A DNA stretch of 64,000 nucleotides. Origin: Alloascoidea africana. Its lineage: Eukaryota; Ascomycota; Alloascoideomycetes; Alloascoideales; Alloascoideaceae. The notes under the pieces were generated by a model. It saw nothing but the letters and a program-made list of their open reading frames with translations. It made no database searches and was not told where the DNA came from. The stretch spans positions 424,905 to 488,904 of the forward strand of contig JAKTTT010000007.1 in assembly GCA_030581615.1 (NCBI GenBank), read 5' to 3'. Positions 1 to 64,000 of the stretch are shown piece by piece (the first letter of the stretch is position 1; every line of letters starts with the position of its first letter). A program made the translations under genes and the position numbers.

Positions 1-3000
1 CGAATTAGTAGAACTAGTAGTAAGGCCCGAAGAACCCACACTTGAGCCAGAAGCTATTGGCGTTCGGGGATCTGAGAGAGAGGGCCAATAGTTTCCACCC
101 TTTTGGGACAGAGGAGACGAAGAATATGATCCTACGGCAGCTTCTGGTGTAGCTAAAATCTTTCTTGTAGCTGACCTTCCTGAACTCGGCTCGTTAGCAG
201 ACATGCCATGCTGACCATTGCTTATAGCGCCTATTACAGAATCGTTAATAGGAGATGACGTTTTCGGCGTCTGGTGAATAGTAACTGGAATCCTATGATT
301 TGGACTTGCTCTATTCTTTGTGCTTGATTTTCTCCTCCTTCTATGTTCTTTTGATACCACTTGAAAGTCGTCCAAAGCTTCTTCTTCTTTCTCATTGTCC
401 ATATCTAGAACGAAAATGTCGTCCTCGTGAGATGCTCTATCAACAGCAATAGAGGTCGATGACCTGTTAAACCCATTACTGAAAACTCTTTCCTTTTCAT
501 TGCATTTACCCTGGGATTTTTGACGCTGAGACGTTTCTTTTGCCAAGAATCCAGGTACAATCTTTGTAGTCGTGAAAAGCAAGTTGAAATTCTGAATGTT
601 ATTCATGAAAAGAGAAAGCAGGTGTTGCCTCCTCATTTCATAAGATAGGCTGTAATTGTGTCGACCAATGCCTGTATACTCTCCATTTAACCCCATATAA
701 AGCCAGTTGGATTGATCCACTTGTTCAAGTAGATTTTCATCAATATTGTCCAGAAAGTTGTTTGCCAACAAGTACTCGCCATTGTTATAGATGTAATAAC
801 AGCACGCAGCTTTCAAATTGTACGCAGCATAGTAGTCAGATTCGTGTAATAGCCATCCAACATTCTTAGAATGAATAAAATCCGAAAGCACAGCTTCGCA
901 AAAATGTTTCAAATCGTCTAGTAATAACTCGTCAGCCACAGCTATTACTTCCAGAACAAAACAAAGAAAATCGTCCACTTTTTCAAAGCTCTCTTGATCA
1001 AAGATCGTAAACAATTCGCATCCATACAAATACTGTATGGCAATGTATAGCGATCTGTAACTAAAGTGACTGAGATCAACAACCTTTCGCTTTCTATACT
1101 CGCTATTCCATCTTTTCGAAAACAGAACATTGAAATATTGGGACCCCGCCGCTAAAATGATTGAATGACAAAATACAGACTTTTTGGAATCACCTACTCG
1201 AACAACAACATCACAGTTAGAGTCCATCAATCGCGCTTCCCAGAGATTTTCTTTCAGAGGTTGTATCGAAACATTGCTTCTTGACTGTCTTAACCCAATC
1301 GCCCGTTCCAAGTCTTTTACTTCAAATGCTTTGCAAAGTTGAAGCAGATTGCTCTTTATGCAAGAAATTTCCCGAGCAGGTATGCTAGAACTTTCAGAAT
1401 CCAAAATAGTCCATATAGGAACCAAAAGCCCAGTGTAAAAATAATAAAGAAATACCATGAAACATCGGACATCAACTCCAACCACTAAAATAGATCGATG
1501 ATCTTTGGAAAATGTCTGTTCAAATGAGACTGTATCGTATTCCGCTTTGCTCTTTTTGGAATGTAATAGATCACTCATAATTTCATTTCTCGATCCAAGA
1601 ATCGCTGCGTGGGCCCACACTTTTCTTTTCCCGATTTCAAAACAAACATCACATAATCTATTCGCATGCTTTGTATTCATTATGTCCAAAAAGCTATCCA
1701 AATCTTTTGATAAAATTAGCCTATTGGCGCAATGTAGGAGGCTGCTGACATATTGTGGTAAGTGATTTTTTTCTTGCCCTTTCCCATGTTCAATTATATG
1801 AGGCATGTTCCTAAACTGAGATAGCCATTGAATCTTGTCATAAATATTATTCTCCATCTGTCTGTCGCAATCTTCATCGTCGCTTTCATTTTGGCTCACG
1901 TCTGCGTTTGATGTCAGTGCAAAAGCATTACTATAATACCACAGCTTGCCGCTTTTGATATCAATATTCCGCGTATCGTCATATAACGGGGACAAGCAAT
2001 GCATCCTAAACAAAAAGCTATCTTCATTAACTGCCAACGGAGGAATATCCACATCGTCTCGGATCGCTGCAAAACACGAAAACGAGGCATCACAGCACAC
2101 CTTTGCGATGCCTGTGAGTTGTGGGACTCGTCCAAACTTTAATTCTTTCCCATACCCTACCACTTCCGAGCTTGAAGAGAAAGAGCGGGTTCTAGTTTTG
2201 GATTTCCAAACCGCTCCGTCTTTGGTGCAAAGTATAATATCACCATCTGCCCCAACGTCAACGTCGATAGCGGCCAAACTGTCCTGCTTCCGTAGCCACA
2301 AAGCACTGGTCCTTATGCATTTCGATAACTGCAAAGTTGATACCGGCATATTCTGCAAAGAGGAATAAGAGCTGGGACAAGATCCCGACCCATCTCCGTT
2401 AGTTGTGTTACTGTTGCTGTTTTCCACAGTAGCCTTGGAAATGTGAATACCATATACACTGCCTGTGTCGGTTAGAGCACAAACTGCACCAGTTGACTTG
2501 GCGCAGACTTTCAAAATTGTGGGTCTGCGGGAAAAAACACGAGGTTCAAACCGATCAAATGAATGGAGTTTCGTCCCCGTTCCACCAAGAATTGGGAAAT
2601 CAAAGTACACTTTACAATGTGAATTCAGGGCGTAGACATGAAGCTCGTGATTTACCAACAAGCAAACGGTGGCAGAATCGGTTGCCGCTACTTGAGAAAC
2701 AGGACAAGGCAGATTTGCGACTTTTCTTGGACTGGACTCCACTCTTCCTTTTGAAGAACCGTTTGCATGGTACAAGGTTACCTCATCGCCAGATGTAGTG
2801 GCAAAGCCCATCTGCCCCACATTTAGTCCCCAGATAAACATGTCCCGGTCAGTAAAGACAACCGTATGTACTTTGGAAGCGGCACAGCCCTTTACGATTT
2901 CTTTCTTCAAGGCGCCTGTGACTCGTCGTGGTTCTTGGTTAATGGGCTCATTCCCGTTATCCGCTTCAGTCATGTACCCGAGCTGGCCATATTTGTTGTA

Positions 3001-3942
3001 ACCCCAAGTATAGCACTGGCCATTTGTAGAAATTGCAACAGAATGATCCGAGCCCAGAGCAACCGCGACAATCCTGTCCAAGGCAAAATAATCAACTTTT
3101 TTAAGAGTTAATTGAGTAGTTGAATCACCATGCCCGAGGCGACCTCGACTGCCAATACCACAGGTGAATAGATTTCCACAACTGTCGGTAGAAAGAACTG
3201 CAGTGTGGAGCTTTGAAATCTCAACTTTAGAAACTCTGATCGGGGCAAACTTCACCCTAGGGGGTATATTCTGTTCTTCTGAAGCCTCGGTATTAAATAC
3301 ACGAGTAAATTTTACTCTTTCAGGGTGTGCTCTGTCATCTGGATCCGCAAACCCCAGTGTGTGGTTTTTGTTTGACCCAAACGTGAACAAGTCAGATCCG
3401 CCTCTCGAGTTATTCCACCATTTTCGGTAAGGCTCATCCCATACATTGCTGGTGAAATCTGGACATCTTCGTCTTGCATCTTTTTGAAGTTGCTCCCCTG
3501 CGCTGATTTTAGCTCGAAACCACAACCGATTTTGAAAACAAGTTCGTTTGTTGTAAAGGTCGATGGCAGTTAGCCCTTCACGATCTTTCACCTTGGCCAG
3601 TTCAGGACGCTTGTTTAGCAATAATTGAGCACAAGAAATGCTTCCGGCACGCAAAGCGGCATGTAGACATGTTTCTCCATTTTCATCATCGATAGAGAAG
3701 AGATCGCTGCCTGGATTATTCAAAATGGTCCTAACCACATCAGCTCTTCCAAGAGAACAAGCCCAGCTTAGAAGCGTTCTCCCAAAACAGTCACGCTTAT
3801 TTATAGTATCTCTGTCATAGTGTCGTATTTTTTCAAGGTCTTTGGAAGATAGCGCTGGAGGCAAATCAATACAGAAATCAGTAGTAATCTTGTTCTTCTG
3901 TTCATCATTAGTTATTATCCCAACATCATGCATGTTATTCAT
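1..3942 (-). CDS. IBtk/Btb3-like ankyrin-RCC1-BTB protein (3' end outside window)
   Basis: A single open frame runs from ATG at 3942 to the left edge, giving 1314 codons without a stop, so the C-terminus is missing. Visible order: two ankyrin repeats (about residues 46-130, with GRTLLSWACSLGRADVV and GETCLHAALRAG), RCC1 repeats (about 180-420, for example LFTCGIGSRGRLGHG and CYTWGYNKYGQLGY), a first BTB/POZ domain (about 760-850, LCDVCFEIGKRKVWAHAAIL), a second BTB (about 905-1000, CDVVVRVGDSKKSVFCHSII), then a low-complexity basic tail (KEHRRRRKSS). This order is that of animal inhibitor of Bruton tyrosine kinase and fission-yeast Btb3, which are substrate adaptors for cullin-3 ubiquitin ligases. 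The adaptor role here is inferred from the family. Most of its frame-shadows in other frames are not genes. Confidence 0.85.
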   Translation of the reverse strand, partial: MNNMHDVGIITNDEQKNKITTDFCIDLPPALSSKDLEKIRHYDRDTINKRDCFGRTLLSWACSLGRADVVRTILNNPGSDLFSIDDENGETCLHAALRAGSISCAQLLLNKRPELAKVKDREGLTAIDLYNKRTCFQNRLWFRAKISAGEQLQKDARRRCPDFTSNVWDEPYRKWWNNSRGGSDLFTFGSNKNHTLGFADPDDRAHPERVKFTRVFNTEASEEQNIPPRVKFAPIRVSKVEISKLHTAVLSTDSCGNLFTCGIGSRGRLGHGDSTTQLTLKKVDYFALDRIVAVALGSDHSVAISTNGQCYTWGYNKYGQLGYMTEADNGNEPINQEPRRVTGALKKEIVKGCAASKVHTVVFTDRDMFIWGLNVGQMGFATTSGDEVTLYHANGSSKGRVESSPRKVANLPCPVSQVAATDSATVCLLVNHELHVYALNSHCKVYFDFPILGGTGTKLHSFDRFEPRVFSRRPTILKVCAKSTGAVCALTDTGSVYGIHISKATVENSNSNTTNGDGSGSCPSSYSSLQNMPVSTLQLSKCIRTSALWLRKQDSLAAIDVDVGADGDIILCTKDGAVWKSKTRTRSFSSSSEVVGYGKELKFGRVPQLTGIAKVCCDASFSCFAAIRDDVDIPPLAVNEDSFLFRMHCLSPLYDDTRNIDIKSGKLWYYSNAFALTSNADVSQNESDDEDCDRQMENNIYDKIQWLSQFRNMPHIIEHGKGQEKNHLPQYVSSLLHCANRLILSKDLDSFLDIMNTKHANRLCDVCFEIGKRKVWAHAAILGSRNEIMSDLLHSKKSKAEYDTVSFEQTFSKDHRSILVVGVDVRCFMVFLYYFYTGLLVPIWTILDSESSSIPAREISCIKSNLLQLCKAFEVKDLERAIGLRQSRSNVSIQPLKENLWEARLMDSNCDVVVRVGDSKKSVFCHSIILAAGSQYFNVLFSKRWNSEYRKRKVVDLSHFSYRSLYIAIQYLYGCELFTIFDQESFEKVDDFLCFVLEVIAVADELLLDDLKHFCEAVLSDFIHSKNVGWLLHESDYYAAYNLKAACCYYIYNNGEYLLANNFLDNIDENLLEQVDQSNWLYMGLNGEYTGIGRHNYSLSYEMRRQHLLSLFMNNIQNFNLLFTTTKIVPGFLAKETSQRQKSQGKCNEKERVFSNGFNRSSTSIAVDRASHEDDIFVLDMDNEKEEEALDDFQVVSKEHRRRRKSSTKNRASPNHRIPVTIHQTPKTSSPINDSVIGAISNGQHGMSANEPSSGRSATRKILATPEAAVGSYSSSPLSQKGGNYWPSLSDPRTPIASGSSVGSSGLTTSSTNS

Positions 3943-4639
3943 GTTCTAACTTGAACACAAAAAGATAATAATTCCTTATCAACCAGTTTCCTGTGAAATT
4001 TGACAGTAAAAAGAACGAAAGATCGAGCAACTAATGCTGTGTTGACATGGGAGATGGAATAATGACTCCGTCATGAAGATGGCACCTTGACGCCCACGTT
4101 GTTCCAGTGCCGGGTAACCCAAACCCTCTTCTTGTTCCCATTCATCCGTTCACCCCCTCTCGGTTGCTAGTTCTCAGGTACAGTGGCTACATACAAAATG
4201 AGTAAATCTGTCATTCAGATTTCGGGAATAAAGCATGCTCTGTTAAAATTACACCTGTTCGTATACCTTCATCACTATCATACACTTTAAGCCTCTATGT
4301 AGTCTTAAGTGTTGAGCGCAGTTTTGATGCGCTATTGGTCTATGAAAAGCTCCACCAATAAGGGGTGTATGGGTGTTTGTGTTTCAAATGGACGTAAGCC
4401 TCCACCCCAATGCAAAGAAAAAGCTCGAAATATGAATGCCTGCTTCTCACATGGCAAAAAGTGATCTTCGCGCTAGGCGTGTCGAAACTAAACCCAGCGC
4501 TAGCACCGAAACGTCCGCTAGTGCCGTGCGATTTGTTAAAATGGCAATGCGCTGTGTCACGTGCCGTCCGGGCTGCTTCCGCAACCGCGCTCCCAGCTGT
4601 GCGATGCTCTCTTGAAAGCAAACGCCTGAGTCATACAGA
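3943..4639. other. Intergenic region upstream of the BTB-protein gene
   Basis: About 700 bp between the start of the ankyrin-RCC1-BTB gene and the stop codon of the PNUTS-like gene, both on the minus strand. It contains two CCAAT/ATTGG-type motifs near 4336-4360 and a GC-richer stretch (4440-4640) with the imperfect palindrome GCGCTAGC...GCTAGTGC near 4497-4525. Open frames here on both strands show no recognisable protein and are treated as chance. Confidence 0.5.
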
Positions 4640-7600
4640 CTATGGCGGGCTTCCGTTCAGCAGTTTGCTCTGTTTTAACAGTTGTGCTGACCTCTCTTTG
4701 CTTTTAATTTCTAAAGTACCGCCTCTGGTCTCTGAAATTAAATCAACGTTGAGATCTGACCATCGAAATTGGTTGAGAGAAAAGGGTATTGGCTCATACC
4801 AGCTTATTTTCTCTTCCGCAACACGAGGTCGCAAGACGCTTGTTTTGTCAAAAAATCTGGTTTGAGTTAGGCTTTCTCCTGCATAGAAGCTAACTTTCTT
4901 CCTTTTCCCTGCTGCTTTTGTTCTTCGCAAAATCGGCGTGGGCTTCCATCCAGATACATCCTTTGTAACGCCGTTTGAGATAGGCTCATGCTGTTTGCGC
5001 TCTTCTGCAGGTCTGTGTGAAATGCTCTTTGTTGTTAAGGTATCTAACGACGCGTCGTTCTTCTCAATATTTTCATTGGTATCACTCTGCAGCTCTGGCG
5101 CTTGTTCTTGATTTTTTGTGTTCAACTCAGATTCCAGTGGCGATTGCTGCAGTTTTCTCTTCTTCACTGCTGACGCTACCTGTTCTGCTTCTGTGTTTGA
5201 CTGATTGTCATGTCTGTGTTCCCTCTTTAAAGGATTCTTAAAATCCAACTCATCAGCTCTCAGTAGTTTTGAAGTATCAAAGATAGCTTCTTCCTCTTCT
5301 GCTTCTGGTGAATCGCCATCCTGTAACGTAAAATTGAAAGAGCTCTCTTCTGAATGGTAACTCTGACCCTCCAGGCCATCAGAGCCGTCTTCCTCATCTG
5401 AAGAGGAGTAACATATTATCTCTGGGTCAGAATCGTTCATTTCAGAGTCAGAACAGCTTTCAACCACTTGCGAAACAGGTACCTGCACATTGTTAATAGC
5501 GGCATGAAGCTGAGATCCCCTAGTTGGGTCAACTAGACTTGGCTTTGTGGGCTGTTCCAAAAGCCCGCCTTCCAAATCTTCGACAACAATAGCTGGGCTG
5601 TCAGTCGTCCCTGGATAATAATCGACACTGCTCTCCACAATTATAGGCATCTTAGATTCAGAAAGTTTACTCTGTTTCAAACTGTTCAACTTTGTTGCCC
5701 CAATCTCATCCTCAATAGCCAAATCATGCCTTGGAGCGGTATTAACATCAAAACAGTAACCCTCCTCCTTCTTGAGGAACTGCTGTGACTTCAATTCGGC
5801 ATCATGATCCACCGGAATCGAACTTAAATAGTCAAGTCCAGCTTCAGTCGGTTCCTGTTTAATTGAAATCTCACTTACAACGTTGGTGGTTAAAACTTGT
5901 GAGTTTGGTCTCACTTCTTCTTTCTCAAGCTCTTCCCTCTCCCATTCACTCTCTAAAGTTCCGGGAATAGGAACAATTAATGGCTTTGGCAAGCGATTTG
6001 TATCAGAATCGCGTTGCACGCCGTACTTCACCAGACTGGTAGTTTTAGTGATCTGTTTGTCTTCCATCATTAACTTTAAGTCAATAGCCTTTCCTATATC
6101 CTCCCCCCTTATCCATCGCCCCATCAGATTGTAATAAGGAGCCTTTAAAGGGAACTCGTACTGTGCCGCAACTGCAACTGTATCGGAAATTCCAGGATCA
6201 TTTTGAGTTGTCACGTTATCACTTAAAAGGGTAGACGCTATTCGTCTGACCGCTGGGGAGCCCTTCCGACAAAACACTTCCAAAACTTTGCAGCTAACCT
6301 TGCACCTCTTCCTTGGCTCGATCTTCTCCAGTAACTCCAGCATAGGAAGCGCATCATCAAACTTCCAAAATTTGCGATCTAACTCCAGCCACGCCATAAT
6401 TCTGTTCAGAAATTGGGTGCTTGGGTCAAATGAATCCCAGACATCATCGTCTTTCAATCTCAGAATCTGATTAATAGCCAAATATCTTCTATCAGACTTG
6501 GGGTCAGAAAGGTTGATATTCTCCTTGACAGACAAAACAATTCTCTCTAAGCTGTCAAGTTTCGTGTTAGTCAAGCATCTTTCATCGCTCGTCCAAGAAC
6601 GTGGTTGGATAGCTTCAATCGCTTGGATCGTTTGGCCCTTGTAGAGCAAAAGAGGCAGCTGTTTGGTTACAATTTTATAACCAGCCTTTGTAAGCTCCGC
6701 GTAAGAAATCAAGTTTTGGCCGAAAAAGGGGGCATACTTGAAACTTAGGCTCATTTCATGCTTTAAAAAGCTCCCTCCTTTGGCTTTCATCTTGGACATG
6801 AATAAAAGGATAATTTCTCCTTGACCAGCTATAAACACTCCAGTGGATTCATCAAAAACAGGCTTATCATACAACTGGACATTTTTTAGAGATTCCAGGC
6901 AGCCGGTAATGTTGACAGTAATGCCAAAATCAATGTTCCAAGCATCCCTAGATTCAGAGCAAAACTCATCCCAATGTCCACTTTTTCCACATGTATCACA
7001 ATAAGCTGTCTCAGAAAGCTCTTGTGGGAATCTAAGCTGAGACGTAGAAGTATTGTTCCTTTTTGCCAGTTGTGATTCTCCTCCAATTAGTAGCTGATAT
7101 ATTCGAGCAGGAGTGAGATCTGAAGGAATGGAGTTGACTAAACTTCGTAAAGGCGTCTTAGGGTGCATGAGTGTTTTGAGTAAGGCCGCAAGAACTTCAT
7201 CGCCATCCTGCTGAGAATAGAAGAACTGGTCCTCCAGTTTCAGGTTCATATGGACCCGAGCAATGAAGTCGGAGACTGGATAACCGCCTTTATACAGTCC
7301 AAGTGTAGAAAAATTAGGGCGGGAACCCGCTTCCAAGAGTTCAGGGCAAAAGCGGTGTACGAGCTGAGTGTAAGTGGCATATACAGAAGATTGAACAAGA
7401 GGGTATAGTTCAGCATCTATAGTAGTTCTGATAATAAATAGAGCAGCCTTGGTAGCACGCCCATACTCGTCATCGGAGTAGGACCAGGTGCCATCCTTTG
7501 TGCTCAAAACCCATGATATGTTGAGATGCCTTAGGTAAGTTTCTAGAAAGTAGTCCCAGTGTGCAAAACATTCAGGTGTGCTGTTTGTGTCCAAAAAATA

Positions 7601-7666
7601 CAGGAATGGTAGGCGGTGTAAAAGTTTAACTGAGTCAGATGGCTTCAGTTCGAGGTCCAAGCTCAT
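4640..7666 (-). CDS. PNUTS/Ref2-like PP1-targeting protein with Ty1/copia Gag-protease-like N-terminus
   Basis: Intact 1008-residue frame from ATG 7666. Residues about 20-200 look like a Ty1/copia Gag (UBN2-type): KAALFIIRTTIDAELYPLVQ, then VSDFIARVHMNLKLEDQF and LTPARIYQLLIGGESQL. A CX2CX4HX4C zinc knuckle follows (C223, C226, H231, C236). Residues 241-345 resemble the copia protease region (WNIDFG where WxLDSG is usual; APFFGQNLISYAELTKAGY). Residues about 395-485 form a helical segment like the TFIIS-N/TND domain of PNUTS. An acidic, serine-rich linker leads to a PP1-docking RVxF site, KKVSF (923-927), preceded by PILRR as in Ref2 and followed by LTQTRFF, similar in spacing to the PNUTS RVxF-phi-phi motif; a second possible RVxF, KISW, is at 953-956. 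PNUTS/Ref2 tether PP1 (Glc7) to the mRNA 3'-end processing machinery. The C-terminal assignment is good, TND moderate, and Gag origin rests on pattern recognition without alignment scores. Confidence 0.7.
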   Translation of the reverse strand: MSLDLELKPSDSVKLLHRLPFLYFLDTNSTPECFAHWDYFLETYLRHLNISWVLSTKDGTWSYSDDEYGRATKAALFIIRTTIDAELYPLVQSSVYATYTQLVHRFCPELLEAGSRPNFSTLGLYKGGYPVSDFIARVHMNLKLEDQFFYSQQDGDEVLAALLKTLMHPKTPLRSLVNSIPSDLTPARIYQLLIGGESQLAKRNNTSTSQLRFPQELSETAYCDTCGKSGHWDEFCSESRDAWNIDFGITVNITGCLESLKNVQLYDKPVFDESTGVFIAGQGEIILLFMSKMKAKGGSFLKHEMSLSFKYAPFFGQNLISYAELTKAGYKIVTKQLPLLLYKGQTIQAIEAIQPRSWTSDERCLTNTKLDSLERIVLSVKENINLSDPKSDRRYLAINQILRLKDDDVWDSFDPSTQFLNRIMAWLELDRKFWKFDDALPMLELLEKIEPRKRCKVSCKVLEVFCRKGSPAVRRIASTLLSDNVTTQNDPGISDTVAVAAQYEFPLKAPYYNLMGRWIRGEDIGKAIDLKLMMEDKQITKTTSLVKYGVQRDSDTNRLPKPLIVPIPGTLESEWEREELEKEEVRPNSQVLTTNVVSEISIKQEPTEAGLDYLSSIPVDHDAELKSQQFLKKEEGYCFDVNTAPRHDLAIEDEIGATKLNSLKQSKLSESKMPIIVESSVDYYPGTTDSPAIVVEDLEGGLLEQPTKPSLVDPTRGSQLHAAINNVQVPVSQVVESCSDSEMNDSDPEIICYSSSDEEDGSDGLEGQSYHSEESSFNFTLQDGDSPEAEEEEAIFDTSKLLRADELDFKNPLKREHRHDNQSNTEAEQVASAVKKRKLQQSPLESELNTKNQEQAPELQSDTNENIEKNDASLDTLTTKSISHRPAEERKQHEPISNGVTKDVSGWKPTPILRRTKAAGKRKKVSFYAGESLTQTRFFDKTSVLRPRVAEEKISWYEPIPFSLNQFRWSDLNVDLISETRGGTLEIKSKERSAQLLKQSKLLNGSPP

Positions 7667-7918
7667 AACCAGGAGTCATTAGTGTCAAGGTGTAGTTAGC
7701 AGCCTCAAGCTGGAAGGCGAACAAAGTGAAAGACTGGTCTGAGTCTTGTGGGCCCAGAAGTGGTGCGAACTCAAAGCAGGGGGTGAGGGAGAAGAAGAAA
7801 GGGAGAAAAGAGGGAAACTGCCCTTTATATAGTAGTCTACAAAAGGACGGGTGCACAAGCACGGACACCCCCAAGTTCATTAACTAAGTCTATGTAGCTT
7901 CTTCGTTTCTGTGTCTGT

Positions 7919-8811
7919 CTATACCATTTCCTCCGCGAATGCTGTTTCGACGGGCTTATCGAGCAAGGCAGCGTGGCCGATAATGGTCACTGCCGAGGCA
8001 CCGACCAGCCACAAGATTGTCGAAATGGGGGAAGCAAAGAATCCGAGCGGAAGAGCTGGGCAAACGTTAGAAAGCACAGGAGAACGCTATTGACAGTCTG
8101 TAAAAACATACCAATTATCAGAATTCCAGTGTAGAGCTGGGAGGTTGTAAACTTGATAACGCCCAGGTTGAGATCCGCTCCATTCAGCCTTCCAATGGCC
8201 AAGACGCCACCAGCGGCAAATACCTTTAGTAGGCCCGGTTAAATATTGGCTAACATTCTAGAAGATTAAGCATGCTGTTCTTGGAAAAAACTTACGATAA
8301 CAAAAAGTAGAAGAAGATTTTTCAACAGCGCGTAGATGCTTAGCATTACCAAGATAAGGGCGTAATTGCTGGAAAAATAGCTCAAGTTGAATGAAATTCG
8401 GGCCTGAGCCTCGCCATAGCTTCCTGGTCTTGAAATTCTCCTTATATCAAAAAAGTCTGTGATGGATCTGAGAGAAGCAAACCGGCTACGAAGTGAGTTC
8501 GAATCTGACTATGGAGGACCGGTTAAAATTGCTTGTTCATCCAACAGACTCTGCAAACTTTCCATCAGTTCTCAGGCCAAAGATAGTTCCTAACATACTC
8601 GAAGTTGATCAAGATTGAATCGTTCAGAAAAAGACGCGAGCTATGGTGGACGAAAGAATGTTAATGAACGGTTCCTCCAACTATGACGTTTCATTAAGAA
8701 GCGGTGCGCTTTCGTGTTGATACTCGGAAAAACGTCAGAAAACACTGCTCAGAGAACGAATAAACTTACCTGGAGGCCAGCCGCACTGACAGATGATAGT
8801 ATGTTAGGCAT
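7919..8811 (-). CDS. YIP3: PRA1-family ER/Golgi membrane protein Yip3, four exons
   Basis: Too fragmented to appear as one frame. Exons: 8811-8770 (14 codons), 8508-8296, 8223-8112 and 8055-7919; introns of 261, 72 and 56 nt have GTAAGT/GTAAGT/GTATGT donors and AG acceptors, and the last carries TCTAAC as branch site. The spliced product is 167 residues (budding-yeast Yip3 is 176). Conserved stretches include AQARISFNLSYFSSNYALIL, TTSQLYTGILI, FFASPISTILWLVGASAVTI and IGHAALLDKPVET, the PRA1 signature. Two hydrophobic hairpins give about four membrane segments. PRA1 proteins bind prenylated Rab GTPases and act in ER-Golgi traffic. All splice phases close without a stop. It lies head-to-tail with the PNUTS-like gene, whose start is about 250 bp downstream of this stop. 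Confidence 0.9.
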
Positions 8812-9208
8812 CGGGAAGGGAGAGTTGCGACAACTTTGGGGTGGAGAGAATGTGTAGAGAAGTGCTGGAAAGCGAGGCCACATAGGCGTATCAGCCAAAA
8901 GGGTCAGCCTTCACTGTGGGAGCGCTAGACCACACAAACGGGATTAGACCAAAAGTGCAAGTCTACAAACTCTCCGGCCTCGGCTTCTTCGTGAGCTTGA
9001 GATTGTCTCGGTCAGAAACTAGACAACAGATGGCAGTCATTAGTTATTGCCTATGAGTGCTATCCCAGCAGTAGATAACTGTGGCAAGGAAAGTGTCTAA
9101 AGTGTTGCACATTGAATCTGTCTACTAGTATAGATGCCAAATGCCGGAATAGAGACTTCCATCTACAGTTTGAAGACATTGGTTTACAACTTTTATTTAT
9201 GGTCTTGG
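8812..9208. other. Intergenic region between YIP3 and NUP120
   Basis: About 400 bp holding the 5' region of YIP3 and the 3' region of NUP120, both on the minus strand. I see no further gene, repeat or RNA in it. Confidence 0.5.
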
Positions 9209-12200
9209 CTACACTCCATCTGCTATTCTAGCCATTTGTAATCCGATAATTCGCCCCAACCTCGCCAGCCACTCTTCGTACTCCCTCTCAATATCTCCAT
9301 AAGTGAGTGCAACAGAGCAGTTCGATGTTTCGGGTTTGCTTCGTTTTTTGTCATCATTATGCTCCCTGTTGTCTTCAGAAGCTGTTGCTTTTAATCGGTT
9401 CTTGGTTCCGTCTTTTTCCTTCATCGCTATTATCCAGCTATCCTCTTTCGGTAAGCACGACAAAACGTTGAGAACAGAAACATAATATTCTGTGATCATT
9501 ACGTCACTACTATGAGGTTCAAGGGATGAGGAACAAGATTCTCGAAGTTGTCTCAGGTAAGAATACAAAGCAGTGGCAGCTTCGTTATGTTAGTATTTTC
9601 CGGTTACCTCGAAAAAAAGAAAATTGCTTACCTCCTCTATAGTCACCAAAATTTGCCCTCCATGAAAAAAGCACTTTGTAGTACAAGTTTGCATTCTCTT
9701 CTCGACTATTGCTCTTTATCTTGCTTTGTAAAACCTCATCAACGCCTTCATACAATCCCACAAAAGGAAATGATTCTAATACAGAACTTTTCCCAGCCTC
9801 CAAAACTTTGGTGATAAACACATCCAATGCTTCTGAAAATTCATCAGTACTTTCTAGATCCAACAAAGATTCATAAGCCGAGTTGAAGTCGCTTGCTCGT
9901 ACTGCTGATGTGAACCTCAGTAATGCCAATCTCTTCAAGTTGGAAGAAGAATTGTCATAGTTATTGAGACTGGCAATGTTGACAAACTTTAGTGCAGCAT
10001 TGTAATAGCCCTTGCTGTTAAAAAGATCCGCGATGGCCAAATAATAAGAAAAGACCGATTGACCAAAAAGGCCAATAGCTTTCCTATTCAATGCCAAAAC
10101 AATTTCTTTCTCTTCCGTACTCAGACGATGAGCCGCTATTTCAAAAGACATTCTTTTGAACAAAGATGTAGCCTTGTTAATTTTGCCAGCTACTAAAAAC
10201 AGATACCCTTTGACAAACTTGCTCATAACTGTTGAAGGGATGGTTATATATGGTAAAAGAATTAATGCATCATCCAGTTTGTCACCAGTTATCAAAATCG
10301 CAATTATCGAAAGGCCAAAATTAGGGTTGAAAATGTGTTGGGCCACCAGGGCTCCAAGTCCTGAATAAGCATTTTGTCGCGCAAAGCAGAACTCGTTCGA
10401 GCTCTTGTAATTACTTAGTAGCCATTTCTCCATGGTCGAGATTATCGGTTTTGGATAATATGTGTCGATACTAGTTGTCTGATTTGAGCTGACAGAAAGA
10501 TTCTTGACTCGGCTAGCCAGGCTATCTTCTTGTGAAGATTCACTCCAGTTATGATTATCACTTAACCCGATCAATGCAATCCGGCATTGCTTGAACATGC
10601 CAAGAAAGTAGCTGTAGTACTTTGAGAAATCTTCAGAAATGTTGTCCTCAAAGTATGGAGAGGATGATATGAGCACAATAACAATTAACACATCGAAGAG
10701 TGTCTGATCTGCAGCTTGGAGTGCCTGCAAAGCCGAATTTTTTATTATTGACAGCCCTTCTTTACCCAGTAGGAACTTGCCAGGAAGTTCACGAGTCGTG
10801 CTCAAGAAGGAGTTGAGGAGAGCATCAAGTACCCCAATTATATCAATTTCTCCTAGAGCAATCATTAGCGCTTTCTGCGAGGTGAAGGAATACTTTGTAT
10901 GCAAGGTACATTCAAAAACAGCATCAATTCTATCTGAGATTGAATAATGAGGCAGTTTCGAAAACTCTTCCTCCAAGTTTGCTCTAATGTCACTCTGAAT
11001 AACATGAGACAATGAACGCCTAAAAGTTTCAGCTGCATCAAGAAAACTCAGAACATTTCCTAAAAATCCTTTTGATACTTTAAGATGCGATGCTAGACTT
11101 GACAACTCCTGCTTTCGTAACTGATTCCCTTTGTTGAACGCAAACAGTTCGAACGGTAGTAACGGCCGAAAATACGAGAGGGAGTAGCTCTTAGAAACCC
11201 AAACGTTTCCAAACTTTTCGTCCACAAGCATGCCTATAGCTTCGTTACCCCTCTTTTCAATTTCACAGCATAACCTCTCAAACTGCTGCCATTTTAAAGC
11301 AATGTCCTGAGTATATACTTCGAAATTCGGTTCCCGCAAGCTTTCATAAAAGGTGTCAATATTATGAATTCTGACATCAAATCCCAGTAACTGGCATGCC
11401 TTCTCTTGTGAAGATAAACCCTTCAAATGCTTGGAATTATACGGGATCGGGATGGTACTCGGAAATATTGCCAGCGCAGTCTCAATAGATAGTTTAGAAT
11501 ATTTCGAGGAGTTGAAAATTCTTCGCATGTACACATCGCTGTCAGATTCTGAGGTTACACTATTTCCCTTGGCAGAGTCAATGGTAACCTGCTCAAAGCT
11601 CGAATGAGCCACGGACCAAGTTATATTCTGCCGCCTTTTGGAAGATATTATTGGAGCATTCAGGTATTGAAGAACAAAGTTTGTATTGCTCTTCCACAGA
11701 ACCCATAGATCTAATGAATTGTTGGAGTTTTTAGATCGTACAAGAGAAAAGCTGGAAACAAGCCACACAGAATGATCATCTGGCGGTTCAGGCACAAACT
11801 CCATGGATTTTCCCAAACTTTCCAAATATTGGAGTTGACCATTCGAGTTCTTAATTGGTACTATTCCAGAAGCTGATAATTTGACCCTCCATATTTTGAA
11901 GCACCCCAGGCCTCCTAGGATATAGGATGCTAAGAATAGTTGGTTATCTCTCGTCGAGGGCACGAGTGCTAAAGATGAGGTTGGCTCAACATCTAACAAG
12001 ATTTTGGATTGAGTTTGTAAGCCGCTTTCCGATGGAGTGAGTTCCTGCTCTGAAATAAGCTTGAAACTATCAATAGACCATATCTTTAATACTCGATTCA
12101 CTGACAGTGTAAACAGCAGCGAAGCCTCCGGGTAGGAAACAGCACTGATTATGACATTCACCGAAACGTCATTATGATTCGAGACATGTTCGTTTTGTGA

Positions 12201-12974
12201 CCATTGGAATGCCTTCGCCATTGAACGAAGGTAGTTGGCTTCACTAAAGACAATTGGTACCGCTTCGTCGAGAGGTTCGGGTTTGAATAGTCGAATTAGC
12301 CCACCATCCTTCAATGCAATTCCCACAGATGTTGATGATATAGAGAACATAAAGTGCGGTTTACGGACATGGAATCCATATGGTGTTTGTACTTTTGCCC
12401 ATTCATCAACTGGTGACTTTGCACTCAGCTCATCTGGGTTAGCATGGAAATGGTGAGGTTGCAATTCCAGTGTCACGAAAATCCCCGAGTTGGTGATCAT
12501 GTCTGCTACTATAGATCCTGTAGAAGATTCGCTCACAGCAATGCAATGAGGTGATATCTGGTCAAATAATTTCACTCTTATTTGCTGAAGTTGTTTACTC
12601 TGTGAATTTGGTGAATGTACTATTTCGAGGGGCAGAAATTCTATGACATCTCCATCATTGACCACCCTCCATGATACGTGTGTGGGAAAGGCATCTCCTT
12701 TTCTCACGAGAATATTGCCTTGGGATGCTAGGCTTGCCTTGAAAGATGTTGTAAGATCCGAATTCTTCTTGCTAACAATTTTGGATGGGGAAGAGTGCTT
12801 AGCATTTGATGTTGCCGCGTAACATTCTTCGTTAACTTCTAGACTAAGAACAGGAAGTGTTTGTTCGGAAATGGCATCTAAAGGTGTTTCCCTTAGTGTC
12901 CTTAGTAGCATGTCGCGAAGCTGACAGTTTTGAAGGTTGAAGTGAAAGTTGATGGATGAAAACATCCTAAACAT
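9209..12974 (-). CDS. NUP120: Nucleoporin Nup120 (Nup160 family), two exons
   Basis: Exon 1 is 12974-9632 and exon 2 is 9579-9209. The 52-nt intron has donor GTAAGC, a perfect TACTAAC branch site at 9589-9595 and acceptor AAG. The join restores YRGAATALYSYLRQLRE, typical of the C-terminal helical region of Nup120/Nup160. Product: 1237 residues (budding-yeast Nup120 has 1037). The N-terminal half has the beta-propeller signature LLFTLSVNRVLKIWSID (around residues 280-300) and the Nup160-type LDLWVLWKS; the C-terminal half is alpha-helical. Nup120 is a scaffold subunit of the Y-shaped Nup84 complex of the nuclear pore. Two Met codons (1 and 4) could serve as start; the upstream one is chosen. 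Confidence 0.88.
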
Positions 12975-13961
12975 CCGTACACCAGAAGGTTTTCTCCAAC
13001 ATGAAGAGTCTCATAATCGCGCATTTGTGTTCAGGATATTTTAAGTTACCTTCCCTCAAACTCTTATTCCAGGTCTTGTTTTGAGAAAGAGCGGTTTAAC
13101 TGCAATGGTCATTTGTTGATTGGATCTAATTGAACCTTGTTGTTCATAGTAGTTTTTCGGAATGGAATCTGATAGGCAAGAAGCAATTCTAGATATCTTA
13201 CAAAACGGTACTGTTATAAAAAATTTGGACATAACACGTTTAATGCCCTACGGCCTTTTCTTAGAATGTGATGCCAAGCCACTATAGATATTTTTATACG
13301 TCAAATGTGGCTGTTTCTTGTGTTTCTCTCCACAGGAAAGCATCCTTTTATGATTATTCTTTCAAAAGGATGAAAGCTTGTGTGGTATGTTTGTAGACTG
13401 CTCTATCAGACCAAGTTTTGACTTGTAGAAAATAGAGAAAAGACTGCTCAATCGGCAAAGTGTTATATAAGCGGAAACATAAGATAATTGATCCATAAAT
13501 GTCAGTGAACCCAAAAATTACAAATGACAATGACCTCTATTTCTATGATTTCTCAGATCGGTGGATCTTAAAAACAGCAACTTAGATCTACGGTATGCAA
13601 CTCAAAAACGAGCATGAGTGATTCAATTACTCTCTAGTACGTATCTACTGGTTCTCGATTGCTTCATTGAAGCTTTCTTTTACTAAAAGCAGAAAAACGG
13701 GTTATATATATGTGTATTCAAAACAAAATACCATAATATTGGTTTAATTATGAATGCTTAAGCCACAAGGTAACAGGAAAAGGTCTGTTAATACGTGGAG
13801 AAAACTGATATGAGCGTCCCAAACCAGCATATGCGCCTTCAAGCATGTAGTGGGATAATGATTTGATTTGAAGTATTGAGTATTCTAGCACAACCAAGGT
13901 ATAGTCAGATTTAAAAAGACGGGGTTTCCTACACTATTCCGTACTTTTTTCGATATCAATC
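12975..13961. other. Divergent intergenic region NUP120 / Na+/H+ antiporter
   Basis: Nearly 1 kb shared by two divergent genes. It contains one small frame, 13162-13287 on the plus strand (41 residues, ATG...TAG, ending ECDAKPL), with a protein-like composition but no recognisable family. The rest is AT-rich, with TATA-like stretches (for example around 13700-13710) suited to promoters. No tRNA or repeat was seen. Confidence 0.45.
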
Positions 13962-15344
13962 ATGACAGCTAGTTTATTTGAGTATTTCAAGTTTAATCCA
14001 GATCTCTCCAAATTTAACATTATGACTGCTCTCTCAAGCGGGTTTATCGTCTTGTCATCCATGATTTCTCTTTTCTACAGAGACCAGCTATATCTATCTG
14101 ACCCATTTATATGTACAATGTCCGGAATAGCCTTCAAAGCATTTGGCTGGGTTTCAGTGGGCATCGATCACTCTATCATTAAAACCATAACGCTCAGATT
14201 TTGCCGTTTAGCCTTGTCCATTCAACTTTTCATCGTTGGAATGGAACTGCCATCAAAGTATATACATTACAACAAGAAAAATCTTTGCATTCTTTTGGTG
14301 CCTGTGATGACTTCAATGTGGTTCACAGCAGCAGCACTGATCTATTTTCTCAGCCCAGACGGCATAAGTTTTCTCTGCTCGTTAATAATTGCTGCCTGCA
14401 TAACACCAACTGATCCTGTTCTTTCTAACTCAATTGTTAAAGGAAGCTTTGCTAAAAAGAACGTTAGCAAGAGAATAAGGGATCTCCTAGTGTGCGAAGC
14501 TGGGGCGAACGACGGATTCGGTTATCCATTTCTATATTTTGCCGTCAAGCTATATGACAGAAGTCTTAGTGAGAAAGATGCTCTTGTTAGTTGGATGGTT
14601 AACACTATAATGTATCAAGTACTGGGCGGGGCGGTCTACGGATTTATTCTCGGAAGAGTTGGTTACAAAGTATTGTCTTTTGCAAAGAGAAGAAATCTGA
14701 TCGACCACGAGTTTCTCTTTGTTTTTCCTTTTGCTCTAACACTCTTTACTATGGGATCCGGTGGCATACTGGTACTGGATGACGTTTTTGCATGCTTCTT
14801 CGCAGGTTGTGGATTTTCATGGGATGATGATTGGTTTCATGAAGAAACAAACCAGAACCGGCTATCTGATATATTAGATACTGCCTTTAATATTTGTCTT
14901 TTTATGTGGGTGGGCATGATTATGCCGTTTGAAATGTTTAACACAAACCTTATGCCCTTAAGCAGATTTGTCATACTCGGGTTAGCGCTACTGTTGATTA
15001 AAAGGATTCCAGCAATACTGATGGCCTATAGGTGGATTGATGGGATTGAAAGCCTCAAAGAAGCACTTTTCGTGGGCTATTTTGGGCCCACTGGCATTGG
15101 TGCCCTTTTTTATCTCCATATCGCTTTAGAGTCTCTGGACAGTCAGAGAGATGATTCGAATCCAAATGAGCTACAGTTCCTTTCAAATTTTTTGTATTCT
15201 ACGGTCTACTTCACGATCTTGAGTTCCATCATTTGTCACGGTCTAACTGTTCCTGTCTTTCTTATGCTAAAACAAGGTATTTCCAAGATCAAAAGCGTTT
15301 CCGATTTTAAATCTGATTCTGAACAAACTCCTCTGCTCCTATGA
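13962..15344 (+). CDS. Plasma-membrane Na+/H+ antiporter, short Sod2/Nha1 type
   Basis: 460 residues, almost entirely hydrophobic (about 11-12 membrane segments). The signature of fungal CPA1 sodium/proton antiporters is present: ITPTDPVLSNSIVKG with T150-D151-P152, and CEAGANDGFGYPF with N183-D184, residues needed for cation exchange in Sod2/Nha1. The family exports Na+ (Li+, and K+ in Nha1) in exchange for H+ and supports salt tolerance. The length fits fission-yeast Sod2 (468) and lacks the roughly 500-residue cytoplasmic tail of Nha1. ATG at 13962 is the first in frame. It converges with the oxygenase gene; the two stops are about 120 bp apart. Confidence 0.9.
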   Translation: MTASLFEYFKFNPDLSKFNIMTALSSGFIVLSSMISLFYRDQLYLSDPFICTMSGIAFKAFGWVSVGIDHSIIKTITLRFCRLALSIQLFIVGMELPSKYIHYNKKNLCILLVPVMTSMWFTAAALIYFLSPDGISFLCSLIIAACITPTDPVLSNSIVKGSFAKKNVSKRIRDLLVCEAGANDGFGYPFLYFAVKLYDRSLSEKDALVSWMVNTIMYQVLGGAVYGFILGRVGYKVLSFAKRRNLIDHEFLFVFPFALTLFTMGSGGILVLDDVFACFFAGCGFSWDDDWFHEETNQNRLSDILDTAFNICLFMWVGMIMPFEMFNTNLMPLSRFVILGLALLLIKRIPAILMAYRWIDGIESLKEALFVGYFGPTGIGALFYLHIALESLDSQRDDSNPNELQFLSNFLYSTVYFTILSSIICHGLTVPVFLMLKQGISKIKSVSDFKSDSEQTPLLL

Positions 15345-15464
15345 TACTAGCTTAATTCCAAGAATCCCTTTCATTGATGGTTTGCTTATATTGTTATTAT
15401 ATGTCATTGTACAATTTATATATCATTATATTAGTCAACAAAAAGGCAGCCTTTGACCATTGTC

Positions 15465-16694
15465 TTAGGCGTGATTTTCTTCAAGCACTCTCTTTGAAAA
15501 TGCTGCAAAGTTTTCTGTTTCATTAACCAGATCATGCAAACTGGGCTGACAAAACACAGCCAACGTGTTTCTACAGACAGTACTCAAATCTTCTCGAGAT
15601 CCAGGAGAAACACCTTTCACCATGTGGCTAACTGCTTTGAATTGGCCCTTAGTCACCTCCTGTAAAGCAGCACCTGTCTGGAAAGCAAGACAATCACGAG
15701 GGATTGCAACCTTCACAACCTCTCCTTTTCGATTTTTGATGAATAATCCTGATTTGGGATCGGGATTAGAAGGGAGTTCCTTATAAGATTCATAACTCAG
15801 AGGATTTTCAACATCCTTATTGTCAATGAACATGTTTGAGGTTAGTGCTGTGAGACAAGAATGATCAAAATGTTCTCCACACCACTCAGACTCGTCAATT
15901 TCTCCAGTTCCCAACTCTGAATCCGAAGAATTTAGTTCCTTCAAAACCTCTTGTACTGGGAAGTAATGCAGTAATCTAGCTTTCGTAGTGGTGGAGCTTT
16001 TCACAATGTTCTCCAAGTATCCAGGCGTATACCCATCTATTTTGTCGAGGACATATCTATCACAAGCTCTAGCCACAATAATGGCAACATCAATCATCAA
16101 GTTGCATAGCTGCTTTGCATCTTTTTCAAAATCTTTTAAAGCAAGTTGGACTTCCTCTTTGTTCGGTATATGTGCCCACTTGGATTCCTCAAAGCCTTCC
16201 AAGGGCCATTTATTCTTTGTCGTATATGGACTGAAGCTTTCAAACCCCTTGCATTCCTCTTCAGGGGGACCCTCAAGTTTAGGATCTTTGTGGAAAGCAC
16301 AGTTTATATAGTAAGAGCCTTTGAACATATCAGGCTTGTTCGAAGCCAACTTTTCACGGCCTCGGGACCACCCGACGATCCAATATGCTTCGGGAACTTC
16401 TAGTGCCGCAAGCTTTTCAGGCCCGAGGCTTGCCAAAATCGAGGCTGACTTGAGGACCCTACTTCTTAATTCATGATACTCAGGTGGTAATTCTTTTTGT
16501 ATATGACGTTAGCATGCGCACTTTCTATATAATCTTACTCTTATCTCTGTGGTCACTGGAGAAAATGAAATTTGATGCTTACCATTGACAACAATTATTC
16601 CAAGAGATTCCGGGCCAAATGCATCAGGCAAAAGGCAATCCACTTTTCCTGAATCCAGATCAGAAAGAGACACTAATACTGGGCTGGTTGGCAT
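15465..16694 (-). CDS. 2-oxoglutarate/Fe(II)-dependent oxygenase, isopenicillin-N-synthase-like, two exons
   Basis: Exon 1 is 16694-16583 and exon 2 is 16492-15465; the 90-nt intron has donor GTAAGC and a GCTAAC branch site about 16 nt before the acceptor. Product: 379 residues. The N-terminal part (DAFGPESLGIIVVNELPPEY) matches the fungal non-haem dioxygenase entry domain. WCGEHFDHSCLTALTS carries the HxD iron ligands (H245, D247), and SHMVKG (H327) is the likely distal ligand. The arginine for 2-oxoglutarate is probably in the stretch VCRNTLAVFCQP. The family covers varied hydroxylations; the substrate cannot be read from sequence. Confidence 0.82.
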
Positions 16695-17413
16695 TTTACT
16701 CTATTCGTATACACGTTTTGCATGAAGGTTGATTGGTAGACCCTTCTTATCTTGGTGGGAACTTGAACACCCCTTCACCATAATACAAAGACAATACCAC
16801 ACCATTTCCAATAGAAAAGATAGCCTGATGTCTGCTTCCCAATGTTTTTGTCTCTATTTACTCAAGATAAACTTATACATATCTCGAAGGGATTTGATGG
16901 TGTAAATAAAGAATGATGGAGGCGATATTTTGATTGTTGCTCTTTGGCTCTGCCAGGAACACAAAGACAAAATGACCAAACTTGAAACTATTAAGAAGTG
17001 CCTCCGCAGCTTGGCTTCCTTTTTTTTCATTTCCCATATTTTAGAAATTGTCACAATCTTTTCCCGTAAGCTATTTTGTGGGGAAACCAGTAAGCTAGAC
17101 ACTGAAAGATAGGTAGATATGGCTTAACCTTTTTACTCCTCACGCTAATTACTTTAAGGTCTGGTGCAGAGGTACGAGACCTTCGCCCGCATGCCGAAAA
17201 ACAAATACGAGTTAGACACGCGGTTGGGCATAGTTTCGCATAAATGTGAGTTTCCCCGGTTTTTTTTGGTGGTAGCTTCTCACTTTAGCAAGCAGAAGCC
17301 ACTTTTGGTTTTAAAAACGTCAATCATAATAGCCTTGGTTCTTGTTATTTAATTGACCTTTATCTACCGGCACTTTTCTCCTAACACATTTCTTTTCCAC
17401 ATAACCATTCGTA
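16695..17413. other. Divergent intergenic region oxygenase / SCP2 gene
   Basis: About 720 bp between divergent genes. Short frames on both strands (16854-17112, 17164-17352) look like chance: no family signature and no codon pattern. A small hairpin (GGTCT...AGACC) lies around 17158-17183. No RNA gene seen. Confidence 0.45.
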
Positions 17414-17908
17414 ATGTCACTAGAAATTGGTATGATTGATAAAAACACACAAATGTATGATTTCCTATGGGATTAACAAAGTAATGTTGGTTTTGTGTTT
17501 TTAGAAGGGTTCAAGTCATCGTTAATGTTTGATGTCCTGAATGAAAAGTACTCACAGGACGAAGAACTCAAGAAGAGCCAAATTGCCAAAGTCGGCGCTA
17601 TTGTAGTTTTTATTGTGACGAATGAAAAAGGAATGACTGAAAAATGGTACCTTGATCTCCAGTACGAAGGCATTTGTGGTAAAGGCGATGAGTGTCCACG
17701 AGGGGAGGCGGAGATTGTGATAACACTTTCTGACCACGATCTTTCAGAGATGAGCCTAGGAAATACATCAGCAAAGAGTTTGGTTTTCTGGAGAAAGCTG
17801 AAAATTGTGAAGGGAACTTTATTGAGGGGCCGGCTAATTGAAGGAGTGTTGCGAGAGGCTGTCCCTCCGGCAAAAGCTAAAGAACTTTTTAAAGAGCACT
17901 TTGGCTAA
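17414..17908 (+). CDS. SCP2-domain sterol/lipid carrier protein (POX18-like), two exons
   Basis: Exon 1 is only 16 nt (17414-17429, coding MSLEI plus one base); the 75-nt intron (GTATGA...TTTTTAG) joins to exon 2, 17505-17908. The product is 139 residues and begins MSLEIEGFKSSLMFDVL, close to the start of the Candida Pox18 peroxisomal SCP2 protein. The rest has the SCP2 pattern: GAIVVFIVTNEKG, KWYLDLQYEG, EIVITLSDHDLSEM, KGTLLRG. SCP2 proteins bind fatty acyl chains or sterols, often in peroxisomes. No C-terminal SKL-type PTS1 is visible (it ends KEHFG), so peroxisomal targeting is not shown here. Without the tiny exon no suitable ATG precedes the conserved EGF start. Confidence 0.82.
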
Positions 17909-18436
17909 TCAGGTTTGCAAATACATTAATTCAGTCTTTAATTGGTTTGTAATACCAGCAACTTTTATTTGTGCTTAAACGGGTGGACCTGCAGTAAACA
18001 ATGCCCTAAATTATTCCGTTTAAATAATGGGTGCATGTCCGTGACTGAGCTTGCGCTTTCTGTTCCCAATGGAGCCTTGTTACATGCCTTATCTGGCAAT
18101 ATCTTCCAGAATTTGTTACCTGAATAATAGTGGCCAGGTTTATCGAGCATTATAGATTGAAAGTTATATCTTATACAGAATAACGTCAAGGTAAAGTGTT
18201 TGTGATAGCATGCTTGAACAAAGAATCATTTGGTTTCTGTCCTTTGTTGGTGATAAACACGCATGCACAAAGCACCATTTTGGTTTTTCTTTTCTGTTTT
18301 GAGGCCTTTTGCGGCTCTTTTGTTTGTTTCTTACTCATAGATATTGATGTATAAATAGTGATATATTTCCCATCATTTCTAGGGTTATCGAATACAAATT
18401 CTTTCATTCTTTTTAGTTCCTTGATCATCTTCTCTC
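17909..18436. other. Intergenic sequence before the gag remnant
   Basis: About 530 bp of AT-rich sequence between the SCP2 gene and the start of the decayed gag. Frames at 17942-18127, 17965-18189 and 18186-18428 have no recognisable content. This could include the degraded 5' end (LTR and leader) of the retroelement, but I could not define an LTR here. Confidence 0.35.
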
Positions 18437-19300
18437 ATGGATTTGTCATATCCTTCACCTCCTTCCCAGAGCTCGTCCAAGGCTTCTTTCAGTGTTGAGG
18501 AACTTATGTCTCTGCTTGCAAAGCAACTTCAGAGCTCACAAGTCAGATATGGTAGCGATGCTGGCGTTCAAGATGTAGCGGTCCACATCAAAAGTTTACC
18601 CTAGATTACCGCCAAAACCACAATCCTAAAAAGTTGGGAATACTCCTTGAGGGGTTCAGTGCAATCTTTGGGCTACGGGCGTCTCCTCTATCCTAACGAG
18701 GAAATTGCTTTATATGGAAATGATAATTTGGCCACAAATCTAGGAGAAAGGAATGCGATTGCTCACGAGGAAGTGATGCGATTGTTAATAGGATCCACCT
18801 CACAGGACCTACACATTTATATTGATACAGAAAAATCGGTTCTATCATCGGTTAGAATGTTGAAGTCAGCTTTAAGAAGGAACATTTCAATTCCTTTACT
18901 TTTCCAAGAAATACTCAACCTGAATTTTGACGGTTTACAGGGAGAAAAAGTAACATCACTTTTTACAAAATTCAACACCTCTATAGCAGATTTTGAGGAA
19001 GCATCAAATGAGATTCTCTCAGACCGTCTTAGAGGGCAGTTTCTTTTTGTAAAGAATGAAGCCACTTTTTCTCCCTGTAAACCGTCAAAATTCAGGTTGA
19101 GTATTTCTTGGAAAAGTAAAGGAATTGAAATGTTCCTTCTTAAAGCTGACTTCAACATTCTAACCGATGATAGAACCGATTTTTCTGTATCAATATAAAT
19201 GTGTAGGTCCTGTGAGGTGGATCCTATTAACAATCGCATCACTTCCTCGTGAGCAATCGCATCCCTCACAAGTCCGATATAAAGGTTTATGAAAGATCGC
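18437..19300 (+). pseudogene. Decayed Ty1/copia-type gag, partly duplicated in inverted orientation
   Basis: From ATG 18437 a frame reads serine-rich sequence followed by SVEELMSLLAKQLQSS, meets a TAG at 18602-18604, and continues in the same frame with ITAKTTILKSWEYSLRG, SLGYGRLLYPN and EEVMRLLIGSTSQDLHIY. The pattern W-x3-L-x3-L, then hydrophobic helices and a late LLFQEILNL segment, is that of copia Gag (UBN2-type). After about 18970 the frame leaves Gag and enters an inverted copy of its own sequence (19045-19262), so no intact Gag, zinc knuckle or Pol is left. A 15-bp piece of the 5' part (TCACAAGTCnGATAT, 18536-18550) recurs in direct orientation at 19266-19280, so at least two rearrangements occurred. 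Confidence 0.65.
18753..19262. repeat. Long foldback inverted repeat A (arms 218 bp, spacer 74 bp)
   Basis: Left arm 18753-18970, right arm 19045-19262. The outer roughly 199 bp are identical by eye; mismatches occur only in the last 20 or so bases next to the spacer (GTAACATCAC versus GTGGCTTCAT). Both arms encode the same gag segment, once on each strand. RNA from either strand would fold into a hairpin of about 218 bp. Confidence 0.95.
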
Positions 19301-19308
19301 TACAGAGG

Positions 19309-19437
19309 TGTTAGGTCCAGAGGAAGCTAGGGATCATTCACACACATAGCTGCTGAATTGCTATAGATTATGGATCTAACTGCTTATATAACTATAGACT
19401 GAGCTTACCCGGAATGGATATCACTCGAGTCCTAACA
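19309..19437 (-). mobile_element. Possible solo LTR
   Basis: 129 bp bounded by TG...CA inverted termini: TGTTAGGACT on the minus strand at 19437 and GGACCTAACA at 19309. It has a TATATAAG box in minus orientation, and it sits directly after the rearranged gag. Flanks of 5 bp (AGAGG and ACAGG) are similar but not an exact target duplication. Assignment rests on the termini and context only. Confidence 0.4.
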
Positions 19438-21025
19438 ACAGGTTGTGAGTTACACATGGAATGTTTGGTAAATGCTTAGGTTGTGGAAAATAAGAGGTTT
19501 GGCGAATAGAAACTGTATGCAATTTAGCTGAGGGTTTCCTTCTTTGGGAACTTCTGGGATGCTCATCTGTCCATTACTGCCATTCTCTTTTCCCAAATGC
19601 TAGTCTGGTTTTACATTGATAGCTGTTGAAGGTTAAATAGGCTTTGTCGATTTTTCTACTGGATATTCTATTTGATGCCGATAAATCACCAGAAACAACA
19701 GAATAGAATAAACATGATTTTTGTAGTTTTCATCATCTTCTACTTTTCTTTTTGTCTTTAGCATGCTTCTCTAATCGGCTTTGGCCGTTCTGAACGTGAT
19801 ACGTTATGAGATAATAATAGCTTTGACAGGAAAGCTAGCTGAACAATCCACTGAGTACAAAGCTCAATGTTGGACGAATCTCCGACTATAATGTCAAAGT
19901 TTCTGTAGACTTATGTGTGAGGGAGCCCCGAAAAGAAGTGGAAGCGACCTATATAAGATGAATCTAATTAAGATTTGAAAAAGAATAACGTTCAAGCACA
20001 AAATTTTAAAAAATATCATAATGTATCAAAAGAACTCGAATGTTTTTCCTGATAGCTTATATCTCAGTTCGTGATCCAGAGTACGTTTCAAAAGATTGTT
20101 TGTTGCAATAGTTTCAAACAAGATGTTTTAGGATAACTTCAAAGCCATCTGGCTTGTCAACCTGAGCGCTTCCCCGCTACATCGCCAAGGAGTTTTGTAT
20201 AAGAGTATACAGGCAGATGGAATTGGGTATTTTCTCGATCTTTGACTGATTGTGGAAAGCAAGCACCTCCTTGAAATTCGGCTTTGTGAACAAACAACAG
20301 GAAACTAACATGGAACTATAGAGGTGAAGAACAATTTTAACGTCATTCAAGACTCGTATTTCATGTTGTACTTTACTAGACACTGTTACCGTGTTTTATT
20401 TTGGAATGGAAAATAAAGAGCTCATTACGGAACTGGTACCGTGTAATTGGAATCTCAATCAAAGTTCATTAAGAGTTGAATTTGGATAAGAGCTCCTTCA
20501 AGTTCAAAGCACAATTCTCTATGTGGTCAATTCGATTTCAAAACCAGCAACATTGGAAGAGTCACAGATTTATTGGGTAGTTCATTCACTGTTACTTTGA
20601 AAGTAGCCTATAATGAAACATGTTTGGACGTCGAATTAGTTCCGAGATTTGCAGAGTAGTAAATGAGCAAGTGATTACAACACAAACGTCATACCAAGAA
20701 AGAACTTGGAAATGTGACGGAAAAGAGTTTACTAAAATGATGGATAGATATACAATGATTGATGTATAATGCCTGGTTCAAAGCAGGCAACAAGGCTGTG
20801 CTACAAGTAAATACTCTACATAATCACTTTTCCCATGATGATTCGCTTGCCTGAAATAGCCAGAAATTGACCAAGGCGTGAACAGTAACAGGCTCAGTTA
20901 CTTTTTTTTCCTAAACAAAACTCCCAGCCCTTCCAAACCTCGCGTAGCCATGGATCAGTGATGGTTAGAAGTTAGGAGTCCTGTAGGTGCACACCCAACC
21001 TGGCTCAAAGTTTATCCAAACCGGC
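19438..21025. other. Long gene-poor region between retroelement remnant and GNAT gene
   Basis: About 1.6 kb, AT-rich. The only longer frame (20177-20383, minus) has no ATG at its start and no family signature. I see no tRNA, no complete LTR and no inverted repeat. It probably holds further degraded element sequence and the 3' flank of the acetyltransferase gene. Confidence 0.4.
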
Positions 21026-21847
21026 TTAACCAAGAAGCTGCTTCTTCATCAAAACACAATTAAAGTCTTGCGTAGCAGGAACGGTACTCAGATCGTTCTT
21101 CTCATTGGAACAGCCATTCTTTTTCGCAATACTTACTCTTTCCAAAAACGTGTATCCAAGTTTTGAGTAAAAAGGTACCAGTTCATGCTCTTCTATCATA
21201 TTTGCCATTACAACTCCAATCTCGAGGTCATTCACGGCATGATCCTCTATCATTCGGACCAAGAGGGAGCCGTAACCCTTTTTGAGATATGGTGCAACAA
21301 CCGTGAACGATGTCAACTCGGCTGTTAAGCGCCCATTGCTATTCAAAGAGGGCAAAATGCTGGTGCTATCTCCATGATATGGTTTTAGGCCAACCACTCC
21401 AATTATCGGGTACTTTGCCATGTTGATTAAAAAATCCGTGAAATGTGAGGCCAAATCAACTTGCAAATCGTCAATCACAACGTATTTGTTCCCTTTGATC
21501 TCCACTTGTTTTGTATTGATGCCAGTTACCCCGAAGTTGCTGAGCAAATCGTCGTCTACCAGTATGCCAATAGCCACTGCCCGTTTTTCCGTAGAGTTCT
21601 CGACGCTGAATTCGCCTTCAAATTGGGTCTCTCTATCATACCGACGCTGCTGGATTATTCCATATTTCAGCCTAGGAATATCATATCCAGTATTCAAGAT
21701 TGAAATAAGATTTGTGCGGGTGGTGCGGGCCAACACCCCCAGCGCACCCGCCTCAAGCTCATCTCGATCTCGATCTCGAGGAAACAGCAATTCATAGTGC
21801 AAAATAACCAGAGTACACGCCATGCTCAGGAAAACAGGCCCGGCCAT
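21026..21847 (-). CDS. GNAT-family N-acetyltransferase
   Basis: ATG at 21847 gives 273 residues; ATG at 21823 (MACTLVILHYELLF) is an alternative start. The C-terminal half has the acetyl-CoA-binding motif A, TSFTVVAPYLKKGYGSLLVR (R/K-x-x-G-x-G/A type, here KKGYGS), followed by motif B (ELVPFYSKLGYTFLERV). The N-terminal 25-30 residues are hydrophobic and then show an RDRDRDELE run made by a CTCGAT DNA repeat, so the true N-terminus is uncertain. Small fungal GNATs of this kind have varied or unknown substrates, and none is assigned. Divergent from ZRC1. Confidence 0.65.
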   Translation of the reverse strand: MAGPVFLSMACTLVILHYELLFPRDRDRDELEAGALGVLARTTRTNLISILNTGYDIPRLKYGIIQQRRYDRETQFEGEFSVENSTEKRAVAIGILVDDDLLSNFGVTGINTKQVEIKGNKYVVIDDLQVDLASHFTDFLINMAKYPIIGVVGLKPYHGDSTSILPSLNSNGRLTAELTSFTVVAPYLKKGYGSLLVRMIEDHAVNDLEIGVVMANMIEEHELVPFYSKLGYTFLERVSIAKKNGCSNEKNDLSTVPATQDFNCVLMKKQLLG

Positions 21848-22586
21848 CCGCAAAAACCACCGCGAAACAGCACGAGCAGAGGGTGTACGGGTGTCTTGTA
21901 CGCGGAAGCGCCGATAAGGAGAAACGGAGAGCTTTCAAGACAGAGCTGGAGTGCCAAGTGGACGTTTTTTCGCCTGTTTCGCTTCCGGCGGGTCTGGTTG
22001 CGCCAGCTAGCAGCGGGCCCGGTGCAATTTGCCCGAGAAAAGCGCGAGAGCGCGAGAGCGCGAGAGCGCGAGAGCGCGATAGCCCGGGCAGACCGAGCAG
22101 AACAGGGCTGTCCGGCCCTGGGCCCTGGGACCTGGGACCGGAGACCTCCAAACGAGCAAACGACAGTTGTTCCGCCATCGGGAAGATCTGTCCCATTGCC
22201 CATTTCAACACACCATCCTCTCCTCCGGCATTTCAGCGGCCGCAATCCTCACTGCTGCTGCTCTTTTTATTCCCGCTCTGCGCCCAGGCAAATAAATACA
22301 GCCCGCTTTTTCGCAAATCTGCTGCTCCTCAGTCCTCTTTCCTCCTGCTCTAGCTAGCGACTCTTCTTGTTTTTTTTTGCTTGCTGCCTGCCAGGACTGA
22401 GTGACGTTTGCTCGTTTGTTATTAGACTACTGGATTTAGCAGCCACATTGACTTAGTGCAACTTATTACACCACCATCACGACACGAAGAAAAAAAAACA
22501 AGCGACATCCTCCTGTCTTTTCTTCTCCCTCCATCTTTCACCACTGCCCTCTTCGATAGCTACCGTTACAACCAATTTTTCAGTCG
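21848..22586. promoter_or_regulatory. GC-rich divergent promoter region GNAT / ZRC1
   Basis: About 740 bp, clearly richer in GC than its surroundings, then pyrimidine-rich just before ZRC1 (22490-22560), as is common in yeast promoters and leaders. It holds an 8-bp tandem repeat (22043-22079). Several long overlapping open frames on both strands here are a by-product of GC content. I did not identify zinc-response elements. Confidence 0.5.
22043..22079. repeat. Tandem repeat (CGCGAGAG) x 4.6
   Basis: Four perfect head-to-tail copies of CGCGAGAG plus a partial fifth copy. It lies in the divergent GNAT/ZRC1 promoter region. Alternating CG steps and purine runs make it a candidate for length variation between strains. 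Confidence 0.95.
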
Positions 22587-24044
22587 ATGAAGGGCAAAGA
22601 AATCAGAATATCCGCACTTTTGGTGCTGGACATAATCTTCTTTTTCCTGGAGGTCATAGTTGGCTATGCTGTCCACTCCTTAGCCCTCGTTGCCGACTCC
22701 TTCCACATGCTAAACGACATCTTTTCTTTGCTGATTGCTCTCTGGGCCGTCCGTGTTGCCAAGTCCCGCTCCCCGGATGCCGAGTACACGTACGGTTGGC
22801 AACGGGCCGAGATTCTCGGGGCCCTGGTAAACGCCGTGTTTCTCATCGCCCTGTGCTTCACGATCTTCGTGGAGGCCGTCCAGCGGTTTTTCGAGCCCCA
22901 GATCATCACCAACCCGGTTCTGATCTTGTTCGTGGGCTCCATGGGGCTTGTTTCGAATTTCGTCGGCCTTGCTCTGTTCCATGAACATGGCCACAGCCAT
23001 TCCCATGGAGGATTCGGGGGCCATTCTCACGCACATTCGCATTCACATTCGCATTTTCCTGCTCTAAATGAGCACGCTCACAACGACAATCACAACCACA
23101 ATGATCATGAACATGGCCATGGACACGGCCATGGACACGGACACAGTCATAACCATCATCAAGATGAAACGTCCTCTGCAATGCGTTACACAAACGGCGC
23201 ATTACTCGAAAACGGCTCTCTGGAGCCAGTTTTACCAGAATTGGTCGTAAACCAACTGGCAAATGAGAGAACTTCTCTTCTTCTACACCCAGAAGAATCA
23301 AAATCGAAGGTTGTGTCCTCAAAGTCGCTAAACATGCATGGAGTTTTCCTCCATGTTCTTGGAGATGCTCTAGGCAACATTGGCGTGATTCTTACAGCCA
23401 TACTCATTTGGAAAACGGATTATTCTTGGCGATTCTACTTTGATCCTATCATCTCGCTCGTCATTACATGCATTATTTTTTCCTCTGCTGTTCCTCTATG
23501 CAAGTCTGCTTGTAAAATCCTGTTAATGGGCTCTCCAGAAACTGTCGACACGGAAATTGTGAAGAAAGAGATTGAGGCCATTGCTGGCGTTCATTCAATT
23601 CATGACCTACACATTTGGATCCTCAGTGAAAACATATATGTTGCAAGCTTACATATCTCGGTGAACAATGATCCGAAAGAGTTTATGAATCTTGCAAAAC
23701 GAATAAGACACAAATTGCACAAGTACGGAATTCACTCTGCAACTATTCAACCAGAGTACACAGATTTTGATCATCATCATCATCATCGCCATCAGACAAC
23801 TAGTTCTAATCAAATCCATCAGTCGGAGTCCGATACCGAGGGAACAATAACGAGTGAAACTAGCGATGAACCATCCGTCTGTGGACCTGGATGTACTTGC
23901 CGTTGCCTTCTACGTGGACAAAACTCGGATTCCACCCTGAGCAGATACGCAGCGACAAGCGAAGAGTTTAGTGAGTGCCTTGTGGATGCAGAATTGGTCA
24001 GATCAGATCACTGTCCAAAAGCAGTTACCAACCCTCCCAACTGA
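22587..24044 (+). CDS. ZRC1: Vacuolar zinc transporter of the cation diffusion facilitator family (Zrc1/Cot1)
   Basis: 485 residues. ADSFHMLNDIFSLLIALWAV and GWQRAEILGALVNAVFLIAL are near-identical to Zrc1, and NMHGVFLHVLGDALGNIGVI carries the second H-x3-D pair. Zinc-site residues visible: H40/D44 and H256/D260. A long histidine-rich cytosolic loop lies between membrane segments 4 and 5 (about 132-193, many HGH/HSH repeats), with a second His cluster at about 393-402 and a Cys-rich CGPGCTCRC near the C-terminus. The family moves Zn2+ (and Co2+) into the vacuole in exchange for H+. Conserved leucines in this protein are encoded by CTG, so the standard code is used. Confidence 0.95.
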   Translation: MKGKEIRISALLVLDIIFFFLEVIVGYAVHSLALVADSFHMLNDIFSLLIALWAVRVAKSRSPDAEYTYGWQRAEILGALVNAVFLIALCFTIFVEAVQRFFEPQIITNPVLILFVGSMGLVSNFVGLALFHEHGHSHSHGGFGGHSHAHSHSHSHFPALNEHAHNDNHNHNDHEHGHGHGHGHGHSHNHHQDETSSAMRYTNGALLENGSLEPVLPELVVNQLANERTSLLLHPEESKSKVVSSKSLNMHGVFLHVLGDALGNIGVILTAILIWKTDYSWRFYFDPIISLVITCIIFSSAVPLCKSACKILLMGSPETVDTEIVKKEIEAIAGVHSIHDLHIWILSENIYVASLHISVNNDPKEFMNLAKRIRHKLHKYGIHSATIQPEYTDFDHHHHHRHQTTSSNQIHQSESDTEGTITSETSDEPSVCGPGCTCRCLLRGQNSDSTLSRYAATSEEFSECLVDAELVRSDHCPKAVTNPPN

Positions 24045-24797
24045 TTCCTCTTTTCCTCCTCCTCCTTAATGGGGTTTTCAACCTCTTTTTTTTTTGTCTT
24101 TGTTTGGCTTAATCTTGTGTATACAATACTTTTCATGGTTGGGAAAGCATCCTATACTTTTTCTTTGTCTCATATACCTCCTCCAAATGCAATTTTCCCT
24201 TATTGCTCCTGTGGAAGTTGGTTACACATGCCATGGAAATAATCGCAGCCATTGCGCCTAATTATTTTGCTTACTTGTCAAAGCTACTTGAAAGATTATG
24301 AGCGGTACTTGATAATGTGTGAAACCACATTTTCTTTTTGTTCATGTTTTTATCGAAAATATTTCTTATATCTAATATCTATGTATGTCATCATCATGCT
24401 CTTATAATTGGATGATTGATTTGTTGCTTGTGCATATTGGGATTATCCTGTAAAAACAAATACAAATTTAAATGGTTTATTGTCACTTCTTGTTTAAACG
24501 ACTTTAGAGAGCTCTGTGCGGCTCAGCACGATGTGAGCGGGATCAACGATCGTACCGTTGGTAGCGATCAACAAACGAGTCCGCTTAGAACCTATCGGTA
24601 TAAATCTATCAATAGAGCAGTGTTTCTGTCAATTTACACATCTAAAAAAGAGGAAAAGTGATAGTAGACTACTTTCCGAAACACAGACGATCCAAACGAG
24701 ATTAAAAATCTCTTGTCATTTTTCCTTTCTTGATGTTATCCCATATTTATACCATTGATCTAATTGAGTAAGAAACCCTCCACAATCCTTGAAAAAA
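24045..24797. other. Convergent intergenic region ZRC1 / ABZ2
   Basis: About 750 bp between two convergent stops. Most is AT-rich 3' flank. On the minus strand, about 24502-24600, an open stretch reads GSKRTRLLIATNGTIVDPAH followed by IVLSRTELSKVV and a stop; it has AG acceptor-like dinucleotides at its 5' side but no ATG or convincing upstream exon. Confidence 0.4.
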
Positions 24798-25721
24798 TCA
24801 CGCCCTTTCGCAAATTCTTCCTCGTACAACGCCTACTATTGCATTAAACAGAATCACTTCATCTCCAACATGAAGATCCTCAAGACGGATATGCTCTTCA
24901 ACCACAAGACCTTGATCAAGTAAAAACTTGCGAACGGTTCCTCGAATAGCACCATCTTGAAATGGAGGTGTCGCCCAGTAGTAACCCCCATCTGCTGATT
25001 TGCTCATCCTTTTCACTCCAACATTTGCAATTGATCCTTCAGTAACCTGACCTTCCGGATTGTAAAGAATCACCTCTTGAAACGGCTCACTTGCAACATT
25101 CTTCAAAATTCTGTTCCTACTCTCTGTATAGTACTTTCTATAAGTCGTTTTCAAAGTTGATACCACAGTAGAGGGCGATGGCTGGCTGTCGAGGTACACT
25201 TTGTAATAGGTGTAATTGCCTAAACCAATCTCCCCAGAACCAGGAGTGATTTGCGACAATTTAGTATAGTAAGCATCATTTAAACCAATAAATAGATTTG
25301 GCCTCGCAATAGTTTCTTCAAATGTCGTGCTGGTAGATCCGTCTTTGCCGATTAGAAGCCGAACTTTGTAATTCTTAGCATGATCCAATTGGTTTAGAGT
25401 TGGCTCAAGCAAGTCTTCTAACGTCTTCTCCAGACTATTAGGAAGGAACGATTGATCCCATTTAAAATAGCCAATAGACAGAACTATTCGATCATAATGG
25501 TTTTTAAATAAAAACAATGAGGCTTCATTCTTGGATTGGCTTTTTTCTTGCACCGTTTTGCCCTCAACCAATGGCGACTTGATAAGAGATGGTGATCCAG
25601 ACAATGCCGATTGTAGCTGTTCAAAAGGTGGACTTTCTATTAGACCTGGATCATATCTTATCGTCGATAAAATCTCAAATTGTATATTTTCATCTACTGT
25701 GTTGGCGGACGTGTTTGTCAT
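24798..25721 (-). CDS. ABZ2: 4-amino-4-deoxychorismate lyase (fold-type IV PLP enzyme)
   Basis: The ATG at 25721 gives 307 residues; the frame extends upstream only from a GTG and is not used. Marks of fold-type IV PLP enzymes are LKTTYRKYYTESRNR (K191 the likely Schiff-base lysine) and EVILYNPEGQVTEGSIANV (E228), followed by GTVRKFLLDQGLVVEE. Its layout is that of Abz2, which releases pyruvate from aminodeoxychorismate to give p-aminobenzoate for folate synthesis. A branched-chain aminotransferase or D-amino-acid transaminase role is less likely given the length and divergent N-terminus. Confidence 0.75.
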   Translation of the reverse strand: MTNTSANTVDENIQFEILSTIRYDPGLIESPPFEQLQSALSGSPSLIKSPLVEGKTVQEKSQSKNEASLFLFKNHYDRIVLSIGYFKWDQSFLPNSLEKTLEDLLEPTLNQLDHAKNYKVRLLIGKDGSTSTTFEETIARPNLFIGLNDAYYTKLSQITPGSGEIGLGNYTYYKVYLDSQPSPSTVVSTLKTTYRKYYTESRNRILKNVASEPFQEVILYNPEGQVTEGSIANVGVKRMSKSADGGYYWATPPFQDGAIRGTVRKFLLDQGLVVEEHIRLEDLHVGDEVILFNAIVGVVRGRICERA

Positions 25722-26298
25722 TGGTACCTGTGCAAGCTTTCTAGAGAATCTCACATCTCCAGCTTTAGTTTGTGGGTGGTGGTTGGATGTTCACTCAAGA
25801 CTCCCTTCTGACAAGGTGGAAAGTGACGATGTGCAGTGGTGGACACGTAGAACTAGGGAAGGCTATCACGAATGTGGTCAGACTAATGAACACGAAAGGA
25901 ATATGGAGTCGAAAGGAACTACAGAGAAAGATCTAAAGACTATGTCGTAGATCTGAGCACGAAGAAGAACTGGAATCAAAGAGCATGAACTCTTTCTCAC
26001 ACAAAGTTAGACACTACCTGCGTTGCCGGGCCTAACTTACAGGTAAAGGCCAAACACGGACTCTCTGGCTCGCGAAATCTGAGCCTCGTAGTGTCAGCGG
26101 AACATTTATTATGGAGGATATGGCTTGGTAACCTCCACGCTGTACACAAAAACAACAAATATACAACACAAACCTACTGTTATTTCACTTTGTCTACCAT
26201 ATATACCACTGTGGAACCAAACTAGTTTGGTGCTAACAAAAACGCAGAACTAGTTCTGCAACTAGCTTTGTTTTTCGCTCTCTAACACCCAGACTTCC
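25722..26298. other. Intergenic region upstream of ABZ2
   Basis: About 580 bp. No gene is recognised. Near its right end are two 16-bp perfect palindromes (26216-26231 and 26244-26259), annotated separately. Confidence 0.45.
26216..26259. repeat. Pair of 16-bp perfect palindromes centred on AACTAGTT
   Basis: ACCAAACTAGTTTGGT (26216-26231) and GCAGAACTAGTTCTGC (26244-26259), both self-complementary over all 16 bases and sharing the core AACTAGTT. They lie 12 bp apart and 40 bp from the left arm of foldback B. Confidence 0.95.
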
Positions 26299-26587
26299 CT
26301 TCTGCCATGATAAATACTTCAATTTGGATGATCCGTTTGAGTTCATTAAACTCAATAACAGTGAAAGAACTAGGAATCTTGAACCTGGGTTTAATTTTCT
26401 AAAAGGTGTTGAGCTCGGAAGATTTTGCTTGTTTTCTCTAGCAAATTTCGTAACCAAGCAAAATCTTCCGAGCTCAAAACCTTTTAGAAAATTAAACCCA
26501 GGTTCAAGGTTCCTAGTTCTTTCACTTTTATTGAGTTTAATGAACTCAAACAGATCATCCAAATTGAAGTATTTATCATGGCGGAAG
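26299..26587. repeat. Long foldback inverted repeat B (arms 133 bp, spacer 23 bp)
   Basis: Left arm 26299-26431, right arm 26455-26587, with about five mismatches in 133 positions (T/C, C/T, C/A, T/C, G/T). Both strands read a similar peptide (FEFIKLN, RNLEPGFNFLKG) that I cannot place in a family. The spacer is 23 bp. Confidence 0.95.
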
Positions 26588-27381
26588 ATTTCGGGTCATA
26601 CCCCGATGCCCAGGCAAACTATTTAACTCCCAAATTACGCTCTCTTCTTAACAGAACAGCCTGCAATTTAGACACAAATTATTGTCACGATCACCCTCTC
26701 TAGTTTGTTACCGAGAGCCTGTTTCTCTCGCTACGGGGGTATGTCAGCCTCGGATGGGCTTAGATAGGTCTATATATGTAACCCATTCTAGTGTTGTTTG
26801 AAGCCTCTCGCCTTCTCGAACTTTTACAACATCTAGGTTTCTCTAATCATGTGTTATATTCGCAGAATGACAGAGTCTAGTTGTTAGGAGTTTAGTCCGT
26901 AAAATAGTCTGTAAAAAGCTTAGTTTATTAGAAATGAGAGAAAGACTCTTCTTATATAGACCGAACTATGTAGCAACCGTGGTACGAATGGCTTGCTTGT
27001 GCACCATACCAAACGTGGTATGGTTAGCTTGCTTGTACGGTTAAAGTAGTAAGACAGTCCTTGTGAGTGATAAGCCATCCCATTGTAACATCATGCCAAA
27101 AGTTAAGATATTTCTCCACCGTCGCCATGAAGATAAAAACGCAACAATAGCTGTATTATGGTTTGAAATGCTCGATCCGTAGCTGTAGAGGCATGGTATT
27201 GGATGCTGGGTAGAACCAGAGTCTGCTCATATTGAAAAACAATAGACACTTTCTTCTGTAAGTGCTCTTGTGTTTGGAGATCTGACACCTTTTAATAATC
27301 AGACAATCTGGACGGGACGCTTTCAATTACTTGAGGACTATAAATCCAACCAGAATGAGACTCAGTTTCAGTTACCAAAAC
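26588..27381. other. Repeat-derived intergenic region right of foldback B
   Basis: About 800 bp without a recognised gene. Two stretches have LTR-like ends: 26706-26831 (TGTTACC...TACAACA, with a TATATATG box) and 26882-27090 (TGTTAGGAG...TTGTAACA, with TTATATAG). Neither has a clear target-site duplication. Within the second, a 26-bp imperfect direct repeat (26975-27000 and 27011-27036, 21/26 matching) overlaps an 8-bp-stem hairpin (ACCATACC AAACGT GGTATGGT, 27003-27024). Confidence 0.45.
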
Positions 27382-28502
27382 TTATGCAGGCCCGTCTTTC
27401 TGTTTTGGTGGAGGTAGAGAAACTCTTTGACATGCCAGAATCAAGGGTCTTGTGGCTTTGACATTTTCCTGTAGTGAGCCAATATGCTTCATCAATTCTT
27501 GAAGGGTTGACTGTAGTAACGGATCTTCTTCTTGCTATTAAATCGTTTTCATCAGTAAGCAGCTCAACCCGCATCAATCAATTCATAAGATCATACCTTG
27601 TATGTAGATAACTTTCCAATTTCGAGATTTATATTCTCAGCATGGTCATGTTTCTCGTCTGTTGAAATACTATCTTTTAAAGCATCCATTATCTTCAATC
27701 GAAGAGGTTAGTATAGAACCCTGAAATCTCGTAGTTCTGGTCTACTTACTTTTTTCTTTTGGGTCGACATAGAAGACGTTTGCTGTCTCGCATTTCTAGT
27801 AATTGTTTTAAGGTACTCCTCATCACTCTTGAGAATTCTAGAAAAGAAACAAAAAAACGCTGGTCAGAAATGAATAAAAAGTCATATCAGAAATCAATAC
27901 TTACGACTGCTGTTTCTTTATTTCCAGATCCAACTCTGCAATTTGCTTTAGGTCCGCGTTAAGAATACTCTCAAGTTGCGCCTTTATCCTTCAGGTTAGA
28001 TATCAACAAAAAAACCAAGTCCATTACTGTGCATACTTTTTTGCGAGCCAGATAGTCGAGTTGATAGTTCTGTGGTTTGAGACCAGGAGGCAACTGTGCG
28101 CTCTCAAGCTGACTCCGCAATCTGAGATTATGAATCGTTAATATGCAATTCATGTCGGATTCTAGGATAGTCCACTCACTGTGCCATCAGTTTCTGAATT
28201 AGCTTTTGCGCTTCTTCTTTTCTCGAATTCTGTCTAATATGCCGTAATGAAGGAGTAATAAACAACGATAAGCTCTCCATGACTGCATCTATGCTCTGTG
28301 GCGATAGCGGTTCCCAAAGCTGAGCTATTCGTTCCTCTGGAATTCTCTTGGTGTATGATTTCAAAACAGTGCTGGAACTCTGCTTCCGCGGTTTATCCTT
28401 ATTTGAGGATTTCTGACCGGCTATAGCCTTTTCAATTCTGGCATCTTTTGTCCTCACAGATGTACTTTTCCCTTTCCGAGTGGCTCTGGACGACTTGGGC
28501 AT
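27382..28502 (-). CDS. CENP-Q/Okp1-like inner kinetochore protein, six exons
   Basis: Exons: 28502-28180, 28121-28037, 27981-27905, 27837-27750, 27692-27597, 27534-27382. Introns are 58, 55, 67, 57 and 62 nt with GTGAGT/GTATGC/GTAAGT/GTAAGT/GTATGA donors; intron 4 has a perfect TACTAAC. All phases close, giving 273 residues. A basic N-terminus (MPKSSRATRKGKS) leads to a long helical part: LESAQLPPGLKPQNYQLDYL, AQLESILNADLKQIAELDLE, and near the end EEDPLLQSTLQELMKHIGSL then QENVKA. This layout (LPPG, then LExxL coiled coil, then a HixSLQxN C-terminal element) is that of CENP-Q/Fta7/Okp1, part of the COMA complex at centromeres. Start at 28565 would add 21 residues. Gene model strong; family call moderate. 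Divergent from SEC6. Confidence 0.65.
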
Positions 28503-28726
28503 TTTCACGTTCCGTGTCGCGTTTGATGAATAAACATGGGGACAGGCGAAGTACATCTCATCCACCCTAACACCTTCACAGCTCGACCATTAGCTGCCAG
28601 AACACCCCAGACAGCCAAGCGTTTTGGGAGAATAGACTGATGTCTGACTCTACGGATGCATCGTTGGCAAAGTATGGCCTTTTGGGGTGCTTCTACACAT
28701 AGCTGGCCTGCTCTTTACTAACAAAC

Positions 28727-31311
28727 ATGGAAATCCGCTTTAGAATTGCCGATCTTTTGCGACTGGAAGATGTAAGCTGTTTGAAGACCATCGTCGTTTA
28801 ATCATCTTTCGCTAAATGTGTCTAGGACCTTGCCAAAATTCCCGAACTTCGAGCAACACTTCAAAGAGAAAAGAATGCTATCGACGTTCAATTGAAAGTG
28901 GGAGTGCAAACGCAGATAGAGGTGGCCATGGTAAGCACACCCTTTACTATCAAGATACGCTGTCATCTGCGACATATTAACTGTCTTTTTCCCCCCTTCA
29001 TCTAGAATGGCTTGTCCAGCTTGGAGTCTGCTAAACGATCCATAAATGATCTAAAATCTAATCTTATAAAAGTATGTCGACTTTTGCCACATCTTTACAT
29101 ACCTAACCCATCTAATGAGTTGTCAAGGCAAATGAGCTTTCCGAAGTGTCTCAATCGTCCATCAAAAACTTTGAGTTCATAAACAAGGTGAACCATATCC
29201 ATACAAACTTTATGGAAATAATCGACATTTATGAGAATATAAAGTCCCTTCATGATAAAATCGAGTACATAAGTAACCTCATTGTTAACGATATGGATGC
29301 AAATGGCGAAATCCAGCTCACCAGCGAAATGCCCAACCTGTTAACTTCACACTATCACCTTTCAAGATTACTTGATTTTCGAGACAAGCTCAATAGGCTC
29401 TCTCAATTGTCTTCTTCTGATGATATTCGACGGACTATTGGGAAACATTTCCAGGCTTTGGGGAAAGTAAACGAGTTGTTTGAGCGAAATCTTTTTGGAG
29501 AGATTTGTGGGAACCTGTTAGAATTCCTAAGAGAAGGGAATAAGAGCTTGATTATTCGAGTTGTAAAAATCATTGAGTTTGAAGAACGACAGGATTTGGA
29601 AAATAAACTGGTTAACAAAATTTACGAAGAGCATGAGAAGCAAGTCAGTAGAAGCAACGTGTACGACCCAAAGAAAGATCGAAACAACCTGCTACAAAAA
29701 CTGAGCGTGGCATCTGAGATGACCGGGTCTAACAGAGAAAATAGCAAGATTAACAGTCTACGGGATCGATCTCTTATATTTTTCCGAGAAAAGCCGAGAA
29801 ATTACAAGACGAGAATGATCGAGGCAATTTCTGAGACGGTGAATGATACTTTTCAAAACTGTCAAGAAGCGTATAATGATCCACTTGAACTACTTCAGCA
29901 ATTGGAGTGGGTTTGGCATGATTTGATTTTGGTTCAACAAGAGCTTGTCCATTGTTTTCCTTCTAATCATAGCTGGAACTGCTTTGACATTTATTTTGAC
30001 ATTTACCACAAGAGAACCCAACAGCTGGTTGACGATATTGTGGAAGAAATGAAGCGTGACGGCGGAGTTGCCGACACAACAATAATCATTGCCATAATGG
30101 ACTTTGACAAGAAGTTCAACAAAGTTATCAGCGAGGTGTTGGGTGTCAACGACAGAGCGTTACTTGAAGATGAGAGGAAAACAAATCTACTGGATGATTA
30201 TCTCAAGCTGCTTGTTTCTACAATGTCCCAGTGGATGGCCCAAGTTGCAGCCACTGAGTTTCCCGAATTTAGGGCTAGGAGAAGAGAGCCAGAAGTCGAC
30301 CACGACAGGACGATTAGTCTTGGAAGCACCGTCATTGTGTTCCGGATGTTTAACCAGCAGGTTGATGTGGCCTTGGATAGTAGTCAGGGCAAAATTGTGG
30401 ATGGCACAATCTCGTATTTTTCAGAGCTGCTGATTGAAAGACAGAAGAAATGGCAGAGCCTGTTGCAGGAAGAGGTGAAAAGACAGCTCGAGTATGATTC
30501 TCTTATGGCGGAGTACGAAAAGGGTAAATCTTCTGGAGACCCACCTGAAGAAGTGCCGGGTGGGTTGATAGAGTATATGATAGCTTTTGGCAATGACCAA
30601 CTCAAAGCGGCCGACTACTGTGAATCGCTTCAGAACCGGGTCATTGAGTTGGTATCTAAAAAATACAAAATGTCGATTTCGGACAGTCTCAAGAGAGCAA
30701 TCGATGGGTATGTCGATCTGGTTACGGATGTAATCAACCATCTGATCAAGATTGTTATGAGCGACTTGGACACAGTGTTGAAGACCACGTTTGGTAAAAA
30801 GTGGTACAACAACGGTGTTTTATACATAACGCAGGTGTGCGATACGCTGAAAGAATACCTAGCAGATTTCCACAGCATCATGAACCCGTATCTATTCGAT
30901 GCGTTTGTTGAGTATCTATTGGACAGCACCCTGGTGAGTTATCTCTCTGGTCTGAAAAGTCACAATACGTGGAAGAGTGCGGACAAGACCATTGGCTTGA
31001 TCAAGACGAATCTGGAGAACTTGTATCAGTTTTTCACAGAGTACGTGGAGCCGGAGGCAATCGAGCAAAAGTTCCGAATCTTTGACCATCTGATTGACTT
31101 TATACAGTACGACGACAATGACGAAGTCATTGTTCAGCGATTTGGAGACTTGCGGCTCGATTTCCCCGACTGTCCTCTCTCGTTCCTAGGGGATGTTCTT
31201 CACTCGAAGAAGCACTTTGACACGAAGCGAATCAACCTGATACTGGGGCGAGTTCCGCGGGTCGAGATCGAGCCCGAGAACGACGTTTCCACGTTCTTGA
31301 AGAAGTACTAA
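28727..31311 (+). CDS. SEC6: Exocyst subunit Sec6, four exons
   Basis: Exons 28727-28771, 28826-28930, 29006-29071 and 29128-31311; introns of 54, 75 and 56 nt (GTAAGC, GTAAGC, GTATGT donors), all phase 0. Product 799 residues (budding-yeast Sec6: 805). Internal sequence fits the Sec6 family: an N-terminal coiled coil (NELSEVSQSSIKNFEFINKV), then a helical-bundle body (LLQQLEWVWHDLILVQQELV) and a C-terminal stretch IFDHLIDFIQYDDNDEV. Sec6 is a core exocyst subunit tethering secretory vesicles to the plasma membrane and binding the SNARE Sec9. The first three exons are too short to be seen as frames and were placed by splice signals and phase. Confidence 0.9.
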
Positions 31312-31531
31312 GGGATATATATACATGTTTATCTGGATGGTCTGCTGAGCGGGCTCTGGCGGGACGGCCAGTCAAAGAGAGAAGGCACGCACGTGGTTCT
31401 CCTGCCGCTGCTTCTCTCGTCCCCACGCTCTAAAACAAGCCTCTTTCTACCCTTGTCGAGCCATCACCGTTTTTCTTCTCCCGTCCTTTTTCTTCTTTAA
31501 ACTCTAGTTTTCAGTAGATAGTCAATCAGAA

Positions 31532-31967
31532 ATGTCTTCCGCTCCTTTGCTCCAATCTACTCCAGGTACGTGTGTGCAGTTCTTCTGCTAGTCTTATCAA
31601 TTGTCTCTAACCCACCGGTTTTGGTCCGCCAGGCAAAAGAATTGCGCTTCCCACAAGAGTCGAGCCCAAGGTCTTCTTTGCAAATGAGCGTACTTTTCTC
31701 TCGTGGTTGAACTTCACCGTTGTCCTTGGAGGTCTCGGAGTCGGTCTTCTCAACTTTGGCGACCAGGTGGGCCGTATATCTGCTGGTTTGTTCACGATAG
31801 TAGCAATGGCTACAATGGCATACGCTCTCGTCACCTACCACTGGAGAGCAGCTGCAATTCGCAAGAGAGGTAGTGGGCCATATGACGACAGATTCGGTCC
31901 AACCATGCTTTGTTTCTTCTTGTTGGTGGCCGTTGTCGTGAACTTTGTGTTGAGGATTCGAGCTTAA
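31532..31967 (+). CDS. VTC1: Vacuolar transporter chaperone Vtc1, two exons
   Basis: Exon 1 is 31532-31565 and exon 2 is 31633-31967; the 67-nt intron has a GTACGT donor and a TCTCTAAC branch-like site. Product 122 residues (Vtc1 about 129). [20 protein letters not shown] and [18 protein letters not shown] are hallmark Vtc1/VTC-domain sequence, followed by two more membrane segments (three in all). Vtc1 is the small membrane subunit of the VTC complex, which makes polyphosphate and moves it into the vacuole. Tandem with SEC6, whose stop is 220 bp upstream. Confidence 0.93.
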
Positions 31968-32214
31968 TGTCTGGGTCACTATCCGCGATCTGGTTTTTTT
32001 AGATATTTTTTTTCGTCTCATTCATAAGTCATAATCGATAATTCATATACATTTCAATCAGACTGTTCTATCTGTCTCAGATGGCGACGGCTTGGTAAAA
32101 GAAGCGTATTTTTTTTTTTGCTGTGGGTGTGTTCTTCAACCGCCCAAACAGAGATTCTCTTCTCCACACTCCATCGTATTGTCTCTGGAAGCAAGATAAG
32201 CTGTTCTGCCCAAT

Positions 32215-32588
32215 ATGACCAGGCTTTTGAAATATCAAGTGCGACAACTCTACAAAGAGCTTTTGTTTATGGGCAGAGAGTATCCGTATGTATCTCGGCA
32301 GTCGAACAAAAAAACCAATGTCTAACTCCCTGGTGCTCAAGACTAGGATATGACTACTTCCGACAAAAGCTCCACTCTGGGTTTATGAAGAACCGTGACC
32401 TCACTAGCGAGGATGAGATAAAGAAGAAGTTAGAGTTTGGCGAGTATATCAAAAAGGGCAAGTTTGCTTTGTGCTTTCTTTCGTTGACCAGTACAAATGA
32501 GGTTACTAACATGCCTGTCGATCCAGAGCTGGAGGCATTGTATTTTCTACGACGATACCGAGACATGAAGCGGAAGTATTACGATTGA
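32215..32588 (+). CDS. LYR-motif mitochondrial protein (LYRM5-like), three exons, one GC-AG intron
   Basis: Exons 32215-32285, 32342-32457 and 32527-32588. Intron 1 (56 nt) has GTATGT and TCTAAC. Intron 2 (69 nt) has donor GCAAGT, a perfect TACTAAC and acceptor CAG. Spliced product is 82 residues: RQLYKELLFMGREYP holds the L-Y-K/R motif, then LGYDYFRQKLHSGFMKNRDL and, across intron 2, GEYIKKELEALYFLRRYRDM. This resembles LYRM5/ETF-regulatory-factor proteins and other small LYR adaptors, which bind the acyl-carrier protein in the mitochondrial matrix. The partner here is not known. Because intron 2 is 69 nt without a stop, retention would insert 23 residues in frame. Confidence 0.78.
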
Positions 32589-32730
32589 GAAGGGTCTAGC
32601 TGGGTTTAGTACCTTGCCTGCATTTCTCTTGACGGGACTATGGATTGGGAGTGGCAAAAAGTTGAGCATTTGATAGAATATGAGGCAAGCATAAATGGGT
32701 GTCATCTATTTATAACGGAGAGGAAGATAT

Positions 32731-35109
32731 TTACAAAGTAGGAGTGGGGAGTTGAAGTCTCTTTCTGAATGACAATAAAGAATTATCCGGTTTGGGGTTT
32801 GACTCTTTTTGAGCTGATAGTAGCATGGAAGCCAAATTTTCCCAAGTCAGGAGCTTCTCAAGATTCTCTCCTTCAAGATTGCCCTCTTGCTCAAGTAATA
32901 CGTCTCGTGCCACCATGTCACGCATTGATAAGACCTTATGAGGGCCCGTAACATCGTGTTGTGATCGGATACCGCGACAAAGATCCTCAACCAAAAAGTA
33001 TAGTTTCAAAGTTGGCTTAATATTATACATTGTGGACATGTACTGGAGCACAACAGTGGCACCGTTCACGTCCCCATAGAGAACAAAGGTTTCGAGAACA
33101 GAGCTGTAAAGCGAAGCAGAAGGCACCACAAAGCGATCCGAGACCATATCCACAAATATGTTTCTTAGGGATGGGGGTCCCGACTCGTCAAAAGTGCCCT
33201 GATGGCGATGATAGCGTTTAAGCATATCAAACAGTTGAATGTAGATATACCTAGACTTTGGTATACCTGACTCTATCATCGTATTGTAGTGCTCTATAAC
33301 TTTGGAAAATCGTCGATGCTTGTATTCGTACATCATCAAGGCCATGAAAACATGCTTGTCCGGTAGAATTTCCAGTTTCTCCATTCTCTTCAAAATCCGA
33401 GCTACGCCGTTGCTTGAACCGCGACGGCCGGCATGCTGAATGAACAAAGCGTAATGTGCTGGTGAAGGTGAAGGTAACAGACCTAGGCCAGTCTTCTGTC
33501 CTTCAAGACGAAGCTTTTGTGCTTTTTCCATCTGGCCCAATAAACTTAAAGCATCTTCCAGAAGATTTTGCGAAAGGAGCGCCTTTAGCACAGCGTGAAT
33601 TTGTCTCCTTCCAACTGGTATTCCCCTTGACATTAACTCATCCAGGGCTTTTAACGCACCCCAGTGATTTCCCAAGTCTCCGAGCTTCGACATCCATCTG
33701 GTGTAAAATTGGCTTTCGTTTAACAACTCTGGTGTTTCTATCACATTTTCTTGTATAATCTTTTCGAGTTCTTCATTTGCTTTTGAGTCTCCCCATAGTT
33801 CTCGATATGAGGGAAGCACCAGCAGTTTTATTCTATGGTCAAGGGTCTGCATGATTATTTCCAGATTGGTTTTTGTCGGAGAATATTTTTCAAGATCTTG
33901 AATAGCATCCTTCCCTTCATTTTCGTAGCCCTGTCCATAAAACGCCCGGATAATATCCACATATTCAACAATTGTAGGGCCAGTCTTTTCATTGAGTTGA
34001 TTCATCATTTTCTTTTTCTTTATTAACACTTTTTGCTGTTCGTCTTGTGTCGACATACTTTCATCCTGTTCCCTGACGCCAAAGTCCTTTGCCAATCCCT
34101 TAAAAATCAAAAACCATTTAAGCGCTTGCTCCCGCTCCTCCATGTAACAATATTTGGATATGAACTTTGCCGGTATTCTGGGATCAATGTACCCATATTT
34201 GTCCAAACACTCCTTGGCAAGAGCTTCTGCACTCGTCATGTCAAGCGAGTCTATCCGCAGTAAAATGCCTACTTCAAGCCACCATCTCAAGCCTTTCACA
34301 TCGTCCTTCTCTTTCCTGCTTTGCCAGATTTCTTTAGCTTGGTCGTGAAAGCCATAACTGGACAGTATAGATAAAAACTCGGATTCGTTTATGGGATCGG
34401 CCCGATGGGTATTTAGAGAGTACAACAGTTGACCTGAAAGTAACAAGCCTTCTGCTCTCAGACTTTTGACCGGTAAAAAATTGAAAAATTGGAAAGCAGC
34501 AGCATAGAATTCAGCAGGCATCAGTTGTGTTCCATCTGGGAGCTTTTGTAATTGAGCCAACATGCCCACAAATGCCCTCGCAATTGGTTTTTCTTCCGTG
34601 TCGGTCTCCTTTTGTACTTCAGTAAGCATTTTGTCATATATCTCTACAATGTCTTGTTTCCAAACCTCATCGTCAATTTGATCGCTGCCTTCCCCCAAAT
34701 CGTATTGATGCTTTGATAAGGCTTTAGAAATTCGTTTTGGAAGAAACTGCTCCAGGGCCTCATCGTAAGGGTTTAGTCTTGGTTCATGGAATTTCACATT
34801 GTCTAGGTCTGGAGGGAGTAACCCTTCATCTACAATTTTTTTCTTTTCGCTTTCTGAAATGTATGGACTTGAGAAAAATCGGTGGAGAAATGAATCTCTT
34901 GAAGTCTTGGTCTCTTGAACTATGCTATCAGTCTGGTGGGTCGGATCTGCTTTTTCTTGTTGGTTCTTCTCCTGTCGAGGCACTTTCGGAGGTTTCCCAC
35001 CAGGCCTTATTCGTATGGATCTACATAAAGATGGTAGATTGTAAGCCTGATTGGGGATCTTTGTGCCCCTTAACAAGAGAAGCTGGCGGGAGCACAGTAT
35101 TGAAGGCAT
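32731..35109 (-). CDS. Mitochondrial pentatricopeptide-repeat (PPR) protein
   Basis: ATG at 35109 (MPSILCSRQLLLLRGTK) gives 792 residues; an upstream TTG is not used. The N-terminus is rich in Arg/Leu/Ser and lacks acidic residues for about 40 positions, as in mitochondrial presequences. From about residue 470 on, helical pairs fit the PPR pattern: ALKALDELMSRGIPVGRRQI, ARILKRMEKLEILPDKHVFM, VIEHYNTMIESGIPKSRYIY, and ATVVLQYMSTMYNIKPTLKL. Fungal proteins of this size and form bind mitochondrial transcripts or the mitoribosome. I cannot name the orthologue. It converges with the LYR gene and lies tail-to-head with RRP14. Confidence 0.72.
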   Translation of the reverse strand: MPSILCSRQLLLLRGTKIPNQAYNLPSLCRSIRIRPGGKPPKVPRQEKNQQEKADPTHQTDSIVQETKTSRDSFLHRFFSSPYISESEKKKIVDEGLLPPDLDNVKFHEPRLNPYDEALEQFLPKRISKALSKHQYDLGEGSDQIDDEVWKQDIVEIYDKMLTEVQKETDTEEKPIARAFVGMLAQLQKLPDGTQLMPAEFYAAAFQFFNFLPVKSLRAEGLLLSGQLLYSLNTHRADPINESEFLSILSSYGFHDQAKEIWQSRKEKDDVKGLRWWLEVGILLRIDSLDMTSAEALAKECLDKYGYIDPRIPAKFISKYCYMEEREQALKWFLIFKGLAKDFGVREQDESMSTQDEQQKVLIKKKKMMNQLNEKTGPTIVEYVDIIRAFYGQGYENEGKDAIQDLEKYSPTKTNLEIIMQTLDHRIKLLVLPSYRELWGDSKANEELEKIIQENVIETPELLNESQFYTRWMSKLGDLGNHWGALKALDELMSRGIPVGRRQIHAVLKALLSQNLLEDALSLLGQMEKAQKLRLEGQKTGLGLLPSPSPAHYALFIQHAGRRGSSNGVARILKRMEKLEILPDKHVFMALMMYEYKHRRFSKVIEHYNTMIESGIPKSRYIYIQLFDMLKRYHRHQGTFDESGPPSLRNIFVDMVSDRFVVPSASLYSSVLETFVLYGDVNGATVVLQYMSTMYNIKPTLKLYFLVEDLCRGIRSQHDVTGPHKVLSMRDMVARDVLLEQEGNLEGENLEKLLTWENLASMLLSAQKESNPKPDNSLLSFRKRLQLPTPTL

Positions 35110-35228
35110 GGACAAGCCGTTCTGGATGGCGTAGTAGTATGTTTAAGGGGATGAGATGGAGAGTTGAAAAGATGTTTGAAAAATTGGTTTAAAACTTTAT
35201 TATTATGCAACACGCAAAAGAAATCTAT

Positions 35229-36607
35229 TTACTTTCTTCCTTTCCCTGACTTAATTTTCCCTTCAAATCCAGCTCTCCTTCGTGCTTTTTTACCCTTAAT
35301 TTTTTTCATATCCTTCTTCTTTTGAATGTTCTCTTCCCTCTTTTTCTGTCGTGCGGCAATGGATTTTACCACTTTAAGCTCACGTTCCTTCCATTCCTTC
35401 TCCGACTTCTTTTTTTGTTTCTGTTTCGCCTTTATAGCTTTGCGCAATAGCTTTTCATCATCCCGCACTTTGTCTCCTTCAGCTTGGAGAATTGCCTTTT
35501 TCCAGATGTTTTTGGTCTCCATTATTTGTTGTTTCTCCGCAGTCAATTTGGAAAGCTTTTGATTACGTGCTTCAATATGCTTTAACTGACCTGCAAGATC
35601 TTTTGTCTTCTTTTTATTCTCTTTGATCTTTGAAAAGTCTCTCGTTGCTTTGGAACCGTCCTTGAAAACCACAGCATTGAACAGAACACCGTTGCTCGCA
35701 TCCTCCTCCTCCTCCTCCTCATCATCATCATCATCGTTCTCTTCGTCTTCACTTTCCGCTTCTTCATCCTCCTCGTCTCTTTTTCGCTTTAACTTGCGTT
35801 CCAGTTCTCTCGCTGCCATCTGCCTTCGCTGCTGTAATATGCTTTCTCTGCTTAATGGTGCTCCATTTACACCGCTTCCAGGAGCTTTTCTTTTTTCTCT
35901 AAGAGTTTGAATCTTAGCAGCCAGCTTGCTTCTGATTTCTTGTAACTGAGCGGTCTTTTTTCTTTTCTCTTCCTCAGACAACTGCTTGTCTACCTTTTTC
36001 TTTTCTTCTTTTTTATTGTAAGTTTGCATCTCGTTTCCCTCATCATCAAAAACCACAGTAATGTCTTCTTCTTCTTCCTCATCTTCATTTCGCTTTCCAG
36101 GCGGTGCTTTAATATGCTGTTCTTGTGACTGTTTCTTTTTTCTATTCGTATTTTCTTCAACCTGTTTCTCCTCAGTGCTTGTATTCTCTGTTTCATTTTC
36201 TTCGCTATCTGATTCAAGTTCTTCGTCTCCAGGCAATTCGATATCGTCTTCATCACCGCTAGGGTCCTTTTCGTAATTATGAGTACTAGAACCAGGAAGC
36301 GTCACAGGTTTTGCATTGGCGGTTCTCTTTTTGTGTTCACTAAAAGCATCTGTTTCAGCATCTGGATCGAATCTCTTTTTCTTGGCTTGTTTCTTTTGCT
36401 CTTTCGTGTTTTGCGATTTCTTCTTGCGCTGCTCTGAAGATTCATCATCATAGTAGTACTCTGCAGGTATCAATGAAAGAAGCCCCTCTAACGATGAGGA
36501 ATGAGCTCTTAGGCGCTCCTAAACAAATTTGTTAAAATCTTTCTATATTTACTAGACCAAGAGGATAGGGCAAGCTCTTGTGAACTTACTTCCAAAGAGT
36601 TGGACAT
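35229..36607 (-). CDS. RRP14: Ribosome-biogenesis protein Rrp14 (SURF6 family), two exons
   Basis: Exon 1 is 18 nt (36607-36590, MSNSLE); the 71-nt intron has GTAAGT and TTTAG; exon 2 is 36518-35229. The join gives MSNSLEERLRAHSSSLEGLL and IPAEYYYDDESSEQ, nearly the same as the start of budding-yeast Rrp14. Product 435 residues. The body is highly charged, with acidic runs and coiled coil. The SURF6 C-terminal block is clear: GVLFNAVVFKDG, the IWKKAILQAEGDKVRDDEKL region, and a Lys/Arg-rich end (KKIKGKKARRRAGFEGKIK). Nucleolar factor for 60S and 40S maturation. Confidence 0.92.
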
Positions 36608-38168
36608 CTTTGAATATCTACTTCAGTGATGTTGCCCCGATCCTGATACTTACTTTTTTTTTTCCACACACAAAATCTCTCAAGGCCACTTTCCGGTCTG
36701 ACAATTACATCATACTGATATATACCTATCCATTGCTCCAACACCATTAGGTAATCTTCAGTCACATGGTCACCCGCCCCCATAGTTAAGGAGTGCCAGA
36801 ACCTTCTCAACGACACTGTAACCACACAACATGGCTAAAGACCCGTAAAAATTCGATTTAAAGAGAAAAAAGACGAAAAAACATGCTACTGCATTTTTTA
36901 AGAGCTCATTTCTAGTAAATTCGAGCAAAACGGATACACCTTTTACCTTGGACAATGAAGACCTATTCTTGAAGCAACAAACGATCTCAGTGGAAGAATG
37001 AATACCTTTTCAAAGGCGACATAGTTTAAGGTCTTTTTCTTCTTGTTCTTCTTCATTTTCCATCAAGAAATTGCAACCCTGTTAGCTTGTATGTCCAATT
37101 TTAGAACAAGCCAAGTCCAGACAATGAGAGCGTTCAACGAACAAAAGAGGACACATAAATCGGCGATTCCAAGGTCATATCACTTCAAATCACGCTTAAT
37201 GGTCATCCAGATATTGGCACCATCTTTGATGCACTTCAACAACCTTGCGAGAATTAGGAGTGGGAGCGTCATTTATAGATCACTTTCTGATAATCTTCTC
37301 CAGAGGGTTTGCTCCAGGACGAGCATTTCCCACAAACCGTCGAACTCAACAATCCGTTAGCTGACCATCACTAAGGACTAAACTCAAACTATTCAATTGA
37401 ACTTCAATCATAAGATACTAAACCCAGTCTGTAGCATCAGACTACTAGATGATGGCGGAATCAATTTATAGCTAGGGAATATAGACGACCATACAGCATC
37501 TCCAACAGATACCCTACAATCAAGATAGAATCCACTTATTGACATCATTATCCTTTCCATACACAAACACGAGGATCATTGTTACAAATCATACACGACT
37601 ACTTATTGTTACAGCAGTAAAACCTAATAGAACACATTTGCACAAAAAAAAATATTCAATACAAAACTGCTGCTAACTCTCTTTCGACCCAATCAAAAGA
37701 TTTACCAGCAAATGCTGACAAGGAAATTTTTTGCTCTGTTCAATAGGTGCCTATTCTTGAACAACAATCCTCGGTAAAACTCTCATGATTTCTTAAGAGT
37801 TTCTGGACAATAGAAACCATTTTTCGTCTTCTTTCAAAAGATCGATAATGTGGTACTTTTTTGATTTTACTATGCTTAACCGTTAACCTCTCCATCTTTG
37901 ACTTTGAAGCACGGAACCAGAGCAGAAAATCCCGAGAAGAGGTGCATCGAGGAAAACTAATTTCGTCATCTTGCTCGATATGCAGCCTTTGAATCTCCTC
38001 TTCGCTAACCGCTTCACAGATTCTCAAGCCTTCCGCCTCTGTCTTATAGAGGACCCCATTGCGTTTAGATAATCTCGCCTGTCATGGATTTTCGCGACCC
38101 GAGAAGCGTCAACTTTTGAGTAAAGTCGATGCCTCTGGTTTTGAATAGTATCTGGGCCATCCGGTAGA
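36608..38168. other. Degraded intergenic DNA with protein-like fragments
   Basis: About 1.5 kb upstream of RRP14. On the minus strand, 36783-36586 reads MGAGDHVTEDYLMVLEQWIG and overlaps the RRP14 start in another frame; no family is recognised. From 38230 to 37740 (minus) two frames, offset by a frameshift near 38024-38050, read coiled-coil and basic sequence (KMERLTVKHSKIKKVPHYRS, FERRRKMVSIVQKLL) and look like one broken element gene. Plus-strand frame 37043-37360 is not recognised. Confidence 0.4.
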
Positions 38169-38385
38169 TGATCAGTCGTCCTTCGTATATGAATAATCTG
38201 CTCTCGTATTTCATGGATATTTTGCTGCATGTCGCGTTCTCTCTCTGCTCTTGCTGGATTGGCAATCCTCTCCGAAAGAGTATGATCGAATTCAGCTGCA
38301 TTATGCTCCTTATGAATACACTCAAAGGATCATGACGCGGCTGAATTAGACCATACTCTTTCGGAGAGGATTGCCAATCCAGCAA
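37740..38385 (-). pseudogene. Broken ORF, probable transposable-element protein remnant
   Basis: Reading from foldback C leftwards on the minus strand: a coiled-coil segment (RDMQQNIHEIREQIIHIRRT), then HDRRDYLNAMGS, a stop near 38024, and a shifted frame with ICEAVSEEEIQRLHIEQDDE and a basic region, ending at 37740. The same coiled-coil piece is encoded again on the plus strand by the right arm of foldback C. The family is not identified; a retroelement Gag or LINE ORF1 is likely from the coiled coil plus basic composition. No catalytic motif is visible. Confidence 0.35.
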
Positions 38386-38467
38386 GAGCAGAGAGAGAAC
38401 GCGACATGCAGCAAAATATCCATGAAATACGAGAGCAGATTATTCATATACGAAGGACGACTGATCA
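38169..38467. repeat. Long foldback inverted repeat C (arms 143 bp, spacer 13 bp)
   Basis: Left arm 38169-38311, right arm 38325-38467. The outer 116 bp or so are identical by eye, while the roughly 30 bp nearest the spacer hold six or more mismatches. The spacer is only 13 bp. The pattern of perfect outer arms and diverged centre repeats that seen in foldback A. Confidence 0.95.
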
Positions 38468-39016
38468 CCACGATGAACACATAGTAACCGCTGCACCCAA
38501 ACACCATTCTTGGTAGTGATTAATATATGTTTTACAATATGTTGTACATACTCATTTCTGCCAGCATGAATTGTTTTTTTTTAATATTCTTTTATATTAC
38601 AGTCCTATAGCCAGTATGAATCTAGATCAAATATAATGATTGGCTGGTTATTATATGTTCGGGTTATGTCTTCAAAGTAGAATCTGGTTTGTATTATTAG
38701 AGTACAAATAGCAGTCTAAACTGAGCTTGGCCTTTTCACTAGAAGGGGACAAGTCTCTTCCTTATATATTAATAACTATCAACTAAAGCTTTCCTTTTGT
38801 TCTAGTCTTGTGTGACCTAAGCGACTTTGTAGCTTTGTGTGACTCAAAGTCTCTTGCACATAGCAACCATATAACACTGGTGTATTGGAAATCATAATAT
38901 TTGAATAACTAGTTTGAAACAGTATCTTTTATTTAAATTATCAAGACATTGAAAATTGAAATATATAAGGTTAAGTTAAATACGTTAATAAATTAATGCC
39001 AGACTTGGTCTGGTTT
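38468..39016. other. AT-rich intergenic region between foldback C and ALD
   Basis: About 550 bp of AT-rich sequence, 3' flank of the aldehyde dehydrogenase gene. No gene, RNA or repeat seen. Confidence 0.5.
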
Positions 39017-40597
39017 CTATTTGCGTTCAATGGCGATTCTAACAGCCTTGGTCTGTGTGTAGTTATCTAGAGCCTCGACACCCATTTCTCGTCCAATCCC
39101 GGATTGGTTGAAACCGCCAAATGGAACCTGATGGTGGAAATCGTTGTAGGTGTTGATCCAGATTGTTCCAGCCACCAATCTCGAAGCTACATCGTGTGCC
39201 TTGTTGAGATCTGTAGTATGAATTCCAGCTGCAAGACCATATTGAGAGTCGTTTGCCAAAGCGACAACCTCATCAACAGTTGAAAATTTGGAAACGGTCA
39301 CAACTGGGCCAAAAATTTCATCTTTCACAATTTGCATGTCTTCCTTGACGTCTGCAAAGATTGTAGGTTTGATGAAGTAGCCTTTTTCTCCGAGTCTCTC
39401 ACCACCTGCGACTAGAGTAGCACCCTCTTTCTTTCCCAATTCAACGTATGACAGAATCTTGTCCAATTGAGTTTGTGAAGTCTGAGCTCCTTGGAAAGTT
39501 TCATTCTTGAATGGATCGCCAACAGCAAGCTTGTCTGCGTGCTCTTTGAAAGCAGCCAAAACTTCATCATAAACAGTATCCTGGACATAGATTCTTGATC
39601 CTGCACAGCAAACTTCACCGGAATTGTAATAAATACCAAGAGCAATATTCTCAACTGCTTTTTTGATATCAGCATCGGCAAACACAATATTGGGTGACTT
39701 GCCACCTAACTCCAAAGTGACCTTCTTGAGGTTTGAATTAGCAGCAGCCTTCATAATATGACGGCCAGTGGCTGTTGATCCGGTGAAGGCAATCTTTTTA
39801 ATTTTGGGGTGCATTGAAATAGCTTCCCCGGTAATTCTTCCAAAACCGCTGACGATGTTAACCACACCTGGAGGAATACCAGCTTCAGCGACAAGCTTGG
39901 AGACATATAAAGCAGATAGTGGAGTCGACTCTGCTGTCTTCAGAACCACAGTGTTTCCGGTAGCTAAAGCAGGACCAACCTTCCAGGACCACATGAGAAG
40001 AGGGAAGTTCCAGGGAATAATTTGGCCACAAACACCAAGGGGTTCCCGTCTGGTGTATGAAAAGTGGCTAGGACCAGTCTCGACCACATTTCCAAAGACT
40101 TTGTCAGCCCAACCTCCATAGTTTCGGATAACCTGTGCAACAAGGCCAACATCTCCTCGAGCTGAAGAAATAGCTTTGCCATTATCCAAAGTTTCGATGT
40201 GTGCCAATGTCTCCTGCTCCCTTTCTATCAAATCTGCCAAGTTCATTAGCAGTTTTCCTCTGTGAGCAGGGTCAGACTCCTTCCAGCCGTTCTGAAATGC
40301 TTTATCTGCAGCTTCCACTGCTGTGTCAACATCTTCCTCTCTTGCTTCATAAACATTGGTGATCTCCTCTTCCGTTGAAGGGTTGAAAACCTGGAATGTT
40401 TTTCCCTGTTTGGGCTTGACAAACTCATTGTTAATGAAAAGTCCAGTTGGCTGGTCATATGTAACACCGTTGGGCAAAGTGATGGGAACAGACAGGGGTA
40501 GATCGGAGTAGACTCTCAGCGTTGTTGAAAAACTTCGCAAGGAGTTTAGAGCAATGTACTTAGATCTAGCAACTCTGATAGTGGAAGCAGAAAGCAT
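39017..40597 (-). CDS. Mitochondrial aldehyde dehydrogenase (Ald4/Ald5 type)
   Basis: 526 residues. The first 30 ([20 protein letters not shown], then [11 protein letters not shown]) form an Arg/Ser-rich presequence without acidic residues, so a mitochondrial location is expected. Core motifs: [32 protein letters not shown] (NAD-binding), [14 protein letters not shown] with general base E296, and [11 protein letters not shown] with C330 the likely nucleophile. It oxidises acetaldehyde to acetate with NAD(P)+. Ald4 versus Ald5 cannot be settled without a tree. Confidence 0.93.
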
Positions 40598-42177
40598 TTT
40601 GAAGGTTCTGGTTTATTCTGGAGAAGCACAATTCTTCATTTGAAGGGCACATTAAGCTTCTTTTATGCTTCCCGCAAAAATTTGTCAGGGCCTGTTATTC
40701 CAATATGACGTATCTGGGGCACATCAATCCTTACAATGGTCGACTGGCCTTTGACCACTTTCCTCTGCACCGAAATCGGGAATAGAGGGGTAGCTAGAAG
40801 CAATATATTAAAAACCGTAGTTTCCGATTTTGGAGTGCATTCGTATCCCCACTACCCCACCACTCGTGGATCTCTGGTGGGTGGTTCAGAGTTAATCCGG
40901 GTTCCTATCTGATGCTCGCTGATGTACCCAAGCCAGCTCTGTGATGCTGAACAACACAATGAAAAGAGCATTTTGTCAGAATAGATTTGAGCAAAGCATC
41001 ATAAAATATCCTACTCTATGACAATTCCAATGTGACTCGTTTTCTTGTTCCCCGCTTGGCTCTTTAATTGCATGTCATTCGTTCATCCCAACTGGTTCGC
41101 CGCCAGTTGGAATTTTCACTCTTATATACCTCTTTTGGTGGACCGCAGAACATTATCCTATTACCGATAGGGGCCGACCCAACGGTATAAGCCAATCTGA
41201 ATCTCTATTTTTGAACTTGAGAATCTCCGTAAGGCTTTAAAGCAAATCAAACGTCGCGTTTTTTCCTTAGCGCTGAATGCCGACTAACTGCATATTTTGT
41301 TTGAGAACCTTTTATTGGGTACAACCTGCCATGTTCATTTTGAATATGATTGATAAGGAAATATCTTCTAGGCTCTTGCATTGTGTCTGGGTTTGCTTTC
41401 GTCAAAAAACACTTCGTTAGTGGTAATGATGCTGAAAATTTGATTTGTAATTGCATTCTGTTCGAAGCATGCTGCTGTTTATGTATCTTTGAAGTCCGAG
41501 CGGAGTTTCGGGCCAGACGTGTCATTGTCCTCATCAACCTCCCTATGCAGCCCACAAATTTCATAGTTTCACTCACAAGAATGACATTTGGCTCTACATG
41601 TAAAACTGGCATTAAAACCCCTTTAGAAAAATAAATGAAGCATTATAATAGAAACTAAATAAACCACCAAAATAAACAAACTCTGAAAAAGGGTGTATAT
41701 CATCTTTCCTGTAAAAAAATTCACTACATGTTGCTCTTTTGTTGGAAAACAAGGCATAATTGAAGGTATCAACACATAAACATCAATGATAGTGTGGAAA
41801 CAATCAATATCTAGTCCACAGAATCAAATTCACAATGTAAAAATAACAGCATTTTGATATTCAAAAGCCGAATCAAGCCAGAATAATGAAGTCATAAGGA
41901 GAAAAAAATGATATGATATGAAAAATCCACCACAGGAAATAAGAAAACTTCTTTTAAGAATCGAAAAAAATAAAAAAATCAAACATAAAAAACATAAAAA
42001 ACGTTCCCAAGAGATCAAACGCTAGAACAACAAAAAAAAAGTGCTAATAAAACAAATGTGGAAAAAAATAAAAATGAGAAAAAGCATGCAGTCATAAGAT
42101 GTAGCAAGAGCTTATCTGAAAAGATAAGTATTAGTAAAAGAATAACCCATTTCTATATTTGTAAATTATTTTAGATA
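40598..42177. other. Intergenic region between ALD and the mucin gene
   Basis: About 1.6 kb: the ALD promoter at the left, then the mucin 3' flank. Purine-rich A-tract sequence fills 41850-42180. Minus frame 41612-41247 and plus frame 41350-41634 oppose each other over the same DNA. A minus-strand stretch near 41630-41570 reads FNASFTCRAKCHSC, a possible zinc-binding fragment, but runs into stops in its own frame. No gene is called. Confidence 0.4.
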
Positions 42178-45100
42178 TCATGGATCGGCCCATCCTAAAG
42201 AGTTTCTAGTAACCAGAGGTCGAGATATCTTTGAACTCTTATTCTTGTGGAATATTCCCAGTCCATGGCCCGTTCCACTGGCACTGGAAGAAGAAACCGA
42301 AGATACTGACAGTCTTTTCTTCTTCTGAGGTTGAGGAGGAACGTTGAAATTTGTGGTTGATGAAGACAAAATAGAAGCAATTCCTAAAGCGCCAGGTCCA
42401 ACATATCGCTCTTGTAAGGAAGGAAGCAATGGCGGTGTTGAAAATGTGTTGGTGGTCCCATCAGAATTAGAACCCGATACCGATCCTGTTCTCGTTCTTG
42501 TTTCTAGTCCCAATCTATCTCCGGACGATTTCTCTGAACTATCAGAAAGCTGAGAATCTCGCAACCTTCCAGAGTCTGCGTCGAGAGCTGGCGGAGACAA
42601 ATCATTCGCAGAACCGAACGGCGGAGATCCAATAGAAGAGTACGATAACACTCTTGGTGTTATTCGACCCGAGCTATTGGTAGAGTCAGGTGAATAATCA
42701 GAAACAGTGATTAATGGCGGTGGTGGTGTAAGTACCGGCTCCGCATCAGAGGTTGGTCGTTCTCTTGCCGAATACACTCCAGAGGGAATATATGACGAAA
42801 AAGTCTGTTCATCAGTCAATGGAGGAGTTGATAATGTGGCCAGTCCAGCTTCACCACACGCAATAGAAGGATATGAAGCCATTGGGGATGAAGACGAGCA
42901 CAAATTCCTTCCGGTATCTTGATCGCTAACGGTGGTGAGAGGACGAGAAGTAAAACCTACCGAATCCACAGATCCAGCAGACTCCCGAACCGCGGTTTGC
43001 CTTTCTCTCATGTTCTTCATTGACATCATTGCAGCCAATTCGTGGGGCAAAAGTGGCATAGTGTTGGCTGTTTGTATGGACCCAGAAATTCTCTCAAATT
43101 TTTTAGGAGGAGGAACTTCTAGCGTGGCCCTCTTTTCAGAGCCTTGTCCTAAATAGGGACGAATTTCAGGACCTGAATTTATTGACTTCTTTTCGTTGCC
43201 TTTGCCAATTCCACCGCCACCAGCTCCTCCAAAGAAGCTTCTTTTCTTTAGACATTTGAAAACAAGTAGCACGCCAACAATGTAGGCCAATCCAGCAGCA
43301 GCACTAGCAGAAGCGACTATAGCTGTTTTGCCAGTTGAGCTGTTGCCGCCTATATCAGCAGAAGAACCTTCCAAGTCGCCTTGGGCGCTCTCATATCCTG
43401 TTGATATCGACTGTTGGGTATTTGAAGATTCAAGGTTAAGAGATTTGCTTTCTCCGCCAATGGTGCTTACTCCACCAGAAAATGTAGTGTAAATGTGGGA
43501 CATCAGTTCATTTACAGATGAATCAGGGTTTTGAAACAACCTTGAAGTGTCATCATGAAGTAAGTAGGTTAACATGTAGAAACTGGATCTCGGGATGTAA
43601 ACATTCGCAACTGAAATGACGTAACCAACGCCAGCCAGTGATAGTGGAGCAATGTTATAAACCTTTATCATGTTTTCATCAACTTGCAAACCATAAGCCA
43701 ATCCTCTAGAAACATAGCTTAGAATCTGTGCACTGGAGAGTGAATGGGTTGCTACAAAAGGATAATTCAAGTTTTGATTAAAAGCAATGGGGACCAAGAC
43801 GGACTCGTTGGAAGGTGCAGTTCTGTTTTGCGCAACAATAACCAGCGGCAATCCAGAAGGAATTGAAGATTCCTGGAGGAAATCGGTTGGGACAGCCGTC
43901 ATACTAGAAGTTGGAGTAGCCGTGTCGATAAATAGAGTTGTAGGCAGCCAATACGTAGTTCCTTCTTCTGTTCCAGTTGGTGGTACATCCGTTGGAGCAG
44001 AAGTTGCCGGTGGAACACTTGTACTGGAAAATGGACTCTCTGTCCACTCCGATTGCGTACTTTCAGTGTCTGAAGGACTCTGGGCCGTCTCGGTCACAGA
44101 GCTTTTCAATGAATCAGAGACCGTACTGTCAGGAGTTGAAGTTTGAGTTGTTGCATCCCTGTCCGATGATTCTTCTGAAGCAGATTTTGATATTGTGATA
44201 ACATGCGATCCGCTTGCATCACTTATTGTACTGTAAAACTGTCTTGTAGAATCTGTTGAAGAATGAGCTTCTGAGGTTTCCCCTGAGCCAGATATTGTTC
44301 TCGTGGCAAAGGTGCTACTAGTTGGCGTTTCAATCGAGGATACATCAGTAGCAACACTTGAGGTCTCTTTACCAGAGAACGAAACTGCAGAGCTTTCAGA
44401 CGATGATAAATCAGTAGCGATGCTTGAAGTCTCTTGGCTCGAAAATGAAACTGCAGAACTCTCCGAAGCAAAACTCGTATATGAAGAATCGGTTGCAATA
44501 CTTGAAGTCTCTTGGCTAGAAAACGAAATTCCCGAGCTTTCAGAAACAAGACTTGTGTATGAAGAACCTGTTGAAACAGACTCCGCACTCGTCAACACAG
44601 AACTGGATGCCAATGAGGGACTTTGCAAAGAGGACAACTGAGAACCGGAAACTGAAGAGATTGAAAACAAACTGGTAGAAGCAGTCACAGATGAAATAGA
44701 AATGCTTAAAGTTGATTCTGATGCAGTTGCTGTAGAAATACTACCAGACGATTGCGATTCAGATATATCAGTAGAGATTGCCGAGGAGGCAATTGAGTCC
44801 AATAGAGAGGGCGATTCAGAAGCTCTAGAGGTTCTGGTGAGAGCAAGGGAACCAGTGGAAAGGGATAGAGAGGTGACAATTGAGCTGGCTGAGATACTGG
44901 GGCCTGCACTACTAGAGATATCAGCCAAGGATCCCGAGGATTCAACTAGGCCAGAAGCCGTAGAAGATGGCCCAGCGCTGAGAGAAACCGATTCTGATCC
45001 TGATACATAACTGGAAAACGAACTAGTTGCCAAACTTTGAACGATTGATAAACTTGTAGAACCAAAGGACTGGGATCTTGAAGCTTCACTTTCGGAAATG

Positions 45101-48100
45101 CTGCCTGTTGTGAATGAAGTAGAACTTTCTTCTTCCATCGAATCAAGTGAGTGAACCTTGGAATTTGTAAAGGGCACCGACCTACTGAGTGAAATAGAAG
45201 CCGTTTCATCACTAATGATACTTGTAGGTTGAGACGTCACGTAAGTCGTTCCGCTCTTTGAACTATCAGTGTAAACAGATGTTGCGACAGAAAAAGAAGA
45301 TAAAGTGGTGATAATGCTACTACCACTCTGTATTACGGTACTTGAATGGTCAACCGATGTCTGGTCCAAGGATGTTGCCTCAGAGTTTGTAAGAACAGTT
45401 AAACTTGATGACTCTCCTGTAGTGTCCAAAGATTCAGAACTTGTGGAGTCAGCTGTTGAACTATGAGTAAGAGAACTCGATTCCGAAGGAGTAGCATCTA
45501 AAGTGGAAATACTTATTTCACTAGGTCTGTTTGAGTTTATTGTTGATTCCACAGAGAATACAGAAACAGGACCAGTAATCTTTGATTCCGAGACTGATGA
45601 TGTTGTAGTCAAGTCTCTATTAGAAGTAGTTGACATGAAATCAGAAGTAGTAACATCAGACTCCACAAATTCGCTAGATTGGTCCAAGCTAGTGTGACTT
45701 TCAATCGAGGGTGTCAATTCCGAACTGGGAGTTTGAATAGTAGAATCTACTGATCCCGTAGGTGTAGACTCTGAACTTTGGGTATCAGGAGAAACAGTTG
45801 GCATATTAAAACTGGCAGATGAAGGTATGATTGCCTCAGATAAAGTGTCAGATTCGATAGGATTATATCCAGAAACCGAAGAGGATTTTGGAAACGGCAG
45901 AATAGTCGGAAACTCCAATTTTGAGGATTCACTATAAACAGGCGATACCTGAGGAAAAGATGTCGACTGGTCAACAATCTCAGAACTAGTGGCAATGGTG
46001 AGAACAGACCATGTTTCTGAGTTGACAGTAGTTGTGTCAATGCTCTCTTCTTTGACTGTCGTTTTACTTTGAACAAGTGTTTGTGATCCAACTGAGCTTG
46101 TATGCACATCATCAGATGGTATATAGGAAACAACGGAAGTATCTTCAGTTGGTAATGAGGTAGCAGTATTTCCACTGGTAACGAGAACACTTGAAACGGG
46201 AGAATTACTGAAAATTGGCGAGCTAGCAGTTGATGTACTAGTGTAATCCTCTTCTGTAACACCCGAAGTCAAAGTTGGCTCGAGAGTATTTGAGGTAAGA
46301 TCACTAATAGACACGTCATCGGATGTCAAAATACTAATTCCAGTATTCTCAGTTGTACCTGTTATTGACGTATCAACTAGAGAGGCAATTTCACTGGATG
46401 GGGTTGGAACAAGTATCGTGCTTTCTGTTTGTGGTCCTTGGGTTAAACCTGTTGTCAAGGTGGATCCTTTTCCAGTAGAAAAACCCCTGTCAGATTCCGC
46501 TGTTGGTACAGCTGTTTCTCGGGTAGAAGATTCAGTTTCTTCCGTCTTCAAAGTGTTGACGTAGTCAGATGACTCTTCAGAGAATTCAGCAGTAGCAGAT
46601 AATGTCGTCGGTACTACTGTTCCTCGAGTAGAAACTGCTCCATTTGTGGTATCTATCACTGAAGAATCCACATGTCCAGTTGGCTGAGAATTGGATTGTA
46701 AAGTTTCCGTATCTTGATTGCTCAACGATTGAATAGGTTCAGTCTCCTGGGTCAAGGTTCCAAAAGCAGTAGAAATACCTCTATCGGACTCCACTATTGG
46801 TACACCTGTTTCTCGGGTAGTAGATACAGTTTCTTCCGTCCTCAAGGTGTTTACGTAGGTAGACAACTCTCCAGAAGATTCAACAGGGTCAGCATTGCTG
46901 GATAAGATCGTCGGTACAATTGTATCTTGAGTAGAAACTGCTTCATTTGTGGTTCCTATCACTGAAGAATCCTCCTCATGCCCAGTTGGCACAGCATTGG
47001 ACCGTAAAGTTTCCGAGTTTTGAATACTCAACGTGTGAATAGTTTCAGTGTCTTGAGTGGTGGGCAAAGTTCCAAAAGCCGTGGAAATACCCCTATCACT
47101 TGTTTCTTGGACAGTAGATTCAGTTTCTTCTGTCTTCAAAGTCTTCACATCGGTAGGCAACTCTCCAGACAATTCAATAGTGCCACCATTGGTAGATGTT
47201 GTCGTTGGAGGTGTCACTATTCCTTGGGTAGTAGTGCCTATCACAGAGGAAACCTGAGGACCAGATATGGGGGTATTGGACTGTAAAGTCTCCGTGTCTT
47301 CATTGCTCAACGTGTGAATGGGTTCGGTCTCTTGAGTTAAAGTTCCAGAAGCAGAACTAGCAGTTGTACCATCAGCTAACGTCGTGCCTGGTAATTCAGG
47401 TTCGGTGTTTGTAGAAACGGGCTCTTTACTACTAGCTATTGTTGAAACTGGAACTTGATCCTCAGAAGATTGAGCTGTGGTTGGGTTAAGCAGTGAAGTG
47501 GAAACAGGAACGGCATCCTCACTAGAAATCGTTGGGATGCTGCTAGTGGTACTTTCGGTTTCGAAAGTTGTCGGTTCATCTGAAAGTGGTGCAACGCCTG
47601 TACTGGTCAAAGCAGCAGAGTCAACATCTGTCAGAACAGTGGAACTGATCGCAGATTCTGATAGTTCATGCTCAGTGCTCTTAGTGGTAGGCACAAGTTG
47701 ATCTGTAACATCAGAGAGTACTGTCAAAGTTTTAAATGTACTGCCATAAGTTGGTGGCGAAACAATGTTTGACTGAACATCATTTGCAGACAAAGAATTG
47801 GTATTTGCCTGGACACTGTCCTCGCCGATTGACGTATCTAAATCCATATAACTTGTAGGCAAATTATGGGACGTAACTCCATGTACAGTACTAACAAAGT
47901 TTGATGTTTGAGTCTCTTCCAAAGATACCGAACGATCAATTGTTTCGGATTGTGTAAAGCTATCGATGTTTGTAGTCGATTGAGTATCTGACAAGGAATC
48001 ACCATCCTGGCTTGTTGACTTTTCGGTGGGAATAGTGATACTATCTGATATGATACTCTCGGATACAGTAGGAATGGATGTCGAAGTTTCAACAGAGAGG

Positions 48101-50434
48101 ATGGTGGTATCCGTAGGAATAGAAACAGTAGAGGAAATCAAAGTTTCAGATAATGATCCGTCTTCAACCAAAGAATCAGATGCAAGAGAAATGCTCTGTT
48201 GATGGATCGTGCTAGAAAACCCAGGCTCACTAATCACAGCCGATAAAGTTGTTGGTACGGTACTGGCAGTTTCTATACCGCGGCCAGTACTCAAACTCTC
48301 TACAAGATTCTCAGAGTTGGAAACCGCTGAGGGAATTTGACTCGAAAATGACAGTGTAGGAGCATTATAGTCCTTTGACGTAAAGCTTGATCCTTGCAAG
48401 TCAGAACTCCAAGGTTGTTGAGTTACAGCGCTAGATGTTAGAGACAACAACGGACTTGGGGGGTCGGTGGGAATTGAACTCAAAGTTGAACTTTTATCGC
48501 CTCCAAAGAACGATGTGAATTGACTTTGAAGACTTGAAAATAGAGAACGCAACCCTTCGGAAGAACTGCCTTGTGCACTTGGCAGCACTGATGATGCTGG
48601 TTTATGTTGGAGTGCAGAGTCTGAAGCGCTTGGTATATCTATAGACGTCTCGGAAACATGCTGACTAGACGTCGTTGAAATAAGGCTCAATTTATTGCTA
48701 GTTGAGGCAATTTCAGAAACGGGCTCCTCTGATAAAGTCTGAGTGCTAAATGTATGTGGGACACCCGAACTGTCATCACTGACGAATCCAAGGCTGGAGA
48801 CCGAGGACAATTGTGACGATTGCTCTATAGTCGATTCAGAATATTGAGACAAAGTCGAACTCGGTAGTGAAATAGCCGATGTTGGCAAATGGCTATCGGA
48901 ATATTGAGAAGACACCGCTGTGGTCGAGCCTTCATCAGTGCCCGAGGTTCCGAGAGAACTAGACAAAGGTAGTGAAGACGATTGTTCCGTTTCAAAGTCT
49001 TTTGTGGTAGACTGAGAAACACTACCACTGCTCGGAGTAGCAGGTTCGCTGCTGCCAATACCTTGTTGTGACTCCGAATCGGATGGTGAGCTGGAGGCTG
49101 ACACTGTTAGCGAAGACTTGCTTTGAGTGGTCAATAAGGTTGATGCCAAGGACAATTCACTTGCAGCTGAACTTAGTTTAGGACTAGTAGTTACCGAACT
49201 GTCTGTTGAAACTTTGCTGTCTATTTCCCGCCAGCTTGAACTTTCCTGAGATGGTGAAAAACTGGCAGAAGAAGATTTAGCAGTTTGCGACAGTTCGGAT
49301 GAGCTTTCATCAGATTCAGAAGCTCGGATGGTGGAAGATGCAACTGCGTCATCGCTGGATGTTATTGCTGCCGAGGAAGTGGTAGCAAAATTCCAGCTTT
49401 CTTCGCTCTCAGTTTCTGAGTATGACGATGGGGAGCTCTCAAAATCCGACGAACGCGGTATCGACAGCGTTGGAAAAGACATTGTTTGGGAAGTGTATAT
49501 TTCCGTTCTGGAGCTACTGGTAGGTATCGACATGGATGCTTCATTTTTAGTCGAAGGTGAGCTTCCTGAAAATTCAGGGGAAGTGGAAACCGCTTGTTCG
49601 CTGCCAGTTTTGGTATCATCATCATCATCATCGTTTCCGGTCGTTATGCGAGGTATTGATTCTATTTCAATTTCTCTGCTTTGAGCCGAAGAAGATGAAG
49701 GCTCCTCCTCCTGAGCTGATAAACTGGAAGAAGTCAAGGTTTGTTCGTCATTGTTGGTCGATGAGTCCGTTGACGAGGATAATTTTTTGTAATAAGGGCC
49801 GCTCGAAGCGACAGAAGAATCGGGTGAGTGGAGGCTTTGTATGCTTGAAGAGGGCAACGAGAGTGTCGCAAAGCTAGTGAAGGGTGAGGTTTGGATATGG
49901 GATTGAGAGACTGTAGAAGACTTTGAAGTGGTGGATACTATTTCGTCGCTCTCCTCGATACTCGACAAGGAGGCCGTGGAGGTTGTTTGTTCTCTAGGGG
50001 CCGATGTTGGTAGAGCAGACGAATTAGAGTAAGCGATGGCTATTAATCACAGTTTGTAGAGTTAATATAATGTCTGAGGTTAAACTGTTTGCTGTAGGCT
50101 GTAGGCTCTAGACTCTAGACTCTAGATCTGGCATGGATAGATCTACTTACACTCGTCGTTCTTCTTGAACAACCTGAAGGCGTCTCTCGAGTCAAGAAGC
50201 CGTCCAAGATTGAACAAGTTCTCGGCTCTCGTTTTGGGGGCTATATGACGGTTGGGGGTCAGTTTCCAAAAAAAGGATGACTGGTTGGGGGTAGGCAGTA
50301 TCGAGAAGAAAAGAGCACATACGCTTTTGCCTTGGGTCATTAGCAGCGAGTGACAGAGACGACAGACAGAGTACCAGGAGCAGCCATAGGAGAGCATCCG
50401 GACTGCGCCAAGGGTCGGTGCCTCGAACAATCAT
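42178..50434 (-). CDS. Msb2/Hkr1-type signalling mucin, three exons
   Basis: Exons 50434-50323, 50240-50151 and 50039-42178; introns of 82 and 111 nt (GTATGT and GTAAGT donors), phases closing to 2687 residues. Exon 1 encodes the signal peptide (ALLWLLLVLCLSSLSLA). Then come about 2000 residues dominated by Ser/Thr, including three copies of a 94-101 residue repeat (about 964-1267) and about 24-residue repeats (about 1887-1971, SSQETSSIATD). A Hkr1-Msb2 homology domain follows (about 2149-2260: PFVATHSLSSAQILSYVSRG, VISVANVYIPRSSFYMLTYL), one membrane segment (about 2306-2330) and a 357-residue cytosolic tail rich in Ser/Pro. These mucins sit in the plasma membrane and feed osmotic and cell-wall signals to HOG or filamentation MAPK pathways through Sho1/Opy2. 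The long tail is closer to Hkr1 than to Msb2; orthology is not settled. Confidence 0.88.
46440..47350. repeat. Coding minisatellite-like repeats in the mucin gene
   Basis: Three diverged copies of a unit about 303, then 282 bp long, seen from recurring landmarks at about 46690, 46994 and 47276 (ATTGGAnnGTAAAGTnTCCG). Each copy encodes the LSNQDTETLQSN and TEETESTxRET segments. In-frame lengths (101 and 94 codons) preserve the mucin frame, so copy number can change without breaking the gene. Confidence 0.85.
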
Positions 50435-51521
50435 TGTGAAGGTTAAAGAGAGAAGGGAGAGGGAGGAGGAGGAGTCAGGAAAAGATGGAAGGGCAGGGCT
50501 GGGCTAATAATAGGGTTCCACGAGATCTTCGCCCACACGCTCGAGACTGAGCGAACAAAACGAGCGTTGCTACTCCAAGCGCCAGGCTCCAGGCTCCAGG
50601 CTCCAGAGCCCTCCAGCTCCAGCTCCAGCTTCGATCCGCCCCAGATGGCGGGCCGTCCCGTGCTGCTGCTCGAGTTGCTCTGAGACGTCGCTTGCAGCGC
50701 TTGCAGCGCTGGGCTGGCGGTGGACGCTGGACGGGGCGGGCGCGATAGGCAGCGCAGCGAAGCCAGCGGCTGTTCATGTTCATCGGCCATGTCTCATGGT
50801 GTGGCCAGAGAAAACACGAGAGAGCGTGAAACGATTTCAAGTATCCGGTGCTCGTTCTCGTAAATTTACAGCGCTTCGCAGAGTTGAATCGGTCTGGTCT
50901 TGCAGGAGAATGTTGTGTTCTGGAAGAGCAGTCCCGTAGAAGATCGAGGTTCGAGGTTCCAGGACTGGATCGAGTGTCGAGGGTTGAGGACCTGGCCTAC
51001 GAGCTGAGAGGGCTGTCCGTGGACCAGGTCTGCCATCGAAGGCCCGGGCAGCCAGCCGGGCAGCCAGCCGGGCAGCTAGTCCGCCAGCTCGAAGAAGAGC
51101 AGCAGGGCTGGCTGAAACACCTTGAAGCTCGCTGGAGTATGTGCATCGCTGGGATGTTGTGGTGAAGATGAAACACCAGGGCCGGTGGAACAATCTCTGT
51201 TCGCGCTTTGGAGATTCGCCCTTCGACCAGCAACACTCCAAAAGTCGCAGGCCGTGTTCCAGGACTGGCCGATGACTGATGAGGCCGTCTCTGTTGCGGG
51301 ATGCCTGTTCTCGAGCAGTGCTCGACTGTGTGCTCGAGAGCACTGGTGCTCCCCATCGAGTGGTCCTACGGGTCCTACGGGTCCGACAATTGAGACTCTG
51401 TTCTGAAACATTTCTCATCTCCAAAGTTCCTTCGATGCTTAGCTATTACTGCCTGTTCCAATTCGGTCCTCAGCATGTGTTTTTCTATTACTTGCAATTG
51501 AAATATTGCGTTTCAAATCCA
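50435..51521. promoter_or_regulatory. GC-rich upstream region of the mucin gene
   Basis: About 1.1 kb between the mucin start and the ATG22 stop. It is unusually GC-rich and repetitive: CCAGGCT tandem copies with CAGCTC copies at 50583-50632, and GCAGCCAGCCGG copies at 51050-51075. A pyrimidine-rich stretch precedes the ATG on the coding strand. Long frames on all strands here come from base composition and show no protein family. Confidence 0.45.
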
Positions 51522-53375
51522 CTATTCCTCGGAGCGCGAGCTTTCGTCCGAGTCCTCATTTCTGGGATTGGGAATCAGCTTCTCGGCGTCTCTCATCCCC
51601 TTTTCATCGTCCACCCACAAATAAAGTCCTGCAGATACCAGAACAAGAATAAAATTCGGAAGAAATGGAAACCTGTCGTTGCTGGTTCGATCCTGGATAA
51701 CCGCTATCACAAGCGTTCCAATCCAACCTGTTGCAACCCCTAGTAAAATCTCCAATCCAAAGTACTGCGCTTCTTCTCCCGCTGGTAAAAGAGAACTGTA
51801 GACTACCCTGTTGACAGACCGAAGAGCACTGCTGGAGCTCACAAACAGGACCTCAAAGATCCAAAACTCCGCCCGGTGCTTAAATCCAACCTTTGACTTT
51901 TGCGAAATTCCAAGGCACCCCCAGAAATTGGTAAGGAGACTAATGCCGAGGAAAATATATACCCACGTTTTGATCTTAATCTTGAGACGTGGATACAAAA
52001 ACATCCAACTCAAGGACCCAATACACGCAACAATATAGGACATGAACGAGTAAACCGTGTATTCTCCATCCGTAGTCCCCAACCCCAGCGTAGATCTGAA
52101 AAGTAATCCAAACACAATGAGAAAATTGCTATACGAAATGTTCCATAACACCCAAGCAATACAAAGCTTATATGCTTCTGGATATTTTTTTATCCCTTTA
52201 AACAGTGTAACCCCTATTATTTTATTATATTCCTCAAGTTAGTAAACGACATCAGAAACCCCCGCCAGATAATATATTTCTGCAAGACAGCTTACATCTT
52301 TTGAAAATCAGTTCAAAGTAAGTTTCGCCGTCCCTTCTAACATGACCGTTAATCGAGGGTAATAAAAACCCACTGGCAATTGAAGAAACTATAGAAATAG
52401 CACCAGCTACAGTAATTGCCACAAGAAAACTACAATGATGGGTTAGCTTTTAAAGAGACTCAAAATACCGTTGCACTTACTTGTGGTATCCAGTTTCGTA
52501 GGCAAACCCTCTTGTGTAAGAAATGATAATGCCAATTATCAATGCTGTCAATCCTCCAGCATTTCCAATAACAATTCCAAGCACGCTAACATTCGAACCT
52601 CGTTTTAAAATGGTCTTCCGGCGAACCTCTTCTGCCTCATATCCTATACTGGAAGCTCGTGCTCTCATAAAAATGGGAATAAATGATCCTTCCATAATTT
52701 CATAAACCGCCGTTATCGAGCAAAGAAACGCATACAAAACTGAAAGTCCTGTTAAAACATTGTATGATTTGCCCGTTAAACCTGCAAAGGGAAGCGCAAA
52801 AATCCCGAATACAATTGTTGAAGAAACCATTAACGTTTTTTTATAATTGGAATAATCTGCAATTGGTGAAAGTAAAATTGCCAGAACTCCTTCAATAGAA
52901 GTGAAAATCGCTTTTAGATAGAGACTTGCAGTAACAAAGTTAGTAGTATATCTTGAATCACATCAAAGTTCAGAACATGTCTTACACATAGCTCGAGTAG
53001 TGAACTTCACCAGCGCCAAATCTAACCAAGCATTCACCACCTTTTGCAAGACAGGGTTCTGTTGATCCAGGTTGATGTCCAACAGCATGTGCCACTGATT
53101 GAATAACAGCAGGAACATATGTTCTAAGCATAGCTGCTACTGGACCAGTCTGTAAACTTGATTGTTAAAAAATTGTGACCAGCGCTAACAATTTCACAAA
53201 AAAGATCATTTACAGAATAACATATCAACAACCAAGACAAAAAGCTTTTTTTCGTATCCCAAACTTTTAACTGATTTTGATTTGTTCCATTATCATTAGA
53301 GCCCTCAGGTAGGGGATGATCCAGGTCATCTTCCCCTCTTTCCACTTCATAAACATTATCAGTTCTTTTTGACAT
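51522..53375 (-). CDS. ATG22: Vacuolar Atg22-family transporter, five exons
   Basis: Exons 53375-53214, 53149-52986, 52924-52481, 52429-52296 and 52213-51522; introns of 64, 61, 51 and 82 nt, the second and fourth with TACTAAC. Product 531 residues (budding-yeast Atg22: 528). The N-terminus is acidic and cytosolic, then LLICYSTGPVAAMLRTYVPA fits the family's first segment (YSxxxEPxxxxxxxxYxP), followed by LAILLSPIADYSNYKKTLMV, a typical major-facilitator loop. About 12 membrane segments. Atg22 exports amino acids from the vacuole after autophagic breakdown. The first donor (GTAAAT) is off-consensus, but the join keeps phase and family sequence. Confidence 0.85.
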
Positions 53376-55040
53376 TCTTGGTTAAACTTGAGTTAAATAG
53401 GAAGAAAATAAAATAATTCATTGATGTTTGAGCGGTACGTTGAGTATTGATATTTCCTCCTCCTAGCAAACACAAATGTAATGTGCTTGCTTTCCTATTT
53501 AGTCACAGACCATGTACTGACATTGTTTAACAATTGCTACTCCATAATACATAAGCCTAGTATCAAATAAGATGAATTCTTTGACAAGGCTATAATTGCT
53601 CATTTCCTGTTTCAAAAACTATACCCCAAAGTCAAAAAAAAAAAAAAAAACGCCAAACAGATTAGTACAGTATACATAATGGGATTATAACACACAAACG
53701 GTCAGAGAATAGTTTAAAGAATTTGGGCGCTCAAACTGAAGCGCTCTATAAATGTTGGATCCTTATGGTTTGAAGCATTGCGAGACTTGAACCGACAGGT
53801 ATTAACCACAGCCCTCAACAATTATGTCCAATCATAACCCAATTTGTTATGCTAAAACGGTTTCTCATTTCATAGACTTTTATTAATTTTTTTATCCCAC
53901 ATTTTGTGGGGTTACGTTTGAGTTAGCTCTGCTCCCTTTGTGATGCCCATTTTACTTTTAACAACCCTCACATGCAAAACCTATAACAAGTTCTAATATT
54001 GCTCACAATATTCAAATTTGTTTAATTCATAAATTACAAATAAACTGTGTTTGCATAAAACTCTATTCCTTTACCCTTATCCTTTTCCTATTCACATTCA
54101 TATCATTTCGATTTTACATCTGTCGTTCAGAACTCCACAATTATACAGGTCTATCTCAGCCGACCATCACTTATGACGGTCTCCGATCAATCCAGTCAAG
54201 TTTACCTCATCTTGTCAGATTCTTTCCACTGATGGCCGCATTTAATACCAGGTTTTTACACAAAGAGCTTTTGGATTTCCAGTTCTTTCCATTTTACAAA
54301 ATGCGGAACTTAATGATAGCATTGACATGATACTCATTCAAGCTCACAAGAGTTTTCAAAATCATCATGTAGGACACTATATACTGGAGCCGCTCCGATT
54401 CTTAATCTACAAAGATCAAAAAGTTCAGTCTTAACGAGAACTCCACTATGGCAGTGAATAGTGGATGGACAGGTGAAGCCAGAAAAACCAACCAATCACT
54501 CAACTGATTACTCTTAAATACCAACTTATCACTACAAAAACCAAATCCTTTTTTAGACGAAAGTCGATTATTTTCACCAGAAGTGTATTTATGGGAAGGT
54601 ACATAAGATTATGCTAGAATTCCAAAAACGGATAATTTATCCTTACTGAAAGTTTTCACAACTGGTACTGAGTGCCTGGATCATATAACTCCCCAACGGT
54701 AATAACCAAACCAAGCTCTTCTTCTTTGATCCAGCTTGAACACCTCTGCCTTAACTGCTGGGGTTGTTGTACCTTTGGCATCTTTGGTGGCGTAACTTAT
54801 AGTTTCTTGTTTGAGATTTGTGTTAAATAGACCGGGTAACAGCCATAATGATTCATTTTTCCTCATTAGTGCTCAATTTTTTTTTATCGTTTGTATTACA
54901 ACGCCTAGGCTATTTAGACTAAACAACCATACTCCAACTCTTTCTTTTGATTCTCCAATTTAAATCTTTCCTCCTTTACTAATCTTTAAGCATCTATCTT
55001 CTTCTTTATTTTATCGCTAGTTTTAAAAATTCGCTACATA
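53376..55040. other. Divergent intergenic region ATG22 / LTN1
   Basis: About 1.67 kb, AT-rich, with a poly-A run at 53634-53650. It contains one small minus-strand frame (54866-54681), listed separately. A GGTTCAAG-containing stretch near 53785-53815 (minus) recalls a tRNA B box but lacks a paired T stem and an A box. Nothing else recognised. Confidence 0.45.
54681..54866 (-). CDS. Possible small protein, 61 residues
   Basis: ATG at 54866 in the context ACTAATG, 61 codons ending TGA. The peptide (starts MRKNESLWLLPGLFNTNLKQ, ends AWFGYYRWGVI) is basic with an aromatic C-terminus and balanced codon use, but I do not recognise a family. It is divergent from LTN1 with about 175 bp between the starts, a normal promoter spacing. 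It could equally be chance. Confidence 0.3.
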   Translation of the reverse strand: MRKNESLWLLPGLFNTNLKQETISYATKDAKGTTTPAVKAEVFKLDQRRRAWFGYYRWGVI

Positions 55041-58000
55041 ATGTCTGGGTATGATCTATTTTACGATTCTGTTTTCATGTCAAACTTTATACTAACCCCC
55101 CTAACGACGTAGCTTTACATCATTTAGTTCATCTTCATTTTCACAATCATTTGGTTCTTCCGCAGAAAAGTTTGATTTCCTAAGTACATCGAATTCCATT
55201 GGACACAATGGTTATGAAGTTTCAGTGTCTTATATATCTGGAATACCAGACCCGAATATAATTCTTTCTCCCGAGTTAAAGGTGATCTTTAACAGGCTGC
55301 TGAAACGAGACCTTAAGACAAAGGAAAAGGCATTGGCAGATTTTAAATCCTTCATTTTAAAACACGAGGATTCGGACAAGACGTTATTTGGAAACGACCT
55401 GGTATTGTTATCATGGGTTCAGCTATATGCAAAGTTATCGATTGACCTGTCACGAAATGTACGAGTGTTATCACATGAAATTCAAGGCCTGTTGTGCAAA
55501 ACACAAGGCAAAAAGTATGCGAAATATCTAAAGGATTCAATTGGCTCTTGGATTGGAGGAACATTCGACACCGACAGAGTGGTGTCAAAGTCCGCTATCA
55601 AGAGTATTGATACAGCTTTTCCCTCAGTTGAGAAACAGAAGGCTCTAATAAAGGTTTTCCAATGGCCTCTCCTTCTCTACACCTACACTGTGATTAGATA
55701 TGAAAACGCACAAACTCTCAGTGATACCAGATTTATTTCAAAAGAAGAGGCCGAAGCAAAACATTTCCGTGTCATGACATCCACAATCCTTATCTTCAAG
55801 AAGCTGGTATCTGAGAATTTCGCTGAAAATGCCAAACCACCTAAAGAACATCGTCCATATTATAAAGACATTATTGGCTTACAAGAACTATGGAAATACG
55901 CCATTTCTCATGATCCAACCCTTGCAGCAGCGACATTAGATTGCCTTACCACTGTTCTCAAGAAACCTTATACCTTTTCTTACATCCGTGACATATTGAA
56001 AGAAGTTACCACCATCATTGTACACAAGCGGCTCAAAACCGTCAAGCCTATTCTCATGACACCCATAGTTATACCCACTCTAACTGCTGTAAAGTCTCTC
56101 ATTGGCGTTCTACCCGACTTTTGGACTTGGTCGGCGCCAAAGGCTAAAAAGACACCTCTGCAACGGCTGACTCATTTTATAAGTGCTGGAAGTTGTTTCT
56201 GTAATGTCGAGTATTGGAATTTGTTGGCTGATATTATCTCCTCTATTCCAAACACTGAGGAGAATACAGATAGTGTCCTCAGCGCATTGTGGAAGGCTAT
56301 AGAAAAGGAAACGACAAACATTGCAAAGGGTTGGGAAACCTATCTAGGTGCATGTGCTCAGTACATTCAATCAAACACGGACGGAAATGCAACTGTTATA
56401 ATGAAGAGCAAACTGAAACCAGCAATAGTCCAGTTCCTTGAACAAGAAATTCGGAATGAAAAAATCGAATTGCAACTTCTTGAAGCTTTCTCAAGTGCAA
56501 TTGCCGCTGTTTATGAGTTTAATAGTGGAGAAACCAACAATTTATGGAGAGAACTGAGGTCCGACTCTTTGAATGACAAGTATAATCCTATTTTTACGAA
56601 CCGATTCTTGAGATTGACTAAAGATGTTTGTTCGAAATCTAAAAGCACAACAATCTCAACTGCTGCGAATGAGGTTATTGCTCCAATTTTAGCAAAATGT
56701 TTAGATGCAAATGAGCCGCTTTCCTTATCGACACACATCCCCACCCTATCGGCCATAATAAAATTGTTTCCCGAATTAGCCTCACAGAAATCGTCAGATA
56801 TAAATGATTTTCTCACAGTCAGTTCCTCGCGTTACAAGCCTGATATAAACCTGCTTTCCGAAATTCTAAATCTGTATTCACTCATCTCGAAATCAAAGGG
56901 GGAAATGATCCAACCTGTTGCAAAAGGCTTTGCCTCTCTTGTCCATACAAGTCTTGAAACCCCCAACCTTACAGATTCCTCACTGCGGCTTTTGATTTCA
57001 GTGAACCTGAAGGAGGTTACTAGGTCAGAAGAGATTCTACAATACTTGGCAAAATCGGCGAAAGAGATTAACCTATCTGAAAGCGACGCTGACCCGAAAT
57101 TATCTCTTGTATTGGAGATTGCACGAATTAATGGAAGCACAATAGTAACTCTTGACGATGTTGCACAGATTGTACAATACATGTTTGAAAAGTCTGAAGC
57201 TGATTCTACTCTTGGACTTTTCACCAATTTTTTCTATTCCTTGACGGAGATCAATTCCTCCATTTTGCCTTTATTTTTCAAGCTTGAAGTGGGATCTAAA
57301 TATCTCCAGCATTTGTGGAAGTTTATACAAATATTTGATCCGACAAGTGATGAGTACGGTGATGCAGATGCTTTATTTGACAAATTTGTTTCAGCGGTGA
57401 ACCATGGCGAGAAAGATCTCCTACCAATATTTACAGAATCCCTAAAGTCCACTATTTTTGCCGCTGAGACTGAAAAGATTTCGCAGATTGCATCAAAGTT
57501 TTTACAACTTACGGAACTACTAAAATCCAAGGAACAACAAATTAATGTGATCAATACTGCGATATTCAGTCCCTTAGAATGGGATCAAGCAGTGAGAGAA
57601 GTGGTGGGTGAGGTTCCAGACTCAACATTATCAATATCAAACAATCTTGAAGGAGCCATTTTCCTGACTATAAAAGAACAGTCTGCTTTTAAATTTGAAG
57701 CAGCCATACCTTTACTTATGATGGCGAGGTTTTCGCTCACTATACTTTCTAAAAACAAAGAGATTTTGGATAACGTTGATGAAGCCAGTAGCTTCATCCT
57801 TGGTTTGTTAGTTGCTGGAGAGGTGGCTAAAGACTTTGTTTTCCTGGGAAGCAATGACAATGCGAGCCTAGTCGGCCTTATTGACGAAATATCGGCAGTT
57901 GGAACAATGGCTGATCAGCTTTCAAATGACGTTTTCTCCAATGTGGAGAATTGCACAAGAACTCTAAACGAAATTTTGGGTCAATTAAGAATTACTGATT

Positions 58001-59985
58001 CTTCCACTTTGGAATCTCAAATACTATTATCTATTATCCCCCGATGCAAAGGCGAAGATGCATTTTCCTTCTATCACTGCCGGATTTTAACTTCAATAGT
58101 TACCCGTGTAGTAGAATTCAACCACATGAAACTCCAGGAGGTAATACTGAAAACGGAGCCCAATGGTCTTCGCAAACTTTTCAAAACTTCACCGTTACTA
58201 TCCTCAGCTATTATACTCGGATTTAAGACTCGGTTAACGGAAACTTCGTTTGACACAATCAGAAATTATGTTGCAAGCGAACTTATTGGAATCAAATCTG
58301 AAAAGGCAGCAACAAAGGGTTTAGTGTACTTGACCACACTCAACTGTTTCCTCTCTGTTCCATCGGAAAGCGTTGGTTCATTTATGCCACTTCCTCCGCA
58401 GAGACTTCAAATGATTCTGGATACGTTAAACAAATGGCTGGAATCTGATGTTGCTTACGATGCTGATTTTTTTGAGGTCAAAGTGGAGTTGTGCAGGTTC
58501 TTCACGTTATTAGCACCAACCAAGGGTGATAAGAGCCCGCTTTTTTGGACTACCGCACTAGAGTTATGTGGTGATCTAATCGGTACCTGCTCGACACTCG
58601 AGGAAGACGATTCAGATTCTATTGTTTCTCCAATAGTACTCAGATACTATTCTTTGAAACTGTTCATTGCGTTAGAACGGCTAAAAGACTCAATAGAGGA
58701 ATTATCCGATTTGGACGATATTTATAATGAGATTTTTGAAATTTTGACAGTGGAGCCTCGGATGAATTCACAACCTGTTGAATTAACAAACGATTTACTG
58801 CTTCGAGTATTTGTCAAGTACCCTCTCAAGGTTTTGCAACAAAACGATGAGCACGAAAAACTATTCCCTCTATTACAGTCAAAGTCCGTGACAGCTCAAC
58901 GGATTGCCATGATGTTGCTACATCAACTAATTCCCAAGATGCAGGAGGACTTGACTATTAATTATGAACTACGACACCAAAAGATTTCAAATTCCGATGA
59001 TGAAGAGGAAGAGGAAGAAGAGGACGTTCAACTTCCGATGGAATTACTGAGCATTGTTATGGATCCTTCCATGGATACAAAACCTACAACATCTTACTTA
59101 TGGACCTGGCTATTGATATTTGACCATTTCAATAACATTTCATTCAGCATTCGAAGCATTTACAATGAAAGTTTGAAAGAAGGCGGATATGTTGAAACTC
59201 TTTTGGAGCATTTATTTTCATTCATCAGAAACAAAAGCAACATAATCAAAAGAATAACTGCCGACTTTCATCCTAGTGAATTGGATGACTTGGTTCTCAA
59301 TTACGACGCTCGAGGTATTTTCTACCAAGATTTGGATTACGAACATGATCTTCTGATAGTGCATGTGTTGTACCTAGCTATGAATTATTCCAGATCAATA
59401 TGCAAAGTCTGGTTTAACGGAATTAGTGATCGATCAAAGAGCTCGTTTGTGGAGAATTTTGTCCAGAAAAACATATCACGCATGATAATTAATGACGAAT
59501 TGAACAAAGTGGAGAATTCATTATCTTCTAGCTCTCATGACAATGATGATCTGGATATCAAGATAAACCGTTCTCTGAGAGAAGTTAGACTTACGTACTT
59601 GATTGATGAACAAAAGTTGGAAATCATGGTGAAGGTTCCTGAATCATTTCCTTTGAGAAATGTCCAAGTCGAAGGAGCTTTACGGATAGGTGTACGCGAA
59701 GCCCAGTGGAGGTCTTGGTTACTTGCATCCCAGCGAATTGTGACTACTCAAGGCGGAAATATTCTGGAAGCATTGGAGCTTTTCAAGAAAAACACCTCTT
59801 TACATTTTTCAGGGTTTGAAGAGTGTGCTATTTGTTATGCAATCCTTCACCAGGACCACTCGCTTCCTTCAAAATCCTGTCCTACATGTCATAACAAATT
59901 TCATTCGGCTTGCTTGTATAAATGGTTCAAAACTTCTGAATCAAATACATGCCCTCTATGTAGGTGTAAGTTTTCTTTTGCGTAA
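55041..59985 (+). CDS. LTN1: RING E3 ligase listerin (Ltn1/Rkr1), two exons
   Basis: Exon 1 is 8 nt (55041-55048, MSG start); the 64-nt intron has GTATGA, a perfect TACTAAC and TAG; exon 2 is 55113-59985. Product 1626 residues (budding-yeast Rkr1 1562). The N-terminus has GHNGYEVSVSYISGIPDP and FNRLLKRDLKTKEKALADF, near-identical in pattern to Rkr1. A long HEAT-like body follows, with an acidic run near 1255, then the RWD-like region and the C-terminal RING: FEECAICYAILHQDHSLPSK, CPTCHNKFHSACLYKWF, TCPLCRC. Ltn1 ubiquitinates nascent chains stalled on 60S subunits (ribosome quality control). The 55225 Met is internal. Confidence 0.95.
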
Positions 59986-60273
59986 ATTGAGCTTATATGA
60001 AGATAGGGAATGAAAAACTTTTTGGCGATGAAAATGCCATAGTACTCCAATGAAGAGACATTGTAATAGATAAACTCTCGTAGTCTTCTTACATCCAAAC
60101 CAAAATGACCAGAAGAACAGTTTTGGTTAATCTCCAGATAAAGCGTTTACTTTTTATTAAGCGTTATAAATGCTTTTTATTTGTAGTTGATGAACATTAG
60201 TTTCGAACTAGATATACATTGTACAATCAACACAAAATAAATATGGAACAACAACTACACAAGTACCGGATCC

Positions 60274-61611
60274 TTATTCCTTCTTCTCAGGTTTAAAGCC
60301 AATAGCAGCTAATCTTTCTGGCAAAATGGGGTGCGAAAAGTTGTAAGACGAGTAAAGCCAATCAACATCCATAGTGCTCAGGTTTTGAATCTGTAGTTTA
60401 ATCAATGCTCTTCCCAAATCGTCTGCATAACCCAGATCCTTAGCGTAATTGTCTGCTTGGAATTCGTGTTTTCTCGAGATGGTGTTCATCAAAAAGGATA
60501 GAATTGATGTCAGAGGTGTCAAAATATCGCCAAAGAGGAAAAATCCAATCAATATGGGGTGCTGTCCTATGAAGCCAAAAGACTCATACATAGAATTGTT
60601 GTGAATGAATACCGAAAACAGTGTAAAGATTGAAAACGTATGAACTTGCGAAATGACCAGCATTCTAGTGGTGTGTGACAAAGCCCAATGACCAATCTCA
60701 TGGGCAAGCACAGCGGTGACTTCCGGGACAGTGGAACCTTCAATCAATGTGTCAAAAATAACAATTTGCTTACTCCATGGCAAACCATAGAAATAGGCAT
60801 TTGAGTGAGAACTTCGCTTGGAACCATCAATAACATAAAGCTTGGTCAATGGGAACTTGTTCTTAGCGGCCAACCCCTCGATACTATCTTTCAACTCGCC
60901 AGCTTCCAAGGGAGTGACTTTGTTAAAGAGAGGCTGGATCAAAGTAGGATAGAGGGCAATAGCAACAATTTGAAAGCCAAACATAAACAACCATAGATAA
61001 AAGTAAAAATTATCCCCAAAATAGGACGTAATTTTCAAAAGGGCACCAACTAATGGAGAACCAATGACAATTGATAGGAATTGAGACTTGATAAAATCCG
61101 TGACGAAAAGACGAGGAGTTTGCTTGTTAAATCCGAATTTTTCTTCCAAAACAAAGGTTTGGTAAATAGACACGGGTAGAGAACTCAACGAAGAAATGAA
61201 CTGGAACAATATCATAAAGAAGATGGATTGCGAAATTTCCCCACCAACAGTGAATCCGAGAAACTTTGGAAGGTAAGGCGCAACTTTGCTCAAGACGGTA
61301 CCGGCTGTATTCCAAAGCTTTGGAAATAGATCATAGTTATAAATGGCCACATTACGAACGAGAGAGTAGAATCCAGATGCAAAAGAAAACTCTGCTTTTG
61401 CTTTTCCATATGCTTGAGACTTTTGATAAGTTTCGTCCTCGATTGTCCCTTCTAAACTTGGAGGAATCTTCTTGCGCTTTAAAACACTATACTGACGCAA
61501 ATCAATGTAATTCTCAAAAACATACTGTGCAACAGTAAACCCAAGAATTATCGATTTCCAATTGATAGTTGGCTTATCCAGTAAGAGAGACAATCCTTTT
61601 AGAAACGACAT
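60274..61611 (-). CDS. STE24: CAAX prenyl protease Ste24
   Basis: ATG at 61611 gives 445 residues (budding-yeast Ste24: 453); the frame extends upstream only from a GTG. The zinc-protease motif HEIGH is at 304-308 (AVLAHEIGHWALSHT), the third ligand region is SRKHEFQADNYAKDLGY, and FVLEEKFGFNKQTPRLF and DGSKRSSHSNAYFYGLPWSK are family signatures. Seven membrane segments expected. Ste24 removes the -AAX tripeptide and cleaves the a-factor precursor in the ER/nuclear membrane. No C-terminal KKxx beyond the EKKE end is visible. Confidence 0.94.
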   Translation of the reverse strand: MSFLKGLSLLLDKPTINWKSIILGFTVAQYVFENYIDLRQYSVLKRKKIPPSLEGTIEDETYQKSQAYGKAKAEFSFASGFYSLVRNVAIYNYDLFPKLWNTAGTVLSKVAPYLPKFLGFTVGGEISQSIFFMILFQFISSLSSLPVSIYQTFVLEEKFGFNKQTPRLFVTDFIKSQFLSIVIGSPLVGALLKITSYFGDNFYFYLWLFMFGFQIVAIALYPTLIQPLFNKVTPLEAGELKDSIEGLAAKNKFPLTKLYVIDGSKRSSHSNAYFYGLPWSKQIVIFDTLIEGSTVPEVTAVLAHEIGHWALSHTTRMLVISQVHTFSIFTLFSVFIHNNSMYESFGFIGQHPILIGFFLFGDILTPLTSILSFLMNTISRKHEFQADNYAKDLGYADDLGRALIKLQIQNLSTMDVDWLYSSYNFSHPILPERLAAIGFKPEKKE

Positions 61612-61842
61612 GATGCTTAAGAGAAACTTATGTGGAAGAGGTGACGTGGACGACCAAATGCCAAACACCCAGAGACCATGCCAGGTTAGCCAACAACCCT
61701 GAGATTAACCTCTTTTGGAACAAACAAGTATCTATATAGGAAGCCTATGACAAAATGAACCCTGCGTAGACATACTAAATGACGATGAAAGTGCCCAGCC
61801 CGATAATGCATTCTTCCAGATGTAAATGTATAACTATCCTAA

Positions 61843-62940
61843 TCAGAGCTTTTTGGATTTGGCTTCACTTTCGCTCAGCTGTTTTAAATAAATAGAACTT
61901 CCTCCATTTAGCGACTTTTGAGAAGGTTCCGTGCTGCTTCGGTTTTTATAGGAATCGTCACTGGTTGCTATTGCAACAAATTTCCCTAGAGCATCCACAT
62001 CCAACCCCACAATGCTGTCGCCGAATTTGGGGTATTGTCGAAGTCTCTTTTTCGCCTTGTGGTCCCATAAGCATACTAAATGGTCGCTTGCTCCAGTGAA
62101 AAAAGTGCCGTACTTTGGATGGAATGCCAATGCGTTTACCGGAGCCACAATATCCACGCTCTTTGGTGGGTTTGCTTCTGGGTCTGGGTGTCTGTGGCAT
62201 TTGAAAGCATACTTCTTACTTTGAACTTCTGGACTTGGATCAAAGAACTCTACCGTTACTCTTCCTTCCACCGAGGTCTGTGCATACCCTGTTCCATCTG
62301 GCATACACCGCAGACTCCTGGTTTGATATTTAAGTCCGCTTTCTCTGATCTGAACTGCACGATCTAGTTGCCGAACATCATAGATGTGAACTTGACGGTT
62401 TGACATTGCAACCACAAATAGACCAGACCCGTAGGAGGCATCCATGGCAAACACTTTTCCTGGTAGTGGCTGGAAACCAATTGATTCAGCTGATCTGGAG
62501 TCGATGTATTGTAGTGACTTGTCCCAGGATCCGGAAACGATGACATTCTGATCAGGCAAGTCCAGTAACGACTGGATAGAGTGACTGTGTGGCTTTCCAA
62601 TAGTTTTGAACTGTCCAGTGGAAAGATCAGTGGCATAAGCTTGTCCATCTAGCCCCCCGTAGTATGCTATTCTGTTATCCCTACGATCCCACGCACAATC
62701 CAGTACTGCGCCTTTTGAAGGAAGATATAAAAGACGAGAGTTTTGGTCTCCATCATAAAGCGACAGGGAATGCTCTTGATCCCATGATGAAACTAGAAGG
62801 TGCTGTGCTGAAGATTCGAACGGTGAGAAATGGACACTAGAGATGATATCCTGAGGAGCGTTTTGTAGTTGTGCTAGAGCCAGTTAGGATTGGAAATTAG
62901 AACCATACAACCGAAAAGTTAACCTACAAATATATGACAT
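61843..62940 (-). CDS. BUB3: Spindle checkpoint WD40 protein Bub3, two exons
   Basis: Exon 1 is 13 nt (62940-62928, MSYI plus one base); the 54-nt intron has GTAGGT and CTAAC; exon 2 is 62873-61843. The product of 347 residues starts MSYISQLQNAPQDIISSVHF, parallel to Bub3 (QAPKDYIS). Further signatures: VIVSGSWDKSLQYIDSRS, IRESGLKYQTRSLRCMPDGT, GYAQTSVEGRVTVEFFD, KKYAFKCHR and VNALAFHPKYGTFFTGASD, typical of Bub3 and distinguishing it from Gle2. It recruits Bub1/Mad3 to kinetochore MELT repeats. The donor GTAGGT is non-optimal, but no other ATG fits. Confidence 0.92.
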
Positions 62941-63446
62941 TTCGTTTTTCAACAGGTATCTCGATTTTTGATGCTAAAACTCTTTGGTCCAAATCCCAGT
63001 ACAAAAGCTCCTGTTTGTGTTTGGTTGCTGGGCCAACGTGACTATTAAGATCGTCACGTGATACAGGATTATTACAGTATTTCTCAGCAACGAAATCATT
63101 GTAGTTCAGCAGTACCTTCGAAAGAGGTGCGGGATCAGGCAATCCAGCACTATGAGAGAACTATGGGAAAAATCCGAAACAGAAAAACTAATCGAGTTCT
63201 TTGAACTCAAAAACTCCGCCTGCCATCAAGGCCAAACCGACTCCTAAGAGCATATTGGAGTAAGTGAGAAGCTGGATCCAGAACTTAAGTGATTACTTGT
63301 TCTGTACTGTCAAGCTGGAGGGACAAAGGAAGGATGCTGTATTCGAAGAAGACCAAGGTCTGAGAATAATAGCAGAGGAAAGACAAGAGAGCTCGAAAAA
63401 CCATAGTACACCGCCCTCGATCGTCGCAAGGAGCAAAACATAGATA
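62941..63446. other. Upstream region of BUB3
   Basis: About 500 bp. A minus frame 63142-62924 (LPDPAPLSKVLLNYNDFVAE) has no ATG start and overlaps the BUB3 leader in another frame; treated as chance. No other gene seen. Confidence 0.4.
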
Positions 63447-63863
63447 TTAGTAACTAGTATGTATGGGTGTAATAAAAGAAGTTAAAAAAAAAAGTTCAGC
63501 AGTTTTCATTTTCTCTGGGACAGCATAAATCGATAAGAGTGATAAGGATAAATCGTTGTTGTGTAGCGTTACGCCTGCGAGGTCTCGGTTGTTGAGTTTT
63601 TTAATTTTTTCAATTTTGAATCCCTGAGTTAGGACAAGTTTGTTTACATAGATTGCAGCTCTTGATTGCTTGATTTGATCGTCTCGGAGTTCTGTGGCCG
63701 CGTCAATTAATACGAAGTTTTGATTGGTAACCGGGCCATGTTTGTATCTATGTGGCGTTTCTTGAATTAGGATTGCGCAGGGTGATGATCGGGAGGAGTT
63801 AAGGAGACCTTCGAGGTCGTTTGTTGACTTTCTGATGTTGAATGATATGAGGACCGGTATCAT
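63447..63863 (-). mobile_element. Truncated LINE ORF2 (apurinic-type endonuclease start)
   Basis: ATG 63863, 138 residues. It begins MIPVLISFNIRKS (the N of EEP motif I), then CAILIQETPH (QE of motif II), RAAIYVNKLV, LNNRDLAGVTL and LSLLSIYAVPE, the order found at the start of L1/Zorro-type LINE ORF2 proteins. The frame leaves the family after about residue 120, so the catalytic GDFN and SDH motifs, the reverse transcriptase and the zinc knuckle are all missing. It is therefore a dead fragment. Confidence 0.65.
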
Positions 63864-63886
63864 TGGAGTTCTCCAGTTTTCCTTTT

Positions 63887-64000
63887 CTTACCGCGTTCGC
63901 GAGTCCTGTGTTCTGAAGAAGTCGTTTATAATCCCAACTGTTGTAGCTAACGCAACAATAAACGACTTCTTCAGAACACAGGACTCGCGAACGCGGTAAG
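63887..64000. repeat. Long foldback inverted repeat D (arms at least 43 bp, cut by window end)
   Basis: Left arm 63887-63929, right arm 63958-64000, identical over 43 bp, spacer 28 bp. The right arm reaches the last base of the window, so the true arm may be longer. It lies 23 bp upstream of the LINE ORF2 start codon. Confidence 0.95.

Follow-up and report, generated by a model that had tools for sequence, protein, structure and literature searches.

On contig C7 of the Alloascoidea africana assembly, a gene of 1008 codons encodes what is very probably the Gag-knuckle-protease part of a Ty1/copia-type retroelement joined to a tail of the PNUTS/Ref2 type, a family of protein phosphatase 1 (PP1) regulators. 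The two parts are fused in frame, the knuckle and protease are of copia origin, and the tail shares its ancestry with a second protein encoded on contig C86 of the same genome. On balance, and with a confidence not far above even, we favour the explanation that a copia head was captured by a duplicated PNUTS/Ref2-type gene whose product still targets PP1 (Glc7). The window analysed is the whole 64,000-nucleotide stretch at C7:424905-488904, and the genome searched comprises 23.18 Mb in 138 contigs. Features of the gene and its surroundings are collected in Table 1.

Table 1. Position of the fusion gene and its features in the window (residue numbers are those of the fusion protein)
Feature	Position	Strand	Basis
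Fusion gene	4640..7666	-	One open frame, 1008 codons, single copy
TATA box TATATAAA, ~165 bases 5' of ATG	7824..7831	-	Promoter role presumed
GGTTATGAGC around start codon, primer-site-like	7661..7670	-	Initiator tRNA sequence; half-tRNA priming literature
Gag capsid-like helical region, residues 24-206	7049..7597	-	Profiles, model; alone not significant
CCHC zinc knuckle, residues 223-236	6959..7000	-	Motif and copia alignment
Copia-type protease domain, residues 243-351, triad DFG for DSG	6614..6940	-	Profiles, alignment, model
Helical domain, residues 372-481, common with C86 protein, TND position	6224..6553	-	BLASTP
Acidic linker, residues 500-900, basic VKKRKLQ at 834-840	4967..6169	-	Disorder presumed from composition
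PP1-docking-like stretch, residues 910-940: ILRRTK, KKVSF (RVxF), then FFD	4847..4939	-	Motifs
C-terminal segment, residues 951-1003, common with C86 protein	4658..4816	-	BLASTP

An earlier, sequence-only reading of this DNA had described the frame as uninterrupted without giving its strand. ORF analysis confirms the frame and places it on the minus strand (7666 to 4640) with zero internal stops; across the same interval none of the other five frames stays open beyond 100 codons, and each contains 34 to 82 stops. Given the base composition, the openness of the head over 370 codons has a chance probability of about 1e-9. Methionines are lacking between residues 306 and 423; the first codon of a separate tail gene could lie only within the protease or within the tail's own helical domain, and the fact that no internal ATG would yield an intact tail domain speaks against two genes. 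Codon choice is of the coding type in both halves (z 3.0 and 5.6, compared with 1.0 to 18.3 for 14 window genes and 2.1 to 6.3 for four element ORFs) and GC content is equal in the two, which shows that both are coding but says nothing for host ancestry. From the frame and its codons we conclude that head and tail form one gene, with a product estimated at ~113 kDa, and there is no sign in the sequence of the two separate genes that the sequence-only reading had considered. The gene is single-copy: a genome search with the whole protein gave as its sole second match the helical domain of the C86 protein (E 2.4e-4), and a pairwise search with the head alone gave no further match even at E 10, that is, no other Gag like it. 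Elsewhere in the window, several genes with Pfam matches (NUP120, SEC6, LTN1 and a CAAX protease) consist of one open frame each, in keeping with a yeast genome.

To characterise the head we used profiles from which it was itself left out, drawing on 12 copia proteins found by database search with a copia ORF from the same genome. The Gag-to-protease profile was built from 11 of these, P0003 having been dropped because a motif search gave neither knuckle nor protease motif (its precomputed Pfam list includes the protease family but not Gag), and the protease profile from 10, with P0009 omitted from this profile only. The head scores 25.1 bits on the Gag-to-protease profile (E 3.4e-10, in one prespecified test), against 5.2 bits for the best of 1000 shuffled heads and -1.4 for the best of 14 other window proteins. 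Residues 216-372 score 19.6 bits on the protease profile (E 3.3e-8; shuffles at most 8.7). When 245 ORFs from the window and retrieved loci are scored with the protease profile, the whole fusion ORF, at 14.7 bits, falls inside the range of the element ORFs, the next ORF beneath the elements reaching 2.5 bits; on the full profile the fusion ORF scores 20.0, and an unrelated coiled-coil ORF and a host zinc-knuckle ORF reach 10.0. Another ORF in this genome (L029:2235-3287) scores 28.4 bits on the full Gag-protease profile. Pairwise comparison of residues 240-370 with eight element pieces from the same genome gave two (L005 and L011b) that beat all 200 shuffles and six that did not. In Pfam, Pol_BBD is the only family to match residues 216-370, over its full profile length but below cut-off (E 0.1). 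A match to UCH (ubiquitin hydrolase; E 0.011 to 0.03) is likewise below cut-off, covers 63 of 254 profile positions and was rejected as chance.

The protease-like segment of the sequence-only reading thus corresponds to a copia protease profile match at about residues 243-351, and residues 1-365, for which that reading had envisaged a possible lack of any Gag or copia protease match, do contain one. From residue 243 onward the sequence reads WNIDFGITVNITG...GQGE...YAPFFGQNLISYAELTKAGYKI, by eye near the copia pattern W..DSGAS.HMT...G.G...Y.P....NL.S...L...G. The active site at residues 246-249 is DFGI where all 11 copia rows have DSGA, so the D[ST]GA motif is absent. With DFG instead of DSG at the catalytic-aspartate triad, the protease probably no longer cleaves, though it may still dimerise; judged by the alignment and profiles, its origin from a copia-type protease stands despite the lost motif.

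The zinc knuckle was placed exactly by the earlier reading: CDTCGKSGHWDEFC, a CX2CX4HX4C motif, follows the capsid region at residues 223-236, and its four metal-binding residues are invariant across 12 alignment rows (11 copia proteins and the fusion). The Gag region is another matter, and here the earlier assignment of the first ~365 residues to a copia Gag-protease stands for knuckle and protease but not for Gag taken alone, which is not significant at 2.5 bits on a Gag-only profile (shuffle maximum 4.8). Residues 1-215 reach 5.9 bits on the full profile, marginally over the best shuffle, and no Pfam Gag family matches the fusion protein. The Gag profile does not discriminate among the 245 ORFs, an unrelated coiled-coil ORF outscoring the genome's own Gags, and pairwise comparison of residues 1-215 with the eight element pieces gave nothing convincing; one comparison reached a z of 4.0, equalled by 1 of 200 shuffles, but its partner is a protease ORF and the match was judged spurious. 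A structure model guided by copia relatives has capsid-like and retropepsin-like folds in the head, consistent with a putative Gag fold; a single-sequence AlphaFold2 model (pLDDT 32) was left out of the fold search. The significance of the head is thus carried by knuckle and protease, and the Gag region is supported jointly with them. Integrase and reverse transcriptase families gave no match at E 1 anywhere in the fusion protein.

What can be said of the tail? By BLASTP, the C86 protein (L003:3876-6404, plus strand) matches it collinearly at residues 373-476 (E 3e-7; 24% identity over the helical domain) and 951-1003 (E 0.002). Between these matches, ILRRTK...KKVSFYAGESLTQTRFFD aligns with ILKRKN...KTVQWRPDHDLVQIREFE of the C86 protein, and only 5 of 100000 shuffles are equally similar over this 24-residue docking stretch. 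Compared with a human PNUTS stretch, the C86 protein is identical at 10 of 24 positions (0 of 100000 shuffles as good) and the fusion at 5 of 24 (442 of 100000). In yeast, Ref2 contacts Glc7 through an I/L-x-R-x-G-K/R motif, an RVxF site and a hydrophobic pair, and both Ref2 and PNUTS are predicted to be mostly disordered, the TFIIS N-terminal domain excepted (PMC10783616). In the fusion, ILRRTK resembles the first motif with T in place of G, the RVxF motif KKVSF is present at 923-927, exactly as first reported, and the hydrophobic pair FF lies at +11/+12, two residues later than in Ref2 (+9/+10). The KKVSF stretch is a putative PP1 docking site.

The TND-like domain that the sequence-only reading had put at residues 395-485 has a counterpart in the C86 protein, slightly further upstream, but its identity as a TFIIS N-terminal domain finds no backing in Pfam and PDB sequence searches with the helical domain, which recognised no such domain. 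PNUTS/Ref2 is thus the best label for the tail rather than a database assignment. PDB profile matches of the tail were attributed to chance, the 1.1e-8 for a WD-40 protein being a sum of weak repeats none of which passes singly. The C86 protein is likely to be the canonical PNUTS/Ref2 of this genome; it has no match to the copia profiles, so PNUTS/Ref2 proteins do not carry the head in general, contrary to the possibility, raised beforehand, that all Ref2 proteins carry it. By sequence comparison the fusion is a divergent, single-copy second paralogue with a captured head. The proposed in-frame union of a retroelement head with a PNUTS/Ref2-type tail is accordingly borne out by the copia profile score and the C86 matches, whereas its description as a PP1-CPF subunit draws on family likeness, the protein being a second and divergent copy; we infer membership of a transcription or 3'-end complex from the same likeness.

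The start codon offers a further hint of origin. It lies within GGTTATGAGC, which we take to be the complement of the initiator tRNA stretch at the half-tRNA site. A comparable arrangement occurs in the same genome at L024:186-194, where an LTR-like sequence ending ACAACA is followed by GGTTATGAG, whose ATG opens a Gag-like start, MSFASTAFSFSKNQKLKGSENFKKWDRLL. A start context of the GGTTATGAGC type is absent from all 14 other window genes compared, and by simple arithmetic seven such bases flanking one given ATG have a chance probability of about 6e-5. Priming in elements of the Hemivirus type (copia, Ty5) uses a half tRNA and starts from nucleotide 40, which lies in the anticodon stem-loop (PMC1181622, which cites a paper titled for the use of initiator methionine tRNA by Ty5), and half-tRNA priming of copia is described in PMC5371799. 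The genome has 21 copies of the pattern GGTTATGAGCYY and 12 of its reversed form; the site by itself is thus little proof, and what matters is its placement on the start codon. These observations are suggestive of a start codon inside a primer-like scar of a copia/Ty5-type element, and only suggestive because the site was noticed post hoc, has no detected LTR upstream and contains a pattern found 21 times.

The search for an LTR upstream of the gene, by genome matches and by alignment to L024, detected none: elsewhere in the genome the upstream DNA matches only a C66 gene, by eye YIP3/PRA1, and 230 of 500 shuffles align as well to the LTR-like stretch of L024. Directly upstream (window 7919-8220, minus strand) is an intron-bearing gene that by eye is likewise YIP3/PRA1, with a 69% identical stretch on C66 (L044:3811-4392) adjoining a gene that reads by eye as MPE1, a CPF subunit. 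An upstream ATG 13 bases 5' of the gene's ATG opens a 14-codon frame (window 7635-7679, minus strand) that overlaps the start codon out of frame, making translational control possible.

Under the explanation we favour, one copy in a lineage with two PNUTS/Ref2-type genes would have lost its N-terminus, and the 5' part of a Ty5/copia-type element, reaching from its primer site and the beginning of Gag through the protease, would have supplied a new one; the captured element would have been cut before integrase, everything beyond the protease being lost. The product would probably still be a PP1 (Glc7) targeting subunit whose tail docks PP1 via ILRR..KKVSF and engages the transcription or 3'-end machinery, to which the head might add self-association, through the capsid region and a dead protease dimer, and the knuckle RNA contact. 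We offer this function tentatively, as somewhat short of an even proposition, and oligomerisation and RNA binding as gained functions are a guess. If functional, the fusion would show how an assembly module can join a phosphatase regulator, and would connect the targeting of a phosphatase with the control of elements in a manner open to direct testing, the Gag-free relative in the same genome being a natural control. A bolder version, in which the captured Gag recognises retroelement RNA or nascent particles and the tail brings PP1 and the termination machinery to end copia transcription, is very unlikely; if true, it would be a host-made, Gag-guided switch using the element's own RNA-recognition head as an address label.

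Alternatively, the fusion may be a recent accident, its head functionless and passive, with either a working tail or nothing that works. Such an origin would suit a single-copy gene whose start context is still primer-site-like, in a genome with a second PNUTS/Ref2-like gene, and for which database searches gave no orthologue. In searches of ~5.8 billion proteins, the 7996 candidates with most words in common with the whole protein were scored and none had an E of 0.001 or better, while of 3884 candidates for the head none had an E of 1 or better, by a method that needs shared five-residue words and would therefore miss very distant relatives. Viral contigs scanned with the fusion and three element ORFs from its own genome likewise gave no relatives, and a reverse-transcriptase pattern matched three contigs, which were left aside. 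However, five of the nine specified residues of the copia protease motif W..DSGAS.HMT differ, yet all 370 codons remain free of stops and the knuckle is preserved; to the extent that such divergence arose after capture and without selection, the head should have gathered several stops and frameshifts. We consider an accident unlikely.

Slightly less likely again is a domesticated restriction factor, in which the head would co-assemble with related copia capsids and poison the lattice, the tail serving as a stable carrier or nuclear anchor. A direct precedent exists: Drt2, which occupies a fixed locus in yeast and inhibits Ty1', is itself an endogenized C-terminal domain of the Ty1' Gag capsid (PMC12530519), and the fusion, too, carries a putative Gag piece of copia type. 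Copia traces are also plentiful in this genome, with 34 reverse-transcriptase matches, of which several belong to the same elements and 14 have internal stops. Restriction of the Drt2 type is, however, narrowly subfamily-specific according to the same source, and the pairwise search gave no other like Gag in this genome. Moreover, the known Gag-derived Ty1 restriction factors, Drt2 and p22, are short capsid pieces without a fused host domain, whereas here a PP1-docking-like tail follows Gag, knuckle and protease. That head and tail belong to two adjacent genes, or are joined by an artefact of assembly or read-through, would account for their unrelated origins but is highly improbable given the stop-free frame, the lack of an AUG between residues 306 and 423, and the match of the two halves in GC and in codon choice of the coding type.

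Kept Gags are best known from animals, where they are of Ty3/gypsy type, and on the copia side as short yeast restriction factors. Arc, PEG10/RTL8 and ASPRV1 resemble the captured head in that a retroelement Gag or protease has been kept as a host gene, but these are Ty3/gypsy-type (Metaviridae) capsids and a retroviral-like protease, and the abstracts consulted mention no fusion to a PP1 regulator. Among the open-licence matches listed on copia Gag domestication, no such fusion is named in titles or opening lines of abstracts, and in PMC7055916, a match of the PNUTS literature search, the mention of retrotransposons concerns expressed repeats. A survey of 625 fungal genomes found element parts inside genes to be commoner in Saccharomycotina (PMC6416283), so capture as such is not unheard of. 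Retroelement domestication is thus a known phenomenon, and we rate the present case as unusual for joining a Gag-like region and a probably dead protease to a putative PP1-targeting protein. Compared with PNUTS, Ref2 and Ppn1, PP1 regulators of transcription termination and CPF/APT, the fusion likewise runs from a helical N-domain through a linker, an I/L-x-R-like stretch and RVxF to a C-terminal segment, but is very divergent and adds an N-terminal copia Gag-knuckle-protease, in a genome that also has a Gag-free version. With the Pseudoviridae (Ty1/copia, including the half-tRNA-primed Hemivirus elements Ty5 and copia) it shares the Gag-knuckle-protease order and motifs and a primer-like start codon, but its frame has no integrase or reverse transcriptase match or detected LTR, and its triad is DFG.

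Other traces of copia-type elements were observed in the genome. A lone ORF on the plus strand of C48 (L009:1042-1980, also L053:2443-3378) encodes a domain resembling the copia-type protease (protease profile, 23.9 bits); its neighbours look by eye like genes for a Yen1-like nuclease and an Argonaute-like protein. The ORF shows no coding bias in its codons (z -0.5) and may be a relic. At the end of C44 (L024:1-470), directly after an LTR-like stretch, a half-tRNA primer-like site and ~90 bases of the beginning of Gag, that LTR-like stretch recurs in inverted orientation, so that the whole resembles a hairpin remnant; short tandem repeats come next. A weak reverse-transcriptase fragment below cut-off (C7:409692-409853, E 1.1e-4) lies ~15 kb before the window and ~20 kb from the fusion gene. 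Within the window, a 2451-codon ORF on the minus strand (42178-49533) is extremely serine- and threonine-rich (598 S, 341 T); Pfam gives nothing for it at E 0.01, and it resembles a mucin of the wall or signalling kind.
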